This document shows, one piece after another, positions 1 to 64,000 of a stretch of DNA of 64,000 nt (position 1 is its first letter; every line of letters starts with the position of its first letter). Under the pieces are notes generated by a model. It saw only the letters and a list, made by a program, of their open reading frames with translations, was not told the DNA's origin and did no database searches. The translations under genes and the position numbers were made by a program. This stretch comes from Gammaproteobacteria bacterium (GTDB taxonomy: Bacteria; Pseudomonadota; Gammaproteobacteria; Enterobacterales; Alteromonadaceae), in the NCBI GenBank assembly GCA_017302255.1, contig JAFLDV010000002.1, forward strand, positions 124,001-188,000, given 5' to 3'.

Positions 1-1
1 G

Positions 2-1324
2 AAAAATTTGGAGAACGTCCAAGGCGATGAGCGTGACGTCATCTATATCAGTATCTGCTACGGCAAAACGAGCAGCGGTCAGCTGAGCCAGAATTTTGGC
101 TTGCTGAATAAACCAGGCGGCGAGCGGCGTTTAAACGTGTTGATCTCCCGTGCGCGTTTAGCCATGGAAGTCTTTGCCAATTTCAAAGGTGATGAGCTAA
201 AAGTGGACGTCGACAGCCCGTTTGGCGTGCGCTCACTGCAAATCTTTTTGCAATTTGCCGAGACTGGCAAGTTGAATAAAGCGCAAGAACAGGCGCAGCA
301 ACAAAACTTCGCTTTTGGCGCCTTGTTGCATCAAGCCATTCAGCGGCTCGGCTATCAAGTGGCGAGCCGTGTTGGCAGTCAAGGTTATTACATCGATTTG
401 GCGATACGCCACCCAGCAGATCCAAGCAAATTTGTGCTGGCACTGGAATATGATGGCGCCGGTTATTACGGCGCTGTATCGGCACGTGACCGCGAGCGAC
501 TGCGGCAAAGTGTGTTGGAGGGACTTGGCTGGAGTTTCGAGCGAATTTGGTCCACTGATTGGTTTCGCGATCCAGACGCCGAGTTACATCGGCTAAAAAT
601 ACTGATTGATCAAGCAATTGCACAGCATGACGCACTGATGTCGTCGTTAACGACGAAAGCAGCAAGCGCTAAACAGCTGCAAGCTAAACCGAGCGTGCCC
701 GAGTCATCGGCACAGCCCATCGCTCGAATTGAAGAAGAGCAGCCTGAGTTGGTTACATGCGCGACGCCTTATAAAAAGACTGATGTTTCGACCTTAAATA
801 TCCCGAATGTCGATGATTTCAGTGCCATTCCAACGGCTGTATTAGTGCATGCCGTCGAGCGGATTGTTGCCGCAGAATATCCAATTTTTGCCAGCTTAGT
901 CGCCGCCCGCCTCGCCAGCGTAGCCGGACTTACCCGAGTTGGCCCGAAAATTAAACGCACTGTCGACCAAGCAATCCAAAGCGCAGTCCACAAGGGGCTC
1001 ATTCAGCTTACTGCTGATGAGGTGTTATGGCCGCAGGGCCGTAACACGGTGAAACTCAGAAACTGGAACGGCGTGGATGCCGCGATGCGCAAACTGGAAA
1101 ATGTCTGTGATGCCGAGCTTACCAATGCTTTATTGCTTTCAGTTCAAGATGCCCATGCCATCAGCATCAGCGATGCCGCTTCTGCTGCTTTGAGCTTGTT
1201 AGGCTTTCAACGCGCCACCGCTCAAGCAACAGAACGCATGAGTAACTTAGCGCAGGTGCAATGCGAAAAAGGTGTACTGACTTACGACAATGATCGGCTG
1301 AAAATAGCAGTAGCGACGGGTTAG
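2..1324 (+). CDS. C-terminal part of a large SF1 helicase with Vsr-like nuclease and DUF3320 domains (5' truncated by window)
   Basis: The reading frame is already open at the left edge, so only the C-terminal ~440 residues are present. The first residues carry late superfamily-1 helicase motifs (VQGDERDVIYIS, then GGERRLNVLISRAR, with the conserved Arg of motif VI). At about nt 392-460 follows IDLAIRHP then LALEYDG, the pattern of the MTES_1575/Vsr-like restriction endonuclease fold. The tail from about nt 815 on (AVERIVAAEYPIF...GLTRVGPKIK) matches DUF3320. This domain order is known from very large DUF4011/DUF3320 helicase-nucleases that act on DNA and are common in defence loci; that role is inferred here. 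Walker A would lie outside the window. Confidence 0.82.
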   Translation, partial: KNLENVQGDERDVIYISICYGKTSSGQLSQNFGLLNKPGGERRLNVLISRARLAMEVFANFKGDELKVDVDSPFGVRSLQIFLQFAETGKLNKAQEQAQQQNFAFGALLHQAIQRLGYQVASRVGSQGYYIDLAIRHPADPSKFVLALEYDGAGYYGAVSARDRERLRQSVLEGLGWSFERIWSTDWFRDPDAELHRLKILIDQAIAQHDALMSSLTTKAASAKQLQAKPSVPESSAQPIARIEEEQPELVTCATPYKKTDVSTLNIPNVDDFSAIPTAVLVHAVERIVAAEYPIFASLVAARLASVAGLTRVGPKIKRTVDQAIQSAVHKGLIQLTADEVLWPQGRNTVKLRNWNGVDAAMRKLENVCDAELTNALLLSVQDAHAISISDAASAALSLLGFQRATAQATERMSNLAQVQCEKGVLTYDNDRLKIAVATG

Positions 1325-1380
1325 GGTAATTTGCTTAGCCGTGGCCCATCAGCTAAGACAATTTAAACGCAGGTATTTTT

Positions 1381-1986
1381 ATGAAGACACTGAGTCAATT
1401 GCGGGGGCGCAGACTGGTGATTAGTTTCACCTTGGTGCTGCTCAGTGCATGCTCAAAACAATACGATATCGGTGCTGGTGCTGGCGTTAAGATTATCCAG
1501 AAGAAGCAATATACGACTCAGGTCACGCAGTTTGAATTAGCGCATCAACCGAAGATTCGCTACGTTGTCATCGCGCCAGCGGCAAATACCAAACAGGTGA
1601 GGGTCTTGCTGACATCAACCTTTGCCGAAAAGGAGACTGGCTATGCGATAGCGGTCTTTTGTGCCTCTGCCAGAGTGTATTCTCAAGGCAAAGAATATGC
1701 ACCGGTGGTTGCCTCGGTTGGTCTAAACAGACAAAACTGTCACCAATCCGACTGGATTGCTTCTGCCGGCAGCAATTTTCCCGATGCAAAAGGTGTCGAG
1801 CTCGATATTGTCTTTAACCTCGATGAGGAGTTAGGTGATGATTTTCGGCTGAAATTGCCCGCAATAACAGAGGTCGACAGCATGCAATCAATGCCAGTAG
1901 CGGCCGATTTCGCGAAGAGCAAGCAAACGACGCTGACCTTGCATGCCGAATGGTTTCGGGAAAATCTTTTTAGCGGTATCCGCTAA
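1381..1986 (+). CDS. Uncharacterised lipoprotein
   Basis: A 201-residue protein. Its N-terminal hydrophobic stretch ends in a lipobox (LLSAC), so it is probably acylated at that Cys and anchored in the envelope. The mature part is moderately polar, with two Cys (FCASA and RQNCHQ) that could pair. I do not recognise a family. It starts 56 bp after the helicase-nuclease stop and could be co-transcribed with it, but its exported nature argues against a shared job. Start codon ATG; no strong Shine-Dalgarno sequence is visible. Real gene likely from length, signal and composition; function unknown. Confidence 0.7.
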   Translation: MKTLSQLRGRRLVISFTLVLLSACSKQYDIGAGAGVKIIQKKQYTTQVTQFELAHQPKIRYVVIAPAANTKQVRVLLTSTFAEKETGYAIAVFCASARVYSQGKEYAPVVASVGLNRQNCHQSDWIASAGSNFPDAKGVELDIVFNLDEELGDDFRLKLPAITEVDSMQSMPVAADFAKSKQTTLTLHAEWFRENLFSGIR

Positions 1987-2152
1987 CGGCGTGTTAGCCA
2001 GACAGAGCTTTTGCAAAACATGCTACCTCGGCTTAGTCGATGGCCCCTGAGGCATGCATTGACCCCGCCAGCTAGTTAAGATGCAGTACGCTGTTGTTGA
2101 GTCTGGATTTGGGGTAGGCACTTTTCAGCAGCAAAAATGATGAATAAACCAT

Positions 2153-2181
2153 ACATGGGGCAATACTATATGCCCCCATGT
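2153..2181. terminator. Hairpin between convergent lipoprotein genes
   Basis: ACATGGGGCA and TGCCCCCATGT form a 10-bp stem with one extra C, around an 8-nt loop. It sits in the 229-bp gap between two convergent lipoprotein genes and has no good T-run on either strand, so it is a weak terminator call. The rest of the gap holds nothing I can identify. Confidence 0.4.
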
Positions 2182-2215
2182 TGGCTCGTTCTGCGGCTGG
2201 CCAAGCAAATGCAGG

Positions 2216-2767
2216 TTACTGGGCGTCTTCAATAAATTTGGCGCGCTTCATTTCTAAATCTTGCAGCAATGGAAACAGAGCTCGGAATTCAGTGGTTGTG
2301 CCTTCATAGAAGTCTCGGATGGAGTTTAAGTTCCACAATTTAGTCACTTCGAAACCATTCTGCTGTATGTCGACTTCCCCAACATAATCACCAATGTAAT
2401 ACGCTTTGCCGGCCTCGACGGTAAAAGGCTTGGTTAGTTTTGGCTCGGTGATTGGTTCTTCACCAGTTGGGATATAATCGTAGGTCGCAAAAATAAGTTT
2501 GCTGATGTTGTAAGTTCCTGGCGCTACCCGAATTACCGATACCGGCTGCTCTTTATCGAACTGAATAGAGTATTCTTTTGTGCTTTGCAAACCCACTGCC
2601 ATGCGCAAATGCCCCATGCCACTGGAACGGTCTACTAGGCTAAAACGCCCGTAGATATAGCCAGACTTCGCATCGAGCACTTCATTTGTTGCTAAACGTT
2701 TAGAAAACGATGCGCAGCCTGAAACAGCCAAACAAATGGCAAAAATAGTTAGAAATTTTTTTAACAT
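2216..2767 (-). CDS. Uncharacterised lipoprotein
   Basis: About 183 residues. The signal peptide ends in VSGCAS, a good lipobox, so this is an envelope lipoprotein. I chose the second ATG (MLKKFLTIF) because AAGGA lies directly against the upstream ATG but 6 nt from this one. The mature part looks beta-rich (SGYIYGRFSLVD, YSIQFDKEQPVSVIRVAPG, KAYYIGDYVGEVDI). This resembles the small DUF2846-like lipoproteins that report a value and a surface, but I cannot assign a family firmly. It is divergent from the PEP-CTERM gene at 3278. Function unknown. Confidence 0.72.
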   Translation of the reverse strand: MLKKFLTIFAICLAVSGCASFSKRLATNEVLDAKSGYIYGRFSLVDRSSGMGHLRMAVGLQSTKEYSIQFDKEQPVSVIRVAPGTYNISKLIFATYDYIPTGEEPITEPKLTKPFTVEAGKAYYIGDYVGEVDIQQNGFEVTKLWNLNSIRDFYEGTTTEFRALFPLLQDLEMKRAKFIEDAQ

Positions 2768-3231
2768 TCTCATTCCTTTGTGAAGGGGTAAAACAACAAC
2801 TGGAAAACCATTTATTTTAATTGTGGTTGTACGATATTGGCCGAAAGTGGCTAATCCAAAATTTGACCCTCGCTATTTTGATACAAAAAGAGTGAATAAT
2901 AAAAGCAAAAATATGCAGCTAAACGCTGTTGTTGCAGCTTTTTTGCTTGAAGCTTGCTGAATTGTTTCATCGACAATGGCTAGATTTCAGAGATAGCGAT
3001 CCGAGTGGTTAATGCTTATTAAAGCAACGCAGTTTTGTCAGCTGGAGATTTAAAAGGAACTATTTTATCTATCTGAAAAGCCTATGGTTTGATGGCGTTA
3101 ATGCCGGAAAATACCCAAACGAATAAAAAGCCATCATCATTTCAATAAAAAATTGTCGGTTTTCTTTACATGAACACCTGTGATTGCTTTTATGTTTATA
3201 TATTTCAATTACTTAAATTGTGGTTTGTTAA

Positions 3232-3261
3232 TTGCATTGTAGGATTTTTTAAAAATATAAT
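3232..3261 (+). promoter_or_regulatory. Candidate sigma-70 promoter for the first PEP-CTERM gene
   Basis: A perfect TATAAT at 3256-3261 is preceded, 18 bp upstream, by TTGCAT (weak -35), 16 bp before an AGGGA ribosome site and the ATG at 3278. The surrounding 2768-3277 gap (about 500 bp) is very AT-rich and contains no convincing gene; it presumably holds divergent promoters for the flanking lipoprotein and this gene. Confidence 0.35.
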
Positions 3262-3277
3262 AATCAGGGAATTTTAA

Positions 3278-3907
3278 ATGCGTAATTTTGTTGTTGCTTT
3301 AAAAAAATCACTTGCAGTAGCCGCTCTTAGTTTATTTTGTTCTGCAACTGCGCAGGCAAGTATTATCGTTGTAGATAATGGCGCGACACTGACTACAACT
3401 TACGACCAGACGTTCGTGCTCACCTCAAGTGTGACAGGTAGCGGCATGCTTCATGGCATCATTTTCCACAACATGTTTGCAGACGTCTTCACTTTCGGGA
3501 ATCCTGCCAGTAGCGTTTTTGATTTCCGCGCCCAGGTGAATGGCGGTGCACAATTGTTGCTTTCTCCGTGGATGGGATGGAATTATCGCGCTGGTTTGGA
3601 TGGCCCAAGTGCGGGTTGGGCGCCACAAACCGGTTTAGGTCTGCTGTGGAATGCAAACACGCTTGGTGGCGCTGTGGTTGGTGACACTGTGCGGTTGTTT
3701 GGCACCATGACGCATAATAAAGGTGGGTTTCACCATCTGCCGGACTTTGCAGCAACCACTGTAGAATATTCTTCTTACCGCGGCGAAGTATTTGCAACAA
3801 CGGTTCTGGCTCAACAACCCGCTCCAGTGCCAACACCAGCAACAATTGCATTGCTTGGTCTAGGTCTTGTGGGCCTTGGCTTAGCAAGAAAGAAAAAAGC
3901 TGCTTAA
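3278..3907 (+). CDS. PEP-CTERM (VPTP variant) surface protein
   Basis: A 209-residue exported protein. It has a signal peptide (hydrophobic core around residues 11-24, AQAS cleavage region), a mature domain rich in Gly, Asn and Thr, and a C-terminal sorting signal: VPTPAT, then a hydrophobic helix (IALLGLGLVGLGL), then a basic tail (RKKKAA). This tripartite end is the PEP-CTERM type, here in its VPxP form, recognised by an exosortase/EpsH-like protease that is not in this window. Such proteins usually go to the exopolysaccharide matrix of biofilm formers. An AGGGA ribosome site lies 7 nt before the ATG and a terminator follows. The specific function is unknown. Confidence 0.85.
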   Translation: MRNFVVALKKSLAVAALSLFCSATAQASIIVVDNGATLTTTYDQTFVLTSSVTGSGMLHGIIFHNMFADVFTFGNPASSVFDFRAQVNGGAQLLLSPWMGWNYRAGLDGPSAGWAPQTGLGLLWNANTLGGAVVGDTVRLFGTMTHNKGGFHHLPDFAATTVEYSSYRGEVFATTVLAQQPAPVPTPATIALLGLGLVGLGLARKKKAA

Positions 3908-3927
3908 TACCCTAAATTGGTAGCTAG

Positions 3928-3955
3928 AGCCTCGATGCAAATCGGGGCTTTTTTG
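3928..3955 (+). terminator. Rho-independent terminator after PEP-CTERM gene
   Basis: Stem AGCCTCGAT/ATCGGGGCT with one G-T pair and loop GCAA, followed by a six-T run. It lies 20 bp after the stop at 3907. From here to 4259 (about 300 bp) I see no gene; the stretch probably holds the promoter of the next gene. Confidence 0.8.
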
Positions 3956-4259
3956 TTTATAGCCCTTACTGACAAACTCCTTACGCCAAGTCTTGGGCTG
4001 TAGTGCCGGTTATTTTAGGTTGAGCTTGGAACTGAAGGTATAAAAACAGCAACATAAGCACCTTGGGTGCAAGTACCTGAAGACATTGGCTAATATCAGT
4101 GGGAATGAGAACGAACCGGTCATACAAATCAACCGCATTAGTTACATGGTTTTGATGTCAGTTTTTTTTACATCCATTTAAGGTGGCATCTCTAAGTTGT
4201 TGAATATAAAAGGCATATTAGATGGCTTGCAACTTGCTTGTAACCTGTTTTAAACCAAA

Positions 4260-4880
4260 ATGGATATAGCCGTGCTTAACTATAAAAAACTATTAACGCT
4301 TTTGACATTTTTTCTTTTTACCTCAAATTCGCATGCTACGGTGATAACTTTTGATCAACTGATCGGTCCTGGTCAGGTCGGGCCTTCATCTGGCAATGGT
4401 TTTACCGATTTAGGCTTTATTTTTAGCCGCAATATGGATGCATTAGATCTAAGTCAAACTGGCTGGTGTTATGCGCAGTGCACCGCGGTTAGTGACAAGT
4501 TTGGCGCCCTAAATAATTATGGCGGCAACATGATAATGACCATGCAAGGTGGTGGAGTGTTTTCGGTTCAAGATCTCTGGCTTAGAGATTGGTTTTCAAA
4601 CGGCGGCTCCGCGACAATCGTCGGTCTTCTAAATGGTTCAGTGGTAAGTTCTGTTAATGTTAATCTAAACACAATTTGGGAAATTATCGTTCTTAATTTC
4701 GCTACTGTGGATGCATTAGAGATCAGAACCGATTATATTTTTACTGTCGATAGCATCAGAGTAAACGGCCAAGTATCTCAGGTATCTGAGCCAGCAAGTA
4801 TGGCGATGTTACTTATTGGCTTCGGTGCGTTCGGCTTTGCTGCTCGTAAAAGAAAGAATTCAACAACTCAAAATGCGTAA
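4260..4880 (+). CDS. PEP-CTERM domain protein
   Basis: A 206-residue exported protein with an N-terminal hydrophobic signal (LLTLLTFFLF, cleavage near SHA-T). The end is a classical PEP-CTERM: SEPASMAMLL, hydrophobic helix, then AARKRKN. The mature part contains two Cys close together (WCYAQC) and a jelly-roll-like pattern (SGNGFTDLGFIF, ATIVGLLNGSVV, VDSIRVNGQ) often seen in PEP-CTERM proteins of the PF07589-tailed group. It is a neighbour of another PEP-CTERM gene with little sequence similarity to it. The Shine-Dalgarno sequence before the ATG is poor, so the start could be the GTG at codon 5. Surface or matrix location is inferred. Confidence 0.85.
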   Translation: MDIAVLNYKKLLTLLTFFLFTSNSHATVITFDQLIGPGQVGPSSGNGFTDLGFIFSRNMDALDLSQTGWCYAQCTAVSDKFGALNNYGGNMIMTMQGGGVFSVQDLWLRDWFSNGGSATIVGLLNGSVVSSVNVNLNTIWEIIVLNFATVDALEIRTDYIFTVDSIRVNGQVSQVSEPASMAMLLIGFGAFGFAARKRKNSTTQNA

Positions 4881-4954
4881 TGCCAAGCTATAAATTTGCA
4901 GTTTTGTGCTAAACAAGCACTGCAAGCTTTAGAGTTATAAAGGTAAAACGCAAA

Positions 4955-4990
4955 TTACAGAAAAGGCAGCTTTAGCTGCCTTTTCTGTAA
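4955..4990. terminator. Strong bidirectional terminator
   Basis: A perfect 16-bp inverted repeat (TTACAGAAAAGGCAGC, loop TTTA, complement), with A/T tracts in the stem flanks so that it can act from both sides. It serves the PEP-CTERM gene on the plus strand and whatever is transcribed leftward from about 5030. Confidence 0.85.
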
Positions 4991-5027
4991 ATCAAACCGG
5001 TTATTGATATCCCCCAACTAGAAAACC

Positions 5028-5186
5028 TCAGTGACGCGCTCTGTAAGTGTCGCTGCTGATGCCAATATCAACATATCTGCTACCCACTCTAAGCGCTTTA
5101 TCCGCGCTAGCTCCGAGATATTTGCTAATCCGTTCAACAGTGAAATCTTTGGCTTTTGTCGCCGAAGCCATGAACCCTGAACGCAT
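5028..5186 (-). CDS. Small ORF or gene remnant, unrecognised
   Basis: The minus-strand frame is open from 5231 down to a TGA at 5028, giving 67 codons with protein-like composition (TDWDLITERILAAM, then KDFTVERISKYLG, SADKALRVGSRYVD). The first ATG in frame is at 5186 (52 residues), without a good ribosome site; a TTG at 5195 is an alternative. A TAA sits immediately upstream of the open stretch, and the frame before it (RNIPIKELD) also reads plausibly, so this may be a gene cut by a stop. It ends against the bidirectional terminator. It looks more natural than the plus-strand ORF opposite. Family unknown. Confidence 0.3.
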   Translation of the reverse strand: MRSGFMASATKAKDFTVERISKYLGASADKALRVGSRYVDIGISSDTYRARH

Positions 5187-5308
5187 AGCGGCCAAAATTC
5201 TTTCAGTTATCAGGTCCCAATCTGTGCATGCTTAATCAAGTTCTTTAATAGGAATATTCCGAAGGGGTCGAGACTTTACGCTGAATGTTTGAGCCCAAAA
5301 GCGCTACG

Positions 5309-6016
5309 TTATAGTGAATGAGGTTGTTGTTGGCGGCGGTTTGTCGGTCCTAGAGCTGGTGGCAGTGTTTGTGGCGACACAGCTTTGGGTAAAGGGTCAT
5401 TGCAGCTAGGATTCGTGAATAAAGTGACGGGTGTTTGTAATAAATGATTGTCGGAAAATTGCAGCAGATCACGTGTTTTTGTCGGCAATTTATTGAAGTT
5501 GTAATCATCGTACATTGCTAGGTCAACTCGCTTACGAAGCAATAAATCTAACGACTGCTGAGTAGTTTCGGTGTACGTGATCTGAAGGCCCGCTTGCGTA
5601 AATTGCGTTGCAAACGGGGAATTATCGCCACTGCGCAGCAACGCAACGCGCAGGCCACTGAACTCGGAAAGTTGCTGCCATTTTAACGGCGAATCTTGCC
5701 GTAACCGAATGACACCAATCACAATTTGATGTTCTGATAACACAATTTTATTGCTTGGCATGCCCGCTGGGCTTGGATAAAAACTCAGGCACCAATGACC
5801 CTGTTGCATCATGGTATAGGCTCGTTTGGGCGGCACAAACATGGGTTTAAATCGATAATCAGGAAAGGCTTGGCGCAGCACTTGAAAGGCCAACCCGCCA
5901 TCTGCCATCTTACTGGTGGTGAACGGCGGATATTCCACAGCTAAGACGTCAAAACGCGTGGCTGCTAGCGGTGCCACGCTAAAAATACAGAGGCAAAACC
6001 AAAGCCAGTGGCGCAT
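5309..6016 (-). CDS. Periplasmic solute-binding-like protein (SBP_bac_3 fold), short C-terminus
   Basis: About 235 residues with a signal peptide (LWFCLCIFSVAPLAA). The mature start FDVLAVEYPPFTT and the later YTMMQQGHWCLSFYPSPA, FSGLRVALLRSGD and DLLLRKRVDLAMYDDYN blocks fit the family-3 solute-binding fold seen in amino-acid ABC receptors and orphan periplasmic sensors. No ABC permease lies nearby, so it may be an orphan. I favour the third Met (6016) as start; ATGs at 6028 and 6046 are in frame. The C-terminus after FTNPSCNDP is short and proline/glutamine-rich, unlike the final helix of the family, so the end may be degraded. Confidence 0.65.
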   Translation of the reverse strand: MRHWLWFCLCIFSVAPLAATRFDVLAVEYPPFTTSKMADGGLAFQVLRQAFPDYRFKPMFVPPKRAYTMMQQGHWCLSFYPSPAGMPSNKIVLSEHQIVIGVIRLRQDSPLKWQQLSEFSGLRVALLRSGDNSPFATQFTQAGLQITYTETTQQSLDLLLRKRVDLAMYDDYNFNKLPTKTRDLLQFSDNHLLQTPVTLFTNPSCNDPLPKAVSPQTLPPALGPTNRRQQQPHSL

Positions 6017-6090
6017 GAGGTGCCCCATCAATGATGCATGGTTCAAGCATGGTCATTGGGTTAAACCTTGTCAAATTGGCCTGACTTGTT

Positions 6091-6104
6091 ATTGGAGCTC
6101 CAAT
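6091..6104. promoter_or_regulatory. 14-bp perfect palindrome upstream of the solute-binding-like gene
   Basis: ATTGGAGCTCCAAT is a perfect dyad about 75 bp before the chosen start at 6016. It is flanked by two near-identical direct copies of TTG(G)TCAAATT (6069 and 6109). This looks like an operator region. Nothing else is visible in the 6017-6357 stretch. Confidence 0.35.
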
Positions 6105-6357
6105 CCCTTGGTCAAATTTACCAATAGAGCTGTTGCTAGCAAATGCTAATCACCGACGATTGGTGACAACAATATGAGTAGTGATGTAATGATTTGGGCT
6201 ACGCACATCATTTATTTCACCAACTTCATCGCTCTTAAGAAACTCAGTAAAACAATCTTTCCTTGTATGAAAAGTGACGATGCAATAGCAACCGCCGTTG
6301 CTTTCATTTTTCTTTTACGAGGCTATAAACTTCCTGAGTAAGTTGCCAGAGAGGCTA

Positions 6358-6825
6358 TCAACGCAGCCACAGCGGCTGCAGCACCCCAACAAAAAACATT
6401 ATGCCATAAGTGAGCACAAAACCTTTGCAGGCAGCATCATTGCGTTCGAATTGTGGCGCAAGCTCCCTAAACAAATATCTACGGAAGTCCCTTTTGGTTT
6501 TGGTGTACATACTCTTCAAACTCCAACTAACAATACCAACGCCCAGCAGTGAATACGGCGCTTGGTCTAGCACTTGCTCGAGTGAAAGCTTGCGTAGGTA
6601 ATAGTTAAATGCCAAAAGAGCCAAAGTCATGCTTACAGCGAAATGCCAAGCAAATCGATCAAGAAATGCCGTTGGACAGGTATCCATGGTTGGTGCTGAG
6701 TCGGGTTCAAGACTGCCAAGGCAGCCGGCACAGCGGTGATTCAGCGACTCCGCCTCAGGCACAGTGTATCGGCCCCATACACTGCATTGAGTGTTTCGAC
6801 ATACCCAATAGGGTTGAATTTTCAT
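6358..6825 (-). CDS. Zinc-ribbon membrane protein, unknown
   Basis: 155 residues from the ATG at 6825, chosen because AAGGA stands 6 nt upstream. The N-terminus has four Cys in two pairs (C9-x4-C14 and C32-x2-C35), a small zinc-ribbon pattern. Two hydrophobic segments follow: WHFAVSMTLALLAF and the C-terminal VLTYGIMFFVGVLQP. Between them lies a basic stretch (KTKRDFRRYLFREL). It is probably a small inner-membrane protein with a cytoplasmic metal-binding head. The protein ends abruptly after the last helix. I do not recognise the family. Confidence 0.55.
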   Translation of the reverse strand: MKIQPYWVCRNTQCSVWGRYTVPEAESLNHRCAGCLGSLEPDSAPTMDTCPTAFLDRFAWHFAVSMTLALLAFNYYLRKLSLEQVLDQAPYSLLGVGIVSWSLKSMYTKTKRDFRRYLFRELAPQFERNDAACKGFVLTYGIMFFVGVLQPLWLR

Positions 6826-6845
6826 GGTATTTCCTTGAGTTGCAG

Positions 6846-7022
6846 TCAGCATACAGAGCATGGGCTACATGCAGTTTGCATCAAACTAGCCCGTTGGCTG
6901 TGCGCTATTTGCACTCGGCCATCCTCATCATGCCATTTTTGGCTAATAAAATACTGCCGCCGTCGTTCGTATTGATTAAAAGCTCCCTTAACCGAGGGCA
7001 CACCGCAAGACCTGATCTGCAT
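6846..7022 (-). CDS. Possible small protein, 58 residues
   Basis: An open frame between two minus-strand genes, overlapping neither from the second Met. It is rich in Arg, Lys and His with several Cys near the end (QTACSPCSVC). The ribosome site (AAGAG) is weak. The composition is acceptable, but there is no recognisable domain and chance remains a good explanation. Confidence 0.22.
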   Translation of the reverse strand: MQIRSCGVPSVKGAFNQYERRRQYFISQKWHDEDGRVQIAHSQRASLMQTACSPCSVC

Positions 7023-7030
7023 ATTTTCTC

Positions 7031-7405
7031 TTAGGTTTGGCGTTTTTTCATATTCCATAACTTCGTGATGAAGAACCAGCTCGACACCACAATACAGCCG
7101 GCTAAAACCGAAAATAATGGCATTTCAAAAAAAAGAATATTCATTTGGCGGTCGTTTAACTCTGCTGTTTTCGATGCCAAAAACAAACCAGACCCACAAA
7201 TAACTAGCCAGGGAGTTATGGCAATAATCAAGCGTTGTATAAAATTGCCAAGGGCAAATTTGAATTGAAACCATAACGCAATTGCTGGAACAATTAACAA
7301 CCCACCAACCCAGAATAATAAGACGCCAAATACTGCTCCAACAGTCAAAATTGCTAAAGCTGACAGAACTAAGTTGATTGAGTTTTGTTTGAATACTTCA
7401 CTCAT
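7031..7405 (-). CDS. Small integral membrane protein, unknown
   Basis: 124 residues with four hydrophobic segments: about 10-32 (LVLSALAILTVGAVFGVLLFW), 33-45, 58-78 (LIIAITPWLVICGSGLFLA) and 92-113. Short charged loops and a basic tail (KKRQT) complete it. AAGAG lies just before the ATG. It shares orientation with the small ORFs to the left and could form a minor operon with them. Family unknown; existence supported by length and helix pattern. Confidence 0.5.
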   Translation of the reverse strand: MSEVFKQNSINLVLSALAILTVGAVFGVLLFWVGGLLIVPAIALWFQFKFALGNFIQRLIIAITPWLVICGSGLFLASKTAELNDRQMNILFFEMPLFSVLAGCIVVSSWFFITKLWNMKKRQT

Positions 7406-7835
7406 GCTCTCTTCTCATTGTTGATTACCGCTTTGTTAGATCGTTAGTTGAGTTAATGTTCGCTGTTAGTCGCTTTCAAAAGTGAAGCCCATAAACATCT
7501 GCAGCTATCAAAGGTCCAGCAAGCCAGGAAACAATGAAATTTCTAAGCGCTAACTCGCACGAGTTGACACGGTTAACGTCTGGCCGTGCAATACGCAATG
7601 CCAACAGTACTATTACAACAAATTTATTACAAATTATGAAGTAGGCACTCTTACAAACCTATCAGTGCATGCCTAGCAACGTGCAACATGGGTCAGATCA
7701 ACCAGCGATTAAATTGAGGTCGGTCCGGTATTTGGGGTGGCAGTGGCTATTCAAAACGAATACATTATGGCTAGACGAATAGTGTCAGAACGGACCTATA
7801 CGTAATGCTGAAAGTCGCTTTGGGCAGAGGGAAAT
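7406..7835. other. Intergenic stretch, nothing identified
   Basis: About 430 bp between a leftward membrane gene and the rightward LRR pseudogene. I find no open frame of good composition, no tRNA and no strong hairpin. It must hold the promoter regions of both neighbours. Confidence 0.5.
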
Positions 7836-8843
7836 GTGAGCAAATACATAAGAATAACGGATCCGAAATCAATAGACTCAACTAGCGTGTTAAGCCAAAC
7901 AACTGGCGACAACTAAGTAACAATTCAATTTTCCGAGACCGTTACGGACCACAAACTACTTCGACAAGTCGACGAGCTCTGCAAGTCAGCTGGCAATAAT
8001 CTATGCATTCGGTTCTACGGGCATTATCAAACAGGGTTTGATTGCAACATCCTGTCTTATTTGCCCAATGTTAAAAGCCTATCAGTGAATTGCCTGCGTT
8101 CGGTAAGCAACTTCGCAGCGCTACGAGAGCTGGAAAATATCGAAAAACTTAATGTCGGCATCGACGAACTTGATGAAAAGGACTTTCTTTCTTGGGAAAA
8201 TCTCAAGCAGGTATCATCCCTTTGTTTAGGCAGTTCACGAAAGAACAATGTCGACCTCAAGTATCTCGATGAGTATGCAAATGTCGAAAGTTTTTTTCTA
8301 AATGGACACAGCAAAAATATCGACGCAGTTGGAGCAATGTCGAGAGTGGCGGAACTATCACTGTCTATTTCTGCCAAGGCTTCCATAAGTTTTGTTAATC
8401 GGCTGGCGAAACTTCGCAAATTTAAGCTAGTTCTCGGTGGGCGCGACAATCTTGATGAAGTAACCAACTATGGGATCGAGGAGATTGAAATAGTTCGGGT
8501 GCGTGGGTTTAGTAGCTTCGGGAACTTAGGTGAGTTCAAGAAATTAAAGAAACTATTAATTGAAGACCAAATCCGGATTGAGGAGCTCAGGATCCCGAGT
8601 GAACTTCCCAATCTGGCCGAACTCAAGATTTTCAATTGCAAGACACTGTCCGTGCTCGAAGGACTTCACAATCTTGTGGCACTACAACATCTTCGTATCA
8701 ACATGACTGCAATCGAGTATTCCGATTTCATTAAGCAGAAACTCCCTAATTCATTAAAGATACTGGCGTTTTATACAAAGTCGGAAAAAAGTGACCTGGA
8801 GATTCGAAATAGTCTGGATAGGCTCGGTTATGTTGACCGATGA
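7836..8843 (+). pseudogene. Leucine-rich-repeat protein interrupted by an in-frame TAA
   Basis: The main open part encodes about 260 residues of degenerate leucine-rich repeats (for example LRELENIEKLNVGIDEL, LPNLAELKIFNC, LHNLVALQHLRINM). Its first ordinary start would be TTG at 8061 in mid-repeat, with no ribosome site. The same frame continues upstream without interruption to 7917 (codons reading NLCIRFYGHYQTGFDCN), then meets a TAA at 7914-7916, then is open again to a GTG at 7836 preceded by AGAGGG. The simplest reading is one gene of about 335 codons broken by a single nonsense codon at codon 27. LRR domains bind proteins; no further role is visible. Confidence 0.65.
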
Positions 8844-8910
8844 GTGGCTAGAGACACTTCGAACATTGCTTTTAACCTGAGTTATTTTGGTTGGTCGTAG
8901 TTCATCAACT

Positions 8911-9711
8911 TTAATGCGTTGCCATGCTAGGCGCGTCGGGCAGGGCCTGCAGCATCTCGTAGCGCTCGCCATTGAATTCATATCGTTCAATACGCTGAAA
9001 ATGTTCAACTTTAGTCGCATCGCTATTCTCTTCGCCGGAATGGTTTTCATCGACATTGGCTGGCGCGACATGGTCTTGGGTTTTCAGTTCAAGCGGCACG
9101 AGTTCAGAACTGGCCGTTATCGGACCGCTGCTTTGGCTCAGCACCACCAGCTCACTGCGGCTTTGCAAAGTATCCTCGCAATCTTGTGTACAGTTGGTGG
9201 CCCAGCGTTGCAGCTCGATGGTTTGGTTGAATACTAAGTTGAGGGCATTGTCCTTTGGCCAAAACAGCCACAATTCTTGGCGTTCTTCATCAAAGCTGAC
9301 ACCACGGTTACGCAGCTCTAGCACCAGCGCGACAGCGCGTAAACCGGGCTTTAGCGCATAAGGTGCCGAAGCTAGGCGAATTGCCCGAAGTTCGCCTTCA
9401 ACATCGAGCGGTACACTGCCATGGAGAGTGTCATGACGAGTGCCAGAACTGGCGCCATCAAGCGTGCGATTTGCAGCGCCCTGCGCTGTGGAATTCACAA
9501 GGCTCAACTGCAGTTGTTTCATGCCGTTGATTTCCAAGTTTGATACGCACACCAATAGCTGCGCGTCATTGTAAGTAGTGACGTTTAACTGCTCACTATA
9601 ATTTTCAGGGCATAAGGGGGGCGGCTCAACTGAATTAGGCTGCGCGAAAGCAAGCTTACTGAATATGGCGATAAACGCGAGTAACAGGCACTGGGTAAGT
9701 CGGTTTAGCAT
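8911..9711 (-). CDS. Exported protein of unknown function
   Basis: 266 residues from the ATG at 9711, which has AAGGA 7 nt upstream; the frame extends further but that part is not needed. The signal peptide is CLLLAFIAIFSKLAFA. The mature part has four Cys (LCPEN, LLVCVSN, TNCTQDC), suggesting disulfides, and an Asp/Glu-rich tail near the end. The mid-section (LRAVALVLELRNRGVSF, QELWLFWPKDNALNLVF) looks like a beta-sandwich. No known family recognised. Periplasmic or outer-surface location is inferred. Confidence 0.6.
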   Translation of the reverse strand: MLNRLTQCLLLAFIAIFSKLAFAQPNSVEPPPLCPENYSEQLNVTTYNDAQLLVCVSNLEINGMKQLQLSLVNSTAQGAANRTLDGASSGTRHDTLHGSVPLDVEGELRAIRLASAPYALKPGLRAVALVLELRNRGVSFDEERQELWLFWPKDNALNLVFNQTIELQRWATNCTQDCEDTLQSRSELVVLSQSSGPITASSELVPLELKTQDHVAPANVDENHSGEENSDATKVEHFQRIERYEFNGERYEMLQALPDAPSMATH

Positions 9712-9894
9712 TAGGCATCCTTGTCTAGTTGGAATTACTTTGCCACTTAGCACAGCGATTGCCAATAGTGGCATGGTTAAGGGCGGATTTTTGGACCTAA
9801 AACCAAAGGAACTTCCTTGCTAGAAATTGGGATTGCTTACACAGTAGACAAAAACACATAAAAAAGGTACAACCAAGCAAAAAGGAGTTTGGCT

Positions 9895-11625
9895 ATGGAT
9901 AAGATGCAGTTACTAGGGTTGATAATTGTCGGTGTGGCGATCGGTTTTGTGCTGATTCTTCGTGAGATGTTCAAATGGAATTCTGCGCTTAAACAAAAAG
10001 TAGAATCACTCACCGCCGAACAGGAAGAATTAAAGCAAGTTATTGATGACCGAGAAGCTTCGCTTGCAACCTCACGCGATTTAATTACTGAGCTAGAACA
10101 ACTTGTTGAAAAGATAAATAATGAAAACAATTCGCTCAGGCGTTTTATTCATATCCGAGACACTACGCAAGAGCTTGAACGGCTTAACTCCTTAATCGCG
10201 AAAAATGAAGCAGAAGCGAAGGACAAAATACGTAATATCCTCGCGGATGCGAATAGTGAAGCTGCTGATATTACTGAAAAAGCACGTATTTATGCTGAGA
10301 CCTTGAAACGAGAAACAAACGCTGATGTTAAAGCAAAACGAGAAAGGCTACAGTCAGCACTTGATGACGCCAATAGCCAAGCCGCCGCAATTATTAATCA
10401 AGCTCAGCAAAATGCAGAAAATATCGCAGGCGATGCCTATCGTGCTCTGCGCGAAGCAGACCGGCTTGAGCAAGTCATCGAAGCATTGAAGAACACTGTA
10501 AAAGGTTATGGCGATGCTCATCTGAAACCAACTTATGGCTTGTTAGACGAACTGGCCGAAATGTATGCATTTAAAGATGCAGGACAAGAACTTAAACGCG
10601 CCAGAGATCGCACTAAATTAATGGTGACATCTGAACGCGCTGCGACCTGCGATTATGTGGAAAAACACCGAGCTACTACGGCAATAAACTTTGTGATTGA
10701 TGCTTTTAATGGCAAGGTCGACTCAATTATCTCCCGATCAAAAACTGATAACTTTGGCAAGCTTGAGGCTGAAATCCGCGATGCCTTTGCGCTGGTGAAC
10801 CACAACGGCACAGCGTTTAGAAATGCACGCATTAGCGACGAGTACCTGCAAGCCAGAATTGAAGAGCTCAATTGGCTGACTGCCGTAAACTTAATCCGCG
10901 AACAGGAAAAAGAAGAGCAACGTCGAATTCGTGATCAAATCCGGGAAGAAGAAAAAGCTCGGCGTGAATATGAGCGTGCAATCAAAGAAGCAGAAAAAGA
11001 AGAAGCCGCGATTCAAAAAGCGTTAGAAAAATTACAAGTACAATTGGAAAAGGCTAGTGATGGCCAACGCGCTGAATTTGAGGCTAAATTGGCTGAGATG
11101 CAGCAGAAGTTAGTAGATGCTGAGGCGAAAAACCAACGTGCACTATCAATGGCTCAGCAAACTAAAACAGGGCATGTTTATGTCATTTCGAATCTAGGGT
11201 CGTTTGGTGAGAATGTATATAAAGTTGGCATGACACGCCGACTCGAACCTTTAGACCGAGTGAAAGAATTGGGTGATGCCAGCGTACCTTTCCCATTTGA
11301 TGTGCATGCGATGATTTGGAGCGAAGACGCACCAGCGCTTGAACGTGATTTACATCGATATTTCATGCGCGCACAACTCAACAAAGTGAATCCGCGCAAA
11401 GAGTTTTTCCGCTTGAGTATTAGCGATATCAAAACCCACATTGAAGGTCGGGGCCATGAAGCCGCTTGGACTCTGCAAGCGCAGGCAGCAGAATACCGAG
11501 AAACTTTAGAAATCGAAAAACGCATTACTGCAGATCCAGCGATAGCCGCTGAATGGACGCGGCATCAACTCGAAGTTGAAGCTGAGATGCTCAATGAAGA
11601 CGAAAATGATACTAATGGTGAGTGA
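9895..11625 (+). CDS. Membrane-anchored DUF4041 + GIY-YIG (T5orf172) nuclease, SNIPE-like
   Basis: 576 residues from the ATG at 9895 (AAAGGAG 8 nt upstream; the TTG at 9889 is too close). Residues 5-24 are a transmembrane helix (LLGLIIVGVAIGFVLIL). A long coiled coil covers roughly 30-200. DUF4041 lies at about 204-330 (YGDAHLKPTYGLLDELAEMY, NHNGTAFRNARI), followed by a second charged coiled coil. The C-terminal T5orf172-type GIY-YIG nuclease starts at GHVYVIS (426-432), with YKVGMTRR (442-449) and the catalytic-type Glu at E483 (ALERDLH). This architecture is the one I know as the anti-phage protein SNIPE, which cuts phage DNA during entry at the membrane. Its role here is inferred from architecture. 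Confidence 0.88.
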   Translation: MDKMQLLGLIIVGVAIGFVLILREMFKWNSALKQKVESLTAEQEELKQVIDDREASLATSRDLITELEQLVEKINNENNSLRRFIHIRDTTQELERLNSLIAKNEAEAKDKIRNILADANSEAADITEKARIYAETLKRETNADVKAKRERLQSALDDANSQAAAIINQAQQNAENIAGDAYRALREADRLEQVIEALKNTVKGYGDAHLKPTYGLLDELAEMYAFKDAGQELKRARDRTKLMVTSERAATCDYVEKHRATTAINFVIDAFNGKVDSIISRSKTDNFGKLEAEIRDAFALVNHNGTAFRNARISDEYLQARIEELNWLTAVNLIREQEKEEQRRIRDQIREEEKARREYERAIKEAEKEEAAIQKALEKLQVQLEKASDGQRAEFEAKLAEMQQKLVDAEAKNQRALSMAQQTKTGHVYVISNLGSFGENVYKVGMTRRLEPLDRVKELGDASVPFPFDVHAMIWSEDAPALERDLHRYFMRAQLNKVNPRKEFFRLSISDIKTHIEGRGHEAAWTLQAQAAEYRETLEIEKRITADPAIAAEWTRHQLEVEAEMLNEDENDTNGE

Positions 11626-11935
11626 AGATAGTTTTGCCAGCAAGCAATTGCGGGAATCTAAATTTAGCTGAGAACCCAGAGAAAGTTATATCTCTATCTA
11701 GCCTTGTTCCCAAAAACCTCTTGCTGTTTTTGAATTGCTGTTTTATTTTAGTTATTAAGACGTTACAGCAGTAATAAGTTGCCGGAAAAGGAAGTTTGGC
11801 CGTTATGAGATTTGCGCTTTAGTCCTGAGATCTCTAACAACATCCTTCTATTTTTCATGTTTGACTTCAGATTTATTCGTCTCAAATCGCATTAGAGTTG
11901 ATGCCGCAAGTTATTGGCTGACAAATGGAAATTGA
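11626..11935. other. Intergenic stretch, nothing identified
   Basis: About 310 bp between the DUF4041 nuclease and the HEPN gene. I see no open frame, no strong terminator hairpin and no repeat. It presumably contains the HEPN gene promoter. Confidence 0.5.
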
Positions 11936-12478
11936 ATGACTAATCAAAAACAAGAAAGCCAGCTCTGCCCTCAGACAATTTTCAATATTGCTATTGGTGA
12001 TGCTGAAAGGCTATTAGACATGTTTGACAACCTTCCTAGCGAGCAACACAAAGAAAACGAAGTACTTAAACGTGCCGCTTATGTGATGACGTTTACTGCA
12101 TGGGAAAGCTTTTTTGAATGTTGGATTGAACAGCAAGTCTCAAAACGCTTGGAACCTTTAAATGACGGCTTTGCTTCGAATTATATTCAAGCTCGTCTAA
12201 AAAATTCAATTTCGCGTTTACATAACCCAACAAGTGCCAAAGTAAAAGAACTCACCAAAGAGTACCTCCAGCAAGATGTAACAGAAAGTTGGAAGTGGGC
12301 TAATTTTCAACAAAAAACCGCTTGCGAGTATTTGGATAAGCTGATGTCACGTCGGGGCGGTTTGGTACACCAAGCCCGCATTAGCAACGATCCAAAACAT
12401 CCTCACGCCGTCAAACGCGATGATGTGGACAAAGCGATAAGGTTTTTGAAAGGGTTAGTAGGTGCGATGGTTGTATGA
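11936..12478 (+). CDS. HEPN-domain protein, candidate RNase
   Basis: 180 residues, mostly helical. Near the C-terminus is RRGGLVHQA: R140-x4-H145, the HEPN ribonuclease signature (Rx4-6H). With the earlier AAYVMTFTAWESFFECWIE helix and WKWANFQQKTACEYLDKLMSRRG it fits the RiboL-PSP-HEPN/MAE_28990-like group. HEPN proteins of this size are usually RNases or RNA-binding toxins in defence and toxin-antitoxin loci. There is no MNT-type nucleotidyltransferase antitoxin beside it. It lies 159 bp before the ATPase gene on the same strand and may belong to the same transcription unit. RNase activity is an inference from the motif. Confidence 0.75.
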   Translation: MTNQKQESQLCPQTIFNIAIGDAERLLDMFDNLPSEQHKENEVLKRAAYVMTFTAWESFFECWIEQQVSKRLEPLNDGFASNYIQARLKNSISRLHNPTSAKVKELTKEYLQQDVTESWKWANFQQKTACEYLDKLMSRRGGLVHQARISNDPKHPHAVKRDDVDKAIRFLKGLVGAMVV

Positions 12479-12637
12479 ATTGGATTAGTTTGGCGTAAGT
12501 AAAGATTAACTATGATACGCAAAAGGCAAGAGTTCATCCGATAATTTTTGGAAAGTTACGTGATATTAAATCCATTAAATGGATACTAAATAAATTTCAA
12601 ATTAACAATATTGTAAAGTTAAAATTGGTTTTAAAAT

Positions 12638-14170
12638 ATGGATAAGATAAGAATAAAAAACTTAAGATCGATCAATGATAGTGGTTATATAGAACTTAAA
12701 AGCATAAATATTGCTGTTGGATGCAACAGCTCAGGGAAAAGTACGTTTCTAAGAACGTTTCCGTTATTAAGGCAAAGCACTGAGAAAAAAACGAGGGGGC
12801 CTATTCTATGGAGTGGGAATACAATTGACTTTGACAGCTTTGAAACAGCTGTCAACTCAATTGATGATAACGGAAAGGAGAAAAATATAGAATTTTTGTT
12901 TGTTCTCAACATAAATAATTCAGACAGATTCAATGTAAGTCAGGACAAAGAACAAATTAAGATTGAATGTAATGTATGCATTTCCAAAAATAAAGTTGGC
13001 CGCGGCTGTCATACATCAAAATACTCCGTAAATCTTTATGGTCATGAAATTGAATTTATTTTTGATGAAGATGGCACGATAATTAGCTGCAAGTCTGAAA
13101 AGCTCACATGGGAGCTTAAAAAGAATGATTTAAAATATCAAGTTACCAATACTGATAGTTTGCTTCCTATATTTCATGTGGATAGATATCTATTCCTAAA
13201 TAAAGAACAAGATGAAAAAAATATAACATCTATTGTTTTTAAGCAATTGCTGACAATATTCAAAGGAATTAGTGGTAGCAAAAGTGATGATAAAACTCAT
13301 AGATTAGTGAGAAACTTTCTTTCAAAATACAGGTCGGCCGAAGAAAGGATGCATTTATTAAAACTAACAAGATCCACGTCGAAATGGAAAAATCATTTTA
13401 GGAATGAGCATGTTCCAGACTTTGATTTTATATCTGGGTTGGCGGATTTACATTTTGTGATGGAAAGGAGCTATTACGTAAATCAAGAAATTACGAGAGT
13501 ATTAAATGGTGTAAGGTACTTCGCACCACTCAGGACAACAGCTCAACGTTACTATAGATATCAAGATCTCTCTGTAGATGAAATTGATAGTAAAGGTGAT
13601 AATTTAGGCATGTTTCTATCAAACATTAATAGGAATAAAAAGAAGCAGTTAGATGAATGGACTAAGGAGCATTTTGGCTTTGTTATTAATCATGATTACT
13701 CTGGTGGGCATGTTTCAATATTTATTCAAAATTCAACGACAGGTCTTCAGAATAATATAGCAGATGTCGGATTTGGTTATTCCCAAGTACTGCCAATAAT
13801 TGTTCAATTGTGGTCTATTTCTTCTGGGTATGAAAACTCGTTAAGTAGAGCCAAGAGAGACAGTTATATTTATGTGATAGAGCAACCCGAACTGCATTTG
13901 CACCCAAAAATGCAGGCAATGATAGCTTCAGTATTTGGTGCATCAATTAGTTTAGCTAAAAAAAATGATATAAATTTGAAATTTATCATAGAGACTCACA
14001 GTACATCTATTATATCGAAGCTTGGTGAGCTAACTTGTTCTGGTGAAATCGAGAAAGATTCAATATCGATACTGCTATTTGAAGAGGGAAATGGAGAAAG
14101 AATACGATTTTCAAAATTTGATGATCAAGGATTTTTAACAGACTGGCCAATCGGTTTTCTTGAGTACTAA
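12638..14170 (+). CDS. AAA/ABC-type ATPase (AAA_15/AAA_21 class) of a probable defence pair
   Basis: 510 residues. Walker A is GCNSSGKST (28-36). Walker B is YVIEQPELHLHP (412-423) with the Glu-rich form typical of OLD/AAA_15/RecF-like ATPases. A His switch/D-loop region follows (ETHS, 452-455), preceded by the signature-like ADVGFGYSQVLPI. The middle is a long insertion with coiled-coil character. It has no TOPRIM domain of its own; the gene 2 nt downstream supplies a candidate. This organisation resembles AriA of PARIS or GajA-like modules without being clearly either. Codon use and base composition are much more AT-rich than the flanks, suggesting transfer. The ribosome site is weak. Confidence 0.85.
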   Translation: MDKIRIKNLRSINDSGYIELKSINIAVGCNSSGKSTFLRTFPLLRQSTEKKTRGPILWSGNTIDFDSFETAVNSIDDNGKEKNIEFLFVLNINNSDRFNVSQDKEQIKIECNVCISKNKVGRGCHTSKYSVNLYGHEIEFIFDEDGTIISCKSEKLTWELKKNDLKYQVTNTDSLLPIFHVDRYLFLNKEQDEKNITSIVFKQLLTIFKGISGSKSDDKTHRLVRNFLSKYRSAEERMHLLKLTRSTSKWKNHFRNEHVPDFDFISGLADLHFVMERSYYVNQEITRVLNGVRYFAPLRTTAQRYYRYQDLSVDEIDSKGDNLGMFLSNINRNKKKQLDEWTKEHFGFVINHDYSGGHVSIFIQNSTTGLQNNIADVGFGYSQVLPIIVQLWSISSGYENSLSRAKRDSYIYVIEQPELHLHPKMQAMIASVFGASISLAKKNDINLKFIIETHSTSIISKLGELTCSGEIEKDSISILLFEEGNGERIRFSKFDDQGFLTDWPIGFLEY

Positions 14171-14172
14171 AA

Positions 14173-15255
14173 ATGATATTTTCCCTCAATTTTAAAGTAA
14201 CCGATCTTAAATCGATCGATAATATCCCTGTTATCGGTTTTATAGAGTTTATATCTGAAAAGATTAAAAAAGGAGAACATGTATTTATCGGTTCTATTGA
14301 ATTATTCAAAGGGCTATCGGTTTTCCCAGGTATTTCACAAGCAGCTAGTAAAATTTTTTCTACGCACAGTAGAAATTTAGCTTTTATGGGTGAGTTTAGA
14401 AACTTTGATAAATGCTGTGAAGTTAAATACATAGATGAAGATAAAATATTTCCTTATGATGAAATTTATAATATTCTTAATTTAAAAAAAATTATTTTAG
14501 AAAGGTTGTGGGGTTATTATTTTTCAGAGAGTGTAATGGTCTTTGAACACTTTCTAGAAAAGGATATTTACACAAAGGTATTTAACCTGGTTTCGTCATT
14601 TAGAGGTGATAATTTTATTGTTAATTTTTCTGTTAGGCATGGTGGGGGTAATGACACTGCTAATGTTGCGGAGTATGAATTTAACAATAGGCATAATGTG
14701 TTTTGTATTTGTGATAGCGACATTAAACACCTTAACTCTAATGTTGGACAAACTGCAAAAAATGTTAAGAAGAAATTTGAGGAAAATAACAGGAATAATT
14801 TCTATTTAATACTTGGTGTGCATGAAGTGGAAAACATTATCCCAAGTGCAATATATGAGCAGACAGCAAGGAATGAACAATCTTTAACTGTAGAGTTTAT
14901 GAAGTATATGGAGAATAACTTTCCTGATCATTTGTTATGTTATGATATTAAGGATGCTCATACTTACGAAAATGTTTTTTGCATTGATAATGAATTTTCA
15001 CGATTTTGGAAGCCGGTATATGTTGGCTTTGTTGGTGCGGATGAAATAAATAGAATTAAATTAGAGTATGAGAGCGGCGCTGATAATATAAGGCTGCTTC
15101 CGAAATTGAGTGGCTTATGTAAAAAGGCTAAAGAAAATTTTCTGGAAAAGAAAAGTAATGATGTCTGTGTTTCACTACGTATAATGGCTCAGTGGGATTT
15201 GCTCTATTGTTTTATGTTAGAGTTTCTAGTTTCATCAAGGCCAATTAGGATATAG
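14173..15255 (+). CDS. TOPRIM-like (DUF4435-like) candidate nuclease partner of the ATPase
   Basis: 360 residues, starting 2 nt after the ATPase stop, so translation is probably coupled. The N-terminal ~110 residues are unrecognised. Then come VMVFEHFLEKDIYTKVF (E125/E129, D131), FCICDSDIKHLN (D181-S-D183) and GVHEVENIIPS (E218, E220, N221). This spaced E...DxD...HxxEN pattern is what I associate with TOPRIM-like DUF4435 proteins such as AriB of PARIS. The C-terminal ~130 residues are not assigned. Strong AT bias (10 G/C of 60 at 14461-14520). Nuclease activity and the pairing are inferences; the family call is tentative. Confidence 0.6.
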   Translation: MIFSLNFKVTDLKSIDNIPVIGFIEFISEKIKKGEHVFIGSIELFKGLSVFPGISQAASKIFSTHSRNLAFMGEFRNFDKCCEVKYIDEDKIFPYDEIYNILNLKKIILERLWGYYFSESVMVFEHFLEKDIYTKVFNLVSSFRGDNFIVNFSVRHGGGNDTANVAEYEFNNRHNVFCICDSDIKHLNSNVGQTAKNVKKKFEENNRNNFYLILGVHEVENIIPSAIYEQTARNEQSLTVEFMKYMENNFPDHLLCYDIKDAHTYENVFCIDNEFSRFWKPVYVGFVGADEINRIKLEYESGADNIRLLPKLSGLCKKAKENFLEKKSNDVCVSLRIMAQWDLLYCFMLEFLVSSRPIRI

Positions 15256-15387
15256 TGTTCTATGTTTTCATTGAATTATTAGAACGGAAGTGTGTTCACT
15301 GTATTTATATTTTCAGTCACCCAGTTGTCGAAAAAGATGTTTTAAATAGTGTCATTCTGCCCTTCGCAGAACTCAGGGTGTAAGGCA

Positions 15388-15417
15388 GGCAAAGTGCAAA
15401 CTCGTTTGCACTTTGCC
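15388..15417 (-). terminator. Hairpin after ilvA
   Basis: A perfect 13-bp inverted repeat, GGCAAAGTGCAAA around loop CTCG, 10 bp after the ilvA stop. No T-run follows on the minus strand, so it may be a Rho-dependent or processing hairpin. It also lies between the convergent defence genes and ilvA. Confidence 0.6.
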
Positions 15418-15426
15418 ATCACAGTT

Positions 15427-17031
15427 TCACCCCGCCGTCAAAAACGTCTGATAAGCGCTATTGCCGCTCACTAGCTGATACGGATATCCCAAGGCATCCA
15501 AATGCCCTTCAATGTCTGCAGGATTTGCAATTTCAAAGCCTGCCAACACATCGCCAGTTGCAGCGCCGTGGTTGCGGTAGTGGAAGAGCGTGATGTTCCA
15601 TTTCTCGCCGAGGGTGTTGAGGAAGTTCATCAACGCCCCTGGGTATTCAGGGAAGTTAAATTGGTAGACTTGCTCTTGCACTAAGCGCGGTGGCATGCCG
15701 CCAATCATGTAACGCACGTGCAGTTTGGCGAGTTCGTCGTCGGATAAATCTTGGAACTCGTAGCCGGCGTTTTGCAGTGCTTGGGTCACTTGTTTGAGCT
15801 CTTCTGCGCCGTTTCGAAGTTTAATGCCGACAAAAATATGCGCTTTGTGGTCGGACGCATAACGATAGTTAAACTCGGTAATGGCGCGGCCACCTAGGGT
15901 TTCGCAGAACCTACGGAAACTGCCTTTTTCTTCGGGGATGGTGACGGCAAATACCGCTTCTTTTTTCTCACCAAGTTCGCAGCGCTCCGACACATAACGC
16001 AAGGTGTCGAAATTCAAATTCGCGCCGGAAAGCACCGCGGCAAATTTTTGGCTGTGATCAGCATTCGCTGCGTATTTTTTAAGGCCAGCTAGCGCCAATG
16101 CGCCAGCCGGTTCGGCGACAGCACGCAGATCTTCAAAAATATCTTTGATGGCGGCACAAATCTCATCGCTAGAAACTGTGACGACTTCGTCGCAGTAAAG
16201 CTGCGCGAGTTTGAAGTTCTCGCTGCCAATGCGTTTGACCGCAACGCCATCGGCAAATAAACCAACCCGTGGCAAGGTCACTGGCGCGCCGTTTAATAGC
16301 GCCACTTCCAAACAGTTGGCGTCATCTGGCTCTACGCCAATCACCCGCACGTTTGGCAGCACCGCTTTAATGTATACCGCCATGCCAGCAAGCAAACCAC
16401 CGCCGCCAACTGGAATAAACACGGCGTCCAAGGTCGCATCTTGCGTTAATAACTCTTTGGCGACAGTGCCTTGGCCAGCAATCACATCGGCATCATCAAA
16501 CGGTGGAATGTACACCGCGCCTTCGTTGGCTGCGAGTTCGATGGCAAAGCGGTTCGCTTCATCAAAGGCGGTGCCGTGTAACATCACATGGCCGCCGCGC
16601 GCTTTCACTGCGGCGATTTTGATTTCTGGCGTGGTGATAGGCATCACAATAGTCGCGGCAAGGCCAAGCTTGCTGGCGGACATCGCCACGCCTTGCGCAT
16701 GGTTACCCGCCGACGCACACACTACTTTCGCGCTTGGATTGGCGAGCGCCACTTTATGCAGTTTATGAAAAGCGCCGCGTAGCTTAAACGAATACACCGG
16801 CTGATGATCTTCGCGCTTGAGCAGCACTTGATGGCCAAGACGCTGCGACAATTTGCTCATCGCCTGCAGCGGTGTTTCCACCGCGGCTTGATAGACTGGC
16901 GATAATAAAATCTCGCGCAAATACTGCTGCTGCAGGCTTTGCGCTTCCAGCGCTGACAGGGCGCTTAGCGGATAATCGGCATGGCGTAGCGGTAACAGCG
17001 ACGCCGAATTGACTGCAGTCATACTCATCAT
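15427..17031 (-). CDS. ilvA: Threonine deaminase (threonine ammonia-lyase), biosynthetic
   Basis: 534 residues, a little longer than the E. coli enzyme (514). It converts threonine to 2-oxobutanoate, the first step toward isoleucine, in the cytoplasm with PLP. The PLP lysine lies in [11 protein letters not shown]. The Gly-rich phosphate loop is [10 protein letters not shown]. Two C-terminal ACT-like regulatory domains begin around residue 340 ([20 protein letters not shown] and [20 protein letters not shown]) and normally give isoleucine feedback inhibition. The start overlaps the ilvD stop by 4 bp (ATGA), so translation is coupled. Last gene of the ilvLGMDA operon. Confidence 0.97.
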
Positions 17032-18878
17032 TCATCCAGCTTCGATAAATCACGCACCGCGCCTTTGTCGGCAGAACTTGCCAGCATGGCGTAGGCTTTC
17101 AGCGCCGGGCTCACCACGCGCACGCGGTCCAGCGGCTTCCAGCCGAGCTTGCCTTTGGCGTCCATCGCCTCGCGGCGTTGTTGTAATTCAGCATCGCTGA
17201 TGCGAATTTGAATGACGCGGTTTGGAATATCGATATCAATGCCATCGCCATCTTGCACCAGCGCAATAGCGCCGCCACTTGCGGCTTCTGGCGACACGTG
17301 GCCGATGGATAAACCGGAAGTGCCACCAGAGAAACGGCCATCGGTGACTAACGCGCAAGCTTTACCAAGGCCCATCGATTTTAAGTAGCTGGTTGGATAC
17401 AACATTTCTTGCATGCCTGGGCCGCCTTTCGGGCCTTCGTAGCGAATGATCACCACATCGCCTGCGACTACTTTGCCGGCTAAAATGGCGCTTACCGCTT
17501 CATCTTGGCTCTCATAAATACGGGCAACACCGTTGAACACTAAGTTGTCTTTATCAACACCTGCGGTTTTGACGATACAGCCGTTTGGTGCCAAGTTGCC
17601 GTACAACACCGCCAAGCCGCCATCTTGCGAGTAAGCGTGCTCTTTGCTACGAATACAGCCGTTTTCACGGTCATCATCCAGTGTTGGGTAACGGCAATCT
17701 TGCGAGAATGCTTGGGTAGTGCGAATACCGGCTGGGCCTGCACGATAGAAGTCTTTTACTGCGGCGTCCGCGGTAACCATGATGTCATAACGCGCCAGCA
17801 CATCGCCCAAGGAACTGCCGGCAACATGTGGGGTATTCGGGTTTAACAGGCCAGCGCGGTTAAGCTCGGCCAAAATGCCAATAACACCACCAGCGCGGTG
17901 CACATCTTCCATATGGTATTTTTGTGTCGACGGCGCCACTTTGGATAAATGCGGCACAATGCGTGATAAACGGTCGATGTCGTTCATACCAAAATCGACT
18001 TCTGCTTCGATGGCGGCGGCTAATAAATGCAGTACTGTGTTGGTCGAGCCGCCCATCGCGATGTCGAGCATCATGGCGTTTTCAAAAGCAGTTTTATTGG
18101 CGATGCTGCGTGGTAAGGCGCTCGCGTCGTCTTGTTGATACCAGCGATTACACAAGTCCATGATGCGCTCGCCGGCACTGATAAATAACGCTTTGCGATC
18201 GGCGTGAGTGGCGAGCATTGAGCCATTGCCCGGTTGACCTAACCCTAAGGCTTCCACTAAGCAGTTCATTGAGTTGGCGGTAAACATGCCCGAGCACGAA
18301 CCACAAGTTGGGCATGCGCTGCGTTCGATTTTTTCGCTATCAGCATCGCTCACGTTCGGGTTCGCTGCAGACACCATCGCATCGACCAAATCGAGCTTGA
18401 TAATTTTGTCAGAAAGCTTGGTTTTCCCAGCTTCCATTGGCCCACCAGAGACGAAAATTGCTGGAATATTCAGGCGCAAAGCCGCCATTAACATGCCTGG
18501 GGTGATTTTGTCGCAGTTGGAAATACAAACCATGGCGTCAGCGCAGTGACCGTTCACCATATATTCCACCGAGTCGGCGATAATTTCCCGCGACGGCAAG
18601 CTGTACAGCATGCCGCCGTGGCCCATTGCGATGCCGTCATCAATAGCGATGGTGTTGAATTCTTTAGCAATACCGCCGGCTTGTTCGATGGCTTCGGCGA
18701 CCAATTTGCCGAGATCGCGTAAATGCACATGGCCCGGCACAAATTGGGTAAATGAGTTCACCACCGCAATAATTGGCTTGCCGAAGTCGGTATCTTTCAC
18801 GCCAGTAGCACGCCATAAAGCGCGGGCGCCCGCCATATTGCGGCCTTCGGTGGTGGTGGCTGAACGTAACTTGGGCAT
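17028..18878 (-). CDS. ilvD: Dihydroxy-acid dehydratase
   Basis: 616 residues, the normal length. It dehydrates 2,3-dihydroxy-isovalerate and -methylvalerate to the 2-oxoacids of valine and isoleucine synthesis. Iron-sulfur ligand motifs are in place: NCDKITPGM and [19 protein letters not shown]. The C-terminal half has [26 protein letters not shown] stands 7 nt before the ATG. A gap of about 160 bp separates it from ilvM, the place where enterobacteria carry ilvE, which is absent here. Confidence 0.98.
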
Positions 18879-19042
18879 GCATTTGCTCCTACAATCTTGA
18901 AAAATTAAACTGGCGGTTTTTGCAAAAACTCGTCACAGCGATTTGGGTTCAGGGCCACTTGGTTGTTTTGTTGTTGCCCACTCATCGAGGAGTGTGGTCA
19001 TGCCCGTCTTGAGATTGCTCGTCATAAACGGGGCTTTTTAGT

Positions 19043-19303
19043 TCAGGCGCTTAAGCTTTGCGGCTGCGCGCTGTGTAATTCTAGCGTTTGAATATCATAC
19101 AGCTTGTTCAGCTGATTGGTCAGTAGACTAATTGGCTTATCCGAGCTGATGTTTAAGGTAATTAGCATACTGCCAAATTCGGCTAAAGGCCGCATATCCA
19201 TGGCGGTTAATTCAAAGCCACGGTAGCGCGTGACTTGTAACAGCCGCTCTAGCACCACAGGTTCATTACGGGTACGGATCGTTAAGCAGTGTTGCGCCAT
19301 CAT
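19043..19303 (-). CDS. ilvM: Acetolactate synthase II small (regulatory) subunit
   Basis: 86 residues, the size of E. coli IlvM, with an ACT-like fold ([21 protein letters not shown], then [13 protein letters not shown]). It binds the IlvG catalytic subunit and is needed for full activity. In E. coli the IlvGM isozyme is not inhibited by valine; whether that holds here is inferred. The start overlaps the ilvG stop by 4 bp. Confidence 0.93.
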
Positions 19304-20985
19304 TTGGACACCTCCAGCATCATATCTTCATTTGCGGCACCTGGTGGAACCAGCGGCCATACGTTGTCTTTGTCGTCGATTTTTACATGCAATAAATACG
19401 GGCCAGGCCAAGTGAACATGGCTTCCAAGGCGTCTGCCACTTCGTCTTTGCGGCTGATGCTATGGCCTGGGATGGCAAAAGCTGCTGCTAGCGCCACAAA
19501 ATCTGGGTTATCTGACAGGTCGGTTTCGCTGTAACGACCATCGAAAAACAGCTCTTGCCATTGCTTCACCATGCCAAGGCGCTGGTTGTCGACCACGATG
19601 ATTTTCACCGGTAATCGAAAGCGTTTGATGGTGGCCAGTTCCTGCACGTTCATCATAAATGAGCCATCGCCGGACACGACCACTGAGGTATCTTGCGGGC
19701 GGGCGATTTTGGCGCCGATAGCTGCTGGCAAGCCAAAGCCCATGGTGCCAAGGCCGCCACTAGATAAATGATTGCGCGGTGAGTTAAAGCTCATGTGCTG
19801 GGCAACCCACATTTGATGTTGGCCAACATCACAGCTCACCACGGCGTTATCTGGCAACCGTTCACTCAGCTGTTTTAAAAATAATGGGGCGTAGATTTGC
19901 TCGCCCGGATGGTCGTAACGCCAGCCGTATTGCAGGCGCAATTGTTGGCAATGTTGCTGCCACGGCGCGCAATCGGTTGGTACAGAAATAGCGGGCAATA
20001 AAGCTTTTAAATCGCCCAGCATCGCGCAGTCGGCGCGGCGCAGTTTGTCGATTTCCGCAGGATCGATATCGATATGGATCACCTTGGCGTGTGGCGCGAA
20101 TTTTTTCAGATTGCCGGTGACCCGGTCATCAAAACGCGCGCCCAAACAAACTAACAAATCGGTTTGTTGCACCGCTAAATTCGCTGCTTGGGTACCGTGC
20201 ATGCCCAGCATGCCCAAATAATTTGGGTTTTGCCGCTCAACTGAGCCCATGGCTTTTAGCGTGGTGACACTTGGCATTTGCGTGGTGGCTAAAAATTGTT
20301 GCAGCTGTGGCAGCGCATCGGCCATATGCACACCGCCGCCGATGTAGGCGATAGGTTTTTGCGCTTGGCTTAACAAGCTGCGTGCCAGTTCAATTTGTGC
20401 CAACGGCAATGCTGCTGGCGCTTGTTGCCCGTTTACCAGCAGCACATTGACCGCTTGCGGCATGGTTGTCGCCAGCGGGGTATAAGAGACTTGGGCCAAT
20501 TGCACGTCTTTTGGGATATCAACCAGCACCGGGCCTGGGCGACCAGATTGTGCCAATTTGAAGGCGGCGATAAGCGTTGGCGCTAAATCGTTGACGTTCT
20601 TCACCAAAAAGCTGTGTTTGGTTACGGTTAAACTTAAGCCCAATACATCCACTTCTTGGAAAGCATCGGTACCGGCAACCGCTTGTGACACTTGGCCGGT
20701 GATAGCAACCACTGGCACTGAATCGAGCATAGCGTCGGCTAAGGAAGTGATGATGTTGGTCGCGCCAGGGCCAGAAGTCGCCATGCATACGCCAACGCGA
20801 CCGGATGCTCGTGCATAACCGATGGCAGAGAAGGCACCGCCTTGTTCGTGACGACACAGGTAGTGTTTGACAGAGCTTCCGTAAAGCGCGTCATAAATCG
20901 GCATAATGGCGCCGCCGGGATAGCCAAAGATGCTATCCACGCCGTGCTGCTGTAACAGCTTGATCACCAATTCTGCGCCTGTCAT
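19300..20985 (-). CDS. ilvG: Acetolactate synthase II large (catalytic) subunit
   Basis: 561 residues, intact (unlike the frameshifted ilvG of E. coli K-12). A ThDP-dependent enzyme condensing pyruvate with pyruvate or 2-oxobutanoate. Motifs: [16 protein letters not shown] near the N-terminus, catalytic Glu in [18 protein letters not shown]/central domain, and ThDP/Mg motif [12 protein letters not shown] at the C-terminal third. A GGAC/AGG ribosome site precedes the ATG. First structural gene after the ilvL attenuator. Confidence 0.97.
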
Positions 20986-21078
20986 AACCTGTCCTCTTCT
21001 TCACTTGTTGTGCAATGTTTGCACGCTTATTTGCTGTTAGTACCAGCGACTTCGCTTTTCCGAGGGCCCTAAAACGAC

Positions 21079-21110
21079 AAAACCCCCGGACCTTTCGGTG
21101 CGGGGGTTTT
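21079..21110 (-). terminator. ilv attenuator terminator
   Basis: A 10-bp perfect stem AAAACCCCCG/CGGGGGTTTT with an upper ACC-GAAA-GGT extension, followed by TTTT on the minus strand. It sits between the leader peptide and ilvG, as expected for transcription attenuation: ribosome stalling on Ile/Val/Leu codons would favour an antiterminator. Confidence 0.9.
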
Positions 21111-21128
21111 GCTGGAATCTGGTTTCGT

Positions 21129-21221
21129 CTACTTTCTGAAACCCAAACGGCAGCCCCCGCGGCGACTAATAATCACCACGACGAGGACCACAATAATGTT
21201 CAGGTTGGTTGCTAAACGCAT
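21129..21221 (-). CDS. ilvL: ilv operon leader peptide
   Basis: A 30-residue peptide on the minus strand, ATG at 21221, TAG at 21129-21131. It contains the run LNIIVVLVVVII: nine consecutive residues, IIVVLVVVI, all from the operon's end products, extended on both sides. This is the hallmark of an attenuation leader responding to charged Ile, Val and Leu tRNA. The terminator hairpin follows 19 bp later and ilvG starts about 145 bp after the stop. The ribosome site is weak. The C-terminal part (RRGGCRLGFRK) carries no control codons. Confidence 0.92.
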   Translation of the reverse strand: MRLATNLNIIVVLVVVIISRRGGCRLGFRK

Positions 21222-21440
21222 TTTATATCTAATAACTCTTTGGTTATATTAAAATTCTTGAGCTTGGCGCTGTTTAATTTACCGCTGTGATTCAGCTGGC
21301 GTCGCCTAAGTCTCGCTGTTCGCACTGTCGTTCGGCTTCGCCAATCCGCAGCATCGATACATGGAATTCGCTCGGCTTTTGGCCAAGTAATCAATTCGCC
21401 TATTACAAATAGCCGTCTGCATGGCTTAAGTCAACATTTA

Positions 21441-21460
21441 TTTTTGCCGGAAGGCAAAAA
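21441..21460. repeat. REP-like short palindrome
   Basis: TTTTTGCC-GGAA-GGCAAAAA, a perfect 8-bp stem with tetraloop, in the non-coding patch upstream of the ilv operon. It is the first of several palindromes between 21440 and 22000. Confidence 0.55.
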
Positions 21461-21498
21461 TGTGGTGTTTTTGCGCCGAGCAGGCGGTGACAGTTTTT

Positions 21499-21537
21499 GT
21501 GCCGGCATGGCACTGATGTTCCGACTATCGTCGGTGT
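21499..21537 (-). repeat. Dispersed intergenic repeat, copy A
   Basis: On the minus strand this stretch contains ACGATAGTCGGAAC followed by CAGTGCCA. A nearly identical block in plus orientation stands at 30471-30502. Both are in non-coding DNA next to short palindromes, so this is probably a family of dispersed intergenic elements. Confidence 0.55.
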
Positions 21538-21585
21538 GGATGGAGGCGGTTACTTTCTTTGATGCGCAAAGTACACAGGTTTGCC

Positions 21586-21615
21586 GTTACTTTCTTTGAT
21601 GCCAAAGAAAGTAAC
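21586..21615. repeat. Perfect 13-bp palindromic repeat (REP-like)
   Basis: GTTACTTTCTTTG-ATGC-CAAAGAAAGTAAC. A partial direct copy of the left arm (GTTACTTTCTTTGATGC) precedes it at 21549-21565. This motif type is common as intergenic repeats in gammaproteobacteria. Confidence 0.7.
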
Positions 21616-21652
21616 CAAAGAAAGGCACCCCTTTCCCGCTCGAAAGCCCGCT

Positions 21653-21750
21653 GGAAAATTGCCGCTCTGAGGCGAAAACGGAACTCGCTTGCTGCTAACG
21701 TCAGCAAGCTCAAACAGCCGTTTTCTTAAAACCTCAGAACAGCATTTTCC
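21653..21750. repeat. Extended imperfect inverted repeat with four stem blocks
   Basis: Nested complementary pairs: GGAAAAT/ATTTTCC, TCTGAGG/CCTCAGA, GAAAACGG/CCGTTTTC, and an inner GCTTGCTG-CTAACGT-CAGCAAGC hairpin (21687-21709). The whole could fold as one long hairpin about 98 nt long. The right arm is the first part of the tandem repeat that follows. The rest of the 21222-22055 stretch has no gene. Confidence 0.65.
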
Positions 21751-21985
21751 AACGGCTCGCTACAACGGGGCCGAAGAGCAACAGCAAGGCACAAATAGGT
21801 ATTGGTTTTGATGGTTGTTTTATTAAAACCTCAGAACAGCATTTTCCAACGGCTCGCTACAACGGGGCCGAAGAGCGACAGCAAGGCACAAATGGGGATT
21901 GGCTTTTGTTACGTTTTATTAAACCTCAGAACAGCATTTTCCAACGACTCGATGCAACGGGGCTGAAGGGCAACAGCTTTTGGTC
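21732..21985. repeat. Three-copy tandem repeat, ~96-bp period
   Basis: Copies begin at 21732, 21829 and 21924 with CCTCAGAACAGCATTTTCC, then AACGGCTCGCTACAACGGGG, then GCAACAGCAAGGCACAAAT. The third copy is diverged and truncated. The repeats are non-coding in all frames I checked; they extend the inverted repeat just before them. Confidence 0.8.
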
Positions 21986-22055
21986 TCATTTAGTTTTTTA
22001 AGTTCATACGAAAACTTGTTTTGAGTTGGCAAACCAATGGCGCTGGGTGATTGAG

Positions 22056-22565
22056 CTACGGGTTTCGGGTTGTGCAATATTTTAAGGTTATGTCCGCAAC
22101 CCAAATCTTCGGTTGGTTTTTGGCTTCAATCATGAATTTCTCAAAGCTTATTGTCGAATTGACAAAGCCCGCTTTAAAAAGTACTGGCGCTATGTTGTTG
22201 TACATAGTCGTTGTTTTAAAAGCGTCGGCGAATTTGCTTTTTAGCGGGTGTAGGGCTGGGTTATGTAAATTCCCTTCAGTTTTTAGAGCAGAGTGAAGTT
22301 CTGTTGGCATTTGCTGTTTGTAAAAAGCCAATAGTTCATCATTAGTTTTTCCCGAAAATTCACCTAACAAACGAAGGGTCACACAATCCCCTTTAAGCTG
22401 GATATTTCTCAATATATCGGTGAATAAAATGCCTTCATTTGGGGTGTAATGGAGCTGAAGCCAAGTACTGTTTTGGTCAGTCTTTGCTCTGTGAAGGGTA
22501 AAAGCTTCGGCATTCACATAGCCAGTAGTGAGGCTCACGATGAGGAAATATATTAATTTTTTCAT
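22056..22565 (-). CDS. Exported protein of unknown function
   Basis: 169 residues with a clean signal peptide (MKKLIYFLIVSLTTGYVNA, cleavage before EAF). The mature protein is small and mixed alpha/beta, with two Cys (KGDCVTL and the C-terminal LKYCTT) that could form a disulfide. GGGCGA lies upstream of the ATG. It sits between the repeat patch and the IS element, whose insertion lies about 93 bp upstream of the start and so may disturb its promoter. Family not recognised. Confidence 0.6.
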   Translation of the reverse strand: MKKLIYFLIVSLTTGYVNAEAFTLHRAKTDQNSTWLQLHYTPNEGILFTDILRNIQLKGDCVTLRLLGEFSGKTNDELLAFYKQQMPTELHSALKTEGNLHNPALHPLKSKFADAFKTTTMYNNIAPVLFKAGFVNSTISFEKFMIEAKNQPKIWVADITLKYCTTRNP

Positions 22566-22649
22566 ACTTCGCCCTTTAGATTTTAGCTATTGATGCAATA
22601 GCGTGGACCCCATTCATTTCGTACTTGTTCGTCCATAAGTAGTTTTAGA

Positions 22650-22658
22650 GTAAATTTG
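22650..22658. repeat. 9-bp target site duplication, left
   Basis: GTAAATTTG immediately outside the left IS end, repeated exactly at 23981-23989. Nine base pairs is the size made by IS10-type elements. Confidence 0.9.
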
Positions 22659-22712
22659 CTGAGGTATCCCCACAAATCGGGTAAATAAAACAAATACTTA
22701 GAAGAGAAGTGA

Positions 22713-22781
22713 ACGTTCATGGCAATTCTTGATCAGATCATTCGCCAAAACTCACTTTTCAAGAATGACTGCCATGAACGT
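22713..22781 (+). promoter_or_regulatory. Hairpin sequestering the transposase start (fold-back type)
   Basis: Arms 22713-22732 (ACGTTCATGGCAATTCTTGA) and 22759-22781 are complementary over 20 bp with a 3-nt bulge. The right arm contains both candidate start codons (22765 and 22774). In IS10, transcripts entering from outside fold to hide the transposase start; this layout suggests the same protection. Confidence 0.65.
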
Positions 22782-23949
22782 CCCAACAATGCTCGCCGAT
22801 TTTCTCGAATTTGTCACCCCAAAAAGTATTCATAAATCCCGAATGTCGTCGCTTTGCGCTGCCATGCAAAGTTTAGTTAGCAACGGCAAATGCACCGTGA
22901 CTGCAATCGGTCGTGGCATCCAAAGTTCTGCCACCGAAAAAAGCTGTATTAAGCGCGCGGATCGACTCCTCAGTAACCAAGCATTTCTTGAGGAGATCCC
23001 GTTCATTTATGCCGCGCTGACAACCTCATTAATCAAGACAAAACAGCCACTTATTCTAATTGACTGGAGCAATGCGGATGACAAAAAACGTCACATGATC
23101 CTGCGTGCAAGTCTTGCGCTAGAAGGTCGCTCCCTCACATTGCTTCAAGAAGTGAAATCGATGGATGACTACAATTGTCCGCATGTACATGCCGCTTTTT
23201 TACTACGTTTGAAAGCGCAATTACCTGAAGATTGCCGCCCAGTTATCGTTACTGATGCTGGTTTTAAGGTTCCTTGGTTAAAGCAAATTCGCAAAATGGG
23301 CTGGCACTACATCGGCAGAGTTCGAGGCAACCAAACATTGCAACTGTCTGATAGTGAATCATTTATATCCGTTAGCACCCTATATAAAAAAGCAAAAACG
23401 ACACCGCAAAACTTAGGTCGGATTAAACTTACGCGCAGCCAAAGTTATGTCACCACAGCGGTTCTGGTTGGCACAGGCTGGAAACTTCGTAAACGAGATC
23501 GCCATAAAGCCTATAAAGAACCCTGGTTATTGGTAAGTTCGTTACCGCAAGTGAGTGACTATGCGCGCAGAATTGCCAAGTGTTACAACGCACGAATGCA
23601 AATTGAAGAGAGCTTCCGCGACCAAAAAAGCCAAACGTATGGCTTAGGCAGCAATGCACATAAAACTTATAAAATTGATAGACTTAGGTCACTACTTTTA
23701 CTAGCGGCATTGGCGAATTGGTTGCATTATATGCTTGGTTTAGCGATCGAAATTAGCGGCCAACACCGAACCTTGCAAGCCAATAGCATCACTCATCGAC
23801 GAGTTCTATCGTTTAATTATGTCGGCCAGCGGCTTTGCCGACTCGCACGATTCTCGATAACTGGTGAACATATATTGGCCGCGATACGACAGATTCTGAC
23901 GTGGGCTGGGATGTGGGATTGGAAATCAGTTAGTTTGCTAAGTGATTGA
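22774..23949 (+). CDS. IS4-family transposase (IS10-like DDE)
   Basis: 391 residues from the ATG at 22774. From that start the first two catalytic Asp fall at D97 (LIDWSNAD) and D161 (VTDAGF), the same positions as in Tn10 transposase, which is why I chose it over the ATG at 22765. The Glu is E278 in the Y-(2)-R-(3)-E-(6)-K signature (YNARMQIEESFRDQK). It cuts and joins the element ends by hairpin intermediates in this family. The gene is uninterrupted. Expression is probably limited by the hairpin over its start. Confidence 0.95.
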   Translation: MNVPTMLADFLEFVTPKSIHKSRMSSLCAAMQSLVSNGKCTVTAIGRGIQSSATEKSCIKRADRLLSNQAFLEEIPFIYAALTTSLIKTKQPLILIDWSNADDKKRHMILRASLALEGRSLTLLQEVKSMDDYNCPHVHAAFLLRLKAQLPEDCRPVIVTDAGFKVPWLKQIRKMGWHYIGRVRGNQTLQLSDSESFISVSTLYKKAKTTPQNLGRIKLTRSQSYVTTAVLVGTGWKLRKRDRHKAYKEPWLLVSSLPQVSDYARRIAKCYNARMQIEESFRDQKSQTYGLGSNAHKTYKIDRLRSLLLLAALANWLHYMLGLAIEISGQHRTLQANSITHRRVLSFNYVGQRLCRLARFSITGEHILAAIRQILTWAGMWDWKSVSLLSD

Positions 23950-23980
23950 TATCGTTAAGTGGTTTGTGGGGATCCGTCAG

Positions 23981-23989
23981 GTAAATTTG
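23981..23989. repeat. 9-bp target site duplication, right
   Basis: GTAAATTTG directly after the right IS end, identical to 22650-22658. Confidence 0.9.
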
Positions 23990-24021
23990 ATTCATTGAAA
24001 AACAATTTTGTTCAATGAATC
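23989..24021 (-). terminator. Hairpin after the anchored protein gene
   Basis: GATTCATTGAA and TTCAATGAATC form a perfect 11-bp stem, 26 bp beyond the stop at 24047. On the minus strand AAATTT follows. The IS inserted exactly at its outer edge. Confidence 0.6.
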
Positions 24022-24046
24022 ACCGACTTTATCGTAAGTTATTGTT

Positions 24047-24898
24047 TTACTCTCCCACATACTGCGCTAAGCCTTCGAAACCGGCGGCTTCGTAATCGCC
24101 TTTTTTCCATGCTTGGATGAACTTGGCGGTTTCCGCTTCGATTTCTGGGGCAAGGTGTAATGGGTTAGAGCCATATCGGTAGAACAGGTCGGCACAATCG
24201 TAGCTGCTATCGGTTCCTGTTTTCGCTTGGTATTTTAACTGTAAGCAAAGCTTGAAATTGTGACCGCTATGGTCAAATACCATTTGATCAGATTCGGCAT
24301 AAAAACCTGGCTCTAGTTTTAATTGATGGAGAATAAATGGCATGAACCGGTGGGAAATAAATACACCTCCCAAGTGATCCATGGTTTGTAGGGTGGGTTT
24401 GGCTATCGTGCGTTTGACCATCGCCTTTGCCCGAATCAGTTCATCTTCGGGAATTTTTATGGCGCCGTGGTGATGCATGGCCAGCATCCAAGTGGCCGCT
24501 TCATCCACACCACTTTGATAGGCTCTTAAGTGCCAATAACCATCGATCGGGAAATCGATTGCCTTTGGATCGTATTCGTCATTAAGGTGATCAAAGCCAA
24601 AGTTGGCGAACTCTGCGCATTTGTTTTTTTCATTAAATGCATGTTCGAGCTTATTTTTTTCTGCATCCGATAAATTAAAAGCCAATAGCTGCCGTACTTC
24701 ATCGTCTTCGTTTGGAAAAAAACCAGCAATTCCGACAACGCCTTTGCTCGGACCTGCTGGCGGCAACGCGATTTCGGTTTTTTCGGCAATCATGGTTTCA
24801 ACATGAGCAGGCTCGGCAGGTGTTGTTGTGTCGAACTGCCAGGCGACTAGGCCAAAAACAGCCAGCACAATCACCGCACCGATATAAATAGATCGCAT
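24047..24898 (-). CDS. Membrane-anchored periplasmic protein, unknown
   Basis: 283 residues. The N-terminal signal anchor (IYIGAVIVLAVFGLVAW) is followed by a Pro/Thr/Ala linker. The globular part is His- and Asp-rich (MLAMHHHGAIKIPEDEL, MVFDHSGHNFKLCLQL), with Cys at KCAEF and YDCADLF. The pattern may suit metal binding, but I cannot assign a family. No operon partner is visible. Upstream of the start (24921-24946) are two direct ACATAGTTC copies and a GTTCGAAC palindrome, possibly an operator. Confidence 0.6.
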   Translation of the reverse strand: MRSIYIGAVIVLAVFGLVAWQFDTTTPAEPAHVETMIAEKTEIALPPAGPSKGVVGIAGFFPNEDDEVRQLLAFNLSDAEKNKLEHAFNEKNKCAEFANFGFDHLNDEYDPKAIDFPIDGYWHLRAYQSGVDEAATWMLAMHHHGAIKIPEDELIRAKAMVKRTIAKPTLQTMDHLGGVFISHRFMPFILHQLKLEPGFYAESDQMVFDHSGHNFKLCLQLKYQAKTGTDSSYDCADLFYRYGSNPLHLAPEIEAETAKFIQAWKKGDYEAAGFEGLAQYVGE

Positions 24899-25076
24899 GA
24901 AAACTTCCTAGTTGTCGCAAACATAGTTCAAAAACATAGTTCGAACAGATCGTTCGGCCGGACAAAATTCCCTAAGTCCGCCTTGTAATATATTTGTTGC
25001 ATTTAACCATGCTGGTTCGGTGTGGCGCCAGCGGTTTTTGGGCTTGTTTCGGTTGTGGCAAGTGCAAAGGGCTCAG

Positions 25077-25967
25077 TTAATTGGCTGCTGATAATTTGGC
25101 TTTGAGGTAATCAAAGAGTAATCGTACGCGCAGTGAAACTGGTCCTCGTTGTGGCCGATATAGCGACAGTGGCCAAGGCTCGGGTTCTAAGTGCGGTAAA
25201 ATTCGTTGCAGTGTTCCGCTTTCAATAAATGGTTTTGCAAAGAAATCCGCGACTTGCCCTAGACCTAGTCCTGCCACTATGGCGGCGGTTTCTTGCTCGG
25301 CGTCGTTGACTAAGAATCGAACTTGCCTAGGGGTGTAGGTTTCGCCACCACGGAAAAACCAGGTCCAAGGTCGGCCGGTGCTGGCATCCAGTACGCTGGT
25401 AATATGGTGATTGGCTAGTTCGGTTAAATCATTGGGTGTACCGTGCTCCGCCAAATAATCCGCGCTTGCAACCAGCCATAATTCGACTTGCGAAATCGGC
25501 ACTGCGACAAAACTTTGATCGCGTAATAATCCTGCTCTTATTCCTAAATCGATTTGCTCATCGACCACATCACTATGTTGGTCTGATAATCGAATATCTA
25601 ATTGAATTTGTGGGTATAAGCGGGCGAATTCCAGAAGCAACGGCGTCAAAATCATGCGAAAAGCCGCTGGCGCGGCAATACGGACTACACCAGCTAAATC
25701 TGCCGAGGCTTGGCGTGGGCTCAGTAGTGCTTCGACTTGTGCCAATTGGACGCGGCCATCCGCAAATAATTGCTCGCCAAATTGCGTCAGTCGCACCTGC
25801 CGGGTATTGCGATGGAAAAGCACTTCGCCGGTTAAACGCTCTAACTGCTGTACCGCGCGGGTAACCGCTTGTGGCGAGATTGCGAGTTTGCTGGCGCAGG
25901 CTTTGAAATTGCCAAGTTCAGCGGCATTACAGAAGATGCGCAAAAGCTCCAGTTTGTTCTGTGCCAT
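25077..25967 (-). CDS. LysR-family transcriptional regulator
   Basis: 296 residues, family-typical. The N-terminal winged helix (LRIFCNAAELGNFKACASKLAISPQAVTRAVQQLE) is followed by the effector-binding domain (RIAAPAAFRMILTPLLLEFA, IDLGIRAGLL, then the C-terminal FDYLKAKL). The layout resembles the PA0477/DsdC-like group acting on a divergent oxidoreductase. It is divergently oriented from the SDR gene at 26121 with a dyad between them, the usual arrangement for a LysR regulator and its target. The effector is unknown. Confidence 0.92.
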   Translation of the reverse strand: MAQNKLELLRIFCNAAELGNFKACASKLAISPQAVTRAVQQLERLTGEVLFHRNTRQVRLTQFGEQLFADGRVQLAQVEALLSPRQASADLAGVVRIAAPAAFRMILTPLLLEFARLYPQIQLDIRLSDQHSDVVDEQIDLGIRAGLLRDQSFVAVPISQVELWLVASADYLAEHGTPNDLTELANHHITSVLDASTGRPWTWFFRGGETYTPRQVRFLVNDAEQETAAIVAGLGLGQVADFFAKPFIESGTLQRILPHLEPEPWPLSLYRPQRGPVSLRVRLLFDYLKAKLSAAN

Positions 25968-25982
25968 GATTATTCCTAAAAG

Positions 25983-26009
25983 TGGAATTCTGAAGCTGAT
26001 TCTATTCCA
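25983..26009. promoter_or_regulatory. Candidate LysR operator
   Basis: TGGAAT-N15-ATTCCA is an interrupted dyad 16 bp upstream of the LysR start and 112 bp before the SDR gene. Its placement fits autoregulation plus control of the SDR gene. Confidence 0.45.
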
Positions 26010-26120
26010 TTTTCATGCAGATGTAAGCCACCTACACTGAGCGCAGTTTATTAAAACAGTTCATGCAAACCGTTCACCGCAGGCAATCCGTCTGACGGCC
26101 AATTTATTAGGAATAGAAAC

Positions 26121-26882
26121 ATGCAAACAGTATCAAGCTTGGACGGCATCGCCGGGAAAGTCGTGTTAATCACTGGCGCAAGCAGTGGTTTAGGTGAAAG
26201 TACCGCAGAGGTATTAGCTCGTCGTGGCGCTAAATTAGTGTTGGTCGCACGTCGCGCCGATAAACTCAGCGCTTTAGTGGCACGTATTCGTGAAGCTGGC
26301 GGTGACGCGGTGTTTCAAGTGGCTGATGTCACCCAATCTGCTGATCTGCAGCAAGCGGTCGCACTAGCGGTGCAAACTTATGGCCGGTTAGATGTGATGG
26401 TCAATAACGCTGGTTTGATGGCAATAGCACCAATATCCGAGTTACGAGTTGATGAATGGGATCGGATGATCGACATTAATATCAAAGGCGTGCTGTACGG
26501 TATTGCCGCGGCGTTGCCGGTATTTACCAGTCAGCAAAGCGGACACTTCATTAATATCTCGTCAGTCGCGGGCATCAAAGTGTTTAGCCCTGGTGGCACA
26601 GTGTACAGCGGTACGAAGTTCGCGGTTCGAGCCATTAGTGAAGGCCTGCGCCATGAAGTCGGTGGCGCCATTCGGACCACCACGATTTTACCTGGCGCAG
26701 TTGAATCAGAGCTCAAGCATGGCAGCAGCCATAGCGCCAGTGCCGAATTTGTGCAGGCGTTTTACCAACAAAATGAAATCCCAGCTGATTCGGTAGCGCG
26801 CGCTATCGCCTATGCCATTGAGCAACCAGCGAATGTGGATATCAACGAGATTGTGCTAAGACCAACAGTGCAAGAGTTTTAG
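26121..26882 (+). CDS. Short-chain dehydrogenase/reductase (SDR)
   Basis: 253 residues, classical SDR. Cofactor motif GASSGLG (residues about 20-26), VARRAD after beta-2 (Arg suggests NADP preference), DVT, NNAG, and the active site Ser (ISSVAG) with YSGTKFA (Tyr-x3-Lys). It is similar in pattern to the YdfG/oxidoreductase group annotated as acting on small carbonyl compounds. The substrate is not known. Divergent from the LysR gene and followed by a terminator, so it is a single-gene unit. Confidence 0.92.
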   Translation: MQTVSSLDGIAGKVVLITGASSGLGESTAEVLARRGAKLVLVARRADKLSALVARIREAGGDAVFQVADVTQSADLQQAVALAVQTYGRLDVMVNNAGLMAIAPISELRVDEWDRMIDINIKGVLYGIAAALPVFTSQQSGHFINISSVAGIKVFSPGGTVYSGTKFAVRAISEGLRHEVGGAIRTTTILPGAVESELKHGSSHSASAEFVQAFYQQNEIPADSVARAIAYAIEQPANVDINEIVLRPTVQEF

Positions 26883-26945
26883 GCGAAACGCTCGTCACAG
26901 ACTATGCAAACATCGACCGTAAATTAATTGCGGTTGCTTTTAGGT

Positions 26946-26993
26946 GCTCGGCTAAAGCTTTTAATGCTTAATAACCGAGCCCTTTTCTTTTTT
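26946..26993 (+). terminator. Rho-independent terminator after the SDR gene
   Basis: GCTCGG...CCGAGC outer stem and AAGC...GCTT inner stem, then CCTTTTC and a seven-T run. From here to 27254 is AT-rich DNA with no gene, presumably the promoter of the next one. Confidence 0.75.
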
Positions 26994-27254
26994 TATTTCA
27001 TCGCCGCTATTACTTAGTGCTTGCTCTAAATTTAGCGCCATTTTATGGCGAATCGTTTCAGAAATATCACGCTCATAACTAAATAATGTTTGTTAAATGT
27101 GTTTGTTATCAATAAGGTGCGCTTAATTTTTGCCTTGAGTAACTTGCTAATAACTAGATAAGAGACATCGCCACAGCCTTTCTTTTAAAGTGACTCTCAA
27201 CACAACACCGGCTGTTGTGATTGCAGAATCACAGTGAGATTGAAGGAATTATCT

Positions 27255-27863
27255 ATGAAAAAAATAGCTTTGTTTTTAGTTGCCCCTTTTATGTTGAGTA
27301 TGTCGGATGCTGCGCTGGCGGTGACTACCGAGAGTGTGCGTGAGCAGAGTGGTTTTAGTTTGGTTGGGGGGGTGATCCAGCTTTCTGATCGTAAGTTGAG
27401 CAATGATTTAAGCGGCCTTGCAGTGCAATATCAGTTCAAGTTGTCGCCAGAGACGCGGCTTGAATTGGGCGTTAATGGCGCGGAAGACGCATCACAAGAA
27501 TATCTTCGGTATCACTTTGAGGGGGGTTATCAATTATTTACCTTAGAACAATTCAAATGTGAGTGTAGTGTTGGCGTGATACTCAGAGCAGGCCAAGAAA
27601 AATATGATGGTGTGTTTACTGACAAACATACGCTGTATGGTGCTGGTTTTTATTCCCGCGGTGAATTGCTGCCGAATGTCTACACCTCAACCAAATTTGG
27701 CTATCAGGATGACAATGCTGAGGATCCGTTTACACGTCGGGGTTGGTTCTTAGACTATCAGATCAGTTATGAGCTCAATCGTCGAGCTGATGTTTATTTA
27801 AATTATCAACGCCAATACGACCAGCATGTTGCCGGCTTGGGGATTAACGTCCGGTTCTTCTAG
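27255..27863 (+). CDS. Outer-membrane beta-barrel candidate
   Basis: 202 residues from the ATG at 27255, which has AAGGA upstream. Signal peptide MKKIALFLVAPFMLSMSDAALA. The mature part alternates polar and apolar residues in strand-length blocks (AVQYQFKLSPETRLELGVNG, YLRYHFEGGYQLF, VYLNYQRQYDQH) and ends in GINVRFF, a terminal aromatic as outer-membrane porin-like barrels require. An 8-strand barrel is likely. Two Cys (KCEC) lie in one loop. The neighbouring CadC-like regulator is convergent. Ligand or role unknown. Confidence 0.7.
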   Translation: MKKIALFLVAPFMLSMSDAALAVTTESVREQSGFSLVGGVIQLSDRKLSNDLSGLAVQYQFKLSPETRLELGVNGAEDASQEYLRYHFEGGYQLFTLEQFKCECSVGVILRAGQEKYDGVFTDKHTLYGAGFYSRGELLPNVYTSTKFGYQDDNAEDPFTRRGWFLDYQISYELNRRADVYLNYQRQYDQHVAGLGINVRFF

Positions 27864-27908
27864 TGAAAGGTTTGTTGGCGTTCATGTCGGGGGCTCGCCC
27901 CCGACTGA

Positions 27909-30227
27909 TTATTCGCTAAAAGCCGGCCACTGCAGCTGATAGAGCCGAAGTTGCTGAAACATCATCATATTAACAAATAGCTGATCGGTCACTGGCGCCT
28001 GTAAAGTCATGCTAATTGGTACGCCCTTATTGCCTAATTGCAGCTGTTGTAACGACACTTTTTCGATATTGGTTGGGGCTATAAGTGGAAAACGACGAAA
28101 TTCTTTTCGTGGGTGCGCGTAATAATACACCCAACCTTGACTAACGCGATAAGTTGGAACGAGTTGCTCGCTGTCGACAGTTATTTGCTGATCGCCTTTG
28201 CCGCCATCGACATAACGCATCAGTTGAAAACCGCGATAATAATACAGCTCGCCATCGGCAAATTGCGGCACCGAGCCTTGATTAAGGCCAAGGCGCAGCA
28301 GTTGACCTGACGCTAATTGCAGCCGCCAAATTTGCTGCTCAGACCCAACATCTCGTTGCACCACAAGGCTTTGGCCAGACGGGTCAAAAACCGGAAAGGA
28401 AAATTCAGCCAATGGGTGTATCTGACTGAGTTGCTGGGTTTGGAATTGGTAACGCCACAACACTCTGTTGCGGCTAAATACTAATTGTTGGCCATCTGGT
28501 GACCAGCTCAAGTGATTGACCGGTTGGTTATTGCGAGGCAATTCTGTAAGTTGCCGGTCTTGACCGCCTTCACGTAACCAAAGTTGCCAGCCTTGCCCAT
28601 CCGCGTGCATAAAAGCGACCCGTTCAGGATTAGTTGGATCTGGCGTCACGGCGGCAACGGAGCCTTTGCCTTGCCAGAACCAGCGCGAACTGCGTTTGGG
28701 GTTCTCAAAAATATGTTTGAGTTCGGCAACTGCAACCGAGCCGCTGCGGGCGCTGAGTTGGGCGCTTACTTCGGAGACGATGGCCGTGTTGGCATCAATC
28801 AAACTGATCTCACCGCCAGTAAACCCAGCTGGCAGCGGCTGTTTTTGCACGCGGCGGTCGGTCAAGCGGATCTGCACCAATTCCAGGCCGTTGAGTGCAT
28901 AAAGCTGTGTGCCCGCAGGGTTAAAGGCGAGCTGTAACACTGGCCCTGTGAGGCTGAAATCCGCTAATTGCTGTTGTTCTTGTTTCTGTAAATCATACAG
29001 ATAGATAAAACCAGTTTTGTTGCTGTCGAGTCTGATATAGGCCAACTGCTGGCCATCTGGCGATAAGGTAAAATCCATCAAACCCATGGAAGCGCCGCGG
29101 TTGTTCACGAGGACCTGCTGTTGTCCTGTCGCCAATTCCTGCTGGATCAGATCTTCGGTTTTGCCGCCTTTTGCACGTTCGGATCGGAACAACAGTTGGC
29201 CATCAGCAGACAATGCTGCGCGTATTTTACTGTTGCCACTGCACGGAACGTCGAGCGCACGCTGCTGATAAGCAGGGTAGGCACTGAAATCATACAGGCG
29301 ATAACTGCAGCTGCCAGATTGTCGCTCTGTGGCCTGCACCAATAACACCGGTTTGCCAATTTGCCAGTTCTGGCCATACAGGTGGTGACCCGCCAATTCT
29401 AGACTCACCGCGTCTGTGACGGCAGTTTTCGTAGCGGCAACTTGGCCCTGCCAGCGCTGCACACGGATTTGTGAAAGCTGCTCCGATCCAGTTTGCGTGT
29501 ATGCAAGCAAACTGCGATCTGAACTGAGTAGTGGAGTGTACGCGATACCTTCTTCGGTGGTGATTAATTGCAGCGGTGGCGCATTTTCCGCCGTGATGGA
29601 ACTGTTTGTGCGTCGATCGACCGCTGAACGGGTTTGCGTTCCAGACGGGGAACTCATATACCAATAACTCGCAAGCCCAAGCAATATTGTCGTCGCGACA
29701 AGCAGCGACCAATGCCATTTTCGCCTGGATTGCGGCACCGGTTTGGCGTTGTGCACCGGTTTGGCTTGCGGTGAAGTTTCGCCGGTCACAGGTTTATCGG
29801 TGATAGTCGTGTCAGGCGCAGTTTTCGTTAGCACAGCCTGCGGCTCGGTGGATCCGGATTGGGCGTCGTCGGTGTTGGGCGCGGCGGACTGCGTTGCGAT
29901 TAGTTCAGCGCTAAATTGCTGTTGCAACTCAGCATTCCATAACAAACTATAACCTTTACGATGGTGTGTTTTTAGCACTGAGTCTGTTAGCTTTGGGTGT
30001 TGTAGCGCTTTGCGCAGATCGGAAATTGCCCGATTAATGGCATTGTCATCAACATAAGCCTGTTGCCACACCTGTTCTGCTAATTCTTGGCGCGCAATGA
30101 TCCGCTCTGGATTGGCAAAAAAATAGACCGCTAATTTAAACAGTAAAGGCTCAAGTTCACGCAATTCCTGTGACGATACCAACGCAAATCTGGCAGCATC
30201 TAAGCGCCAGGGACCCAACCACTCCAT
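27909..30227 (-). CDS. CadC/ToxR-like membrane regulator with periplasmic TolB-type propeller
   Basis: 772 residues. N-terminal OmpR/PhoB-type winged helix (about 1-98; DNAINRAISDLRKAL, then HHRKGYSLLW). A Pro/Thr/Lys linker and a single transmembrane helix at about 171-191 (WHWSLLVATTILLGLASYWY) follow. The rest is a long periplasmic PD40/TolB-like beta-propeller with repeated blades (SPDGQQLAYIRLD, NPAGTQLYALNG, WSPDGQQLVFSRN, DPSGQSLVVQRD). One-component regulators of this class sense a periplasmic cue and bind DNA from the membrane. Signal and targets are unknown; both flanking genes are candidates. Confidence 0.9.
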   Translation of the reverse strand: MEWLGPWRLDAARFALVSSQELRELEPLLFKLAVYFFANPERIIARQELAEQVWQQAYVDDNAINRAISDLRKALQHPKLTDSVLKTHHRKGYSLLWNAELQQQFSAELIATQSAAPNTDDAQSGSTEPQAVLTKTAPDTTITDKPVTGETSPQAKPVHNAKPVPQSRRKWHWSLLVATTILLGLASYWYMSSPSGTQTRSAVDRRTNSSITAENAPPLQLITTEEGIAYTPLLSSDRSLLAYTQTGSEQLSQIRVQRWQGQVAATKTAVTDAVSLELAGHHLYGQNWQIGKPVLLVQATERQSGSCSYRLYDFSAYPAYQQRALDVPCSGNSKIRAALSADGQLLFRSERAKGGKTEDLIQQELATGQQQVLVNNRGASMGLMDFTLSPDGQQLAYIRLDSNKTGFIYLYDLQKQEQQQLADFSLTGPVLQLAFNPAGTQLYALNGLELVQIRLTDRRVQKQPLPAGFTGGEISLIDANTAIVSEVSAQLSARSGSVAVAELKHIFENPKRSSRWFWQGKGSVAAVTPDPTNPERVAFMHADGQGWQLWLREGGQDRQLTELPRNNQPVNHLSWSPDGQQLVFSRNRVLWRYQFQTQQLSQIHPLAEFSFPVFDPSGQSLVVQRDVGSEQQIWRLQLASGQLLRLGLNQGSVPQFADGELYYYRGFQLMRYVDGGKGDQQITVDSEQLVPTYRVSQGWVYYYAHPRKEFRRFPLIAPTNIEKVSLQQLQLGNKGVPISMTLQAPVTDQLFVNMMMFQQLRLYQLQWPAFSE

Positions 30228-30470
30228 GGATAAACCTTCAAAACAACTGCCAAAAACCGAGGTTGCGAATATGCAATAAATGTAATCAAAATACCAGCAA
30301 TTCCTGAGAGCTGATCAGTGGCTTATGTTCGTAACTCGCGGTTTTTTAAGTGTTAAGTTTAAAGGTTGGTTTTTGCTGATAGCGGCATGCATCAACGCGG
30401 TTCAGCGCAAGCGGAGTCGAACTATACTGGGTAGCCTTTTTCGGTTCCCTTTTGGTAACGCAAAAGGAAT

Positions 30471-30502
30471 ACCAACGATAGTCGGAACGGCAGTGCCACG
30501 CC
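30471..30502 (+). repeat. Dispersed intergenic repeat, copy B
   Basis: ACGATAGTCGGAAC then CAGTGCCA, matching the complement of 21499-21537. Just upstream is the small palindrome CTTTTGGTAACGCAAAAG. The 30228-30700 gap otherwise holds only long frames of poor composition and the upstream regions of the flanking genes. Confidence 0.55.
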
Positions 30503-30700
30503 CACATTGCAGGCGGCAAGTCAAAAACGGCGATTACCGGCACCAAAACCACCCAGTTGGCAAAGCCTGCAACTCCCAGTAAACTCAAGTTTGCAGCGCA
30601 TTCCTGTGTTGCTGCATCAGTACGATATGCGCAGCGCAACGGCTGCCGCAAATCCAGCCAAAACGACATCCCCGCCATGCGGGTAAATTCTAAAGGTGCC

Positions 30701-30955
30701 ATGGACCAACTCGAGCTTTTTGACTTACCCAATCCCTGTGTTGGGATCTGCCAAAGTAATAACCGTGGTTATTGCGTGGGCTGCTTGCGTTCGCGCGATG
30801 AGCGGTTTAATTGGCATCAAAAGCCGGTGGCGGAGCGGGCGAAGATTTTGAAGTTATTGGAAAATCGTCGGGTGCGACGCGATGCGGCGCGTTTGGCGGG
30901 TAAACCAGACCAAGGGTTAGAAGCTGATCCAACCCCGGATTTATTTGATTTCTAG
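30701..30955 (+). CDS. DUF1289 family small Cys-motif protein
   Basis: 84 residues from the ATG at 30701, with AAGG 4-5 nt upstream; the longer frame before it is the repeat-like region. The core NPCVGICQSNNRGYCVGCLR is the DUF1289 signature (four Cys: CxGxC...CxGC), which suggests metal binding. It continues with the family's RDERFNWHQKPVAER. The function is not established. The N-terminal LELFDLP and C-terminal DLFDF are symmetric acidic-aromatic tags of unknown meaning. Confidence 0.85.
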   Translation: MDQLELFDLPNPCVGICQSNNRGYCVGCLRSRDERFNWHQKPVAERAKILKLLENRRVRRDAARLAGKPDQGLEADPTPDLFDF

Positions 30956-31159
30956 TTGCAGGGTCCAAAAGTCCTTAGCTTCCCTACCGCAAACATCCAT
31001 CGGCAACGCCAATTTATGCTACAAGACCTATCTCGAAATAAGCAGCGCCATCAAGGTCGTGCTAACGATACTTTCGCATTTTGGAAAAAGCCCTCAGCAG
31101 CCATACTTCGACCGCTAATCGGCGGCTACAATCTTCAACTGCTGGGGACCGGGGGATCA

Positions 31160-31185
31160 AGCAGGGGCCAACGAGTGGCCCCGCT
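31160..31185 (-). terminator. Hairpin after the GH13 gene
   Basis: GGGGCCA/TGGCCCC stem with flanking AGC/GCT pairs, 8 bp past the stop at 31193. There is no T-run, so it may be only a stabilising hairpin. Confidence 0.45.
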
Positions 31186-31192
31186 ATGTTGA

Positions 31193-32914
31193 CTAGTTTT
31201 GCCAAGTCCGCACTTGCCATGCAGGCAATTGGTCACTGGCTTCGGTTTCTATCCAACCTGGTTGTAATTTTCGATCTTTCAAAATAGTTTCTGGAATTTC
31301 CTGCGCTTCGTCGCTGAGATTCAGCAGTAACACGCTGCGACTGCCATTGAGTTCACGGACAATTTGGAGCAGTTTGCCATCAGCCAATGGTGTCGCTTGA
31401 TATGTGCCGGCAACGCCAAATTCTGGACGTTGGTGTTTTTGGCCAATCAAGTATTTATACAAAGACCATAATGACTTAGCGTCTGTTTGTTGCTCCGCAA
31501 CGGTCAGTTTCTTGTTGAGTTGGCTTTGTAAAAACGGTTGCCACCACTGAGTTCCTTGTTGCGGCGGGAATAAATCTGCAGATTCCACCCAAGATTTGGC
31601 GGCCGAAGTAAAGCCTGCTTGCGGCACGTTTTGCCATAACATCGGCGCCCGGCGTTGAATATGTTCAGCATCAGACGCTTGGGTCATGCCAATTTCTTCA
31701 CCGTAGTACATATAGGTACTGCCTGGCGAACTTAATAACATCGCGGCGGCTAACTTCGCTTTCGCTTGATTACCCTGCAACTGCCAGCCTAAACGTGGTT
31801 GGTCATGGTTGGTCAAGAATGGACTGAAATAGCCCATAGGTGCGCCAGCAGATGCTCTGGCAGCGTAGTTTGCTTGCAACAATTCGCCTTTGTCACTGGT
31901 TTGTTGTTGCATGGTGCCAAATTCAGCCTTTACCCCGCCTTGGCTTTGCAGCAATTCCAGCACTTTGTAGCCGAATTCGAAATCAAAGCCAGCGTCGAGA
32001 GCTTGGCCTTCGCCATAGTATGTCGCTGCGACCGGCAAGTCGGCCCAAGCTTCGCCAACTAACATCACGTCCGGCTGTAGTGACCGCACGTAACTGCTGA
32101 AATCTTTCCAATAGGCGATGGTTTCGGCTGTATCTGCTTGCTCCCCTGGACCATTTTCGATGGCATAACGCACGGCATCTAAGCGGAAACCGGCAACCCC
32201 AGTTTCCAACCAGAATTTCGCCATGTTCTTCATTTCTTGCACCACATCAGGATGCTTTAAATTCAGATCAGGCTGTGACGCGCCAAAAGCCGCGTAATAA
32301 TATTCTTGGCGCTGCGCGTTGTAATGCCAAACTGCTTTTGGATCGGTTTTAGTTTTATCCCAAGCCGGGCCCCAGCCTTCAGTTGGTAAATCTTTGCGCC
32401 AAATAAAGTAGTCTTTGTAAGGCTCAACGCCAGCTGCTGATTGTTTGAACCAAACGTGTTGGTCAGAAATGTGGTTGATAACCAAATCTAAAATGATGCG
32501 GATGTTTTTCGCCTTCGCATCAGCGACCAAGGATTTAAAATCCATCAGCGTGCCGTAGTCTTGTTCGACGGCATAAAACTCAGTGAAATCATAACCATGG
32601 TACGAAGGTGCTTCAAACATTGGCGTTAGCCACAGTGCATCAACCCCCAGATCTGCTAAATACGGGAGCTTGGCTTTTATGCCATTAAAGTCGCCCGCAC
32701 CATCACTGTTGGAATCGGCAAAACTGCGAGGCCAAATTTGATAAAACACCGCATCCTGCCACCAAGGTTTAGTAGCAGCTGCTGAGGTGGTAGTTGGCGC
32801 GGCGGTTTCAGTGGTTGTGGAAGGCGCTGGTTCACAGCCGAATAACGCAGCGAGTGTCAGTGCTATAAGACTTAGCCGAACCGGTGTGTTGCGAATCAAT
32901 GGGTGCATAATCAA
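31193..32914 (-). CDS. GH13 alpha-glucosidase/alpha-amylase family lipoprotein
   Basis: 573 residues. Signal peptide with lipobox LFGC (Cys27), then a Thr/Ala linker, so it is an envelope-anchored enzyme. The GH13 barrel begins at WWQDAVFYQIWPRSFADSNSDG. Conserved region I is DLVINHIS, region II GFRLDAVRY (catalytic Asp), region III MLVGEAWA (acid/base Glu), region IV FLTNHDQPR (Asp stabiliser). The DGAGDFNGI motif points to the oligo-1,6-glucosidase/neopullulanase-like side, releasing glucose from alpha-glucans. A surface or periplasmic location suggests use of external oligosaccharides. No sugar transporter is adjacent. Confidence 0.93.
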   Translation of the reverse strand: MIMHPLIRNTPVRLSLIALTLAALFGCEPAPSTTTETAAPTTTSAAATKPWWQDAVFYQIWPRSFADSNSDGAGDFNGIKAKLPYLADLGVDALWLTPMFEAPSYHGYDFTEFYAVEQDYGTLMDFKSLVADAKAKNIRIILDLVINHISDQHVWFKQSAAGVEPYKDYFIWRKDLPTEGWGPAWDKTKTDPKAVWHYNAQRQEYYYAAFGASQPDLNLKHPDVVQEMKNMAKFWLETGVAGFRLDAVRYAIENGPGEQADTAETIAYWKDFSSYVRSLQPDVMLVGEAWADLPVAATYYGEGQALDAGFDFEFGYKVLELLQSQGGVKAEFGTMQQQTSDKGELLQANYAARASAGAPMGYFSPFLTNHDQPRLGWQLQGNQAKAKLAAAMLLSSPGSTYMYYGEEIGMTQASDAEHIQRRAPMLWQNVPQAGFTSAAKSWVESADLFPPQQGTQWWQPFLQSQLNKKLTVAEQQTDAKSLWSLYKYLIGQKHQRPEFGVAGTYQATPLADGKLLQIVRELNGSRSVLLLNLSDEAQEIPETILKDRKLQPGWIETEASDQLPAWQVRTWQN

Positions 32915-33059
32915 ATCCCTTCACCTTGAAGTTGTGATGTTGTGCATAACCATATACTGGAATCAGCACTAGTTTGGTGCAAATTCAACTGCATACGATT
33001 GCATCGGGACTTTAGCCTACGCCATTGCGGGGAAAATGCGAAGTCTGTTGTGCAGAAGT

Positions 33060-33087
33060 AAAAGCAGCTGAGGCATTGAACCTCAGC
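33060..33087 (-). terminator. Terminator after the RND permease gene
   Basis: GCTGAGG-N7-CCTCAGC hairpin, with TTTT three bases further on the minus strand, 24 bp beyond the permease stop. Confidence 0.55.
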
Positions 33088-33110
33088 AGCTGCATCAAGA
33101 AGTGGTGTTG

Positions 33111-36100
33111 TTAGCGCTCAGCTGTTGCATAGTGATAAGCGTAATACACCACCGGAATAACCACTAAGGTGAGCAGTGTCGACACCAATATCCCAAAAAT
33201 CAGCGCCACCGCTAAACCGCCGAAAATCGGATCGTCGAGGATAAAAAACGCCCCAAGCATCGCGGCCAGACCGGTCAGAATGATGGGACGAGCTCGCACT
33301 GCTGAGGCGTGAACCACAGCACGTTCGAGGGCAAAACCTTGCGCGACTTGTTGCTGGATTGAATCCACCAACAAAATGGAGTTGCGCACTATGATGCCTG
33401 CAAGCGCAATCATGCCAATCATGGAGGTCGCGGTGAATTGAGTATTCAGCAACCAATGACCCGGCATAATGCCGATGATCGTCAGCGGAATAGGCGCCAT
33501 AATAATCAGCGGTACGCCGTAGGATTTAAACTGCGCTACTACCAACAAGTAAATCATGATAAGGCCGACACCATAAGCGATACCCATGTCGCGGAAAGTT
33601 TCATAGGTAATTTGCCACTCACCGTCCCATTTGATGCTGAGAGTATCGGTATGATCAGGCGCGCTTAGCAGGTTTTGTTCGAACTGGTCAGCGAGCGAGG
33701 CTTTGATACTTAACATGCCGTACAGCGGACTGTCTAAGCCTCCAGCTAAATCGGCCGTGACAAAAACTACTGGGCGTAAATCTTTGCGATAAATCGTATT
33801 CTCGCGGACAGATTCAACTTTGCGTGTCACTTCCCCAAGCGCAACTTGCGCGCCGGTTCGGCTGGTAATTGGCAGCATCGCCAGTTTTGCCCAATCCACC
33901 GCGGAGTCTTCACTGAGTTTTAACTGCAGTGGCACTGGCGTACGGCTATGCACGTCTTGTAAGAACCCAGCGTTATCGCCATTAATGGCCAACTGCACAT
34001 TATTGGTAATGTCCGCGACCGACACGCCAAGTAATGCAGCTTTTTGCTGATCTGCGACCAACTGCCAGCGCTGCTGCGGTGCTTCCACTGTGCTGTCGAT
34101 ATCGACAATGTTTTCAACTGCGGCAAAGCTTTGGCTGATGTTTTTTGCTGCAGCAAGCTGGCGTGGATAATCCGGGCCATAAACTTCAGCCACTAACGGC
34201 GCCATCACAGGCGGTCCTGGCGGCACTTCGACCAGTTTAATGCTAGCGCCAGTACGTTTTTCTAAAGCAGCTAGTGCTGGCCGAACGCGCAGTGCAATGG
34301 CGTGACTTTGTTCATCACGTTGGTGACGGTCGGCCAGATTCACTTGCACATCGCCCATCCACGGATATTGGCGCAAATAATACTGACGAACCAAACCGTT
34401 GAAGTTAATCGGTGCCGCACTGCCAGCATAGGTTTGCAAATGGGTGACTTCTGGCACTTTTAACAGTTCAGCTGCGACGTCATTCAGCACTTGCTGGGTT
34501 TGCTCTAAAGTGCTGCCTTCCGGTAAATCAACCACCACTTGGAATTCAGATTTGTTGTCAAACGGCAGCATTTTCAGCACCACGTGCTGCGTGGTTACCA
34601 GTAATACTGAAACGGTTATAGCCGCCAGTAATCCCACTAGGAGTTTCACCCGATTGCCGCGGCCTTGCCGTCCTGCCAGAAACGGTTTCATGATCCGTCG
34701 GAACCACAATTCTAACTTTTCATCGCCGTGCGAATGGCCGTTGCTTGGTGGCGCTTTGTCACCAAACATCCGCAAAAACAGCCAAGGTGTCAGGATAAAA
34801 GCAACCAGCAAGGAAATCAGCATGCCCATAGACGCGTTTAGCGGAATTGGGCTCATATACGGGCCCATCAAACCGCTGACAAAGGCCATTGGCAATAACG
34901 CGGCGATGACGGTGAAAGTTGCGAGAATGGTTGGCCCGCCTACTTCCTCGACAGCCAATGGAATGGCATCACGCAGTGATTTTTTGCCCATTAACCAGTG
35001 CCGGTGCAGGTTTTCAACCACCACAATGGCGTCATCGACCAAAATACCAATGGAGAAAATTAAGGCGAATAATGACACGCGGTTGAGGGTAAAGCCGTAG
35101 GCCCATGACGCAAACAAGGTCAGGGCTAAGGTGATCACCACCGCCATACCAACCACAAAAGCCTCGCGCCAGCCAAGGGCGAAGCCAACCAGAATCACCA
35201 CGGATAAAGTAGCGAACATCAGTTTGTGGATCAGGGTGTCGGCTTTGTCTTTGGCCGTTTCACCGTAGTTGCGGCTGATTGCCACTTCGATATTGTCGGC
35301 CAAATAACGATGTTGTAGATCTTGCAGTTTGCTTTGCAGTGCTTGGCTGACATCCACGGCATTTTTGCCTGGTTGTTTGGCAACGACCACGGTTACTGCA
35401 GGGCTTTGTTGGGTGTTGCCTTGCGCATCGAGTGCCAGATGTTGCACATAACTGCTAGGTTCGGCATTGCCAAATTCAATGCTGGCAACATCGCGTAAAT
35501 ACACTGGGCGCAGCTGCGCGCCGCTAGTAGAGTTCACACCCTCTTGACGCACCGCAACCACTAACTCACCGACTTGCTCGGCGGTGGTTAAGAAGGCACC
35601 AGCCTGTAATTGAATTTGTTGATTGTCCGCCAGCAACCCTTGGGCTTGAGTTTGAGTGTTGCTTTGCACAAGCGCACCGCGCAATTCGGCTATGCTCAGG
35701 CCATAAGCTTGCAATTTTGCCGGGTCTAGGCGAATTAATACTTGTTTGCTGCCGCCGCCAATGGCGTAGATATCGCGAGAGCCAGGGACTTGTTGCAGTT
35801 GCTCTTCTAAGCCTTTCGCTGCCGCTTGCAATTGCAGTGGCGTGACGCTTGGATCTTTACTCCATAAAGTCACTGCGAAGACCGGCACATCATCAATCCC
35901 TTTGGGCTTGATAAGCACAGGCCCTATGCCGCTATTCATTGGTTGCCAATCGGCTTTGGCATAGAAGGCGTTGTAGAGCCGCACTAACGCTTCGGTGCGC
36001 ACTTCGCCAACTTTAAATTGCACGGTTAAAATGGCGCGACCAGGCTCGGACATTGAATACACATGTTCGACCCCAGCAATCTCCGCGATGATTTTCTCCG

Positions 36101-36338
36101 CAGGAATGGCGACTTGTTGCTCTACCATCCCAGCTGAAGCGCCTTGGTAAGGGATAAATACGTTGGCAAAAGTCACTTCAATTTGTGGCTCTTCTTCGCG
36201 CGGCGTGACCAACACGGCGAATAACCCCAGCAAAAAACCAACCAATGCTAATAATGGCGTGATTTGGTTTTGCTTAAATAGCGCAGCTAAGCGACCGGAA
36301 ATACCCAATTGACCGGATGAGCCTGAGGAAGTCGTCAT
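33111..36338 (-). CDS. RND efflux permease (AcrB/HAE family)
   Basis: 1075 residues, full length. First helix at about 27-44, then TPREEEPQI at the periplasmic edge, a common RND start. Two repeats of the pore domain follow. Transmembrane helix 4 has SIGILVDDAIVVVENLHRHW with the paired Asp of the proton relay. The end region (GIIVRNSILLVDSI, RARPIILTGLAAMLGAFFI) is standard. It is driven by proton import and works with a periplasmic adaptor and a TolC-type channel. The adaptor gene lies 13 bp upstream in the same operon; no outer-membrane channel is in the window. Substrate unknown. Confidence 0.95.
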   Translation of the reverse strand: MTTSSGSSGQLGISGRLAALFKQNQITPLLALVGFLLGLFAVLVTPREEEPQIEVTFANVFIPYQGASAGMVEQQVAIPAEKIIAEIAGVEHVYSMSEPGRAILTVQFKVGEVRTEALVRLYNAFYAKADWQPMNSGIGPVLIKPKGIDDVPVFAVTLWSKDPSVTPLQLQAAAKGLEEQLQQVPGSRDIYAIGGGSKQVLIRLDPAKLQAYGLSIAELRGALVQSNTQTQAQGLLADNQQIQLQAGAFLTTAEQVGELVVAVRQEGVNSTSGAQLRPVYLRDVASIEFGNAEPSSYVQHLALDAQGNTQQSPAVTVVVAKQPGKNAVDVSQALQSKLQDLQHRYLADNIEVAISRNYGETAKDKADTLIHKLMFATLSVVILVGFALGWREAFVVGMAVVITLALTLFASWAYGFTLNRVSLFALIFSIGILVDDAIVVVENLHRHWLMGKKSLRDAIPLAVEEVGGPTILATFTVIAALLPMAFVSGLMGPYMSPIPLNASMGMLISLLVAFILTPWLFLRMFGDKAPPSNGHSHGDEKLELWFRRIMKPFLAGRQGRGNRVKLLVGLLAAITVSVLLVTTQHVVLKMLPFDNKSEFQVVVDLPEGSTLEQTQQVLNDVAAELLKVPEVTHLQTYAGSAAPINFNGLVRQYYLRQYPWMGDVQVNLADRHQRDEQSHAIALRVRPALAALEKRTGASIKLVEVPPGPPVMAPLVAEVYGPDYPRQLAAAKNISQSFAAVENIVDIDSTVEAPQQRWQLVADQQKAALLGVSVADITNNVQLAINGDNAGFLQDVHSRTPVPLQLKLSEDSAVDWAKLAMLPITSRTGAQVALGEVTRKVESVRENTIYRKDLRPVVFVTADLAGGLDSPLYGMLSIKASLADQFEQNLLSAPDHTDTLSIKWDGEWQITYETFRDMGIAYGVGLIMIYLLVVAQFKSYGVPLIIMAPIPLTIIGIMPGHWLLNTQFTATSMIGMIALAGIIVRNSILLVDSIQQQVAQGFALERAVVHASAVRARPIILTGLAAMLGAFFILDDPIFGGLAVALIFGILVSTLLTLVVIPVVYYAYHYATAER

Positions 36339-36351
36339 ATCGGTCTCCTAA

Positions 36352-37413
36352 TTACTGTTGAGTCACTGGTTTTTGTGCCTGTTGCGCCAACATGGCATTG
36401 GCATCGCTGGCAATCATATCGCCAGCGTTTAAGCCACTAATCACACGGTAAGTGTTGGCATCCACTGCTTGCACACGAATTGGCTGCAACACTGATTTAT
36501 CGCCTTGTTGGCGAAATACCATGCTCTGCTCGCCGCGCCACAACACGCTGGTTTTGGCAATTCGGACCTGTTCGGCTACACCGGTTTGTAACTGCAGTTT
36601 CTGCCAGCTACCTGGCAATAAACCTTCGGCGCTGTGATCGGCTTTTGGTAGATTCACCCGCAGCTGGAAGCTGTGACTGGCGCTGTCGGCTTGTGGAGAA
36701 ATCACCAGCTTCGGCTGACCTAATTCGATTTGTTTGCCATCGGCTAAGGCGATTTGCGCCGACATGCTATTGCGAGCAGCAGTTAATTGATGCTGTGGCA
36801 CCTGCGCGACCAAGCGCAGATGTTCAAGGCTAAGCCCTTTCAGTAGTGGTTTGCCCGGCACGGCCAATTCACCAAGCTCAACGTAACGCTCTTGCATGAT
36901 GCCAGTGTAAGGTGCGCGCACCACTGTTTGTTCCAGCTGTTCTTGCGCCTCAGCAACCGCAGCGACTGCTTGGTCTTGCCGTGCTTTGGCGGCATTAAAG
37001 TTGGCTTGGGCTAAATCCAGCGCAGCTTTGGCAACCAAACCTTTGCTGTGAATATCTTTTACCCGCACCAGTTCTTTTTGTTGTTCATCAAAGCGGCTTT
37101 GCGCTTCCGTCATTGCGCCTTGTGCTTTTTGCAGTCGGGCTTTTTGTTCGGTATCGGTAAACCGAACGATCACCGCACCCTGAGGTACTAAGTCATTGAC
37201 ATCATATGGTAATTCGATAATGCGTCCTGAGGTCTGCGCCGACACTGTGGCTTGGGAAACCGCTTCGACCATGCTGCTAAGCTCCAACCATTGTGGTTGT
37301 TGGGTCGCTTCAACTCGCTGCCAAGTTTGGTTGTTATCGGCCGCCGCCGCAGTGAACAACATCGTCGCGGTGAGGTGAACGCCGAGGCTTGCGATCAGGC
37401 TTAACTTACGCAT
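36352..37413 (-). CDS. RND efflux periplasmic adaptor (MFP)
   Basis: 353 residues. N-terminal signal segment (ATMLFTAAAA), then a lipoyl/barrel-sandwich half (VSAQTSGRIIELPYDVNDLVPQGAVIVRF) and a helical hairpin (KARLQKAQGAMTEAQSRFDEQQKELVRVKD to AVAAVAEAQEQLEQTVVRAPYTGIMQ). Beta-barrel and membrane-proximal domains follow. It links the permease to the outer-membrane channel. The first gene of the operon, it overlaps nothing and precedes the permease by 13 bp. No lipobox Cys, so it is probably free or signal-anchored. Confidence 0.95.
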   Translation of the reverse strand: MRKLSLIASLGVHLTATMLFTAAAADNNQTWQRVEATQQPQWLELSSMVEAVSQATVSAQTSGRIIELPYDVNDLVPQGAVIVRFTDTEQKARLQKAQGAMTEAQSRFDEQQKELVRVKDIHSKGLVAKAALDLAQANFNAAKARQDQAVAAVAEAQEQLEQTVVRAPYTGIMQERYVELGELAVPGKPLLKGLSLEHLRLVAQVPQHQLTAARNSMSAQIALADGKQIELGQPKLVISPQADSASHSFQLRVNLPKADHSAEGLLPGSWQKLQLQTGVAEQVRIAKTSVLWRGEQSMVFRQQGDKSVLQPIRVQAVDANTYRVISGLNAGDMIASDANAMLAQQAQKPVTQQ

Positions 37414-37816
37414 TGCAGACTCCTATATAACCTTGTTCATTGTGCAGTTGCAGCTTTGTGCCAGCGCTATTGGCTGCCTTTACTCGCCGCCAACCGACTA
37501 TCCAATGATTTCGGGTATAACCAGTAAATTAGATTAAGTTGATATAAGTATATATTAGTAAGTTCTAATAGGAAAGGCTTCCGCGAAAAGCAACCTTGCT
37601 TAAGTTAGTTCTAGTTCATGACATGCCGGTTGTATGTAATGAACTCGTGCTATATGGATAGTCCAAGTATTGTGCTTATCCATTTGGCAGGTCGTGCGAG
37701 TACTAGCTAAAATCGCAAGGGTTAGTGTGCCAAAGCCGTGTTTAGGCTAGCAGAAGGGCTTGATTGTGCAAGGTTTTTAACCCTGAGGCTTTATCAGGGT
37801 TTGCGGGCGATCGAGC
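37414..37816. other. Intergenic region upstream of the efflux operon
   Basis: About 400 bp. A notably AT-rich patch at 37525-37575 (runs such as TATAAGTATATATTAG) lies 110-160 bp before the adaptor start and is the likely promoter/operator. No regulator gene adjoins the operon. No ORF is convincing here. Confidence 0.4.
37779..37801 (-). terminator. Hairpin after rsuA
   Basis: AACCCTGA-N7-TCAGGGTT, a perfect 8-bp stem 16 bp beyond the rsuA stop. No strong T-run on the minus strand. Confidence 0.45.
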
Positions 37817-38509
37817 TTAAAAAGCGGCAATTTCTGCGGCTGTTAACGCGCGATATTCGCCTTCAGCTAGGTCATCAGCAAGCATTAAATCGCCGATTTG
37901 CTCTCGATGCAGTTGTTCAACTTTGTTGCCAATCGCGGCAAACATCCGTTTCACTTGGTGATAACGACCTTCGTGGATAGTCAATAAACACTCGGTTGGA
38001 GTGACAATCACCAACTCGGCAGGTTTAGTCGGCAGCTTTTCACCGCGCAACATCACGCCTTCAGCAAATTGTGCAATCGCGCTTTCTTCAACCGGATCTG
38101 CTAAAAACGCCCGATAGGTCTTGGCGCATTCATGTTTTGGTGAACTGATCCGATGCGACCATTGGCCATCATCGGTGATGAGCAATATGCCGGTGGTATC
38201 TAAATCTAAGCGACCAACGGTGTGTAAACGTTCGAGTAAAGGCTCATCCATCAAGGCAAAAACGGTGTTGTGGTCCGGATCGTCGGTTGAACAGACATAA
38301 CCGGCAGGTTTGTTCATCACAAAATAGCGTAAGCCGATCAACTGTAACTCTTCATCTTCTAGAGTCACTTGATCAGTGGCGGCCACTTGCGTCGCTGGTT
38401 GTTTGCAGAGCTTTTGGTTGAGCGTGACCAGTCCTTGGCGAATTAATTTGCCAGCTTGGCTGCGGGTTAGTCCGGTACAATCACAGATAAATTTATCTAA
38501 ACGCATCAC
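37817..38509 (-). CDS. rsuA: 16S rRNA pseudouridine(516) synthase
   Basis: 230 residues, matching E. coli RsuA (231). N-terminal S4 RNA-binding domain (RLDKFICDCTGLTRSQAGKLIRQG). The catalytic core includes MNKPAGYVCS and the Asp in GRLDLDTTGILLIT. The C-terminal YHQVKRMFAAIGNKVEQLHRE motif is family-typical. It makes one pseudouridine in 16S rRNA. Two ATGs in a row; the second may be used. Stand-alone gene. Confidence 0.94.
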   Translation of the reverse strand: MMRLDKFICDCTGLTRSQAGKLIRQGLVTLNQKLCKQPATQVAATDQVTLEDEELQLIGLRYFVMNKPAGYVCSTDDPDHNTVFALMDEPLLERLHTVGRLDLDTTGILLITDDGQWSHRISSPKHECAKTYRAFLADPVEESAIAQFAEGVMLRGEKLPTKPAELVIVTPTECLLTIHEGRYHQVKRMFAAIGNKVEQLHREQIGDLMLADDLAEGEYRALTAAEIAAF

Positions 38510-38597
38510 TCAATCCTAAACAAAACAACGACTAGTTTACCGAGCCAAGGCAGCAACGGGTCGACTAGTGTAACGGGTAGCAAGGAGCGACAGCAAG

Positions 38598-39353
38598 TTA
38601 CTGTGATTTCAGTCCGTATAAATCCAAACGGGCTTTCCAATCCGATTGTTGATGCAGGGTAGTTAGCGCCCGCTCCAAGTCAGGCAATAATGCCGTGTAG
38701 TGGTGGGTCAGCAGGATTTGCCGTTTATAACTTGGGTAGGGTTGGCCGACAATTTTCATTTTGCCTAAAAACTGCTGCTGGCGACCGTAGTATAAAAAGC
38801 TTGAGCGAGTGATGACGATATGATCGACGGTACGCTCGACCAACCGTGTCAGATTCTCTTTGTCGGATCTCGCGTCAAAGCGAGTGACGCGATGCTGAGC
38901 TATTAACTCATCAACTCCGGGGTACTTGTAACCTTCGATGGCGCCGAGGGTGCTACCGGCTAAGTCGGTTATCTGTTCAATTTTGCCACGAAAGTCTGTT
39001 GGGCTGACGAAAATCTCGCGGTCGATAAATAGCGGGCTGCTCCAATGATAAGGTTTATTTTTTGCTTGAAACCATGCGGGATTAGCCCAGAGCACAATGG
39101 CTGGCTTATCTTGCGCCAAGCGTTCATTAAGTTCGGGACGGGTGATTAGTTGATAATCTATTTCATATTGATTGCCAAGCTGCAGGGTTAAAGCTCGTAC
39201 TAAATCATAGTTCAGACCAGTGTCGGTTTCGGCGTTAATTACAAAAGGCGGAGAGCTGTGGTAGGCATAAATGGTAAGACGGGTGCTGGCGTTGGCTACC
39301 CAGCTCCATGGCAGCATCAGAAGGCAAATTACCCAAAGCGAACGCATTGTCAT
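38598..39353 (-). CDS. Periplasmic solute-binding-like protein (SBP_bac_3 fold)
   Basis: 251 residues from the ATG at 39353, chosen because AAGGAG stands 6 nt upstream. Signal peptide LWVICLLMLPWSWVANA. The mature start LTIYAYHSSPPFVI and GLNYDLVRALTLQLG, then FRGKIEQITDLAGSTLGAIEGYKYPG, fit a family-3 solute-binding protein. No ABC permease nearby, so it may be an orphan receptor, like the protein at 5309-6016, to which it is only distantly similar. Ligand unknown. Confidence 0.8.
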   Translation of the reverse strand: MTMRSLWVICLLMLPWSWVANASTRLTIYAYHSSPPFVINAETDTGLNYDLVRALTLQLGNQYEIDYQLITRPELNERLAQDKPAIVLWANPAWFQAKNKPYHWSSPLFIDREIFVSPTDFRGKIEQITDLAGSTLGAIEGYKYPGVDELIAQHRVTRFDARSDKENLTRLVERTVDHIVITRSSFLYYGRQQQFLGKMKIVGQPYPSYKRQILLTHHYTALLPDLERALTTLHQQSDWKARLDLYGLKSQ

Positions 39354-39637
39354 TCTATGCTCCTTGTTTAAAACAACTGATACCAATGTAGTTGCCATAA
39401 CCGGAAAAAGAAAGCTTTAATGGGCGTTGGCTTCGCTGCTATTTGTATCAAATTGTCGCAGCCAAGTTGTTTGAATTGGCCTATCTTGGCGATTTCGCCG
39501 CTGATTTGACGCTTGTTAACAGAGTTTTAACTGCGTTGGCATGACGTTCAACTTTTTTGGTTGCTTTTCACCGCTAAATTCCACTACATTGCTGCTGCTT
39601 AAAAACAATTAAAACTATCATAATTCGGCGAGAACAT

Positions 39638-40984
39638 ATGACTCATACCTCTACAGAGCGCGGTAGCTGGGGTTCACGTATCGGCTTCATTTTAGCCGCC
39701 GCGGGTTCAGCAGTTGGCCTAGGCGCCATTTGGAAATTCCCCTACGTCGCTGGCGCCAATGGCGGCGGTGTCTTTTTATTAGTTTATCTAGCCTGTGTGT
39801 TTTCTGTAGGTGTCGTGATGATGCTGGCAGAAATGTTAATTGGTCGTAGTGCGAAAAAATCTGCAACTTCAGCCTATCGCGCATTAGGTAAAGGTCAGTG
39901 GCATGTTGCTGGTTGGATATCAGTGCTCTGCGTCTATTTAATTTTAGGTTTCTACTGTGTCGTTGGTGGCTGGACCATTGCTTACATTGTGGAAGCTGTC
40001 AAAGGTGACATTTTAACCACTGACGCTAAAGTGCTGAGTGATACCTTCACAAACTTCATTGCTGATCCAAAAGCTTCGTTACTCTACACCGCTGGCTTTA
40101 TGGCTATCACAGCGACCATCGTCATTGCTGGTGTGCAAGCGGGTATTGAACGTATTTGTAAAATCCTGATGCCAGCATTATTCGCATTGATGTTGTTTAT
40201 GGTATATCGCAGCTTAACACTGCCGGGTGCTGTGGAAGGGGTGATGTATTTTATCACGCCTGATTGGAGCAAATTATCCTTCAAGATGGTACTAGATGCG
40301 CTTGGTTTAGCGGTGTTCTCATTATCAGTTGGTGCAGGCTTAATGATTGCTTACGGCTCATACCTGGGCACTGGCACTAAAGTGGTAAGCGCTGGTTTGT
40401 GGATCGCATTTTTAGCGACTATGGCGAGCGTACTTGCTGGTTTAATGATTCTTCCTGCTGTATTTGCCTTCCACGTCGACCCAGCGGCGGGCCCAGGTTT
40501 AACCTTTATAACCATGCCTGCGTTATTCGCGCAGATGGCTGGTGGTCAGGTATTAGCACTGATTTTCTTCTCGTTGTTACTGTTTGCCGCAGTCACTTCA
40601 TCAATTTCAATCTTAGAACCAGCAGTGGCGTTTTTAATTGATGAATACGGCGTTGAGCGCAGAACTTCGACCTTAATCGTCAGCATCAGCAACTACGTAC
40701 TGTTATGTATCCCTGCGGCGCTGTCGTTTGGTTCAATGAGTGAAGACTTAAAAGTCTTTGGCAAAACCCCGTTTGATTTAATGGACTTTGTGGCTTCGAA
40801 CTTATTAATGCCATTAGGTGGTATGTTTGCTGCGGTGTTTGTTGGCTGGCGGATTTGGCCATCAATCAAAGCAGTGTTGGTTGATGAAGTGCATGCGCAT
40901 TTTGTTCACGCCTTCCGCTTATTTGCGGCAGTGGTATCGCCTGTATTAATCGGTATCGTCGCGTATATGCTGATTACCGGTTAA
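39638..40984 (+). CDS. Sodium-dependent transporter, NSS (SNF) family
   Basis: 448 residues, about 11-12 membrane helices, typical for bacterial NSS. The N-terminus RGSWGSRIGFILAAAGSAVGLGAIWKFPYVAGANGGG contains the unwound TM1 that binds substrate and sodium in LeuT-like proteins. It imports an amino acid or related compound with sodium. Substrate not deducible from sequence alone. No regulator beside it. Followed by a good terminator. Confidence 0.95.
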   Translation: MTHTSTERGSWGSRIGFILAAAGSAVGLGAIWKFPYVAGANGGGVFLLVYLACVFSVGVVMMLAEMLIGRSAKKSATSAYRALGKGQWHVAGWISVLCVYLILGFYCVVGGWTIAYIVEAVKGDILTTDAKVLSDTFTNFIADPKASLLYTAGFMAITATIVIAGVQAGIERICKILMPALFALMLFMVYRSLTLPGAVEGVMYFITPDWSKLSFKMVLDALGLAVFSLSVGAGLMIAYGSYLGTGTKVVSAGLWIAFLATMASVLAGLMILPAVFAFHVDPAAGPGLTFITMPALFAQMAGGQVLALIFFSLLLFAAVTSSISILEPAVAFLIDEYGVERRTSTLIVSISNYVLLCIPAALSFGSMSEDLKVFGKTPFDLMDFVASNLLMPLGGMFAAVFVGWRIWPSIKAVLVDEVHAHFVHAFRLFAAVVSPVLIGIVAYMLITG

Positions 40985-41003
40985 GTTCTTGCTAGAAATA
41001 ATG

Positions 41004-41034
41004 AAGCCAGTCCATGTGACTGGCTTTGTCGTTT
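41004..41034 (+). terminator. Terminator after the NSS transporter
   Basis: AAGCCAGT-N7-ACTGGCTT stem, followed by TTGTCGTTT, 20 bp past the stop. Confidence 0.7.
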
Positions 41035-41102
41035 CTGGGGCTGCACTTTTTCTAAGGCTGCACTCTCAGCGCGAAATATTTAGCGTGAGATGGCGTTCAG
41101 CC

Positions 41103-41993
41103 CTAATTGTTGTTCGCTGGCAGCGTCAATTCCTGGCTCTTGAGTGCTTGCGGGAAATACTTTTCTAACAAGGCAAATAAAATCGCCACGGTTTTTCTGT
41201 CGGCATTGCCATGAACTTGGTCTGGTACAAAATGGCGTTGAAACGCCATCAGATACAGCTGGGTTTGGCGGTCGTTTTCGCCAGTAACTTCGATACCGTA
41301 GCCATAGTGGCGAAGCGCTTGTTGCACTTGTTTAATGGCAATGTGCTCAGGTAATTTTTGCCAGTATTTCAGCACTGTTTGGTCGTCAAACCAAGCGCCA
41401 ATCCCCTGGCGAGCAAGCCACTGCCATGGAAAGCGTGGGCCGGGATCTTGTTTGCGTTCTGGCACTATGTCGCTATGCCCAAGTACTCGGGTCGGGGTGA
41501 TTTCTGGATGGCGGTGCAAGATATCTTTTAATAGTTTTGCCAGCAGCTCCATTTGCGCTGGGTCGAAATCCGGCGTCAGACAAAAGCCGTCTTCGCCTGC
41601 ATAACATTGGCTGCGATTGACGAGTTCAATGCCAATAGATTGATCGTTTAAACTGGTTTTGCCTTCCCAGCGACTATCGCCAGCATGCCAAGCGCGTTGT
41701 TGTTCACCAACTAATTGGTAGACTTTCATTAATTCGTCGCTTGGGTAGCTGGGATCTAGCCGCTCGGGGATCAAATAATGCGCGCTGACAGGATTATCGC
41801 TCGGTTCGGTTAAGACTCGAAGTGAGTCTGCCCAATCGCCAGTGGTGTAATGTAGTACCACCATGCGGATGCGTTGGTTATGATTTTGCGATTGATGTTG
41901 TTCGCTCACCAGATAGTCCGGTGTTTGCGTGCAAGAACTTAATCCCAGTGCGAACCACAGCGATAGGCAGCAAGCGCTGACTTGACGTATCAT
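41103..41993 (-). CDS. amiD: N-acetylmuramoyl-L-alanine amidase, AmiD-like lipoprotein
   Basis: 296 residues. Signal peptide with lipobox GLSSC (Cys21). Amidase_2 domain with zinc ligands in VVLHYTTGDW, RAWHAGDSRW and LGHSDIVPERKQDPGP. A C-terminal peptidoglycan-binding region follows (VQQALRHYGYGIEVTG, LYLMAFQRHF). E. coli AmiD is an outer-membrane lipoprotein cleaving the bond between MurNAc or anhydroMurNAc and the stem peptide; the same is inferred here. Divergent from pxpB with a 122-bp spacer. Confidence 0.92.
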   Translation of the reverse strand: MIRQVSACCLSLWFALGLSSCTQTPDYLVSEQHQSQNHNQRIRMVVLHYTTGDWADSLRVLTEPSDNPVSAHYLIPERLDPSYPSDELMKVYQLVGEQQRAWHAGDSRWEGKTSLNDQSIGIELVNRSQCYAGEDGFCLTPDFDPAQMELLAKLLKDILHRHPEITPTRVLGHSDIVPERKQDPGPRFPWQWLARQGIGAWFDDQTVLKYWQKLPEHIAIKQVQQALRHYGYGIEVTGENDRQTQLYLMAFQRHFVPDQVHGNADRKTVAILFALLEKYFPQALKSQELTLPANNN

Positions 41994-42115
41994 CGACTGA
42001 TAAACTCCCTAAATGGCAAGTCGCCACTATAACTGGGTTTCGCGCTGAATGCAGCGTTGGCATCAGCTGATCAGCGCATTGGTTCAATCCAACGCACCAC
42101 CATAGGACTTTGTGC

Positions 42116-42874
42116 ATGAGCAAAGAGCACACAATGGCCACGACGTTGCCACAAAGCACCGAATTATTGAGCTTGCCGCATCCGCAGCTAGTAGTTCAGG
42201 GCGAGCAGGCGCTAATGTGGTATTTGGCTGCAAGTCCAAGCCCACAGGCATTATCGGCGGTGCAGTTTGCTTGTACCTTGTTGCAGCAACATTGCGCCGA
42301 TGACCTTGTAGAATTAGTCCCGGCAGCAACCTCGGTGCTGATTGTGTTTGATCTGCTTAAAACCGACCATGTAACCCTTGCTGAGCGCATTCAGCAGTGG
42401 TGGCCACTGCAATTATCGCATGGCCAAAGTCTGGGCCAATTGGTTGAACTGCCTTGTTATTATGCTGCGGAAGTTGCGCCAGATTTAGCGCGTTTGGCAA
42501 GTCTGCATCAACTTAGTATTGCTGAGTTTATTCAATGTCATAGTTCGACACGGTATCAAGTGAATGCTATTGGTTTTGCTCCGGGTTTTGCCTATTTGGG
42601 CGATGTGCCAACCACAATTGCCACACCGAGATTAGCCACGCCAAGAGCGCGAGTACCCAAAGGCAGTGTTGGCATTGCTGGCGTTCAAACTGCGGTTTAC
42701 CCAGCAACATCGCCAGGTGGCTGGAATATTATTGGCAATTGTCCAATTCCGCTGTTTGATTTGAGCAAACAACCAGTGATGCCATTGTCGGTGGGGGATA
42801 CTGTGCAGTTTGTGGTAATAGATCGCGCGGAGTTTTTGCGCCTAGGTGGTGACATCACCGGGTGGCAGCTATGA
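42116..42874 (+). CDS. pxpB: 5-oxoprolinase subunit PxpB
   Basis: 252 residues from the ATG at 42116 (AGGA 8 nt upstream; ATG at 42134 is an alternative). Family motifs: GFAPGFAYLGDVP, TPRARVPKGSVGIAGVQTAVYPATSPGGWNIIG (conserved Gly/Pro-rich end). With PxpC and PxpA it hydrolyses 5-oxoproline (pyroglutamate) to glutamate using ATP. pxpA is absent here. The stop overlaps the pxpC start by 4 bp (ATGA). It lies inside a murein-enzyme neighbourhood. Confidence 0.93.
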   Translation: MSKEHTMATTLPQSTELLSLPHPQLVVQGEQALMWYLAASPSPQALSAVQFACTLLQQHCADDLVELVPAATSVLIVFDLLKTDHVTLAERIQQWWPLQLSHGQSLGQLVELPCYYAAEVAPDLARLASLHQLSIAEFIQCHSSTRYQVNAIGFAPGFAYLGDVPTTIATPRLATPRARVPKGSVGIAGVQTAVYPATSPGGWNIIGNCPIPLFDLSKQPVMPLSVGDTVQFVVIDRAEFLRLGGDITGWQL

Positions 42875-43854
42875 GCGAATTCAGATCTGCAGATAGCGCT
42901 CAACAGCGCGGTTTTTTAATCCAACAAACCCACGCCTTAGTGCAAGTGCAAGATGCAGGGCGACGCGGCTTTGCCAAAGTCGGTGTCACTGAAGGTGGGT
43001 GGCTTGATGCCACATCGGCTCGGCTAGCCAATGCGCTGGTGGATAACCCCGCTGAGGCGGCTTTACTGGAAATTGCCTTAGGTGGTTTTAGCGCGCAGGC
43101 ACAGGCTGAATGTGTAGTTGCGCTTACTGGTGCGAACTTACCATTTACGATCAATGGTATAGCTCAATCTCGATACCAGCGGATCCAGCTGCTTGCAGGG
43201 GATGTGATCCATATCGGTTATGCCAATCGACAAGGTGCACGTTGTTATTTAGCGGTTCATGGTGGGCTACAAACGCCGGAAGTTTTGGGTAGTCGTTCGA
43301 CAGTACTCCGTGAGCAGTTTAGTGGCGGGCCGCTTGCGGTAGGGCAACTGTTACCCTACCAAGCATCTCGAGTTTATGGTGATTTATCCTTACCTTACGC
43401 TTGGCACTATAAGCACCGCCGCTTTCGCCGGTTGGCGCTGGTGCTGGGCGCGCAAGCCGAATTATTAAGCCCGCTGTTAGCGAGTTTTAGTGCACAAATC
43501 TACCGAGTAGGCCCAGCCGCAGACCGAATGGGTGTGCGGTTGCAAGGTCGTGCGCTTGCAATGCCGTCGTTGAATTTAATCTCCGAAGGTTTATGTGTCG
43601 GTTCGGTGCAACTACCTCCCGATGGCTTGCCGATAGTGATGCTACGCGATCATCAAACTATGGGTGGATATCCAAAACTGGGCGCTCTGTGTCGAGAATC
43701 GCAAGCATGGCTTGGTCAGGCTTTACCTGGCGATTTCTGTCAGTTTGAATTGATTGATGCAGCAATTGCCATCAGCAAAGGCCGGGCTTTTGAAGCGAAG
43801 TTATCGGCAATTGAACAACAACTACGTCAACAAGCCGGTGCTTGGCGAGTTTAA
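42871..43854 (+). CDS. pxpC: 5-oxoprolinase subunit PxpC
   Basis: 327 residues from the ATG at 42871 (overlapping the pxpB stop). The biotin-dependent carboxylase/urea-amidolyase-like AHS2 fold is marked by QDAGRRGFAKVGVTEGGWLD, LEIALGGF, ALTGAN, YLAVHGGLQTPEVLGSRST, VGPAADRMGVRLQG and LRDHQTMGGYPKLG. It supplies the second half of the 5-oxoprolinase with PxpB. It ends 22 bp from the convergent dacB stop. Confidence 0.94.
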   Translation: MSEFRSADSAQQRGFLIQQTHALVQVQDAGRRGFAKVGVTEGGWLDATSARLANALVDNPAEAALLEIALGGFSAQAQAECVVALTGANLPFTINGIAQSRYQRIQLLAGDVIHIGYANRQGARCYLAVHGGLQTPEVLGSRSTVLREQFSGGPLAVGQLLPYQASRVYGDLSLPYAWHYKHRRFRRLALVLGAQAELLSPLLASFSAQIYRVGPAADRMGVRLQGRALAMPSLNLISEGLCVGSVQLPPDGLPIVMLRDHQTMGGYPKLGALCRESQAWLGQALPGDFCQFELIDAAIAISKGRAFEAKLSAIEQQLRQQAGAWRV

Positions 43855-43876
43855 TGAATTACTGCGTGAGTCACGT

Positions 43877-45394
43877 TTACTTGCTTTGTACTAGCGTGGT
43901 AACCCAGCGATTGATTAAAGGTCGACCAAGGCTACTGGCGTTCTTGGCATTAACGATGGCGACAAATACATAAGGTCGTTGCTGTTGATCCCAAACGTAA
44001 CCGGCAATTGCTGTGACGTTGCGCAGGGTTCCGGTTTTTAGCCTTGCTTGATTCAGTACGGGTGTTTGTTGAAAACGCTGGCGAATGGTGCCGTCTTGCC
44101 CTGCTAGTGGCAGACTGCTGATAAATTCCGGTGCCCAAGGTTGTCGCCAGTTGTAAGCCAGAATCGCCGCTAATTGCTCTGCTGACAGTTGTGCTGTGCG
44201 CGATAAACCGGAGCCATTATCGAGTTGCATGCCCTTGGTGTTGATTTGGTTTTGGCTAAGCCACAACAGCACTTGTTGTTCTGCTTGCGCTAAGGTCAAG
44301 TCGGTTGCGTTATTGCTCGGGTTGGCTAGGCGCTGAAACAATAACTGCGCGAGACCATTATCGGATTCTTTGTTCAGCTGGTGAACTAACTGCGGTAATG
44401 GTCGACTGTAATGCCGAGCTAGCAGCTGATAATTGTCCGGAGTTTTGCCAAATTGCAAAGCGCCAAAGCCAGTGCCGCCGAGTTGTTGCCAGCTGGTACG
44501 CAGTGCTAGTTCCAAGGTTACATCCTGACTAAATACTGCTTGGTTGCGCTCAAACAGACAATCCCGCGGAAAAGCGCCACGTACCACTAAATGTGCTGCC
44601 TGCGTTGTTTGTGGAACATTGGTTTTTATGGCTGCAGCTTGCTGTGAAGGCGGTTGGTAAAGCCACTGCCAGCCGTCGGTGTTGGCATTTTTACAAGGCG
44701 CATCGGTTATCGATAATTCGCTTTTTACGTGGAGAGCCTGCCAGTGCGGGATCAACAGTACCTTCGCCGCACTCCCCTCGGAAGTTGCTGTGCTCTGACG
44801 GCTGTCAACGCGCACTTGCAGCATATTACGGCCAAGCGGCAAAGCATCAGGTTGGTAGTTGTAATAGGCTTGGGGTGACTGATCAAAGGGTTCTTTTGGC
44901 GTCGGATCTGCAAAGAGACTGCGGTCAATCAAAATGCCGCCCTCGAGCGAATGAATGCCACGCGCCTGCAGTTGCTGCAACAACTCATAAAGTGTCGAGT
45001 AATCAAGGTCATAGTCGGCTAACCCACGCACAATCAGCGGTTGCTGCAAGCGACCAGTCGCCATATTTGCAAGATCTGACTTTGCCACTAACAGCTGAGT
45101 TTCACCGCGCCAACCTAAGCTGAGTTCGGCAAATGCTGCACTGGTGGTTACGATTTTCAGTGTTGAGGCAGGTTGCATCAGCGCATCCGCGCGATACAAC
45201 ACCGGCTTCCTTGGATTTTGCGATAGGGGAATAATGCTCAGCGCCACTTGTTCTGGTGCTAAGCCTGCTGCGGCAATATCTGTTGCTAAATCTGGGTATA
45301 AAGGTTGGCTGGCACAACCTGTCAGGGCGATGCTCACGAACCAAGCAAAGCTTGGTAGCCGTAGCCCGAAGGTGAACCAGCCAGCGATTTTCAC
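43877..45394 (-). CDS. dacB: D-alanyl-D-alanine carboxypeptidase/endopeptidase (PBP4 type), lipoprotein
   Basis: 505 residues. Active-site S77-T-L-K80, SxN motif in ESDNGLAQLLF, and KTG in LKTGTLRN, the three penicillin-binding motifs of the S13 family. Unusually the signal ends in a lipobox (IALTGC, Cys27), so it should be membrane-anchored; E. coli PBP4 is soluble. It removes terminal D-Ala and can cut DD-crosslinks. The start overlaps the upstream L,D-transpeptidase-family gene by 4 bp. Confidence 0.93.
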   Translation of the reverse strand: MKIAGWFTFGLRLPSFAWFVSIALTGCASQPLYPDLATDIAAAGLAPEQVALSIIPLSQNPRKPVLYRADALMQPASTLKIVTTSAAFAELSLGWRGETQLLVAKSDLANMATGRLQQPLIVRGLADYDLDYSTLYELLQQLQARGIHSLEGGILIDRSLFADPTPKEPFDQSPQAYYNYQPDALPLGRNMLQVRVDSRQSTATSEGSAAKVLLIPHWQALHVKSELSITDAPCKNANTDGWQWLYQPPSQQAAAIKTNVPQTTQAAHLVVRGAFPRDCLFERNQAVFSQDVTLELALRTSWQQLGGTGFGALQFGKTPDNYQLLARHYSRPLPQLVHQLNKESDNGLAQLLFQRLANPSNNATDLTLAQAEQQVLLWLSQNQINTKGMQLDNGSGLSRTAQLSAEQLAAILAYNWRQPWAPEFISSLPLAGQDGTIRQRFQQTPVLNQARLKTGTLRNVTAIAGYVWDQQQRPYVFVAIVNAKNASSLGRPLINRWVTTLVQSK

Positions 45395-46164
45395 TGCGCT
45401 AATGCCGGTAAGTGCCAGCTACTGCGACGAGCTTCATACTCGGCAGCAGGAAGTAATAAGTACACCGGTTTTGCTTCTGGTTTTAGCCAAGCAAACAAAG
45501 CTGTCAATTCGCTATCAGGTAACGCGGTACAGCCTGCCGTTGCCGTTTTTTCTGGCACAATTTGATGCATGAAAATACAGCTACCAGCACCAGGTTGGCT
45601 ACGCGGATTGTGGTCGATAAATAAACCCCGAAGATAGGAATTGTCAGGTGTTGCTGCCAAATCACGACGCATTGGTTCGGTAGTGCCTTTGGTCATGTTT
45701 TTCGGATACTTACTAATATCAACAATTTGGTTGTACAGCGGTGAGCTTGGAATATCGATGCAATAGTGATTTTTCCGCATTGCTAAATACGGCATTGCAC
45801 CCGGTGCATCAGCATCAGCACCAAAGCTACCGCTCAAACGGAACATGCCTGCCGGCGCTTTGCCATCGCCTTCTAGTTTTTGTTGGCCGGTTTGAAGCGG
45901 ATGCAAACCTATCCCCCAAGCCAAACCACTGCGACCTACAATAACTTCCGCACGAAGTTCGTCGGCCTGCCAGCGGTCATTATAACCCCGGGTAAATGTT
46001 TGCATTTTACCAGTAGTGCTATCCCAGTTCTCGGTGATAACTACAACCAGTTGCTGGCTGTCACCAGGGATCACCGCATGAGCACCTGGAGCAACGAACA
46101 CCAGCGCTAATACTATCGACAAGCAACCATAGGTTTTTTCAAGCAGCCTTTGTATACTCAACAC
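45391..46164 (-). CDS. L,D-transpeptidase-family (YkuD-like) murein protein
   Basis: 257 residues from a GTG start, which has AAGGA 6 nt upstream. Signal peptide SIVLALVFVAPGAHA. The catalytic block FMHQIVPEKTATAGCTAL carries the His and the SxGC-like Cys of the YkuD fold, with GLFIDHNPRSQPGAGSC before it. It probably makes or edits 3-3 or lipoprotein links in murein, or is a related amidase-like branch. Coupled to dacB by a 4-bp overlap. Only 29 bp separate its start from the divergent NlpC/P60 gene. Confidence 0.85.
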   Translation of the reverse strand: MLSIQRLLEKTYGCLSIVLALVFVAPGAHAVIPGDSQQLVVVITENWDSTTGKMQTFTRGYNDRWQADELRAEVIVGRSGLAWGIGLHPLQTGQQKLEGDGKAPAGMFRLSGSFGADADAPGAMPYLAMRKNHYCIDIPSSPLYNQIVDISKYPKNMTKGTTEPMRRDLAATPDNSYLRGLFIDHNPRSQPGAGSCIFMHQIVPEKTATAGCTALPDSELTALFAWLKPEAKPVYLLLPAAEYEARRSSWHLPALAQ

Positions 46165-46193
46165 GAATTTTCCTTACCAAGCTGAGTGGCCGG

Positions 46194-47600
46194 ATGCACA
46201 AATTTGCCTGGATTCTGAGGCACAGTACTTGTGGCCTCTGTTTGTTAATGTTTTTGCACAGTGTGTCTGCTGCAACAACCCAATTAGCTGTTGCAATTCA
46301 GATCCCTATGTTGACTGAAGCCAAGCTCAATGGCAATTTTTGGATCCAACAATTAGCAAATTCTGACCAACTGCTATTAACCGCTGCCGAGCAGCGTCAA
46401 TGGCAACAACAATTGGTGACTGCCGATTTCCTGCATCCCTTTGACACACTGAAAACACAATACAGTGCCAACGAGTTACAAGCAATTGTGCAAAAAGTCA
46501 GCGCCATCCCGTCGGCACCGCGGTTTTTTGCGGATGGTCGTGCGGTAACTGCCGAAGATTATCGCAACTGGCAACAACAAATGGCGGTATCTAAAGGCAA
46601 TACCACCATCACAGTGCAATATGCGCTAGTGACCCGCCGCGCTAATGTTCGTCGTTTTCCAACCATGGAATTGCTCACCAACAGTAGCTTGGATCCTGAT
46701 CTTGACCGACTGCAGGAAACCGCGTTATTTGTTGGCCAGTGGCTGCAGGTATTGCACTATAGCCAAGATCGGCAATGGGCATTTGTGGTTACAGAACACT
46801 ACCGAGGCTGGATGCAAGTTACTGATTTTGCAATGACTGATCGTCAAACCATTACAAAGTTTCTAGCAAATCCACAGCGCTTAACAGTGACAGGTGCAAA
46901 GGTTCAAACCAATGTGACGCCAGAGCTGCCAAGTGTCTCAGCGGTATCACTGGATATGGGGGTAAAGCTACCTTTATTGCCAACACCGGACACTTTGGTT
47001 AATGGCCAACACCCGTCGTTTAGTTATGTTGTGCAGTTGCCAACACGTGCAGCTGATGGCCGTTTGCAGCTTTTCCCTGCATTAATCGCGCGTCATCATG
47101 ATGTACAAGTGGCAGCGTTGCCGTTTAATCAGCGCCAGCTTATTACGCAAGCCTTTAAGTTCTTAGGTGAGCGTTATGGTTGGGGGCACGGTTACCAAGG
47201 TCGTGATTGTTCGGGATTTATTCGTGATATTTATCAGACTTTTGGGCTTAATCTGCCGCGAAATACTGCTGAGCAAGCAAAAATGCCAGCGCCGCACAGT
47301 TTGGATATCTCGGCTTGGTCTGTAGCGGGCAAACTCAGTCAACTCAAACGCAGCCAATCTGGGGATTTGTTGTTTATTCCCGGTCACGTAATGATGGTGC
47401 TTGGGGTCATTGATGGTGAAGTTTGGGTGATCCATGATGCCAACGGCTTGTCGCTTCGAACCAGCGATGGCCAATTTGTCCACAGTAAATTGAACGGGGT
47501 ATCGGTCACGCCATTGTCAGTGTTGATGGTGTCGGAAACTGAGAGTTATATTGATGTGATGACGACTATTCAGCGGCTTAGCGCTCAGCCTTTGCGTTAG
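46194..47600 (+). CDS. NlpC/P60 endopeptidase with SH3-like domain (YkfC-like)
   Basis: 468 residues. Signal peptide STCGLCLLMFLHSVSA. N-terminal NlpC_P60-associated helical region, then SH3b-like parts (VTRRANVRRFPTM, YRGWMQVTDF). The C-terminal catalytic domain has Cys in YQGRDCSGFIRDIY and His in IPGHVMMVLG. Family enzymes cut between D-Glu and diamino acid in murein peptides. The next gene, 26 bp downstream, is a dipeptide epimerase acting on L-Ala-Glu, matching the ykfC/ykfB logic of Bacillus. The operon therefore probably recycles murein peptides. Confidence 0.92.
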   Translation: MHKFAWILRHSTCGLCLLMFLHSVSAATTQLAVAIQIPMLTEAKLNGNFWIQQLANSDQLLLTAAEQRQWQQQLVTADFLHPFDTLKTQYSANELQAIVQKVSAIPSAPRFFADGRAVTAEDYRNWQQQMAVSKGNTTITVQYALVTRRANVRRFPTMELLTNSSLDPDLDRLQETALFVGQWLQVLHYSQDRQWAFVVTEHYRGWMQVTDFAMTDRQTITKFLANPQRLTVTGAKVQTNVTPELPSVSAVSLDMGVKLPLLPTPDTLVNGQHPSFSYVVQLPTRAADGRLQLFPALIARHHDVQVAALPFNQRQLITQAFKFLGERYGWGHGYQGRDCSGFIRDIYQTFGLNLPRNTAEQAKMPAPHSLDISAWSVAGKLSQLKRSQSGDLLFIPGHVMMVLGVIDGEVWVIHDANGLSLRTSDGQFVHSKLNGVSVTPLSVLMVSETESYIDVMTTIQRLSAQPLR

Positions 47601-47626
47601 TAACGGTTTGTTTGATTGGAGTATTT

Positions 47627-48736
47627 ATGCAGATTGTTGAGATTGAAACCTATCGCTTGCAGGTGCCGCTGCGAACCCCGTTTAAAACTGCTTTGCGCAC
47701 AGTCAATGCAGTAGAAGATCTCGTCGTCAGAGTAGTGCTGGATAATGGTCTAGTGGGTTTTGGCGAGGCTGCGCCAACGCTTGTCATCACCGGCGACAGT
47801 CTGCATTCCATGCATGCGGTGATCCATCAAGTGTTTAAACCGCTGTTAGTCGGTCGCTCGATAAGCGATTTTAATGGCTTACTGAAATTAGTGCAGCAAG
47901 CAGTCGTAGCGAACCGCAGTGCAAAGGCTGCGCTAGAAATTGCGTTATATGATGTTCGTGCCCGTTCATTAGGGCTGCCGCTTTATCAGTTGTTAGGCGG
48001 TGGGGTAAGTGAACTGCAAACCGATATTACCATCAGTGTGAATCCTGTAGCGCAGATGGTTGAAGACGCGCAAAACGCGGTTGCTCGAGGTTATCAGCAC
48101 TTGAAAATTAAGCTTGGAACCGACGCGCATTTAGATGTCGCTCGTGTCAAAGCAATTGCTGCTGCCGTGCCTGCTACGGTGAAACTGCGTTTGGATGCTA
48201 ACCAAGCTTGGACCGCCAAGCAAAGCATCAATTTGATGCAGCAACTAGAAGCCGCGGGCATTGTCGCAGAACTGTTAGAACAACCTGTTGCGGCTGCCGA
48301 TTTGGCCGGGCTGCATGCAGTAACTGCGGCCATCGCCACACCTGTGTTGGCGGATGAAAGTGCCTTTGACCTCGCGCAAGTGCTGTCGATTTTGCAAGAT
48401 CGCAGCGCGGACATGATTAACATCAAACTGATGAAAACCGCAGGGATTAGCCAAGCACTACAAATCGCTCAGCTAGCCACAGCCTTTCGAGTCCCTTGCA
48501 TGATGGGATCCATGTTGGAATCATCGATTAGTGTTGCCGCGGCCGCGCATGTCGCCTCAGCTTGTGGCATAAGTGTGCTCGACCTTGATGGGCCTGAACT
48601 CTGTCAGTTTGATCCTGCAGCTGCGCTAAGCAGCACTGTGACGCAATTCTCCGGGCCAACCATTCGGCTTAATCAAACGCCGGGGCTTGGTATCGACAAC
48701 GTTCAAGGGTTGCAGCTTTGGCCTTGGCAAGTGTGA
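47627..48736 (+). CDS. Dipeptide epimerase (L-Ala-D/L-Glu epimerase type), enolase superfamily
   Basis: 369 residues from the ATG at 47627 (GGAG 5 nt upstream). Muconate-lactonizing-type barrel: KIKLGTD supplies the KxK base, RLDANQAW and ELLEQPV and VLADES are metal ligands, and NIKLMKTAG supplies the second Lys. The enzyme converts L-Ala-D-Glu to L-Ala-L-Glu so that peptidases can use it. It overlaps the convergent pbpC end by 34 bp. Substrate assignment is inferred from family and from the NlpC/P60 neighbour. Confidence 0.93.
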   Translation: MQIVEIETYRLQVPLRTPFKTALRTVNAVEDLVVRVVLDNGLVGFGEAAPTLVITGDSLHSMHAVIHQVFKPLLVGRSISDFNGLLKLVQQAVVANRSAKAALEIALYDVRARSLGLPLYQLLGGGVSELQTDITISVNPVAQMVEDAQNAVARGYQHLKIKLGTDAHLDVARVKAIAAAVPATVKLRLDANQAWTAKQSINLMQQLEAAGIVAELLEQPVAAADLAGLHAVTAAIATPVLADESAFDLAQVLSILQDRSADMINIKLMKTAGISQALQIAQLATAFRVPCMMGSMLESSISVAAAAHVASACGISVLDLDGPELCQFDPAAALSSTVTQFSGPTIRLNQTPGLGIDNVQGLQLWPWQV

Positions 48737-51204
48737 GTTGGCTCGTCACCAAGAATAGTAAACGGTTGCTCTAATCGACTGCCATCGTTGGCGGTCAGCA
48801 CCAAAAGATGTTGGCCGGGTGCCGCTTGCACCGGCATCTGGTGTGGTGCGCTCGTTTGGCCTAAATACGTTTCGTCGAGGTGCCAGTAAATTTGCGCTTG
48901 CTTGTCTCGATGAATGGCTCGGAAAATACTTTGCCCAAGTTTGCCATCCAGTTGCAGCGGCAAGCGAATTTGCGCACCGTGAACCGGATATAACAAATCC
49001 ATTTGTTGTTGGGCAATTTGCTCGCAGCCCGGCCAAGTCGGCGGCACGCCTTGATATTCTGGATGTTGCGGTTGGTAGAAATAGGCCATGGCGACTGGCA
49101 AAATCAAGCGCGTACGGGGTTGTCTAGGCACTTCGAGCGCACATCCTGCAGGTAGCTGAAAACGGCCGCTTGGATCTAACCAAAGTTGTTGCTGATAACT
49201 ATGCGGACTTTTAAGTTGGCTGGCGATTGGCATGTCAGTTAATGCCGTTTGGCATTGCCAGCGGGTACGATAGCCGTCAGATGCACAGATCTCCTGCTGA
49301 CGCAGTGCTAACAGCGGTTTCATCAACCAAGGTGAATCTGGCAATAGCCGGAAGCTGTCGAACAATATTGGGCCGGCACTGCGTGCTCCACCCAAAATGG
49401 CGGCCGGCGAACCATCAGCGTTGCCAGTCCAAACCCCAATTGTATACTGACCATTCATTCCTACGGCCCATGCGTCGCGAAGGCCAAAGCTAGTGCCGGT
49501 TTTCCAAGCAATTTTTTGGCTACGGACGTAGTCTCGCCATGAGCCTTCCGACTCAGGTCGTTCCACTTCTAGCAAGGCGTCGAGAGTCAGATATGCGGCC
49601 CCTGCACTGATCGGCAAGTTGATGGCATCTAGAGGTGCACCGCCTTCTTTGCGGTTATTAGCCGTGGACAAGTTCTGCGGCCTTGCTCCAAAACGTAGCG
49701 GCAGAGCTGGAATTGTCGCCTGTGGTTTTGCCGCTAAGTGCACCATTGCTGCATAACTGCGGGTTAAATCAAACAAGGTCGCTTCCGCGCCGCCGAGGAT
49801 CAGGGATAATCCGTAGTGATCAGCGCCTTTGTTGATGGTGGTTAGCCCAAAGGATTGTAATTGTTGGCGAAAACGTCCAACCCCATATTGATACAACATC
49901 CGCACCGCCGGCACATTCAGCGATTGCGCTAAAGCTTCAGACGCTTTTGCGGCGCCACGAAATTGTAAGTCGAAGTTCACTGGAGCATAACCGCCAAACT
50001 GGCTTGGCACGTCCGGTAACAAGGATTGTGGGGTCATCAAGCCATCATCCAACATCAGAGCATATAAAAATGGCTTGAGAATACTGCCAGTCGAACGGCG
50101 ACTTTGGATGATGTCGACTGAAGCGCCATCGCCGCTGCCGATATTGCCGACGTAAGCGCGGATCTTCATCTGTTGATGGTCAATGATCAGCACTGCACCA
50201 TTGGCGACTCCAGATACCGCTAGACTGCGAGCTTGTCTTGTTAATAGCTCATTGAGTTGAATTTGTAGTTGCCGATCGAGATCAGTATAAAACAGCGCTT
50301 GTTTTGGGTTACGAGCCATTAGCGTGTTTAGCAGATGGGGCGCTAATGCTGGCCAGCCGGCCGGTTTGACTGGTATCGGTTCTAACAACGCAAGTTTTAA
50401 GTCAGTTTCATCAAAATGGCCTTGGGCATAGAGTTTTTGCAATAAACGGTCGCGTTTTTGTTGCAGTAAATCCGCTCGGCGGCCCGGATGAATTAAGCCT
50501 GGGCTATTTGGCAACACTGCCAATAATGCGGCTTCACTCCAACTTAGTGCGGCGGGCTCACGGCCAAAGTACCACCAACTGGCCGCAGTCAGACCGACGA
50601 TGTTGCCGCCATAGGGAGCATTATTGGCATACAGTTGCAGGATTTGCGCTTTGTCAAAATGCCATTCTAGTTGCAGCGCTAATTCGGTTTCGCGCAGTTT
50701 TTGTTGCAGATTGCGGGTTTGATTACCGTACAACAAGCGTGCGACTTGCATGGTGATGGTGCTGGCGCCGCTTTTTACTTGACCGGCATTGAGGTTGCCC
50801 CAAGTAGCCCGCAATACCGCCAGCGGGTTGATACCTGGATGTTGATAGAAATACTGATCTTCAAAGGTCAGTAATGCGGTTTCGTAACGCCTTGGCAATG
50901 TTGTTGTTTCAAGCGGTTTGCCTTGAGTTTGCGTTGTAGCCATTGCCGACGAAGCTGGTGGATCAGCTGGCAAATGCTTTGGCTGATAAGGCAAGCGCCA
51001 TTGCTGATCCGCAGCGATATGCAAATCCAGCAGCTGTCCTTGTTGATCAAATAATGCTTTGGCCCATAACGGATTGAGCATCCGTTCGGGCCAAATTGGC
51101 TGTTGCAGTTTATAGATAGCCAGCAACAAGAGACTGGCTATTACACTGATAACATACCGGCGCAATAACGGAGGACTTGGGATTGTCCTGCTATCGTTAT
51201 TCAT
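48703..51204 (-). CDS. pbpC: Penicillin-binding protein 1C
   Basis: 833 residues. Short cytoplasmic tail and TM helix (YVISVIASLLLLAIY), then a GT51 glycosyltransferase domain (FEDQYFYQHPGINPLAVLRA with the catalytic Glu, GASTITMQVARLL). The transpeptidase domain has STGSILKPF (Ser-Ile-Leu-Lys) and WKTGTS. The C-terminal BiPBP_C beta domain ends the protein. In E. coli PBP1C pairs with YfhM, encoded here 8 bp upstream, and this is preserved. It polymerises glycan and may repair the wall. Its 3' end overlaps the convergent epimerase gene. Confidence 0.96.
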   Translation of the reverse strand: MNNDSRTIPSPPLLRRYVISVIASLLLLAIYKLQQPIWPERMLNPLWAKALFDQQGQLLDLHIAADQQWRLPYQPKHLPADPPASSAMATTQTQGKPLETTTLPRRYETALLTFEDQYFYQHPGINPLAVLRATWGNLNAGQVKSGASTITMQVARLLYGNQTRNLQQKLRETELALQLEWHFDKAQILQLYANNAPYGGNIVGLTAASWWYFGREPAALSWSEAALLAVLPNSPGLIHPGRRADLLQQKRDRLLQKLYAQGHFDETDLKLALLEPIPVKPAGWPALAPHLLNTLMARNPKQALFYTDLDRQLQIQLNELLTRQARSLAVSGVANGAVLIIDHQQMKIRAYVGNIGSGDGASVDIIQSRRSTGSILKPFLYALMLDDGLMTPQSLLPDVPSQFGGYAPVNFDLQFRGAAKASEALAQSLNVPAVRMLYQYGVGRFRQQLQSFGLTTINKGADHYGLSLILGGAEATLFDLTRSYAAMVHLAAKPQATIPALPLRFGARPQNLSTANNRKEGGAPLDAINLPISAGAAYLTLDALLEVERPESEGSWRDYVRSQKIAWKTGTSFGLRDAWAVGMNGQYTIGVWTGNADGSPAAILGGARSAGPILFDSFRLLPDSPWLMKPLLALRQQEICASDGYRTRWQCQTALTDMPIASQLKSPHSYQQQLWLDPSGRFQLPAGCALEVPRQPRTRLILPVAMAYFYQPQHPEYQGVPPTWPGCEQIAQQQMDLLYPVHGAQIRLPLQLDGKLGQSIFRAIHRDKQAQIYWHLDETYLGQTSAPHQMPVQAAPGQHLLVLTANDGSRLEQPFTILGDEPTHTCQGQSCNP

Positions 51205-51212
51205 GGCACTAC

Positions 51213-54200
51213 TCAGGGCTTCACCTCAACCCAGCTGCCGGCATTGTTGGCGCGGGTTTTAGTGTCATACATTGAGTTTGCTTGCCATGCAGGCAAGTAA
51301 TAACGGCCCACAAAACTAGCATTTAATGTGACTTTGATTACTATGCGAGCCGAACTGCCGCTTGCTGCCAATGAATAGAAGCTATTGACTCTGTCATCAC
51401 CTGCATATTGATGGCTTAGCTGTGCTGACAAGGTATCTTCGGCAAGCCCAGTATTGCGCAGTTGCCAGCCTGCAGGGAATACTTGTTGTAAGGACAGATC
51501 TTGCAAAATACGGCCGGACAGGTTCGCGACTTCGACGACGGCAATAAAATCAGTGCCTTGCTTAATTGAGCTGGCATCAATTGGCGTGCCATCAAGTGCG
51601 GTAAATCGAGTTTGTAAACTTAAGCCTTGCGCACTGGCTTTTTCTTCGCCCGGAGCAGGCACCCCTTGTTGGGTCAAAGTTAGATATAAGTCCGCTTTAC
51701 CGGCGTTAGTGACCGCAAAACTATCCGTTTGATAAGTCGTTAGCTCGTCAGTAAATGCTTGGTCTGCGATTTGCCAATCCGCTGCGACATCACCGTTTTT
51801 CACACTGAGTTGCGCAGGTTCACTGTGCTGACTGCCACCAAATTGCTGCATTAAAGCTGCCGAAGCCCAAGCATTTTCCATGGTGTTGTAGTAGTAAGTG
51901 TCGTTACGCAGTTTGTCCGCCAACTGCAGCGCAATTTGCCAGCGCTGTTGTGATTGTTGCAACGCACTTGCTAGCTCCAGTTGAATGACTTGGCGAATCA
52001 TTTCAGAATCTAGCACCCCGCCGAGGCTTTCATGCTGAGTAATTCCGCCATGTTGTTGCAGAGTCACTGCAATATCCTGCAGGCTTTGTTCGGCATAGGC
52101 CAAGGCGAGCAAGTGGTGAGCAGTAGCGTGACTGTAAGCGGCTTGATTCAGTAAGTCTTCCCGTAACCGGTTCATTGCGCCAATGTTGGCTTGGTCGGCA
52201 ATGGCCAATAGCCACAAGCGCCATGCTTGTAGCGCTAAGCCATAGCTACTGCGATCATTGAAACTATTTGCCGTCTCTTTGGTGTGGTTGAGCCATTGCT
52301 TCAACATCACCGCATCGATGGCGTAGCCTTGTTGTTGAGCTCGCAGCATAAAGTAGCCAGCATACAAATTACCCCACTCTTCAACGCCAGTGCCGCGTGG
52401 CCAATAGCTAAATTGCCCGCTGCCCATTTGATATCTGCTGAGCTGTCTCAGATGCTGCTGGATCCGTTGTTGTAGCTTCGCCGCCTCTTCTGCACTTGGG
52501 GTTTGGTAGAAACTTTGGAACAATAATGGGAAGACTTTTGAGGTCGCTTGTTCCACGCACATAAACGGGTAGTCATTCAACGATAACTCAATACGTTTAA
52601 AACCAAAATCTGGGCTACGGCTTGCGCTTAGCCATTGTTTGTTGGTGCCAGCCATACCGATATTGGCGGCTTGTGGCTGCCACGATTCACCTGGTTTTAG
52701 CACCTTGCTGATGCTGCGTTGGATCGGTGAATTTGCAATTCGTACCGGCAGATCAATCACTTCTTTGGCGGTTAAATCGCCAGCTGTTGCGGTCACTGTC
52801 AGTTTACCCATGCCAGCCAATTCACCGGCTTTTATGCGTAACATCGCTGTTTGTTCACCAGCTTTAGTGAACTGCACCGTGCTTTCGGCAACTGTAGCTT
52901 TCAACAAATCATTGGTGGCCACACTGACTTTAACAGTTTGATTTTTCTCTTCGGTGAAAAACAGCGCTACCGGTAAGGCAAACTCCTCGTTGGTGCCAAT
53001 CACTCGCGGTACAGTGCTCAACAATGTTAAGGGTTGGCTGACCGTTAAGTTAGTTTCTTGTTGGCCATAGGCATAACCGTCACCAGCAACCACCATCAAG
53101 CGCACTGAGCCCATGTATGGCGGTAATTCGATCTCATGATCAGCGCTTGCACCAGCAGCTAACTCAAATGGACCGAAGAATTTCACGATTGGTTTAAAGC
53201 GTCGTTCCCGTTGGCCATCGCGTTTTGGAATTAACTCCGAACCACCCACGGCTAATAAGTGAGATAAATCAGCGCTGTAGGCACCCACCACATCGTCAAA
53301 CAAATCCCACGTTCTAACACCGAGTGCTTCGCGTTGATAGAGCGCAGCATGGGGCTCAGGCACGTGGAAATCGGTAATACCTAATAAGCCTTCATCGACC
53401 ATGGCAAGGGTGTAGCTCATCGCGCGACCTTGTTGCTCGCTGACGTTCACCACAAACTTGCTCTCTGGTTCTACTTCCGTTGGCGCTTTGATTTGCACTG
53501 CTAAATGGCTTTTCGGATCTGAGACTTGCAGGTTTAAAATGCCATAGCTGCGCAGAGGCGTATCATTCTGCCGATTCTGATGTGGCTGAATTTGCGTGAT
53601 GTAGGCATAAATGTTTGGTGTCATTTCCCGGGTCAGCGGGATTTCAATAAGGTCTTGGCCTTTCTGCACCTTCACCCAGCGTTTTGACTTAACGCTCGAA
53701 CCACCTTCAAGGGTTAATAACACCTCACGATCTGGGCCAGCTGGCAGATGGATTTTCGCCGTTTCGCCGACTTGATATGATTCTTTATCTGCGCTCAAAT
53801 CCAAGCGTGTTGCACCGTCGCGGCTGCTCGCATCGCCGTAACCCCAGCCGATATAAACTTCTTGGCTCGAGCAATGATTGACCGTTTCGCCTGAAGCATC
53901 ACAAGCACTCAAACGATACCGACCCGACGCATAATCTTTGCCGAACATTTGCCATTGGGCATGACCATTGGCGTCGGTAAATAGTTTGCGGCTTTCGGCC
54001 CGTTTTACTTCTTCATCACTGACATAATTGGCATTATTGGCATCATCGTTATCCCACCACCAACGCCATTTCAGCTCATGCAATTCAAGTTGGATTTCGC
54101 CGTCTTTGATCGGCTCGCCATTGGTATCGAGTAATACGAGGTCAATGCTCGCTGTGCCTTTTGGATCTAAAGATGAATTACGGATTTCTTGTGGTACCAA

Positions 54201-56768
54201 CAAGCCAACCCATTTGGCATAGGGCAGTACGCTAGCATGGCGATATTGCGTACTAAATTGGCCATTCGGTTCAAACACCCGTTGGATAAACATCGCTTTT
54301 AACGCACCAGGGCTTGGTGTGTTCATTTCCGGAGCAAAATTGATGGTGGCTTTGCCTTCGGCATCTAGGTTGCCATCAAAAATCTTTTTCGACTCAGCTG
54401 CAAATTTGCGGGTGCTATCGTCAAAGTGATAGTTGGCATAACCTTCGAAGGTTGTTGGGGTCGTGGATAACTTGAGTTCAACATCAGTTTTCAGCGACTG
54501 TGCCTTGGCGCCATTTAACCATGCGGCGGACAACATAAAATTATGCTCTGCCAATGGCAACGGTGTCGTCGGTAAATCCAATTCGATTTTTAATCGGTTT
54601 GGCAGGATGTTTTCGATTTTAAGCGAGGTATCAAAGTAACTACCGCCAGCCTTTGCAACCACATGCCAGTTACCAGTTTGCGCATCGTCATCGGTACTTA
54701 AATCAAAGCGATAAAAACCATTATTGTGCGTGCGTTGCACTAAGGTTTTCACTTTTTGATTTTTCGGGTCAAAAAAGTCTAAGGTCACCGGAAAATCAGC
54801 AGGTAATTGCTTATTTTTGTCCTGCAAAATCAACATCAGGTAAATGTTGTCGCCTGGCCGCCAGACGTTGCGCTCAGCGTAGAAAAATCCTTTCACACCT
54901 TCGCTATTCTTCACGCCGCTGGTATCAAATTGGCCGGTAGGTAGGGCTTCATTATTAGGAATGCGCAAGTAACCAACATCGCCGTCGCCTTGAGCTTTCA
55001 GGTAATATGGAGTCCCTTCTGGTGTTAGCTCAGCTAAACCTTGTGAGTCGGTAACGACTTCGCCAATTAATTGATTTTGATAGTTATATACCGATACTTT
55101 TTTGCCACCCGCTGCTTCACCACTTTGCAAATTGGTGGTCAAAATGTGCAGTAATTTATCTCCGCCCATTTTCGACAAAATGCCAATATTTGAGGCGATA
55201 AAGACTTTAGATACTCTAGTTTTGTCATTGTATTCGTTGAAATAGGCTTGTTTACAAGGGTTACGTCGCTCATCCCAATCGTAATAGCCTTCGGATTGAT
55301 AAAAACGCCACAAGTGTTCTGGTATTTCATCATCACGCTGATAACTGCCGTCGAAATTCAGTCGCTCGAGCTCAACCAATGGTTCTGCAGTGAGCTGAGT
55401 ATCACAGTTATACAAACTGTGTTGCGGTAAAATGCTGGCCTCAATACGCAATATGCTGCCGCGGTGTTTGCCGACAAGTTCGGTAACATCTAGCTGCAGT
55501 TGCTGTTTATCGTTTAACGCTGCTTCTTTTAGGATGATTTCTTTCTGGTCAATGTAGCGACCGACGCTACGATTGACATAGTCACTCTGCCAATTGCGAG
55601 ATGTATCTTGTAAATACTGGCCGATATTGTTGCTGTAGATTTCAAAAACACGCAGCTGCAGCGCTTTGATATTCGTGGCTTCAATTGGGATTAACAGCCG
55701 GTCAGCTTGCGGCAGAATAAAACCACCGTCTAACAGCGAGATTTCTGGCAATAAAGAGCTGACTTGCAGTTCTTGAATGATATCCGAGCCTAGAGTTTGT
55801 TCATGATTTGATTTAACTTGGCGTGAAATCCAAATTTTTACTTTGTTTTTCAATGGGCTATCTGGGAATAGTTGAATGACATTACCATTTACTTTGGCGC
55901 GGACATCCTGATCGTTTAATTTCACCAACCCAGTTAAATCTTGTTTACCAATCATTTGCGAAAAGCGCAGTTCAAACTTTTGCTCATTTTCCTGCTGTAC
56001 TTGTGATGACAGCAAATTGAATTGGTCTAGTTGCGGGATGTCAAAAACTCGTTTTGCGGCAAACTCGGTTGCGGCTGGCGTTTCTTTCCAGCTTAGGGTC
56101 ATAGTTTGTGCGCTGGTAGTTTTCACTATACCGCTGATTGTGGCGCGCCATGCTCTTGGTGTTTGTTGCTGCCACTCAATTGGTAATGGCTGTCCTGAAC
56201 TTTGGCCAACTTCAAACATGTTTTTCAGCGCAGCTAGCGCTATAGGTTCCAAGGTTTGCACTTCAAACTGATAAGTAAGGACTTGTTCTTGGGCTGTGTT
56301 GCCAAAGCCAATTTCGCGAATACTCAGTTGCTGCGGTAGTACTTGGATAGGGTGCACAAAATTCGCTAATTGTTGCCCAATCAACAAACCTTTGCTGTGT
56401 AGGGTTAATTCAATTTTTGTATCGGCAGGTAGTGCAGTCAAAGGCGTGATCTGCAATGTTGATTCATCCAACCACAAGGTCGAAAATGCAATCGCAGGGT
56501 TAATACTGATGCGGTCATTATCAGCTTTACCAACTTGGTCTGCGGCAATTGCTGGTTTACTAAAGCGATAGAGCAGCTTTTGTTCAGCGCCGACATAACC
56601 TTGCGGATATTCAATGAGCAGATTTTGCCATTGCGCAGCAGGCACACTTTGGGTATTACCCGTTTGCGCGGCAGGCGAGCTGGTTTCTGGTGATTGTTTA
56701 AACAAAGCAACGAGCAACACTACGGCGGCAACACCGACGGCGAGTAAAATGGCATGGAGCTTTTTCAT
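51213..56768 (-). CDS. yfhM: Bacterial alpha-2-macroglobulin (YfhM type)
   Basis: 1851 residues from the ATG at 56768 (AGGG 8 nt upstream). The N-terminal hydrophobic helix (AILLAVGVAAVVLLVALF) lacks a lipobox Cys, unlike E. coli YfhM, so it is likely membrane-anchored by a helix. Multiple MG beta domains, then the thioester motif CVEQ at about residue 1404 and a following helical thioester domain (STYGLALQAWRLWLLAIA). It traps attacking proteases in the periplasm, covalently if the thioester is active. Stop lies 8 bp before the pbpC start; same operon as PBP1C. Confidence 0.95.
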   Translation of the reverse strand: MKKLHAILLAVGVAAVVLLVALFKQSPETSSPAAQTGNTQSVPAAQWQNLLIEYPQGYVGAEQKLLYRFSKPAIAADQVGKADNDRISINPAIAFSTLWLDESTLQITPLTALPADTKIELTLHSKGLLIGQQLANFVHPIQVLPQQLSIREIGFGNTAQEQVLTYQFEVQTLEPIALAALKNMFEVGQSSGQPLPIEWQQQTPRAWRATISGIVKTTSAQTMTLSWKETPAATEFAAKRVFDIPQLDQFNLLSSQVQQENEQKFELRFSQMIGKQDLTGLVKLNDQDVRAKVNGNVIQLFPDSPLKNKVKIWISRQVKSNHEQTLGSDIIQELQVSSLLPEISLLDGGFILPQADRLLIPIEATNIKALQLRVFEIYSNNIGQYLQDTSRNWQSDYVNRSVGRYIDQKEIILKEAALNDKQQLQLDVTELVGKHRGSILRIEASILPQHSLYNCDTQLTAEPLVELERLNFDGSYQRDDEIPEHLWRFYQSEGYYDWDERRNPCKQAYFNEYNDKTRVSKVFIASNIGILSKMGGDKLLHILTTNLQSGEAAGGKKVSVYNYQNQLIGEVVTDSQGLAELTPEGTPYYLKAQGDGDVGYLRIPNNEALPTGQFDTSGVKNSEGVKGFFYAERNVWRPGDNIYLMLILQDKNKQLPADFPVTLDFFDPKNQKVKTLVQRTHNNGFYRFDLSTDDDAQTGNWHVVAKAGGSYFDTSLKIENILPNRLKIELDLPTTPLPLAEHNFMLSAAWLNGAKAQSLKTDVELKLSTTPTTFEGYANYHFDDSTRKFAAESKKIFDGNLDAEGKATINFAPEMNTPSPGALKAMFIQRVFEPNGQFSTQYRHASVLPYAKWVGLLVPQEIRNSSLDPKGTASIDLVLLDTNGEPIKDGEIQLELHELKWRWWWDNDDANNANYVSDEEVKRAESRKLFTDANGHAQWQMFGKDYASGRYRLSACDASGETVNHCSSQEVYIGWGYGDASSRDGATRLDLSADKESYQVGETAKIHLPAGPDREVLLTLEGGSSVKSKRWVKVQKGQDLIEIPLTREMTPNIYAYITQIQPHQNRQNDTPLRSYGILNLQVSDPKSHLAVQIKAPTEVEPESKFVVNVSEQQGRAMSYTLAMVDEGLLGITDFHVPEPHAALYQREALGVRTWDLFDDVVGAYSADLSHLLAVGGSELIPKRDGQRERRFKPIVKFFGPFELAAGASADHEIELPPYMGSVRLMVVAGDGYAYGQQETNLTVSQPLTLLSTVPRVIGTNEEFALPVALFFTEEKNQTVKVSVATNDLLKATVAESTVQFTKAGEQTAMLRIKAGELAGMGKLTVTATAGDLTAKEVIDLPVRIANSPIQRSISKVLKPGESWQPQAANIGMAGTNKQWLSASRSPDFGFKRIELSLNDYPFMCVEQATSKVFPLLFQSFYQTPSAEEAAKLQQRIQQHLRQLSRYQMGSGQFSYWPRGTGVEEWGNLYAGYFMLRAQQQGYAIDAVMLKQWLNHTKETANSFNDRSSYGLALQAWRLWLLAIADQANIGAMNRLREDLLNQAAYSHATAHHLLALAYAEQSLQDIAVTLQQHGGITQHESLGGVLDSEMIRQVIQLELASALQQSQQRWQIALQLADKLRNDTYYYNTMENAWASAALMQQFGGSQHSEPAQLSVKNGDVAADWQIADQAFTDELTTYQTDSFAVTNAGKADLYLTLTQQGVPAPGEEKASAQGLSLQTRFTALDGTPIDASSIKQGTDFIAVVEVANLSGRILQDLSLQQVFPAGWQLRNTGLAEDTLSAQLSHQYAGDDRVNSFYSLAASGSSARIVIKVTLNASFVGRYYLPAWQANSMYDTKTRANNAGSWVEVKP

Positions 56769-56857
56769 CGTTTCATCCCTGAACAAAATTTCAACTAGTG
56801 TAGGCTAACAACTAATTTTCAGCAACATTGAATTAACAAAAGTGTATAGAGTCGACT

Positions 56858-57277
56858 TTAAGGTTTCTTCGACAAATCATCGACAATTTCCGTTTGCGTG
56901 TCATTCATCAACTGTGGATGCAGCGATTTGTCTTTTGGCGCAAAAGCACTGGGCATGACTTCAATCCCTAGCTTACGGCCAAGTTTGACGATGACAGGTA
57001 TGGTTATAGGCGCGAATGGCAAAATTGCGAAAATACTAAGACCAGTGGCGCGCAGTACATCACCGAGTTGCTGATTGGCAATTTTCAATTCGGCTTTGCT
57101 GGAGTTGCCCATCACGTAGTTGTGGTAGATCCGCAACATCTGCTTGGTTTCATCTTTTTCTTGCGACAAGGCTTGTTGTAGGCGGATCATACTGAATCGG
57201 ATCTTGATCATGCTTTTACGACGTTGTAGTCGTAACACACGGATCGGAGCTCTATGCATATGGCGTAGCAGTTTCAT
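56858..57277 (-). CDS. LETM1-like domain protein
   Basis: 139 residues from the ATG at 57277 (AGGG about 7 nt upstream). N-terminal basic helix, then the LETM1-type block LRIYHNYVMGNSSKAELKIANQQLGDVLRATGLSIFAILPFAPITIPVIVKLGRKLGIEVMPSAF, with a central hydrophobic hairpin (given here by positions about 57-121). A short acidic tail follows. Homologs occur in gammaproteobacteria with unknown function; mitochondrial LETM1 affects ion balance. It follows cysQ by 65 bp but need not share its role. Confidence 0.75.
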   Translation of the reverse strand: MKLLRHMHRAPIRVLRLQRRKSMIKIRFSMIRLQQALSQEKDETKQMLRIYHNYVMGNSSKAELKIANQQLGDVLRATGLSIFAILPFAPITIPVIVKLGRKLGIEVMPSAFAPKDKSLHPQLMNDTQTEIVDDLSKKP

Positions 57278-57342
57278 GGTAGACCCTGATGTCGGCCGAC
57301 CTCGGCTGACTTTCAATGACTATTATCCATGGTCTGACGCTG

Positions 57343-58185
57343 TTATGCCAGACTACTCACGGTGAAATTACCATTTCTAAGCTCAGCTCGCTGATATGCC
57401 GGACCCTCAATACCATCGTAGTGCACAGACGCGCCAGCCGCGATGGCAATAACGTGTCCAGCACCAGTATCCCAGAGCATTGTTGGGCCAAGCCGTGGAT
57501 ACAAATGAGCACTGCCTTCGGCGATTAAGCAGAATTTTAAACTGCTGCCAACAGCAATTAATTCATGTTGTGGGAACTGATTGAGTAGCGCGTCCATCCC
57601 CGGTTGGGCGTGGCTACGGCTACCGACAATCCGCACAATCTCGTTAGCACTCGGCGTCTTGGCATTGATTAAACGCACAGTGGATGGTGTTTGCGTATTG
57701 TCACGAAGAAAGGCGCCAACTCCCAGTACTGCACTGTAGGTCTTTTGCAAAACCGGCGCATGGATAACGCCAAGCACTGGTTCGCCTGCGCAGACCAAGG
57801 CAATATTCACGGTAAATTCGCCGTTGCGTTTGATGAACTCTTTGGTGCCATCTAAAGGGTCTATCAACCAGTAATAATGCCAAAGCTGACGCACATTCCA
57901 GTCAATATCTGCAGCTTCTTCTGAGAGCTGTGGGATGGCAGGTGTAAGCGCTGTGAGTTCTTGCAAAATTAGCTGATGAGCCGCTAAGTCAGCTGCTGTT
58001 AGCGGACTCTCATCTGCTTTGTAGGAAACGGCTACATCTTGCTGATAAATCTGCAAAATCGCCTTGCCAGCTGCTTCAGCAATTGCAGCAACAGCTTGCA
58101 ATAATTGCTCGCTGTTTTGAATTTGAGCGCTTGGGTTTAAGTCCGCAGCGCTAGCAAAGTCGGCAAAGTGAAACACTGTTGGCAT
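57343..58185 (-). CDS. cysQ: 3'(2'),5'-bisphosphate nucleotidase
   Basis: 280 residues, slightly longer than E. coli CysQ (246). Inositol-phosphatase fold with the metal motif WLIDPLDGTKEF (DPLDGT) and the C-terminal WDTGAGHVIAIAAGA. It removes PAP made when PAPS is reduced, relieving inhibition of sulfate assimilation. It lies 38 bp after cysC. An N-terminal extension (about 24 residues) is unusual; the start could be internal. Confidence 0.95.
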   Translation of the reverse strand: MPTVFHFADFASAADLNPSAQIQNSEQLLQAVAAIAEAAGKAILQIYQQDVAVSYKADESPLTAADLAAHQLILQELTALTPAIPQLSEEAADIDWNVRQLWHYYWLIDPLDGTKEFIKRNGEFTVNIALVCAGEPVLGVIHAPVLQKTYSAVLGVGAFLRDNTQTPSTVRLINAKTPSANEIVRIVGSRSHAQPGMDALLNQFPQHELIAVGSSLKFCLIAEGSAHLYPRLGPTMLWDTGAGHVIAIAAGASVHYDGIEGPAYQRAELRNGNFTVSSLA

Positions 58186-58223
58186 AACCTATTCCTCAAA
58201 CTAGCCGTTGATGTTGTCGAGCC

Positions 58224-58832
58224 TTAGCTCTGGATTGGCAATTGAATAATGCCACGGCTTTGCAGTAGCTGCAGTAATTGCTCGACCGACTCGCTCAAAG
58301 ACAATTGGTTGGTATCAAGCACAATGTCGGCGTTTAATGGCGCTTCGTACGGATCGGAAATGCCAGTAAAGTGCGGGATTTCACCACGGCGTGCTTTTTG
58401 GTATAAGCCTTTGACGTCACGCTGCTCGCAGACTTCAAGCGAGGTTGCGACATAAATTTCGATAAATTTGCCAGTAGGTAAAGCCGCACGCACCGAGTCG
58501 CGTTGACTGCGCAGTGGCGAAATAAACGCGCTTAACACAATTAATCCAGCATCGACCATCAAGGCCGAAACCGCACCAACCCGGCGCAAGTTTTCGCTGC
58601 GTTCTGCTTCACTAAAACCTAAATCGGCGCAAAGACCATGACGAACATTATCGCCATCCAGCAAATAGGTATGCGCACCCACACCAACCAAGGCTTGTTC
58701 TAGGGCGTTGGCAACAGTTGATTTGCCGGCACCACTGAGCCCGGTGAACCAAAGCACCACGGCTTGCTGTTGTTTCTGTGCTTCCCGTGTGGTTCTATCA
58801 ATTTGATGCTGTTGCCAGACGATGTTGCTCAT
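58224..58832 (-). CDS. cysC: Adenylylsulfate (APS) kinase
   Basis: 202 residues from the ATG at 58832 (AAGGA 6 nt upstream). Walker [10 protein letters not shown], then [23 protein letters not shown] and FISPLRSQR, and [14 protein letters not shown] at the end. It phosphorylates APS to PAPS. A strong terminator lies between it and cysN, so it may depend on its own promoter or on read-through. Confidence 0.97.
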
Positions 58833-58852
58833 GGATGTCCTTTGCAATAATT

Positions 58853-58887
58853 AAAAAAGCCGACAGCAGAGGGTTTTCGCTGTCGGC
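58853..58887 (-). terminator. Strong terminator after cysN, before cysC
   Basis: GCCGACAGC/GCTGTCGGC perfect 9-bp stem followed by a six-T run on the minus strand, 21 bp past the cysN stop and 20 bp before the cysC start. Confidence 0.85.
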
Positions 58888-58908
58888 ATGGGTTCACAAC
58901 TGCAGTGC

Positions 58909-60318
58909 TTACAGCTTGCTAATATCCAGTGCTTGCCAATGCGGGAAGTGTTTACGCACTAGTGCATTAAATTCCAGCTCGAATTCGCCAAATTGTTGTG
59001 GCGCTTTGCTCGCCGACAACGCGCTATCGACTAAACCCGCACCCACAGTGATATTACTCAGGCGGTCGATGAAAATGAAACCACCGGTATCCCGATTATG
59101 CTGATAAGCATCAAACACCACTGCTTCAGTCAATTCCACTTCGACCAATGCGATGCCATTTAACGGCAAAGCGTCAGCGGCAGATTCCGCCAAGGTATTC
59201 ACATCGATGCTGTGGACAATAGCTGTGACTTTGCCTGGCACTTTTTTCGCGGCTAGCTTGATGTTGTAAGTCTTGCCAATCAGTAGCGGCTCTTCATGCA
59301 TCCAAACCACTTTGGCTAAGATGCGATTAGACACTGCGGCATGGTTCAGCTTCGGTACTATGACATCACCACGACTGATATCAATTTCGTCAGCTAAGGT
59401 TAGCGTCACGGCTTGACCAGCTTGCGCACGTGGCAATTCACCATCAAAAGTCACAATGGATTTAATGGTCGAGCCTTTGCCTGACGGCAGCGCCACGACT
59501 TCATCACCGACTTTAAATTCACCTGCGGCGATGGTGCCCGCAAAACCACGGAAATCAAGATTTGGCCGATTGACGTATTGCACAGGTAAACGCGCTTCGC
59601 CTGCATCGTTAAAGCCAGTTACCGGAGCTTGCTCAAGTAAGGCCAGTAACGTCGGCCCTTGATACCATGGGCTTTCGGTTGATGCATTCACCACGTTGTC
59701 ACCGCGAAGAGCTGATAGCGGTACAAACTGGATCGATGGCACCTGCAATTGTTTGGTAAAGGCCAGATATTCCTGCACAATCTCTTGGTAACGTTGCTCA
59801 GAAAAACCCACCAAATCCATTTTGTTGATCGCGACCACAAATTGTTTGATGCCGAGCAAATCACAGATAAAGCTGTGGCGTTTGGTCTGTACTTGCACAC
59901 CATAACGCGCATCAATCAAGATGATCGCTAAATCGCAGTTCGACGCGCCTGTTGCCATATTGCGCGTGTATTGTTCATGGCCTGGCGTGTCGGCAATGAT
60001 AAATTTACGCTTAGCAGTCGAGAAATAACGATAAGCAACGTCGATAGTGATGCCTTGCTCGCGTTCTGCCTGTAAACCATCTACCAACAAGGCTAAATCG
60101 ACGGTTTCACCGGTGGTGCCGTGAGTTTTGCTGTCTTTGTGCAGTGCAGCCAGTTGGTCTTCATAAATTTGTTGGCTGTCGTGCAATAAGCGGCCGATTA
60201 AGGTGCTTTTGCCATCATCGACCGAGCCACAAGTTAAAAATTTCAATAAAGATTTGTGTTGTTGCTGCTTTAAGTATTCTTCAATGCCTAAATGCTCGAG
60301 TTCTAGTGCGACTGACAT
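58909..60318 (-). CDS. cysN: Sulfate adenylyltransferase GTPase subunit
   Basis: 469 residues, EF-Tu-like GTPase: [15 protein letters not shown] (G1), [13 protein letters not shown] (G3) and NKMD (G4), then two beta-barrel domains. With CysD it makes APS from sulfate and ATP, driven by GTP hydrolysis. Start overlaps the cysD stop by 1 nt (TAATG), so translation is coupled. Confidence 0.97.
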
Positions 60319-61220
60319 TAGAAATACCCCTCTCGTTTTTTCTTCTCCATCGAACCACTAGAATCGTGGTCGATGACGCGGCCTTGGCGTTCGCTCGAAC
60401 GTGATAACAACATCTCTTCAATGATGCCGGTTAAGCTGTCAGCGCTTGATTCAATCGCACCGGTTAATGGGTAGCAGCCAAGTGTGCGAAAACGCACCAA
60501 CTGTTGAGTAGGCACTTCACCTTCAGCGAGTGGCATCCGCTCGTCATCTACCATAATCAAAGTGCCGTTGCGCTCAACCACCGGACGGTGTTTGGCAAAA
60601 TACAGTGGCACGATGTCGATGTTTTCTTGATAGATATATTGCCAAATATCCAGCTCGGTCCAGTTCGACAGCGGGAATACCCGAATGCTTTCGCCTTTGT
60701 TCACTTGGCCGTTATAAGTGTGCCAAAGTTCCGGGCGTTGGTTTTTTGGATCCCAACGATGGTACTGATCACGGAAAGAATAAATTCGCTCTTTCGCCCG
60801 AGATTTTTCTTCGTCACGGCGAGCTCCGCCAAAGGCTGCATCAAAACCATACTTGTTGAGCGCTTGTTTCAGGCCTTCAGTTTTCATCACATCGGTATGT
60901 TTGGCGCTACCAAAAGTGAATGGGTTCATGCCCATCGCCAAGCCTTCAGGGTTTTTATGCACGATGAGATCGAAGCCATATGCTTTGGCCACTTTGTCGC
61001 GAAACTCAATCATTTCCCGAAATTTCCAGTCGGTATCGACATGCAATAACGGAAACGGAATTTTGCCCGGATAAAAGGCCTTGCGCGCCAAGTGCAGAAG
61101 CACTGACGAATCTTTGCCTATGGAATATAACATCACCGGGTTTTCAAACTCGGCGGCAACTTCGCGAAAGATTTGGATACTTTCTGCTTCAAGTTGCTGT
61201 AAATGCGTTAAGGTCGGCAT
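60318..61220 (-). CDS. cysD: Sulfate adenylyltransferase catalytic subunit
   Basis: 300 residues, equal to E. coli CysD (302). PP-loop-type ATP pyrophosphatase motif in [18 protein letters not shown], then [10 protein letters not shown] and [20 protein letters not shown], the family's signature. It forms APS in complex with CysN. It stands 42 bp downstream of cysG in the same operon. Confidence 0.97.
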
Positions 61221-61262
61221 AGGTTTACCTTACTCCAGATGACCATGGTTAATAACCTAGCG

Positions 61263-62684
61263 CTAGTTCAACTGCGCGATAGGTTGTGCAAAAACGGTCG
61301 GTGACGAATGCGCCCCGTACCAAGCCAGTTGTTGTTGCAAACTGACCACTTCGCCAATCACCAACAATGCCGGTGATTGGATTTGATGTTGGCTGATTAA
61401 CTCAGCGAGTTCGGCCAAGGTGCCGGTAACCACACGTTGCTCCGGTCTAGTGCCATTTTCTAAAATTGCCACCGGTGTGCTGGCGGCGCGTCCAGCCTGC
61501 AGCAGTTGCTGCTGAATATGCGCAGACTTCATCAAACCCATGTAAATCACTAAAGTTTGCTGCGGCCGACTTAGGCTATGCCAGTCCGGCTCTTTGCCAT
61601 CTTTTTGACAATGACCAGTAACAATTTGCACCGTTTGCGCATGGTCGCGATGCGTCAGTGGAATGCCAGCATAAGCGGCACAACCAGCAGCGGCAGTAAT
61701 GCCAGGAACTACCTGGAATTTGATGGCATGCGGCAACAAGGCTTCAATCTCTTCGGCGCCACGGCCAAAAATAAAGGGGTCACCGCCTTTTAACCGGCAA
61801 ACTTTTTTTCCAGCAAGCGCTAGGTCCACCAGCAACTGGTTGGTGTGTTCCTGTTGCACCGAATGGGCGCCGGCTTTTTTGCCAACACAGATAAGCTCGG
61901 CATCACGGCGCACTAAAGCCAAAATTGGCTCTGAAACCAGATAATCGTAAACAATCACATCGGCTTGTTGCATACATTGCAGCGCCTTCAGTGTTAACAG
62001 CTCAGGATCGCCTGGACCTGCACCAACAACAAAGACTTCGCCTTGACTAGGTTCATGACCTTCTAACATGGCTTCTAGTTTGCTTGCAGCAGCATCGGCC
62101 TGCTCGGTTTGCAACAAACTGACCACTTCAGAGTTGAATACTCGTTCGTAAAACTGCCGACGCTCGGCGAAGTTATGCAGTTTTTCTTGCACTTTACGCC
62201 GAAACTTACCGACCAAACTTGCCAGTGGCCCCAAATGCTGAGGAAGAATAGTTTCTAACTTTTCCCGCAGGCGTCTTACCAATACCGGTGCTTTGCCGCC
62301 ACTAGAAATCGCAATAAGAATTGGCGAACGGTCGATAATTGAGGGGAAGATAAATTCACATTTGCTCTGGTCATCAACCGTATTTACCCAGATCTGCTGG
62401 GCAGTTGCTGCTTGGTGCACAAGTGCATTTAAATCGTCATCGTCGGTGGCGGCGATTACTAACCAGTGACCGGCCAATAATTCAGGGCTGAACTCAGCGC
62501 CAATTAGTTTGACCTGCTGTTGTTGTTGCCACTGCACAAACTCAGGGGCAAATTCTTTGGCGACCACACTTAATGCCGCGCCTGCTTGCAACAAGGTGCG
62601 GGCTTTACGCAATGCCACATGACCACCACCGACTAACAAGACGGATTTGGCGTTCAAATCGGCAAAAATGGGTAAATACTGCAC
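61263..62684 (-). CDS. cysG: Siroheme synthase (multifunctional)
   Basis: 473 residues from the GTG at 62684. AAGGAG lies 8 nt upstream of this GTG and inside the longer frame, so the longer start (62708) is unlikely. N-terminal precorrin-2 dehydrogenase/ferrochelatase (LPIFADLNAKSVLLVGGGHVALRKA). C-terminal SUMT methyltransferase (VFVVGAGPGDPELLTLKAL, DPFIFGRGAEEIEAL, VPGITAAAGCAAYAGIPLTHRD). It makes siroheme for sulfite and nitrite reductases. First gene of the cysGDN unit. Confidence 0.96.
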   Translation of the reverse strand: MQYLPIFADLNAKSVLLVGGGHVALRKARTLLQAGAALSVVAKEFAPEFVQWQQQQQVKLIGAEFSPELLAGHWLVIAATDDDDLNALVHQAATAQQIWVNTVDDQSKCEFIFPSIIDRSPILIAISSGGKAPVLVRRLREKLETILPQHLGPLASLVGKFRRKVQEKLHNFAERRQFYERVFNSEVVSLLQTEQADAAASKLEAMLEGHEPSQGEVFVVGAGPGDPELLTLKALQCMQQADVIVYDYLVSEPILALVRRDAELICVGKKAGAHSVQQEHTNQLLVDLALAGKKVCRLKGGDPFIFGRGAEEIEALLPHAIKFQVVPGITAAAGCAAYAGIPLTHRDHAQTVQIVTGHCQKDGKEPDWHSLSRPQQTLVIYMGLMKSAHIQQQLLQAGRAASTPVAILENGTRPEQRVVTGTLAELAELISQHQIQSPALLVIGEVVSLQQQLAWYGAHSSPTVFAQPIAQLN

Positions 62685-62864
62685 GGTGTCCGCTCCTTCT
62701 AGCGACAATCTTTAAAACCCCAAACGACAGCCAATAACTAGACCCAGCGTAAGGTGGATGATTGAGCGAATATTAGACGTCTAAACGTCCTAGATCCAAG
62801 AAGGGAATGCACCTAGATATAACTAAAAGGAATTAGAGACTAATTATTAGTGCTCATAGCAGCA

Positions 62865-62892
62865 CAAGAGACGGCGCGGTAGCCGTCTCTTG
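62865..62892. terminator. Hairpin terminator after sstT
   Basis: CAAGAGACGGC/GCCGTCTCTTG, a perfect 11-bp stem 18 bp beyond the sstT stop. T-run weak; it separates sstT from the cysG promoter region (62685-62864). Confidence 0.65.
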
Positions 62893-62910
62893 TCTTAGAA
62901 AAAGCAGAAT

Positions 62911-63999
62911 TTATTGGCGTTGACTCACCGCCGCAGTAAAGACCACGTCAGTAGAGCTATTGAGCGCAGTTTCACAGGAATCTTGGATAACCCCGATGAT
63001 AAAACCGACTGCAACCACTTGCATCGCAGTCTCAGCTTGGATGCCAAATAAACTACATGCCAGTGGAATTAATAATAATGAACCACCAGCAACGCCGGAA
63101 GCACCGCAGGCACAAAGGCTTGCAACCACGCTTAATAACATGGCGGTAGCGAAATCGACCGGAATTTGTAGAGTGTGAACGGCGGCAAGCGTGAGTACTG
63201 TGATGGTAATAGCTGCTCCAGCCATATTGATGGTCGCGCCAAGTGGAATAGAAACCGAATAAGTGTCCTCATCCAATTTTAATTTCTCACACAGCATCAT
63301 GTTCACAGGGATGTTTGCCGCTGAGCTGCGGGTGAAAAAGGCTGGAATGCCGCTTTCGCGTAAACAAGTGAATACCAGTGGGTAAGGGTTTTTACGATTG
63401 GTCAAAAACACCAGTAATGGGTTGATGATAAAGGCAATAAACGCCATTGATCCAACCAGAACAGCCAGTAAATGGCCATAACTTGCTAGAGCGCTAAAGC
63501 CAGTGGTCGCGATAGTTTCTGCGACTAAACCAAAAATACCAATCGGTGCTAAGCGGATAATTAATGTAACCAAATGGGAAACGCCATGGGAAATATCGGC
63601 AAACACTTTTTTCGTCGTGCTGTTGGCATGATGTAAACCCAAGCCAAAGCCAATAGCCCAAGCCAGCACACCAATAAAATTGCCGGTAAGCAGCGCGTTA
63701 ATCGGGTTATCAACGACTTTATACAAAATGTCGGTGAGCACTTGGCTGATGCCTTGTGGTGCGTTTGCTCCGTCAGCGGCGGTGGTCAAAATCAAAGTTG
63801 TCGGGAACATAAAGCTTGCTGCGACCGCGGTTAATGCAGCTAAGAAAGTGCCTAATAGATAAAGCACTAACACCGGTTTCATTTTGGCCTGTCCACCGAT
63901 TTTACGGTTAGCGATGGCTGATGCAACCAGCACAAAAACTAAAATTGGCGCTATGGCTTTTAGTGCCTTTACAAAAAGCGCGCCCAGCATAGCAACGGC
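62911..63999 (-). CDS. sstT: Serine/threonine:sodium symporter (5' truncated by window)
   Basis: About 362 residues are visible; E. coli SstT has 414, so the N-terminal part is beyond the right edge (the frame is open there). DAACS-family signatures: [26 protein letters not shown] near the present start, [20 protein letters not shown] (substrate-binding loop), [26 protein letters not shown], and the C-terminal [19 protein letters not shown]. It imports serine and threonine with sodium. Threonine is the substrate of IlvA, but the distance makes a link speculative. Confidence 0.95.
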
Positions 64000-64000
64000 T

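What the first reader, a model, noticed from the sequence alone, without database searches (positions are those of the whole stretch)
12638..15255. Coupled AAA ATPase and TOPRIM-like partner: possible new or divergent PARIS/Gabija-like system
Two genes 2 nt apart encode an OLD/AAA_15-type ATPase (Walker A at 28-36, VIEQPELHLHP Walker B) and a protein with an E...DSD...HEVEN pattern like DUF4435/TOPRIM nucleases. In PARIS the ATPase AriA precedes the DUF4435 nuclease AriB, the same order. Neither protein matches a well-known member closely by eye, and the pair sits beside other defence-type genes. Seen: motifs, spacing, order. Inferred: nuclease identity and function.
Basis: partly seen in the sequence, partly recalled or inferred. 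Interest (0 to 1): 0.85.

Follow-up and report, generated by a model that had tools for sequence, protein, structure and literature searches.

The report
Two-gene ATPase-TOPRIM defence pair
Two adjacent genes encode a probable infection-sensing ATPase and a TOPRIM-type nuclease partner that travel together in many bacteria and prophages, a cousin of the PARIS anti-phage system whose function appears untested.

Summary
ORFs 12638-14170 and 14173-15255 lie 2 nt apart. The first is an AAA_15/OLD-type ATPase. The second has no Pfam domain, but AlphaFold (pLDDT 94), motif layout and profile comparison make it a TOPRIM protein. In 95 aligned members E125, D181, D183 and E220 are invariant, 129 is D or E, and K260 is kept in 90: the order of the OLD two-metal site.

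The pair is a unit. In the collection scans 107 of 108 high-scoring ATPases have the partner downstream, 101 of them within 20 nt; the exception lies near a contig end. Starting from the partner, 12 of 12 other loci have a related ATPase upstream. Nine cassettes lie in the P2-like gpA-gpQ hotspot; 38 of 5426 E. coli genomes carry one.

It is not PARIS by the published rule (no DUF4435 match), nor Gabija or Menshen. It lies near PADLOC's candidate PDC-M55, a name found in no held paper. Most likely it is an abortive-infection sensor-nuclease pair. Trigger, substrate and defence itself are inferred.

The parts
12638..14170 (+). gene A: AAA_15/AAA_21 (OLD/Rad50-like ABC) ATPase, 510 aa, probable sensor
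   Evidence: Pfam AAA_15 81.2 bits (cut-off 32.1), AAA_21 56.1 bits (cut-off 27); PADLOC NsnB 7.3e-42, PDC-M55A 6.2e-37, AriA 3.9e-24; AF2 pLDDT 90.1; Foldseek Rad50, retron PtuA, GajA, Septu PtuA; profile match to OLD 6p74 1.3e-11
14173..15255 (+). gene B: TOPRIM-type protein, 360 aa, probable nuclease effector
   Evidence: PADLOC PDC-M55B 7.3e-6; AF2 pLDDT 94.1; invariant E125/D181/D183/E220; hhalign to DUF4435 and OLD TOPRIM far above shuffled controls; Foldseek top hit OLD C-terminal region 6nk8, weak, E 0.04
14545..14559 (+). TOPRIM motif 1: E125 and E129 (i+4) of gene B
   Evidence: E125 95/95; position 129 D 90 + E 5 of 95
14641..14649 (+). GGG motif, residues 157-159 of gene B, after strand 2 of the model
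   Evidence: 91, 92 and 95 of 95; strand 153-156
14713..14721 (+). TOPRIM motif D181-S-D183 of gene B
   Evidence: D181 and D183 95 of 95 each
14821..14835 (+). HEVEN motif, residues 217-221 of gene B (E220 = metal-B glutamate by layout)
   Evidence: E220 95 of 95, E218 78, N221 78
14950..14952 (+). K260 of gene B, candidate catalytic lysine
   Evidence: 90 of 95; compare Bp OLD K562 (PMC6755086 passages)
11936..12478 (+). RiboL-PSP-HEPN gene: left border of a variable slot (context, not shown to belong to the system)
   Evidence: Pfam HEPN_RiboL-PSP 1.3e-18; 85% identical DNA in relative G385 with other cargo between it and ilvA; not found near the other 112 cassettes
15427..17031 (-). ilvA-like gene (name read from sequence, from no call): right border of the variable slot (context)
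   Evidence: protein matches in 28 of 31 genomes, own included; DNA similarity stops at its 3' end in the 9 relatives compared, apart from the HEPN stretch in L218

Best explanation
A two-gene anti-phage system of the split-OLD type (ATPase and TOPRIM on separate genes). Supported by sequence, fold prediction and genome comparison: gene A is an OLD/Rad50-like ABC ATPase; gene B is a TOPRIM protein with the residues of a two-metal active site; they form one conserved cassette carried by prophages, plasmids and a variable genomic slot. Inferred: the ATPase assembles into a complex that holds gene B inactive, a phage protein or DNA event changes its ATP-dependent state, and the freed or activated TOPRIM cuts a nucleic acid, so that infection aborts. 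I lean slightly towards RNA/tRNA as substrate (as for AriB) over DNA (as for OLD/Gabija), about 50:40, because a separate TOPRIM chain is the AriB arrangement and some related ATPases sit before toxin-like or PIN-like proteins (weak evidence).
For: Co-occurrence: of 114 ATPases scoring 150 bits or more, 113 have B (107 of 108 without the window and the 5 seed loci); of those 107, 101 lie within 20 nt, 3 at 35-91 nt and 3 are short frames 163-380 nt away. Starting from B, 12 of 12 non-window matches in 398 genomes have a related ATPase directly upstream, although only 3 of these 12 ATPases exceed 150 bits. Pair distances correlate over 94 pairs, Spearman 0.59, 0 of 1000 permutations as high. 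TOPRIM: AF2 elements put E125 after strand 120-124, GGG after strand 153-156, DSD after strand 175-180 and E220 in the helix after strand 211-213, as described for TOPRIM and Bp OLD (PMC6755086 passages); hhalign scores 44.8 (DUF4435 type) and 37.5 (OLD) against at most 14.3 in 20 column-shuffled controls for each. Defence context: 9 loci between GPA-like and portal-like genes (Pfam run on one representative of each), the hotspot that holds old-tin in P2 (PMC9122126 section 10); the one E. coli cassette examined sits in the same place. Mobility: GC 32.3% against 52.9% in the neighbouring ilv-like genes; the ATPase is in the window's genome and 1 of 59 relatives.
Against: No function was tested. 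Foldseek gives no hit at E 1e-3 or better for gene B in the PDB or viral library, so the fold rests on motifs, predicted topology and profile comparison. hhalign probabilities are moderate (74 and 60%) and its E-values refer to a single comparison. The window's gene B has E where 90 of 95 have D at position 129. A single-sequence search with P0002 found it only in its own genome among 369 of its class and in no plasmid. In the genus slot, 3 of 9 relatives show no HEPN-like gene within 5 kb of ilvA, and 6 of 10 cargo proteins scanned have no PADLOC match.
Confidence: 0.72

Rival explanations
1. It is PARIS proper, a divergent AriA-AriB that standard models miss, working by AriB release and tRNA cleavage after sensing anti-restriction proteins.
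For: Same gene order; AriA profile match 3.9e-24 for A; hhalign links B to DUF4435 including the xEN motif; 3 of 95 B proteins match the AriB model, best 1.9e-6.
Against: A scores better against NsnB and PDC-M55A than AriA. P0002 has no DUF4435 match and only 1 of 95 has one, at 6.9e-4. The pair in L158, whose B matches the AriB model at 5.2e-23, is not matched by this family's HMMs even at E 10.
Confidence: 0.15
2. A DNA-degrading split OLD/Gabija-like nuclease: A and B together cut phage or host DNA.
For: Foldseek's best hits for B are OLD/GajA TOPRIM-bearing chains; a lysine after the acidic motifs resembles Bp OLD K562, needed for processive DNA cleavage; A's best profile match in the PDB is T. 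scotoductus OLD; the E. coli partner's only PADLOC hit is a GajA model, weak, 0.027.
Against: No helicase domain in P0002 or the neighbours scanned; the domains are on two chains; the substrate cannot be read from sequence.
Confidence: 0.35
3. A toxin-antitoxin or housekeeping repair pair rather than phage defence.
For: Rad50-like ATPase fold; one archaeal OLD-class ATPase is reported to act in the cell cycle and apparently not in antiviral defence (PMC12796447, start of abstract in the search listing only).
Against: Sporadic distribution (window genome plus 1 of 59 relatives), low GC, P2-hotspot, filamentous-phage and plasmid locations.
Confidence: 0.1

Closest known systems
PDC-M55 (PADLOC-DB 2.0.0 phage-defence candidate, proteins A and B)
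   Same: Both window proteins match its models (A 6.2e-37, B 7.3e-6); 58 of 95 B members match PDC-M55B at 0.01.
   Different: B matches over only residues 153-250; 37 of 95 members, and the E. coli partner in L157, do not match it. The best match is L142 (2.7e-39), whose ATPase is a distant outlier (102.8 bits; long branch). So the window pair lies in a larger sister branch. A search for 'PDC-M55' found 0 papers.
PARIS (AriA + AriB)
   Same: AAA_15 ATPase followed by a separate TOPRIM gene; profile-level similarity of B to DUF4435.
   Different: No DUF4435 match by the published 27-bit rule; AriA is not the nearest ATPase model.
OLD / Gabija GajA
   Same: ABC ATPase plus TOPRIM with the E-x3-[D/E] ... 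DxD ... E ... K/R layout.
   Different: Two chains instead of one; no GajB-like gene beside it.
Menshen (NsnABC)
   Same: NsnB is the best PADLOC hit of gene A (7.3e-42); [quoted passage not shown]
   Different: No NsnC match among 95 B proteins at 0.01; the upstream gene is HEPN; the largest recurrent neighbour clusters span 11 of 113 loci. DUF262 was not searched for by name across the loci.

Membership tests
PARIS | ATPase with AAA_15 at 32 bits or more, or AAA_21 at 27 or more | tested here: met
   81.2 and 56.1 bits; rule in PMC9122126 methods passage
PARIS | partner with DUF4435 at 27 bits or more | tested here: not met
   P0002: no DUF4435 hit at E 1; 1 of 95 members at 6.9e-4
PARIS | AriA hexamer sequesters AriB; trigger releases it; tRNA cleavage | not testable with these tools
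   mechanism from PMC12409363 introduction; needs experiment
Gabija | ATPase and TOPRIM in one chain, next to a UvrD-like helicase | tested here: not met
   two separate ORFs; no helicase domain in P0002 or the upstream neighbours scanned; the downstream gene is ilvA-like by eye
OLD class 1 | single protein with N-terminal ATPase and C-terminal TOPRIM | tested here: not met
   separate ORFs in the window and in the cassettes tabulated
TOPRIM nuclease fold | E after strand 1, G after strand 2, DxD after strand 3 | tested here: met
   AF2 secondary structure with invariant columns; definition in PMC6755086 passage
TOPRIM nuclease fold | significant match to a solved TOPRIM structure | tested here: inconclusive
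   top Foldseek hits are OLD TOPRIM regions but E 0.04 at best
Menshen | three genes: NsnA (DUF262), NsnB ATPase, NsnC | tested here: not met
   NsnB matched; NsnC 0 of 95 (the model exists in the library); the window's upstream neighbour is HEPN
PDC-M55 | match to both PADLOC models | tested here: inconclusive
   both match, B only partly and weakly; the tool gives no cut-off
AbiL (AbiLi + AbiLii) | AbiLii-type partner | not tested
   gene A matches AbiLi at 9e-9; I did not confirm that an AbiLii model was in the library

The most novel reading that the evidence does not exclude
The window pair belongs to a widespread, unnamed superfamily in which one kind of sensor ATPase swaps nuclease effectors in the adjacent gene: TOPRIM in the main branch; in sister branches an Ntox17-like toxin, PIN-like proteins, and apparently PD-(D/E)XK-like and PLD-like proteins. 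If so, one sensing module serves many killing modules, and the TOPRIM branch is a PARIS-like system with its own trigger and target.
Probability: 0.5. Interest if true: 0.75.

Novelty: new variant of a known kind. Interest (0 to 1): 0.55.

Why it matters
It widens the ATPase-TOPRIM defence class from PARIS, OLD and Gabija to a separate two-gene family found in several bacterial phyla, prophages, a filamentous phage and plasmids. Because 38 of 5426 complete E. coli genomes carry a close copy (the one examined, EC11, has it in a P2-like prophage), its trigger and substrate can be tested at once in a laboratory strain. The ATPase tree, where partner type follows ATPase clade, offers a way to ask how one sensor is rewired to different nucleases.

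Tried and rejected
Rejected: PARIS membership (no DUF4435), Gabija (no helicase, two chains), Menshen (no NsnC match). The Pfam hit Peptidase_M10_C for P0002 (0.008, below its cut-off) is taken as chance: 1 of 95 members. Sequence search of the PDB with the B profile gave only chance-level hits. The PDB also gave no sequence match for the AriB control L158, so I cannot say whether the absence of AriB from the Foldseek list means anything. The viral structure library gave nothing. Promoter and terminator counts were at or below shuffles. An NsnC search of 185 genomes rang nowhere, so it gave no NsnC sequence to compare. The HEPN gene upstream was considered as a third component and set aside: a homologue stays in relatives with other cargo, and it does not recur near the other 112 cassettes.

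Weak points. The PIN, PD-(D/E)XK and PLD labels of outgroup partners, also used as labels in the tree, are by eye. Of nine such partners scanned in Pfam, L130 matches Ntox17 (2.9e-5, just under its cut-off), L140 PIN_3 (0.0079, under), L129, which I label PIN, matches only RH_dom (0.0015, under), and six match nothing at 0.01. HEPN homologues in 5 of 6 relatives were recognised by eye. ilvA and similar names are read from sequence. P0001 itself has no DUF3696 hit; that name comes from annotations of relatives. AriA and OLD rows are long branches in the tree and their placement is unsafe. The 94 of 94 Walker A count is circular, because that motif was a filter, which kept 96 of 108 ATPases; only the E-x-P-E-x-HLHP count there is informative. 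Of 19 plasmid records with the ATPase I looked at five, one of which (Vibrio) has another partner, as has P2-EC5 among the phages.

Full report
What is there. Two ORFs, 12638-14170 (510 aa) and 14173-15255 (360 aa), lie on the + strand with 2 nt between them. The cassette has 32.3% GC against 52.9% in the adjoining ilv-like genes and 47.5% in the window. Gene A matches AAA_15 (81.2 bits) and AAA_21 (56.1 bits); in PADLOC its best models are NsnB 7.3e-42, PDC-M55A 6.2e-37 and AriA 3.9e-24. Gene B has no Pfam family above its cut-off and one PADLOC match, PDC-M55B at 7.3e-6.

The pair is a unit. P0002 alone found no plasmid and one phage, and only its own genome among 369 of the class. The ATPase found 19 plasmid and 2 phage records. 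I looked at five of the plasmid and both phage records: five carry the same two genes (Pseudomonas phage 62-2, filamentous; Lacticaseibacillus; Ruegeria; Exiguobacterium; Planococcus), while Vibrio p337 and P2-EC5 have another partner. With HMMs built here, 114 ATPases score 150 bits or more: the window, 5 seeds, 74 genome and 34 viral loci. 113 have gene B; the exception, L053, ends about 250 bases after the ATPase. Without window and seeds this is 107 of 108; 101 lie within 20 nt, three at 35-91 nt, and three (L024, L068, L083) are short frames 163-380 nt away. Of 31 lower-scoring ATPases only L142 has a B. Some loci are near copies: 110 full-length B proteins reduce to 100 at 80% identity. 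Because that scan was chosen by gene A, I reversed it: a B profile over 398 genomes of the phylum hit 11 genomes with 13 matches; apart from the window, 12 of 12 have a related ATPase (E 2e-24 or lower) directly upstream on the same strand. Nine of these 12 ATPases score only 80-146 bits, so they lie outside the main branch. Over 94 pairs the A and B distances correlate (Spearman 0.59; 0 of 1000 permutations as high).

Gene B is a TOPRIM protein. A3 holds the window's B and 94 others (seeds, near copies and one short frame left out). In these 95, E125, G159, D181, D183 and E220 are invariant, position 129 is D in 90 and E in 5 (the window has E), and K260 is kept in 90. AlphaFold2 gives pLDDT 94.1, pTM 0.90. 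The model places E125 after strand 120-124, the GGG after strand 153-156, DSD after strand 175-180, and E220 in a helix after strand 211-213. A paper on OLD nucleases names the invariant glutamate, the glycine after strand 2 and DxD as the marks of TOPRIM, and gives the Bp OLD site as E400, E404, D455-x-D457, T506-x-E508 and K562 (PMC6755086, passages read); T. scotoductus OLD has E377, D381, D431-x-D433, E480 and R487 (PMC7049728, passages). Foldseek's best PDB hits are OLD C-terminal regions and GajA, but weakly (best E 0.04, probability 0.92; none at 1e-3). Profile-profile comparison scores 44.8 (74%) against 9 DUF4435-type proteins, some of them fused to an ATPase, and 37.5 (60%) against 13 OLD C-termini, while 20 column-shuffled controls for each reached at most score 14.3 and probability 0.16%; the DUF4435 alignment brings E, DxD and the xEN motif into register.

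Gene A. AlphaFold2 pLDDT 90.1. Foldseek's 50 best hits include Rad50, retron PtuA, GajA and Septu PtuA at 1e-8 to 3e-11. The profile's best PDB sequence match is T. scotoductus OLD, 1.3e-11. In a tree of 66 chosen ATPases the window groups with Pseudoalteromonas, Vibrio and a gammaproteobacterial MAG (100/100). Partner type follows the tree: 7 changes against a shuffled mean of 24.1, with partner labels largely by eye. Sister ATPases sit before other proteins: Ntox17-like (L130, 2.9e-5), a weak PIN_3 match (L140) and others that I label only by eye.

Where it lives. Nine cassettes, two pairs of them near copies, lie between a GPA-like replication gene and a portal-like gene; in one (L098) the cassette is turned round (Pfam run on one representative of each cluster). 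PMC9122126 (section 10 read) describes the gpA-gpQ site of P2-like phages as a hotspot of anti-phage systems that holds old and tin in P2. The E. coli EC11 prophage has the cassette at the same place, and 38 of 5426 complete E. coli genomes carry it (the location was examined only in EC11). In the window's genus the slot between the HEPN gene and ilvA varies. Of 27 other genomes with an ilvA match I fetched nine: each has other genes at the 3' end of ilvA, and six have a HEPN-like gene further on within 5 kb (five by eye). Cargo there includes a KAP NTPase, an HsdR_N protein, a DNA methylase and an AAA_15/21 ATPase; six of ten proteins scanned had no PADLOC match at 1e-4, and a HAM1/GHMP-kinase pair does not look like defence. 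Among 60 genomes near the window's, its own included, 2 have the ATPase.

Mechanism. By analogy with PARIS, where an AriA hexamer holds AriB until a phage protein releases it and AriB cleaves tRNA (PMC12409363, introduction read), I propose sensing by A and nucleic-acid cleavage by B with abortive infection. Supported here: ATPase, TOPRIM site, tight pairing, defence-hotspot location. Inferred: restraint, trigger, substrate, defence itself.

Known or not. By the published PARIS rule it fails on DUF4435. A review proposes PARIS as class 4 OLD, with ATPase and TOPRIM on separate genes (PMC10568477, passages); this pair has that layout. It is related to PADLOC's candidate PDC-M55, matched by 58 of 95 B proteins; of the ten B proteins scanned one by one, L142 matches best (2.7e-39). 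'PDC-M55' is in 0 of the held papers. Searches for DUF4435/TOPRIM/AAA15, DUF3696/TOPRIM, ATPase-Toprim/AbiLii/AriB and a prophage combination showed no description of this pair in the titles and abstract starts listed (the lists are capped). Supplementary tables could not be read, so an unnamed entry in the P2-hotspot tables cannot be excluded.

Noticed in passing
window 9889-11625 (+): PD-Lambda-1 defence protein (PADLOC 4.4e-118; T5orf172/DUF4041 domains). A homologue also lies near the cassette of L045 (1e-82).
   Followed up: partly
window 8-1324 (+): C-terminal part of a PDC-S37/Hhe-like protein with an MTES_1575 nuclease domain (PADLOC 2.2e-138), cut by the window start.
   Followed up: no
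window 11936-15427 and L215-L223: Genus-level variable slot between a HEPN gene and ilvA, with other cargo in each of the nine relatives fetched (KAP NTPase, HsdR_N, DNA methylase, AAA_15 and others).
   Followed up: partly
L008:2700-5708: In Exiguobacterium pEspB the ATPase carries a roughly 445-aa N-terminal extension with a PriCT_1 primase domain (2.8e-10), perhaps a fusion with a plasmid replication gene.
   Followed up: partly
L130:6743-7480, L140:3326-3808, L010:1912-2913, L144:6798-7721: Sister ATPases precede different small proteins (Ntox17-like, PIN-like, and by eye PD-(D/E)XK-like and PLD-like), suggesting effector swapping.
   Followed up: partly
L024, L068, L083; L071, L112: Cassettes with short B frames (first three) or a short ATPase frame (last two), perhaps decaying or assembly errors.
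   Followed up: no
window 8061-8843 (+): Leucine-rich-repeat protein (LRR_14, 1.9e-7, below its cut-off).
   Followed up: no
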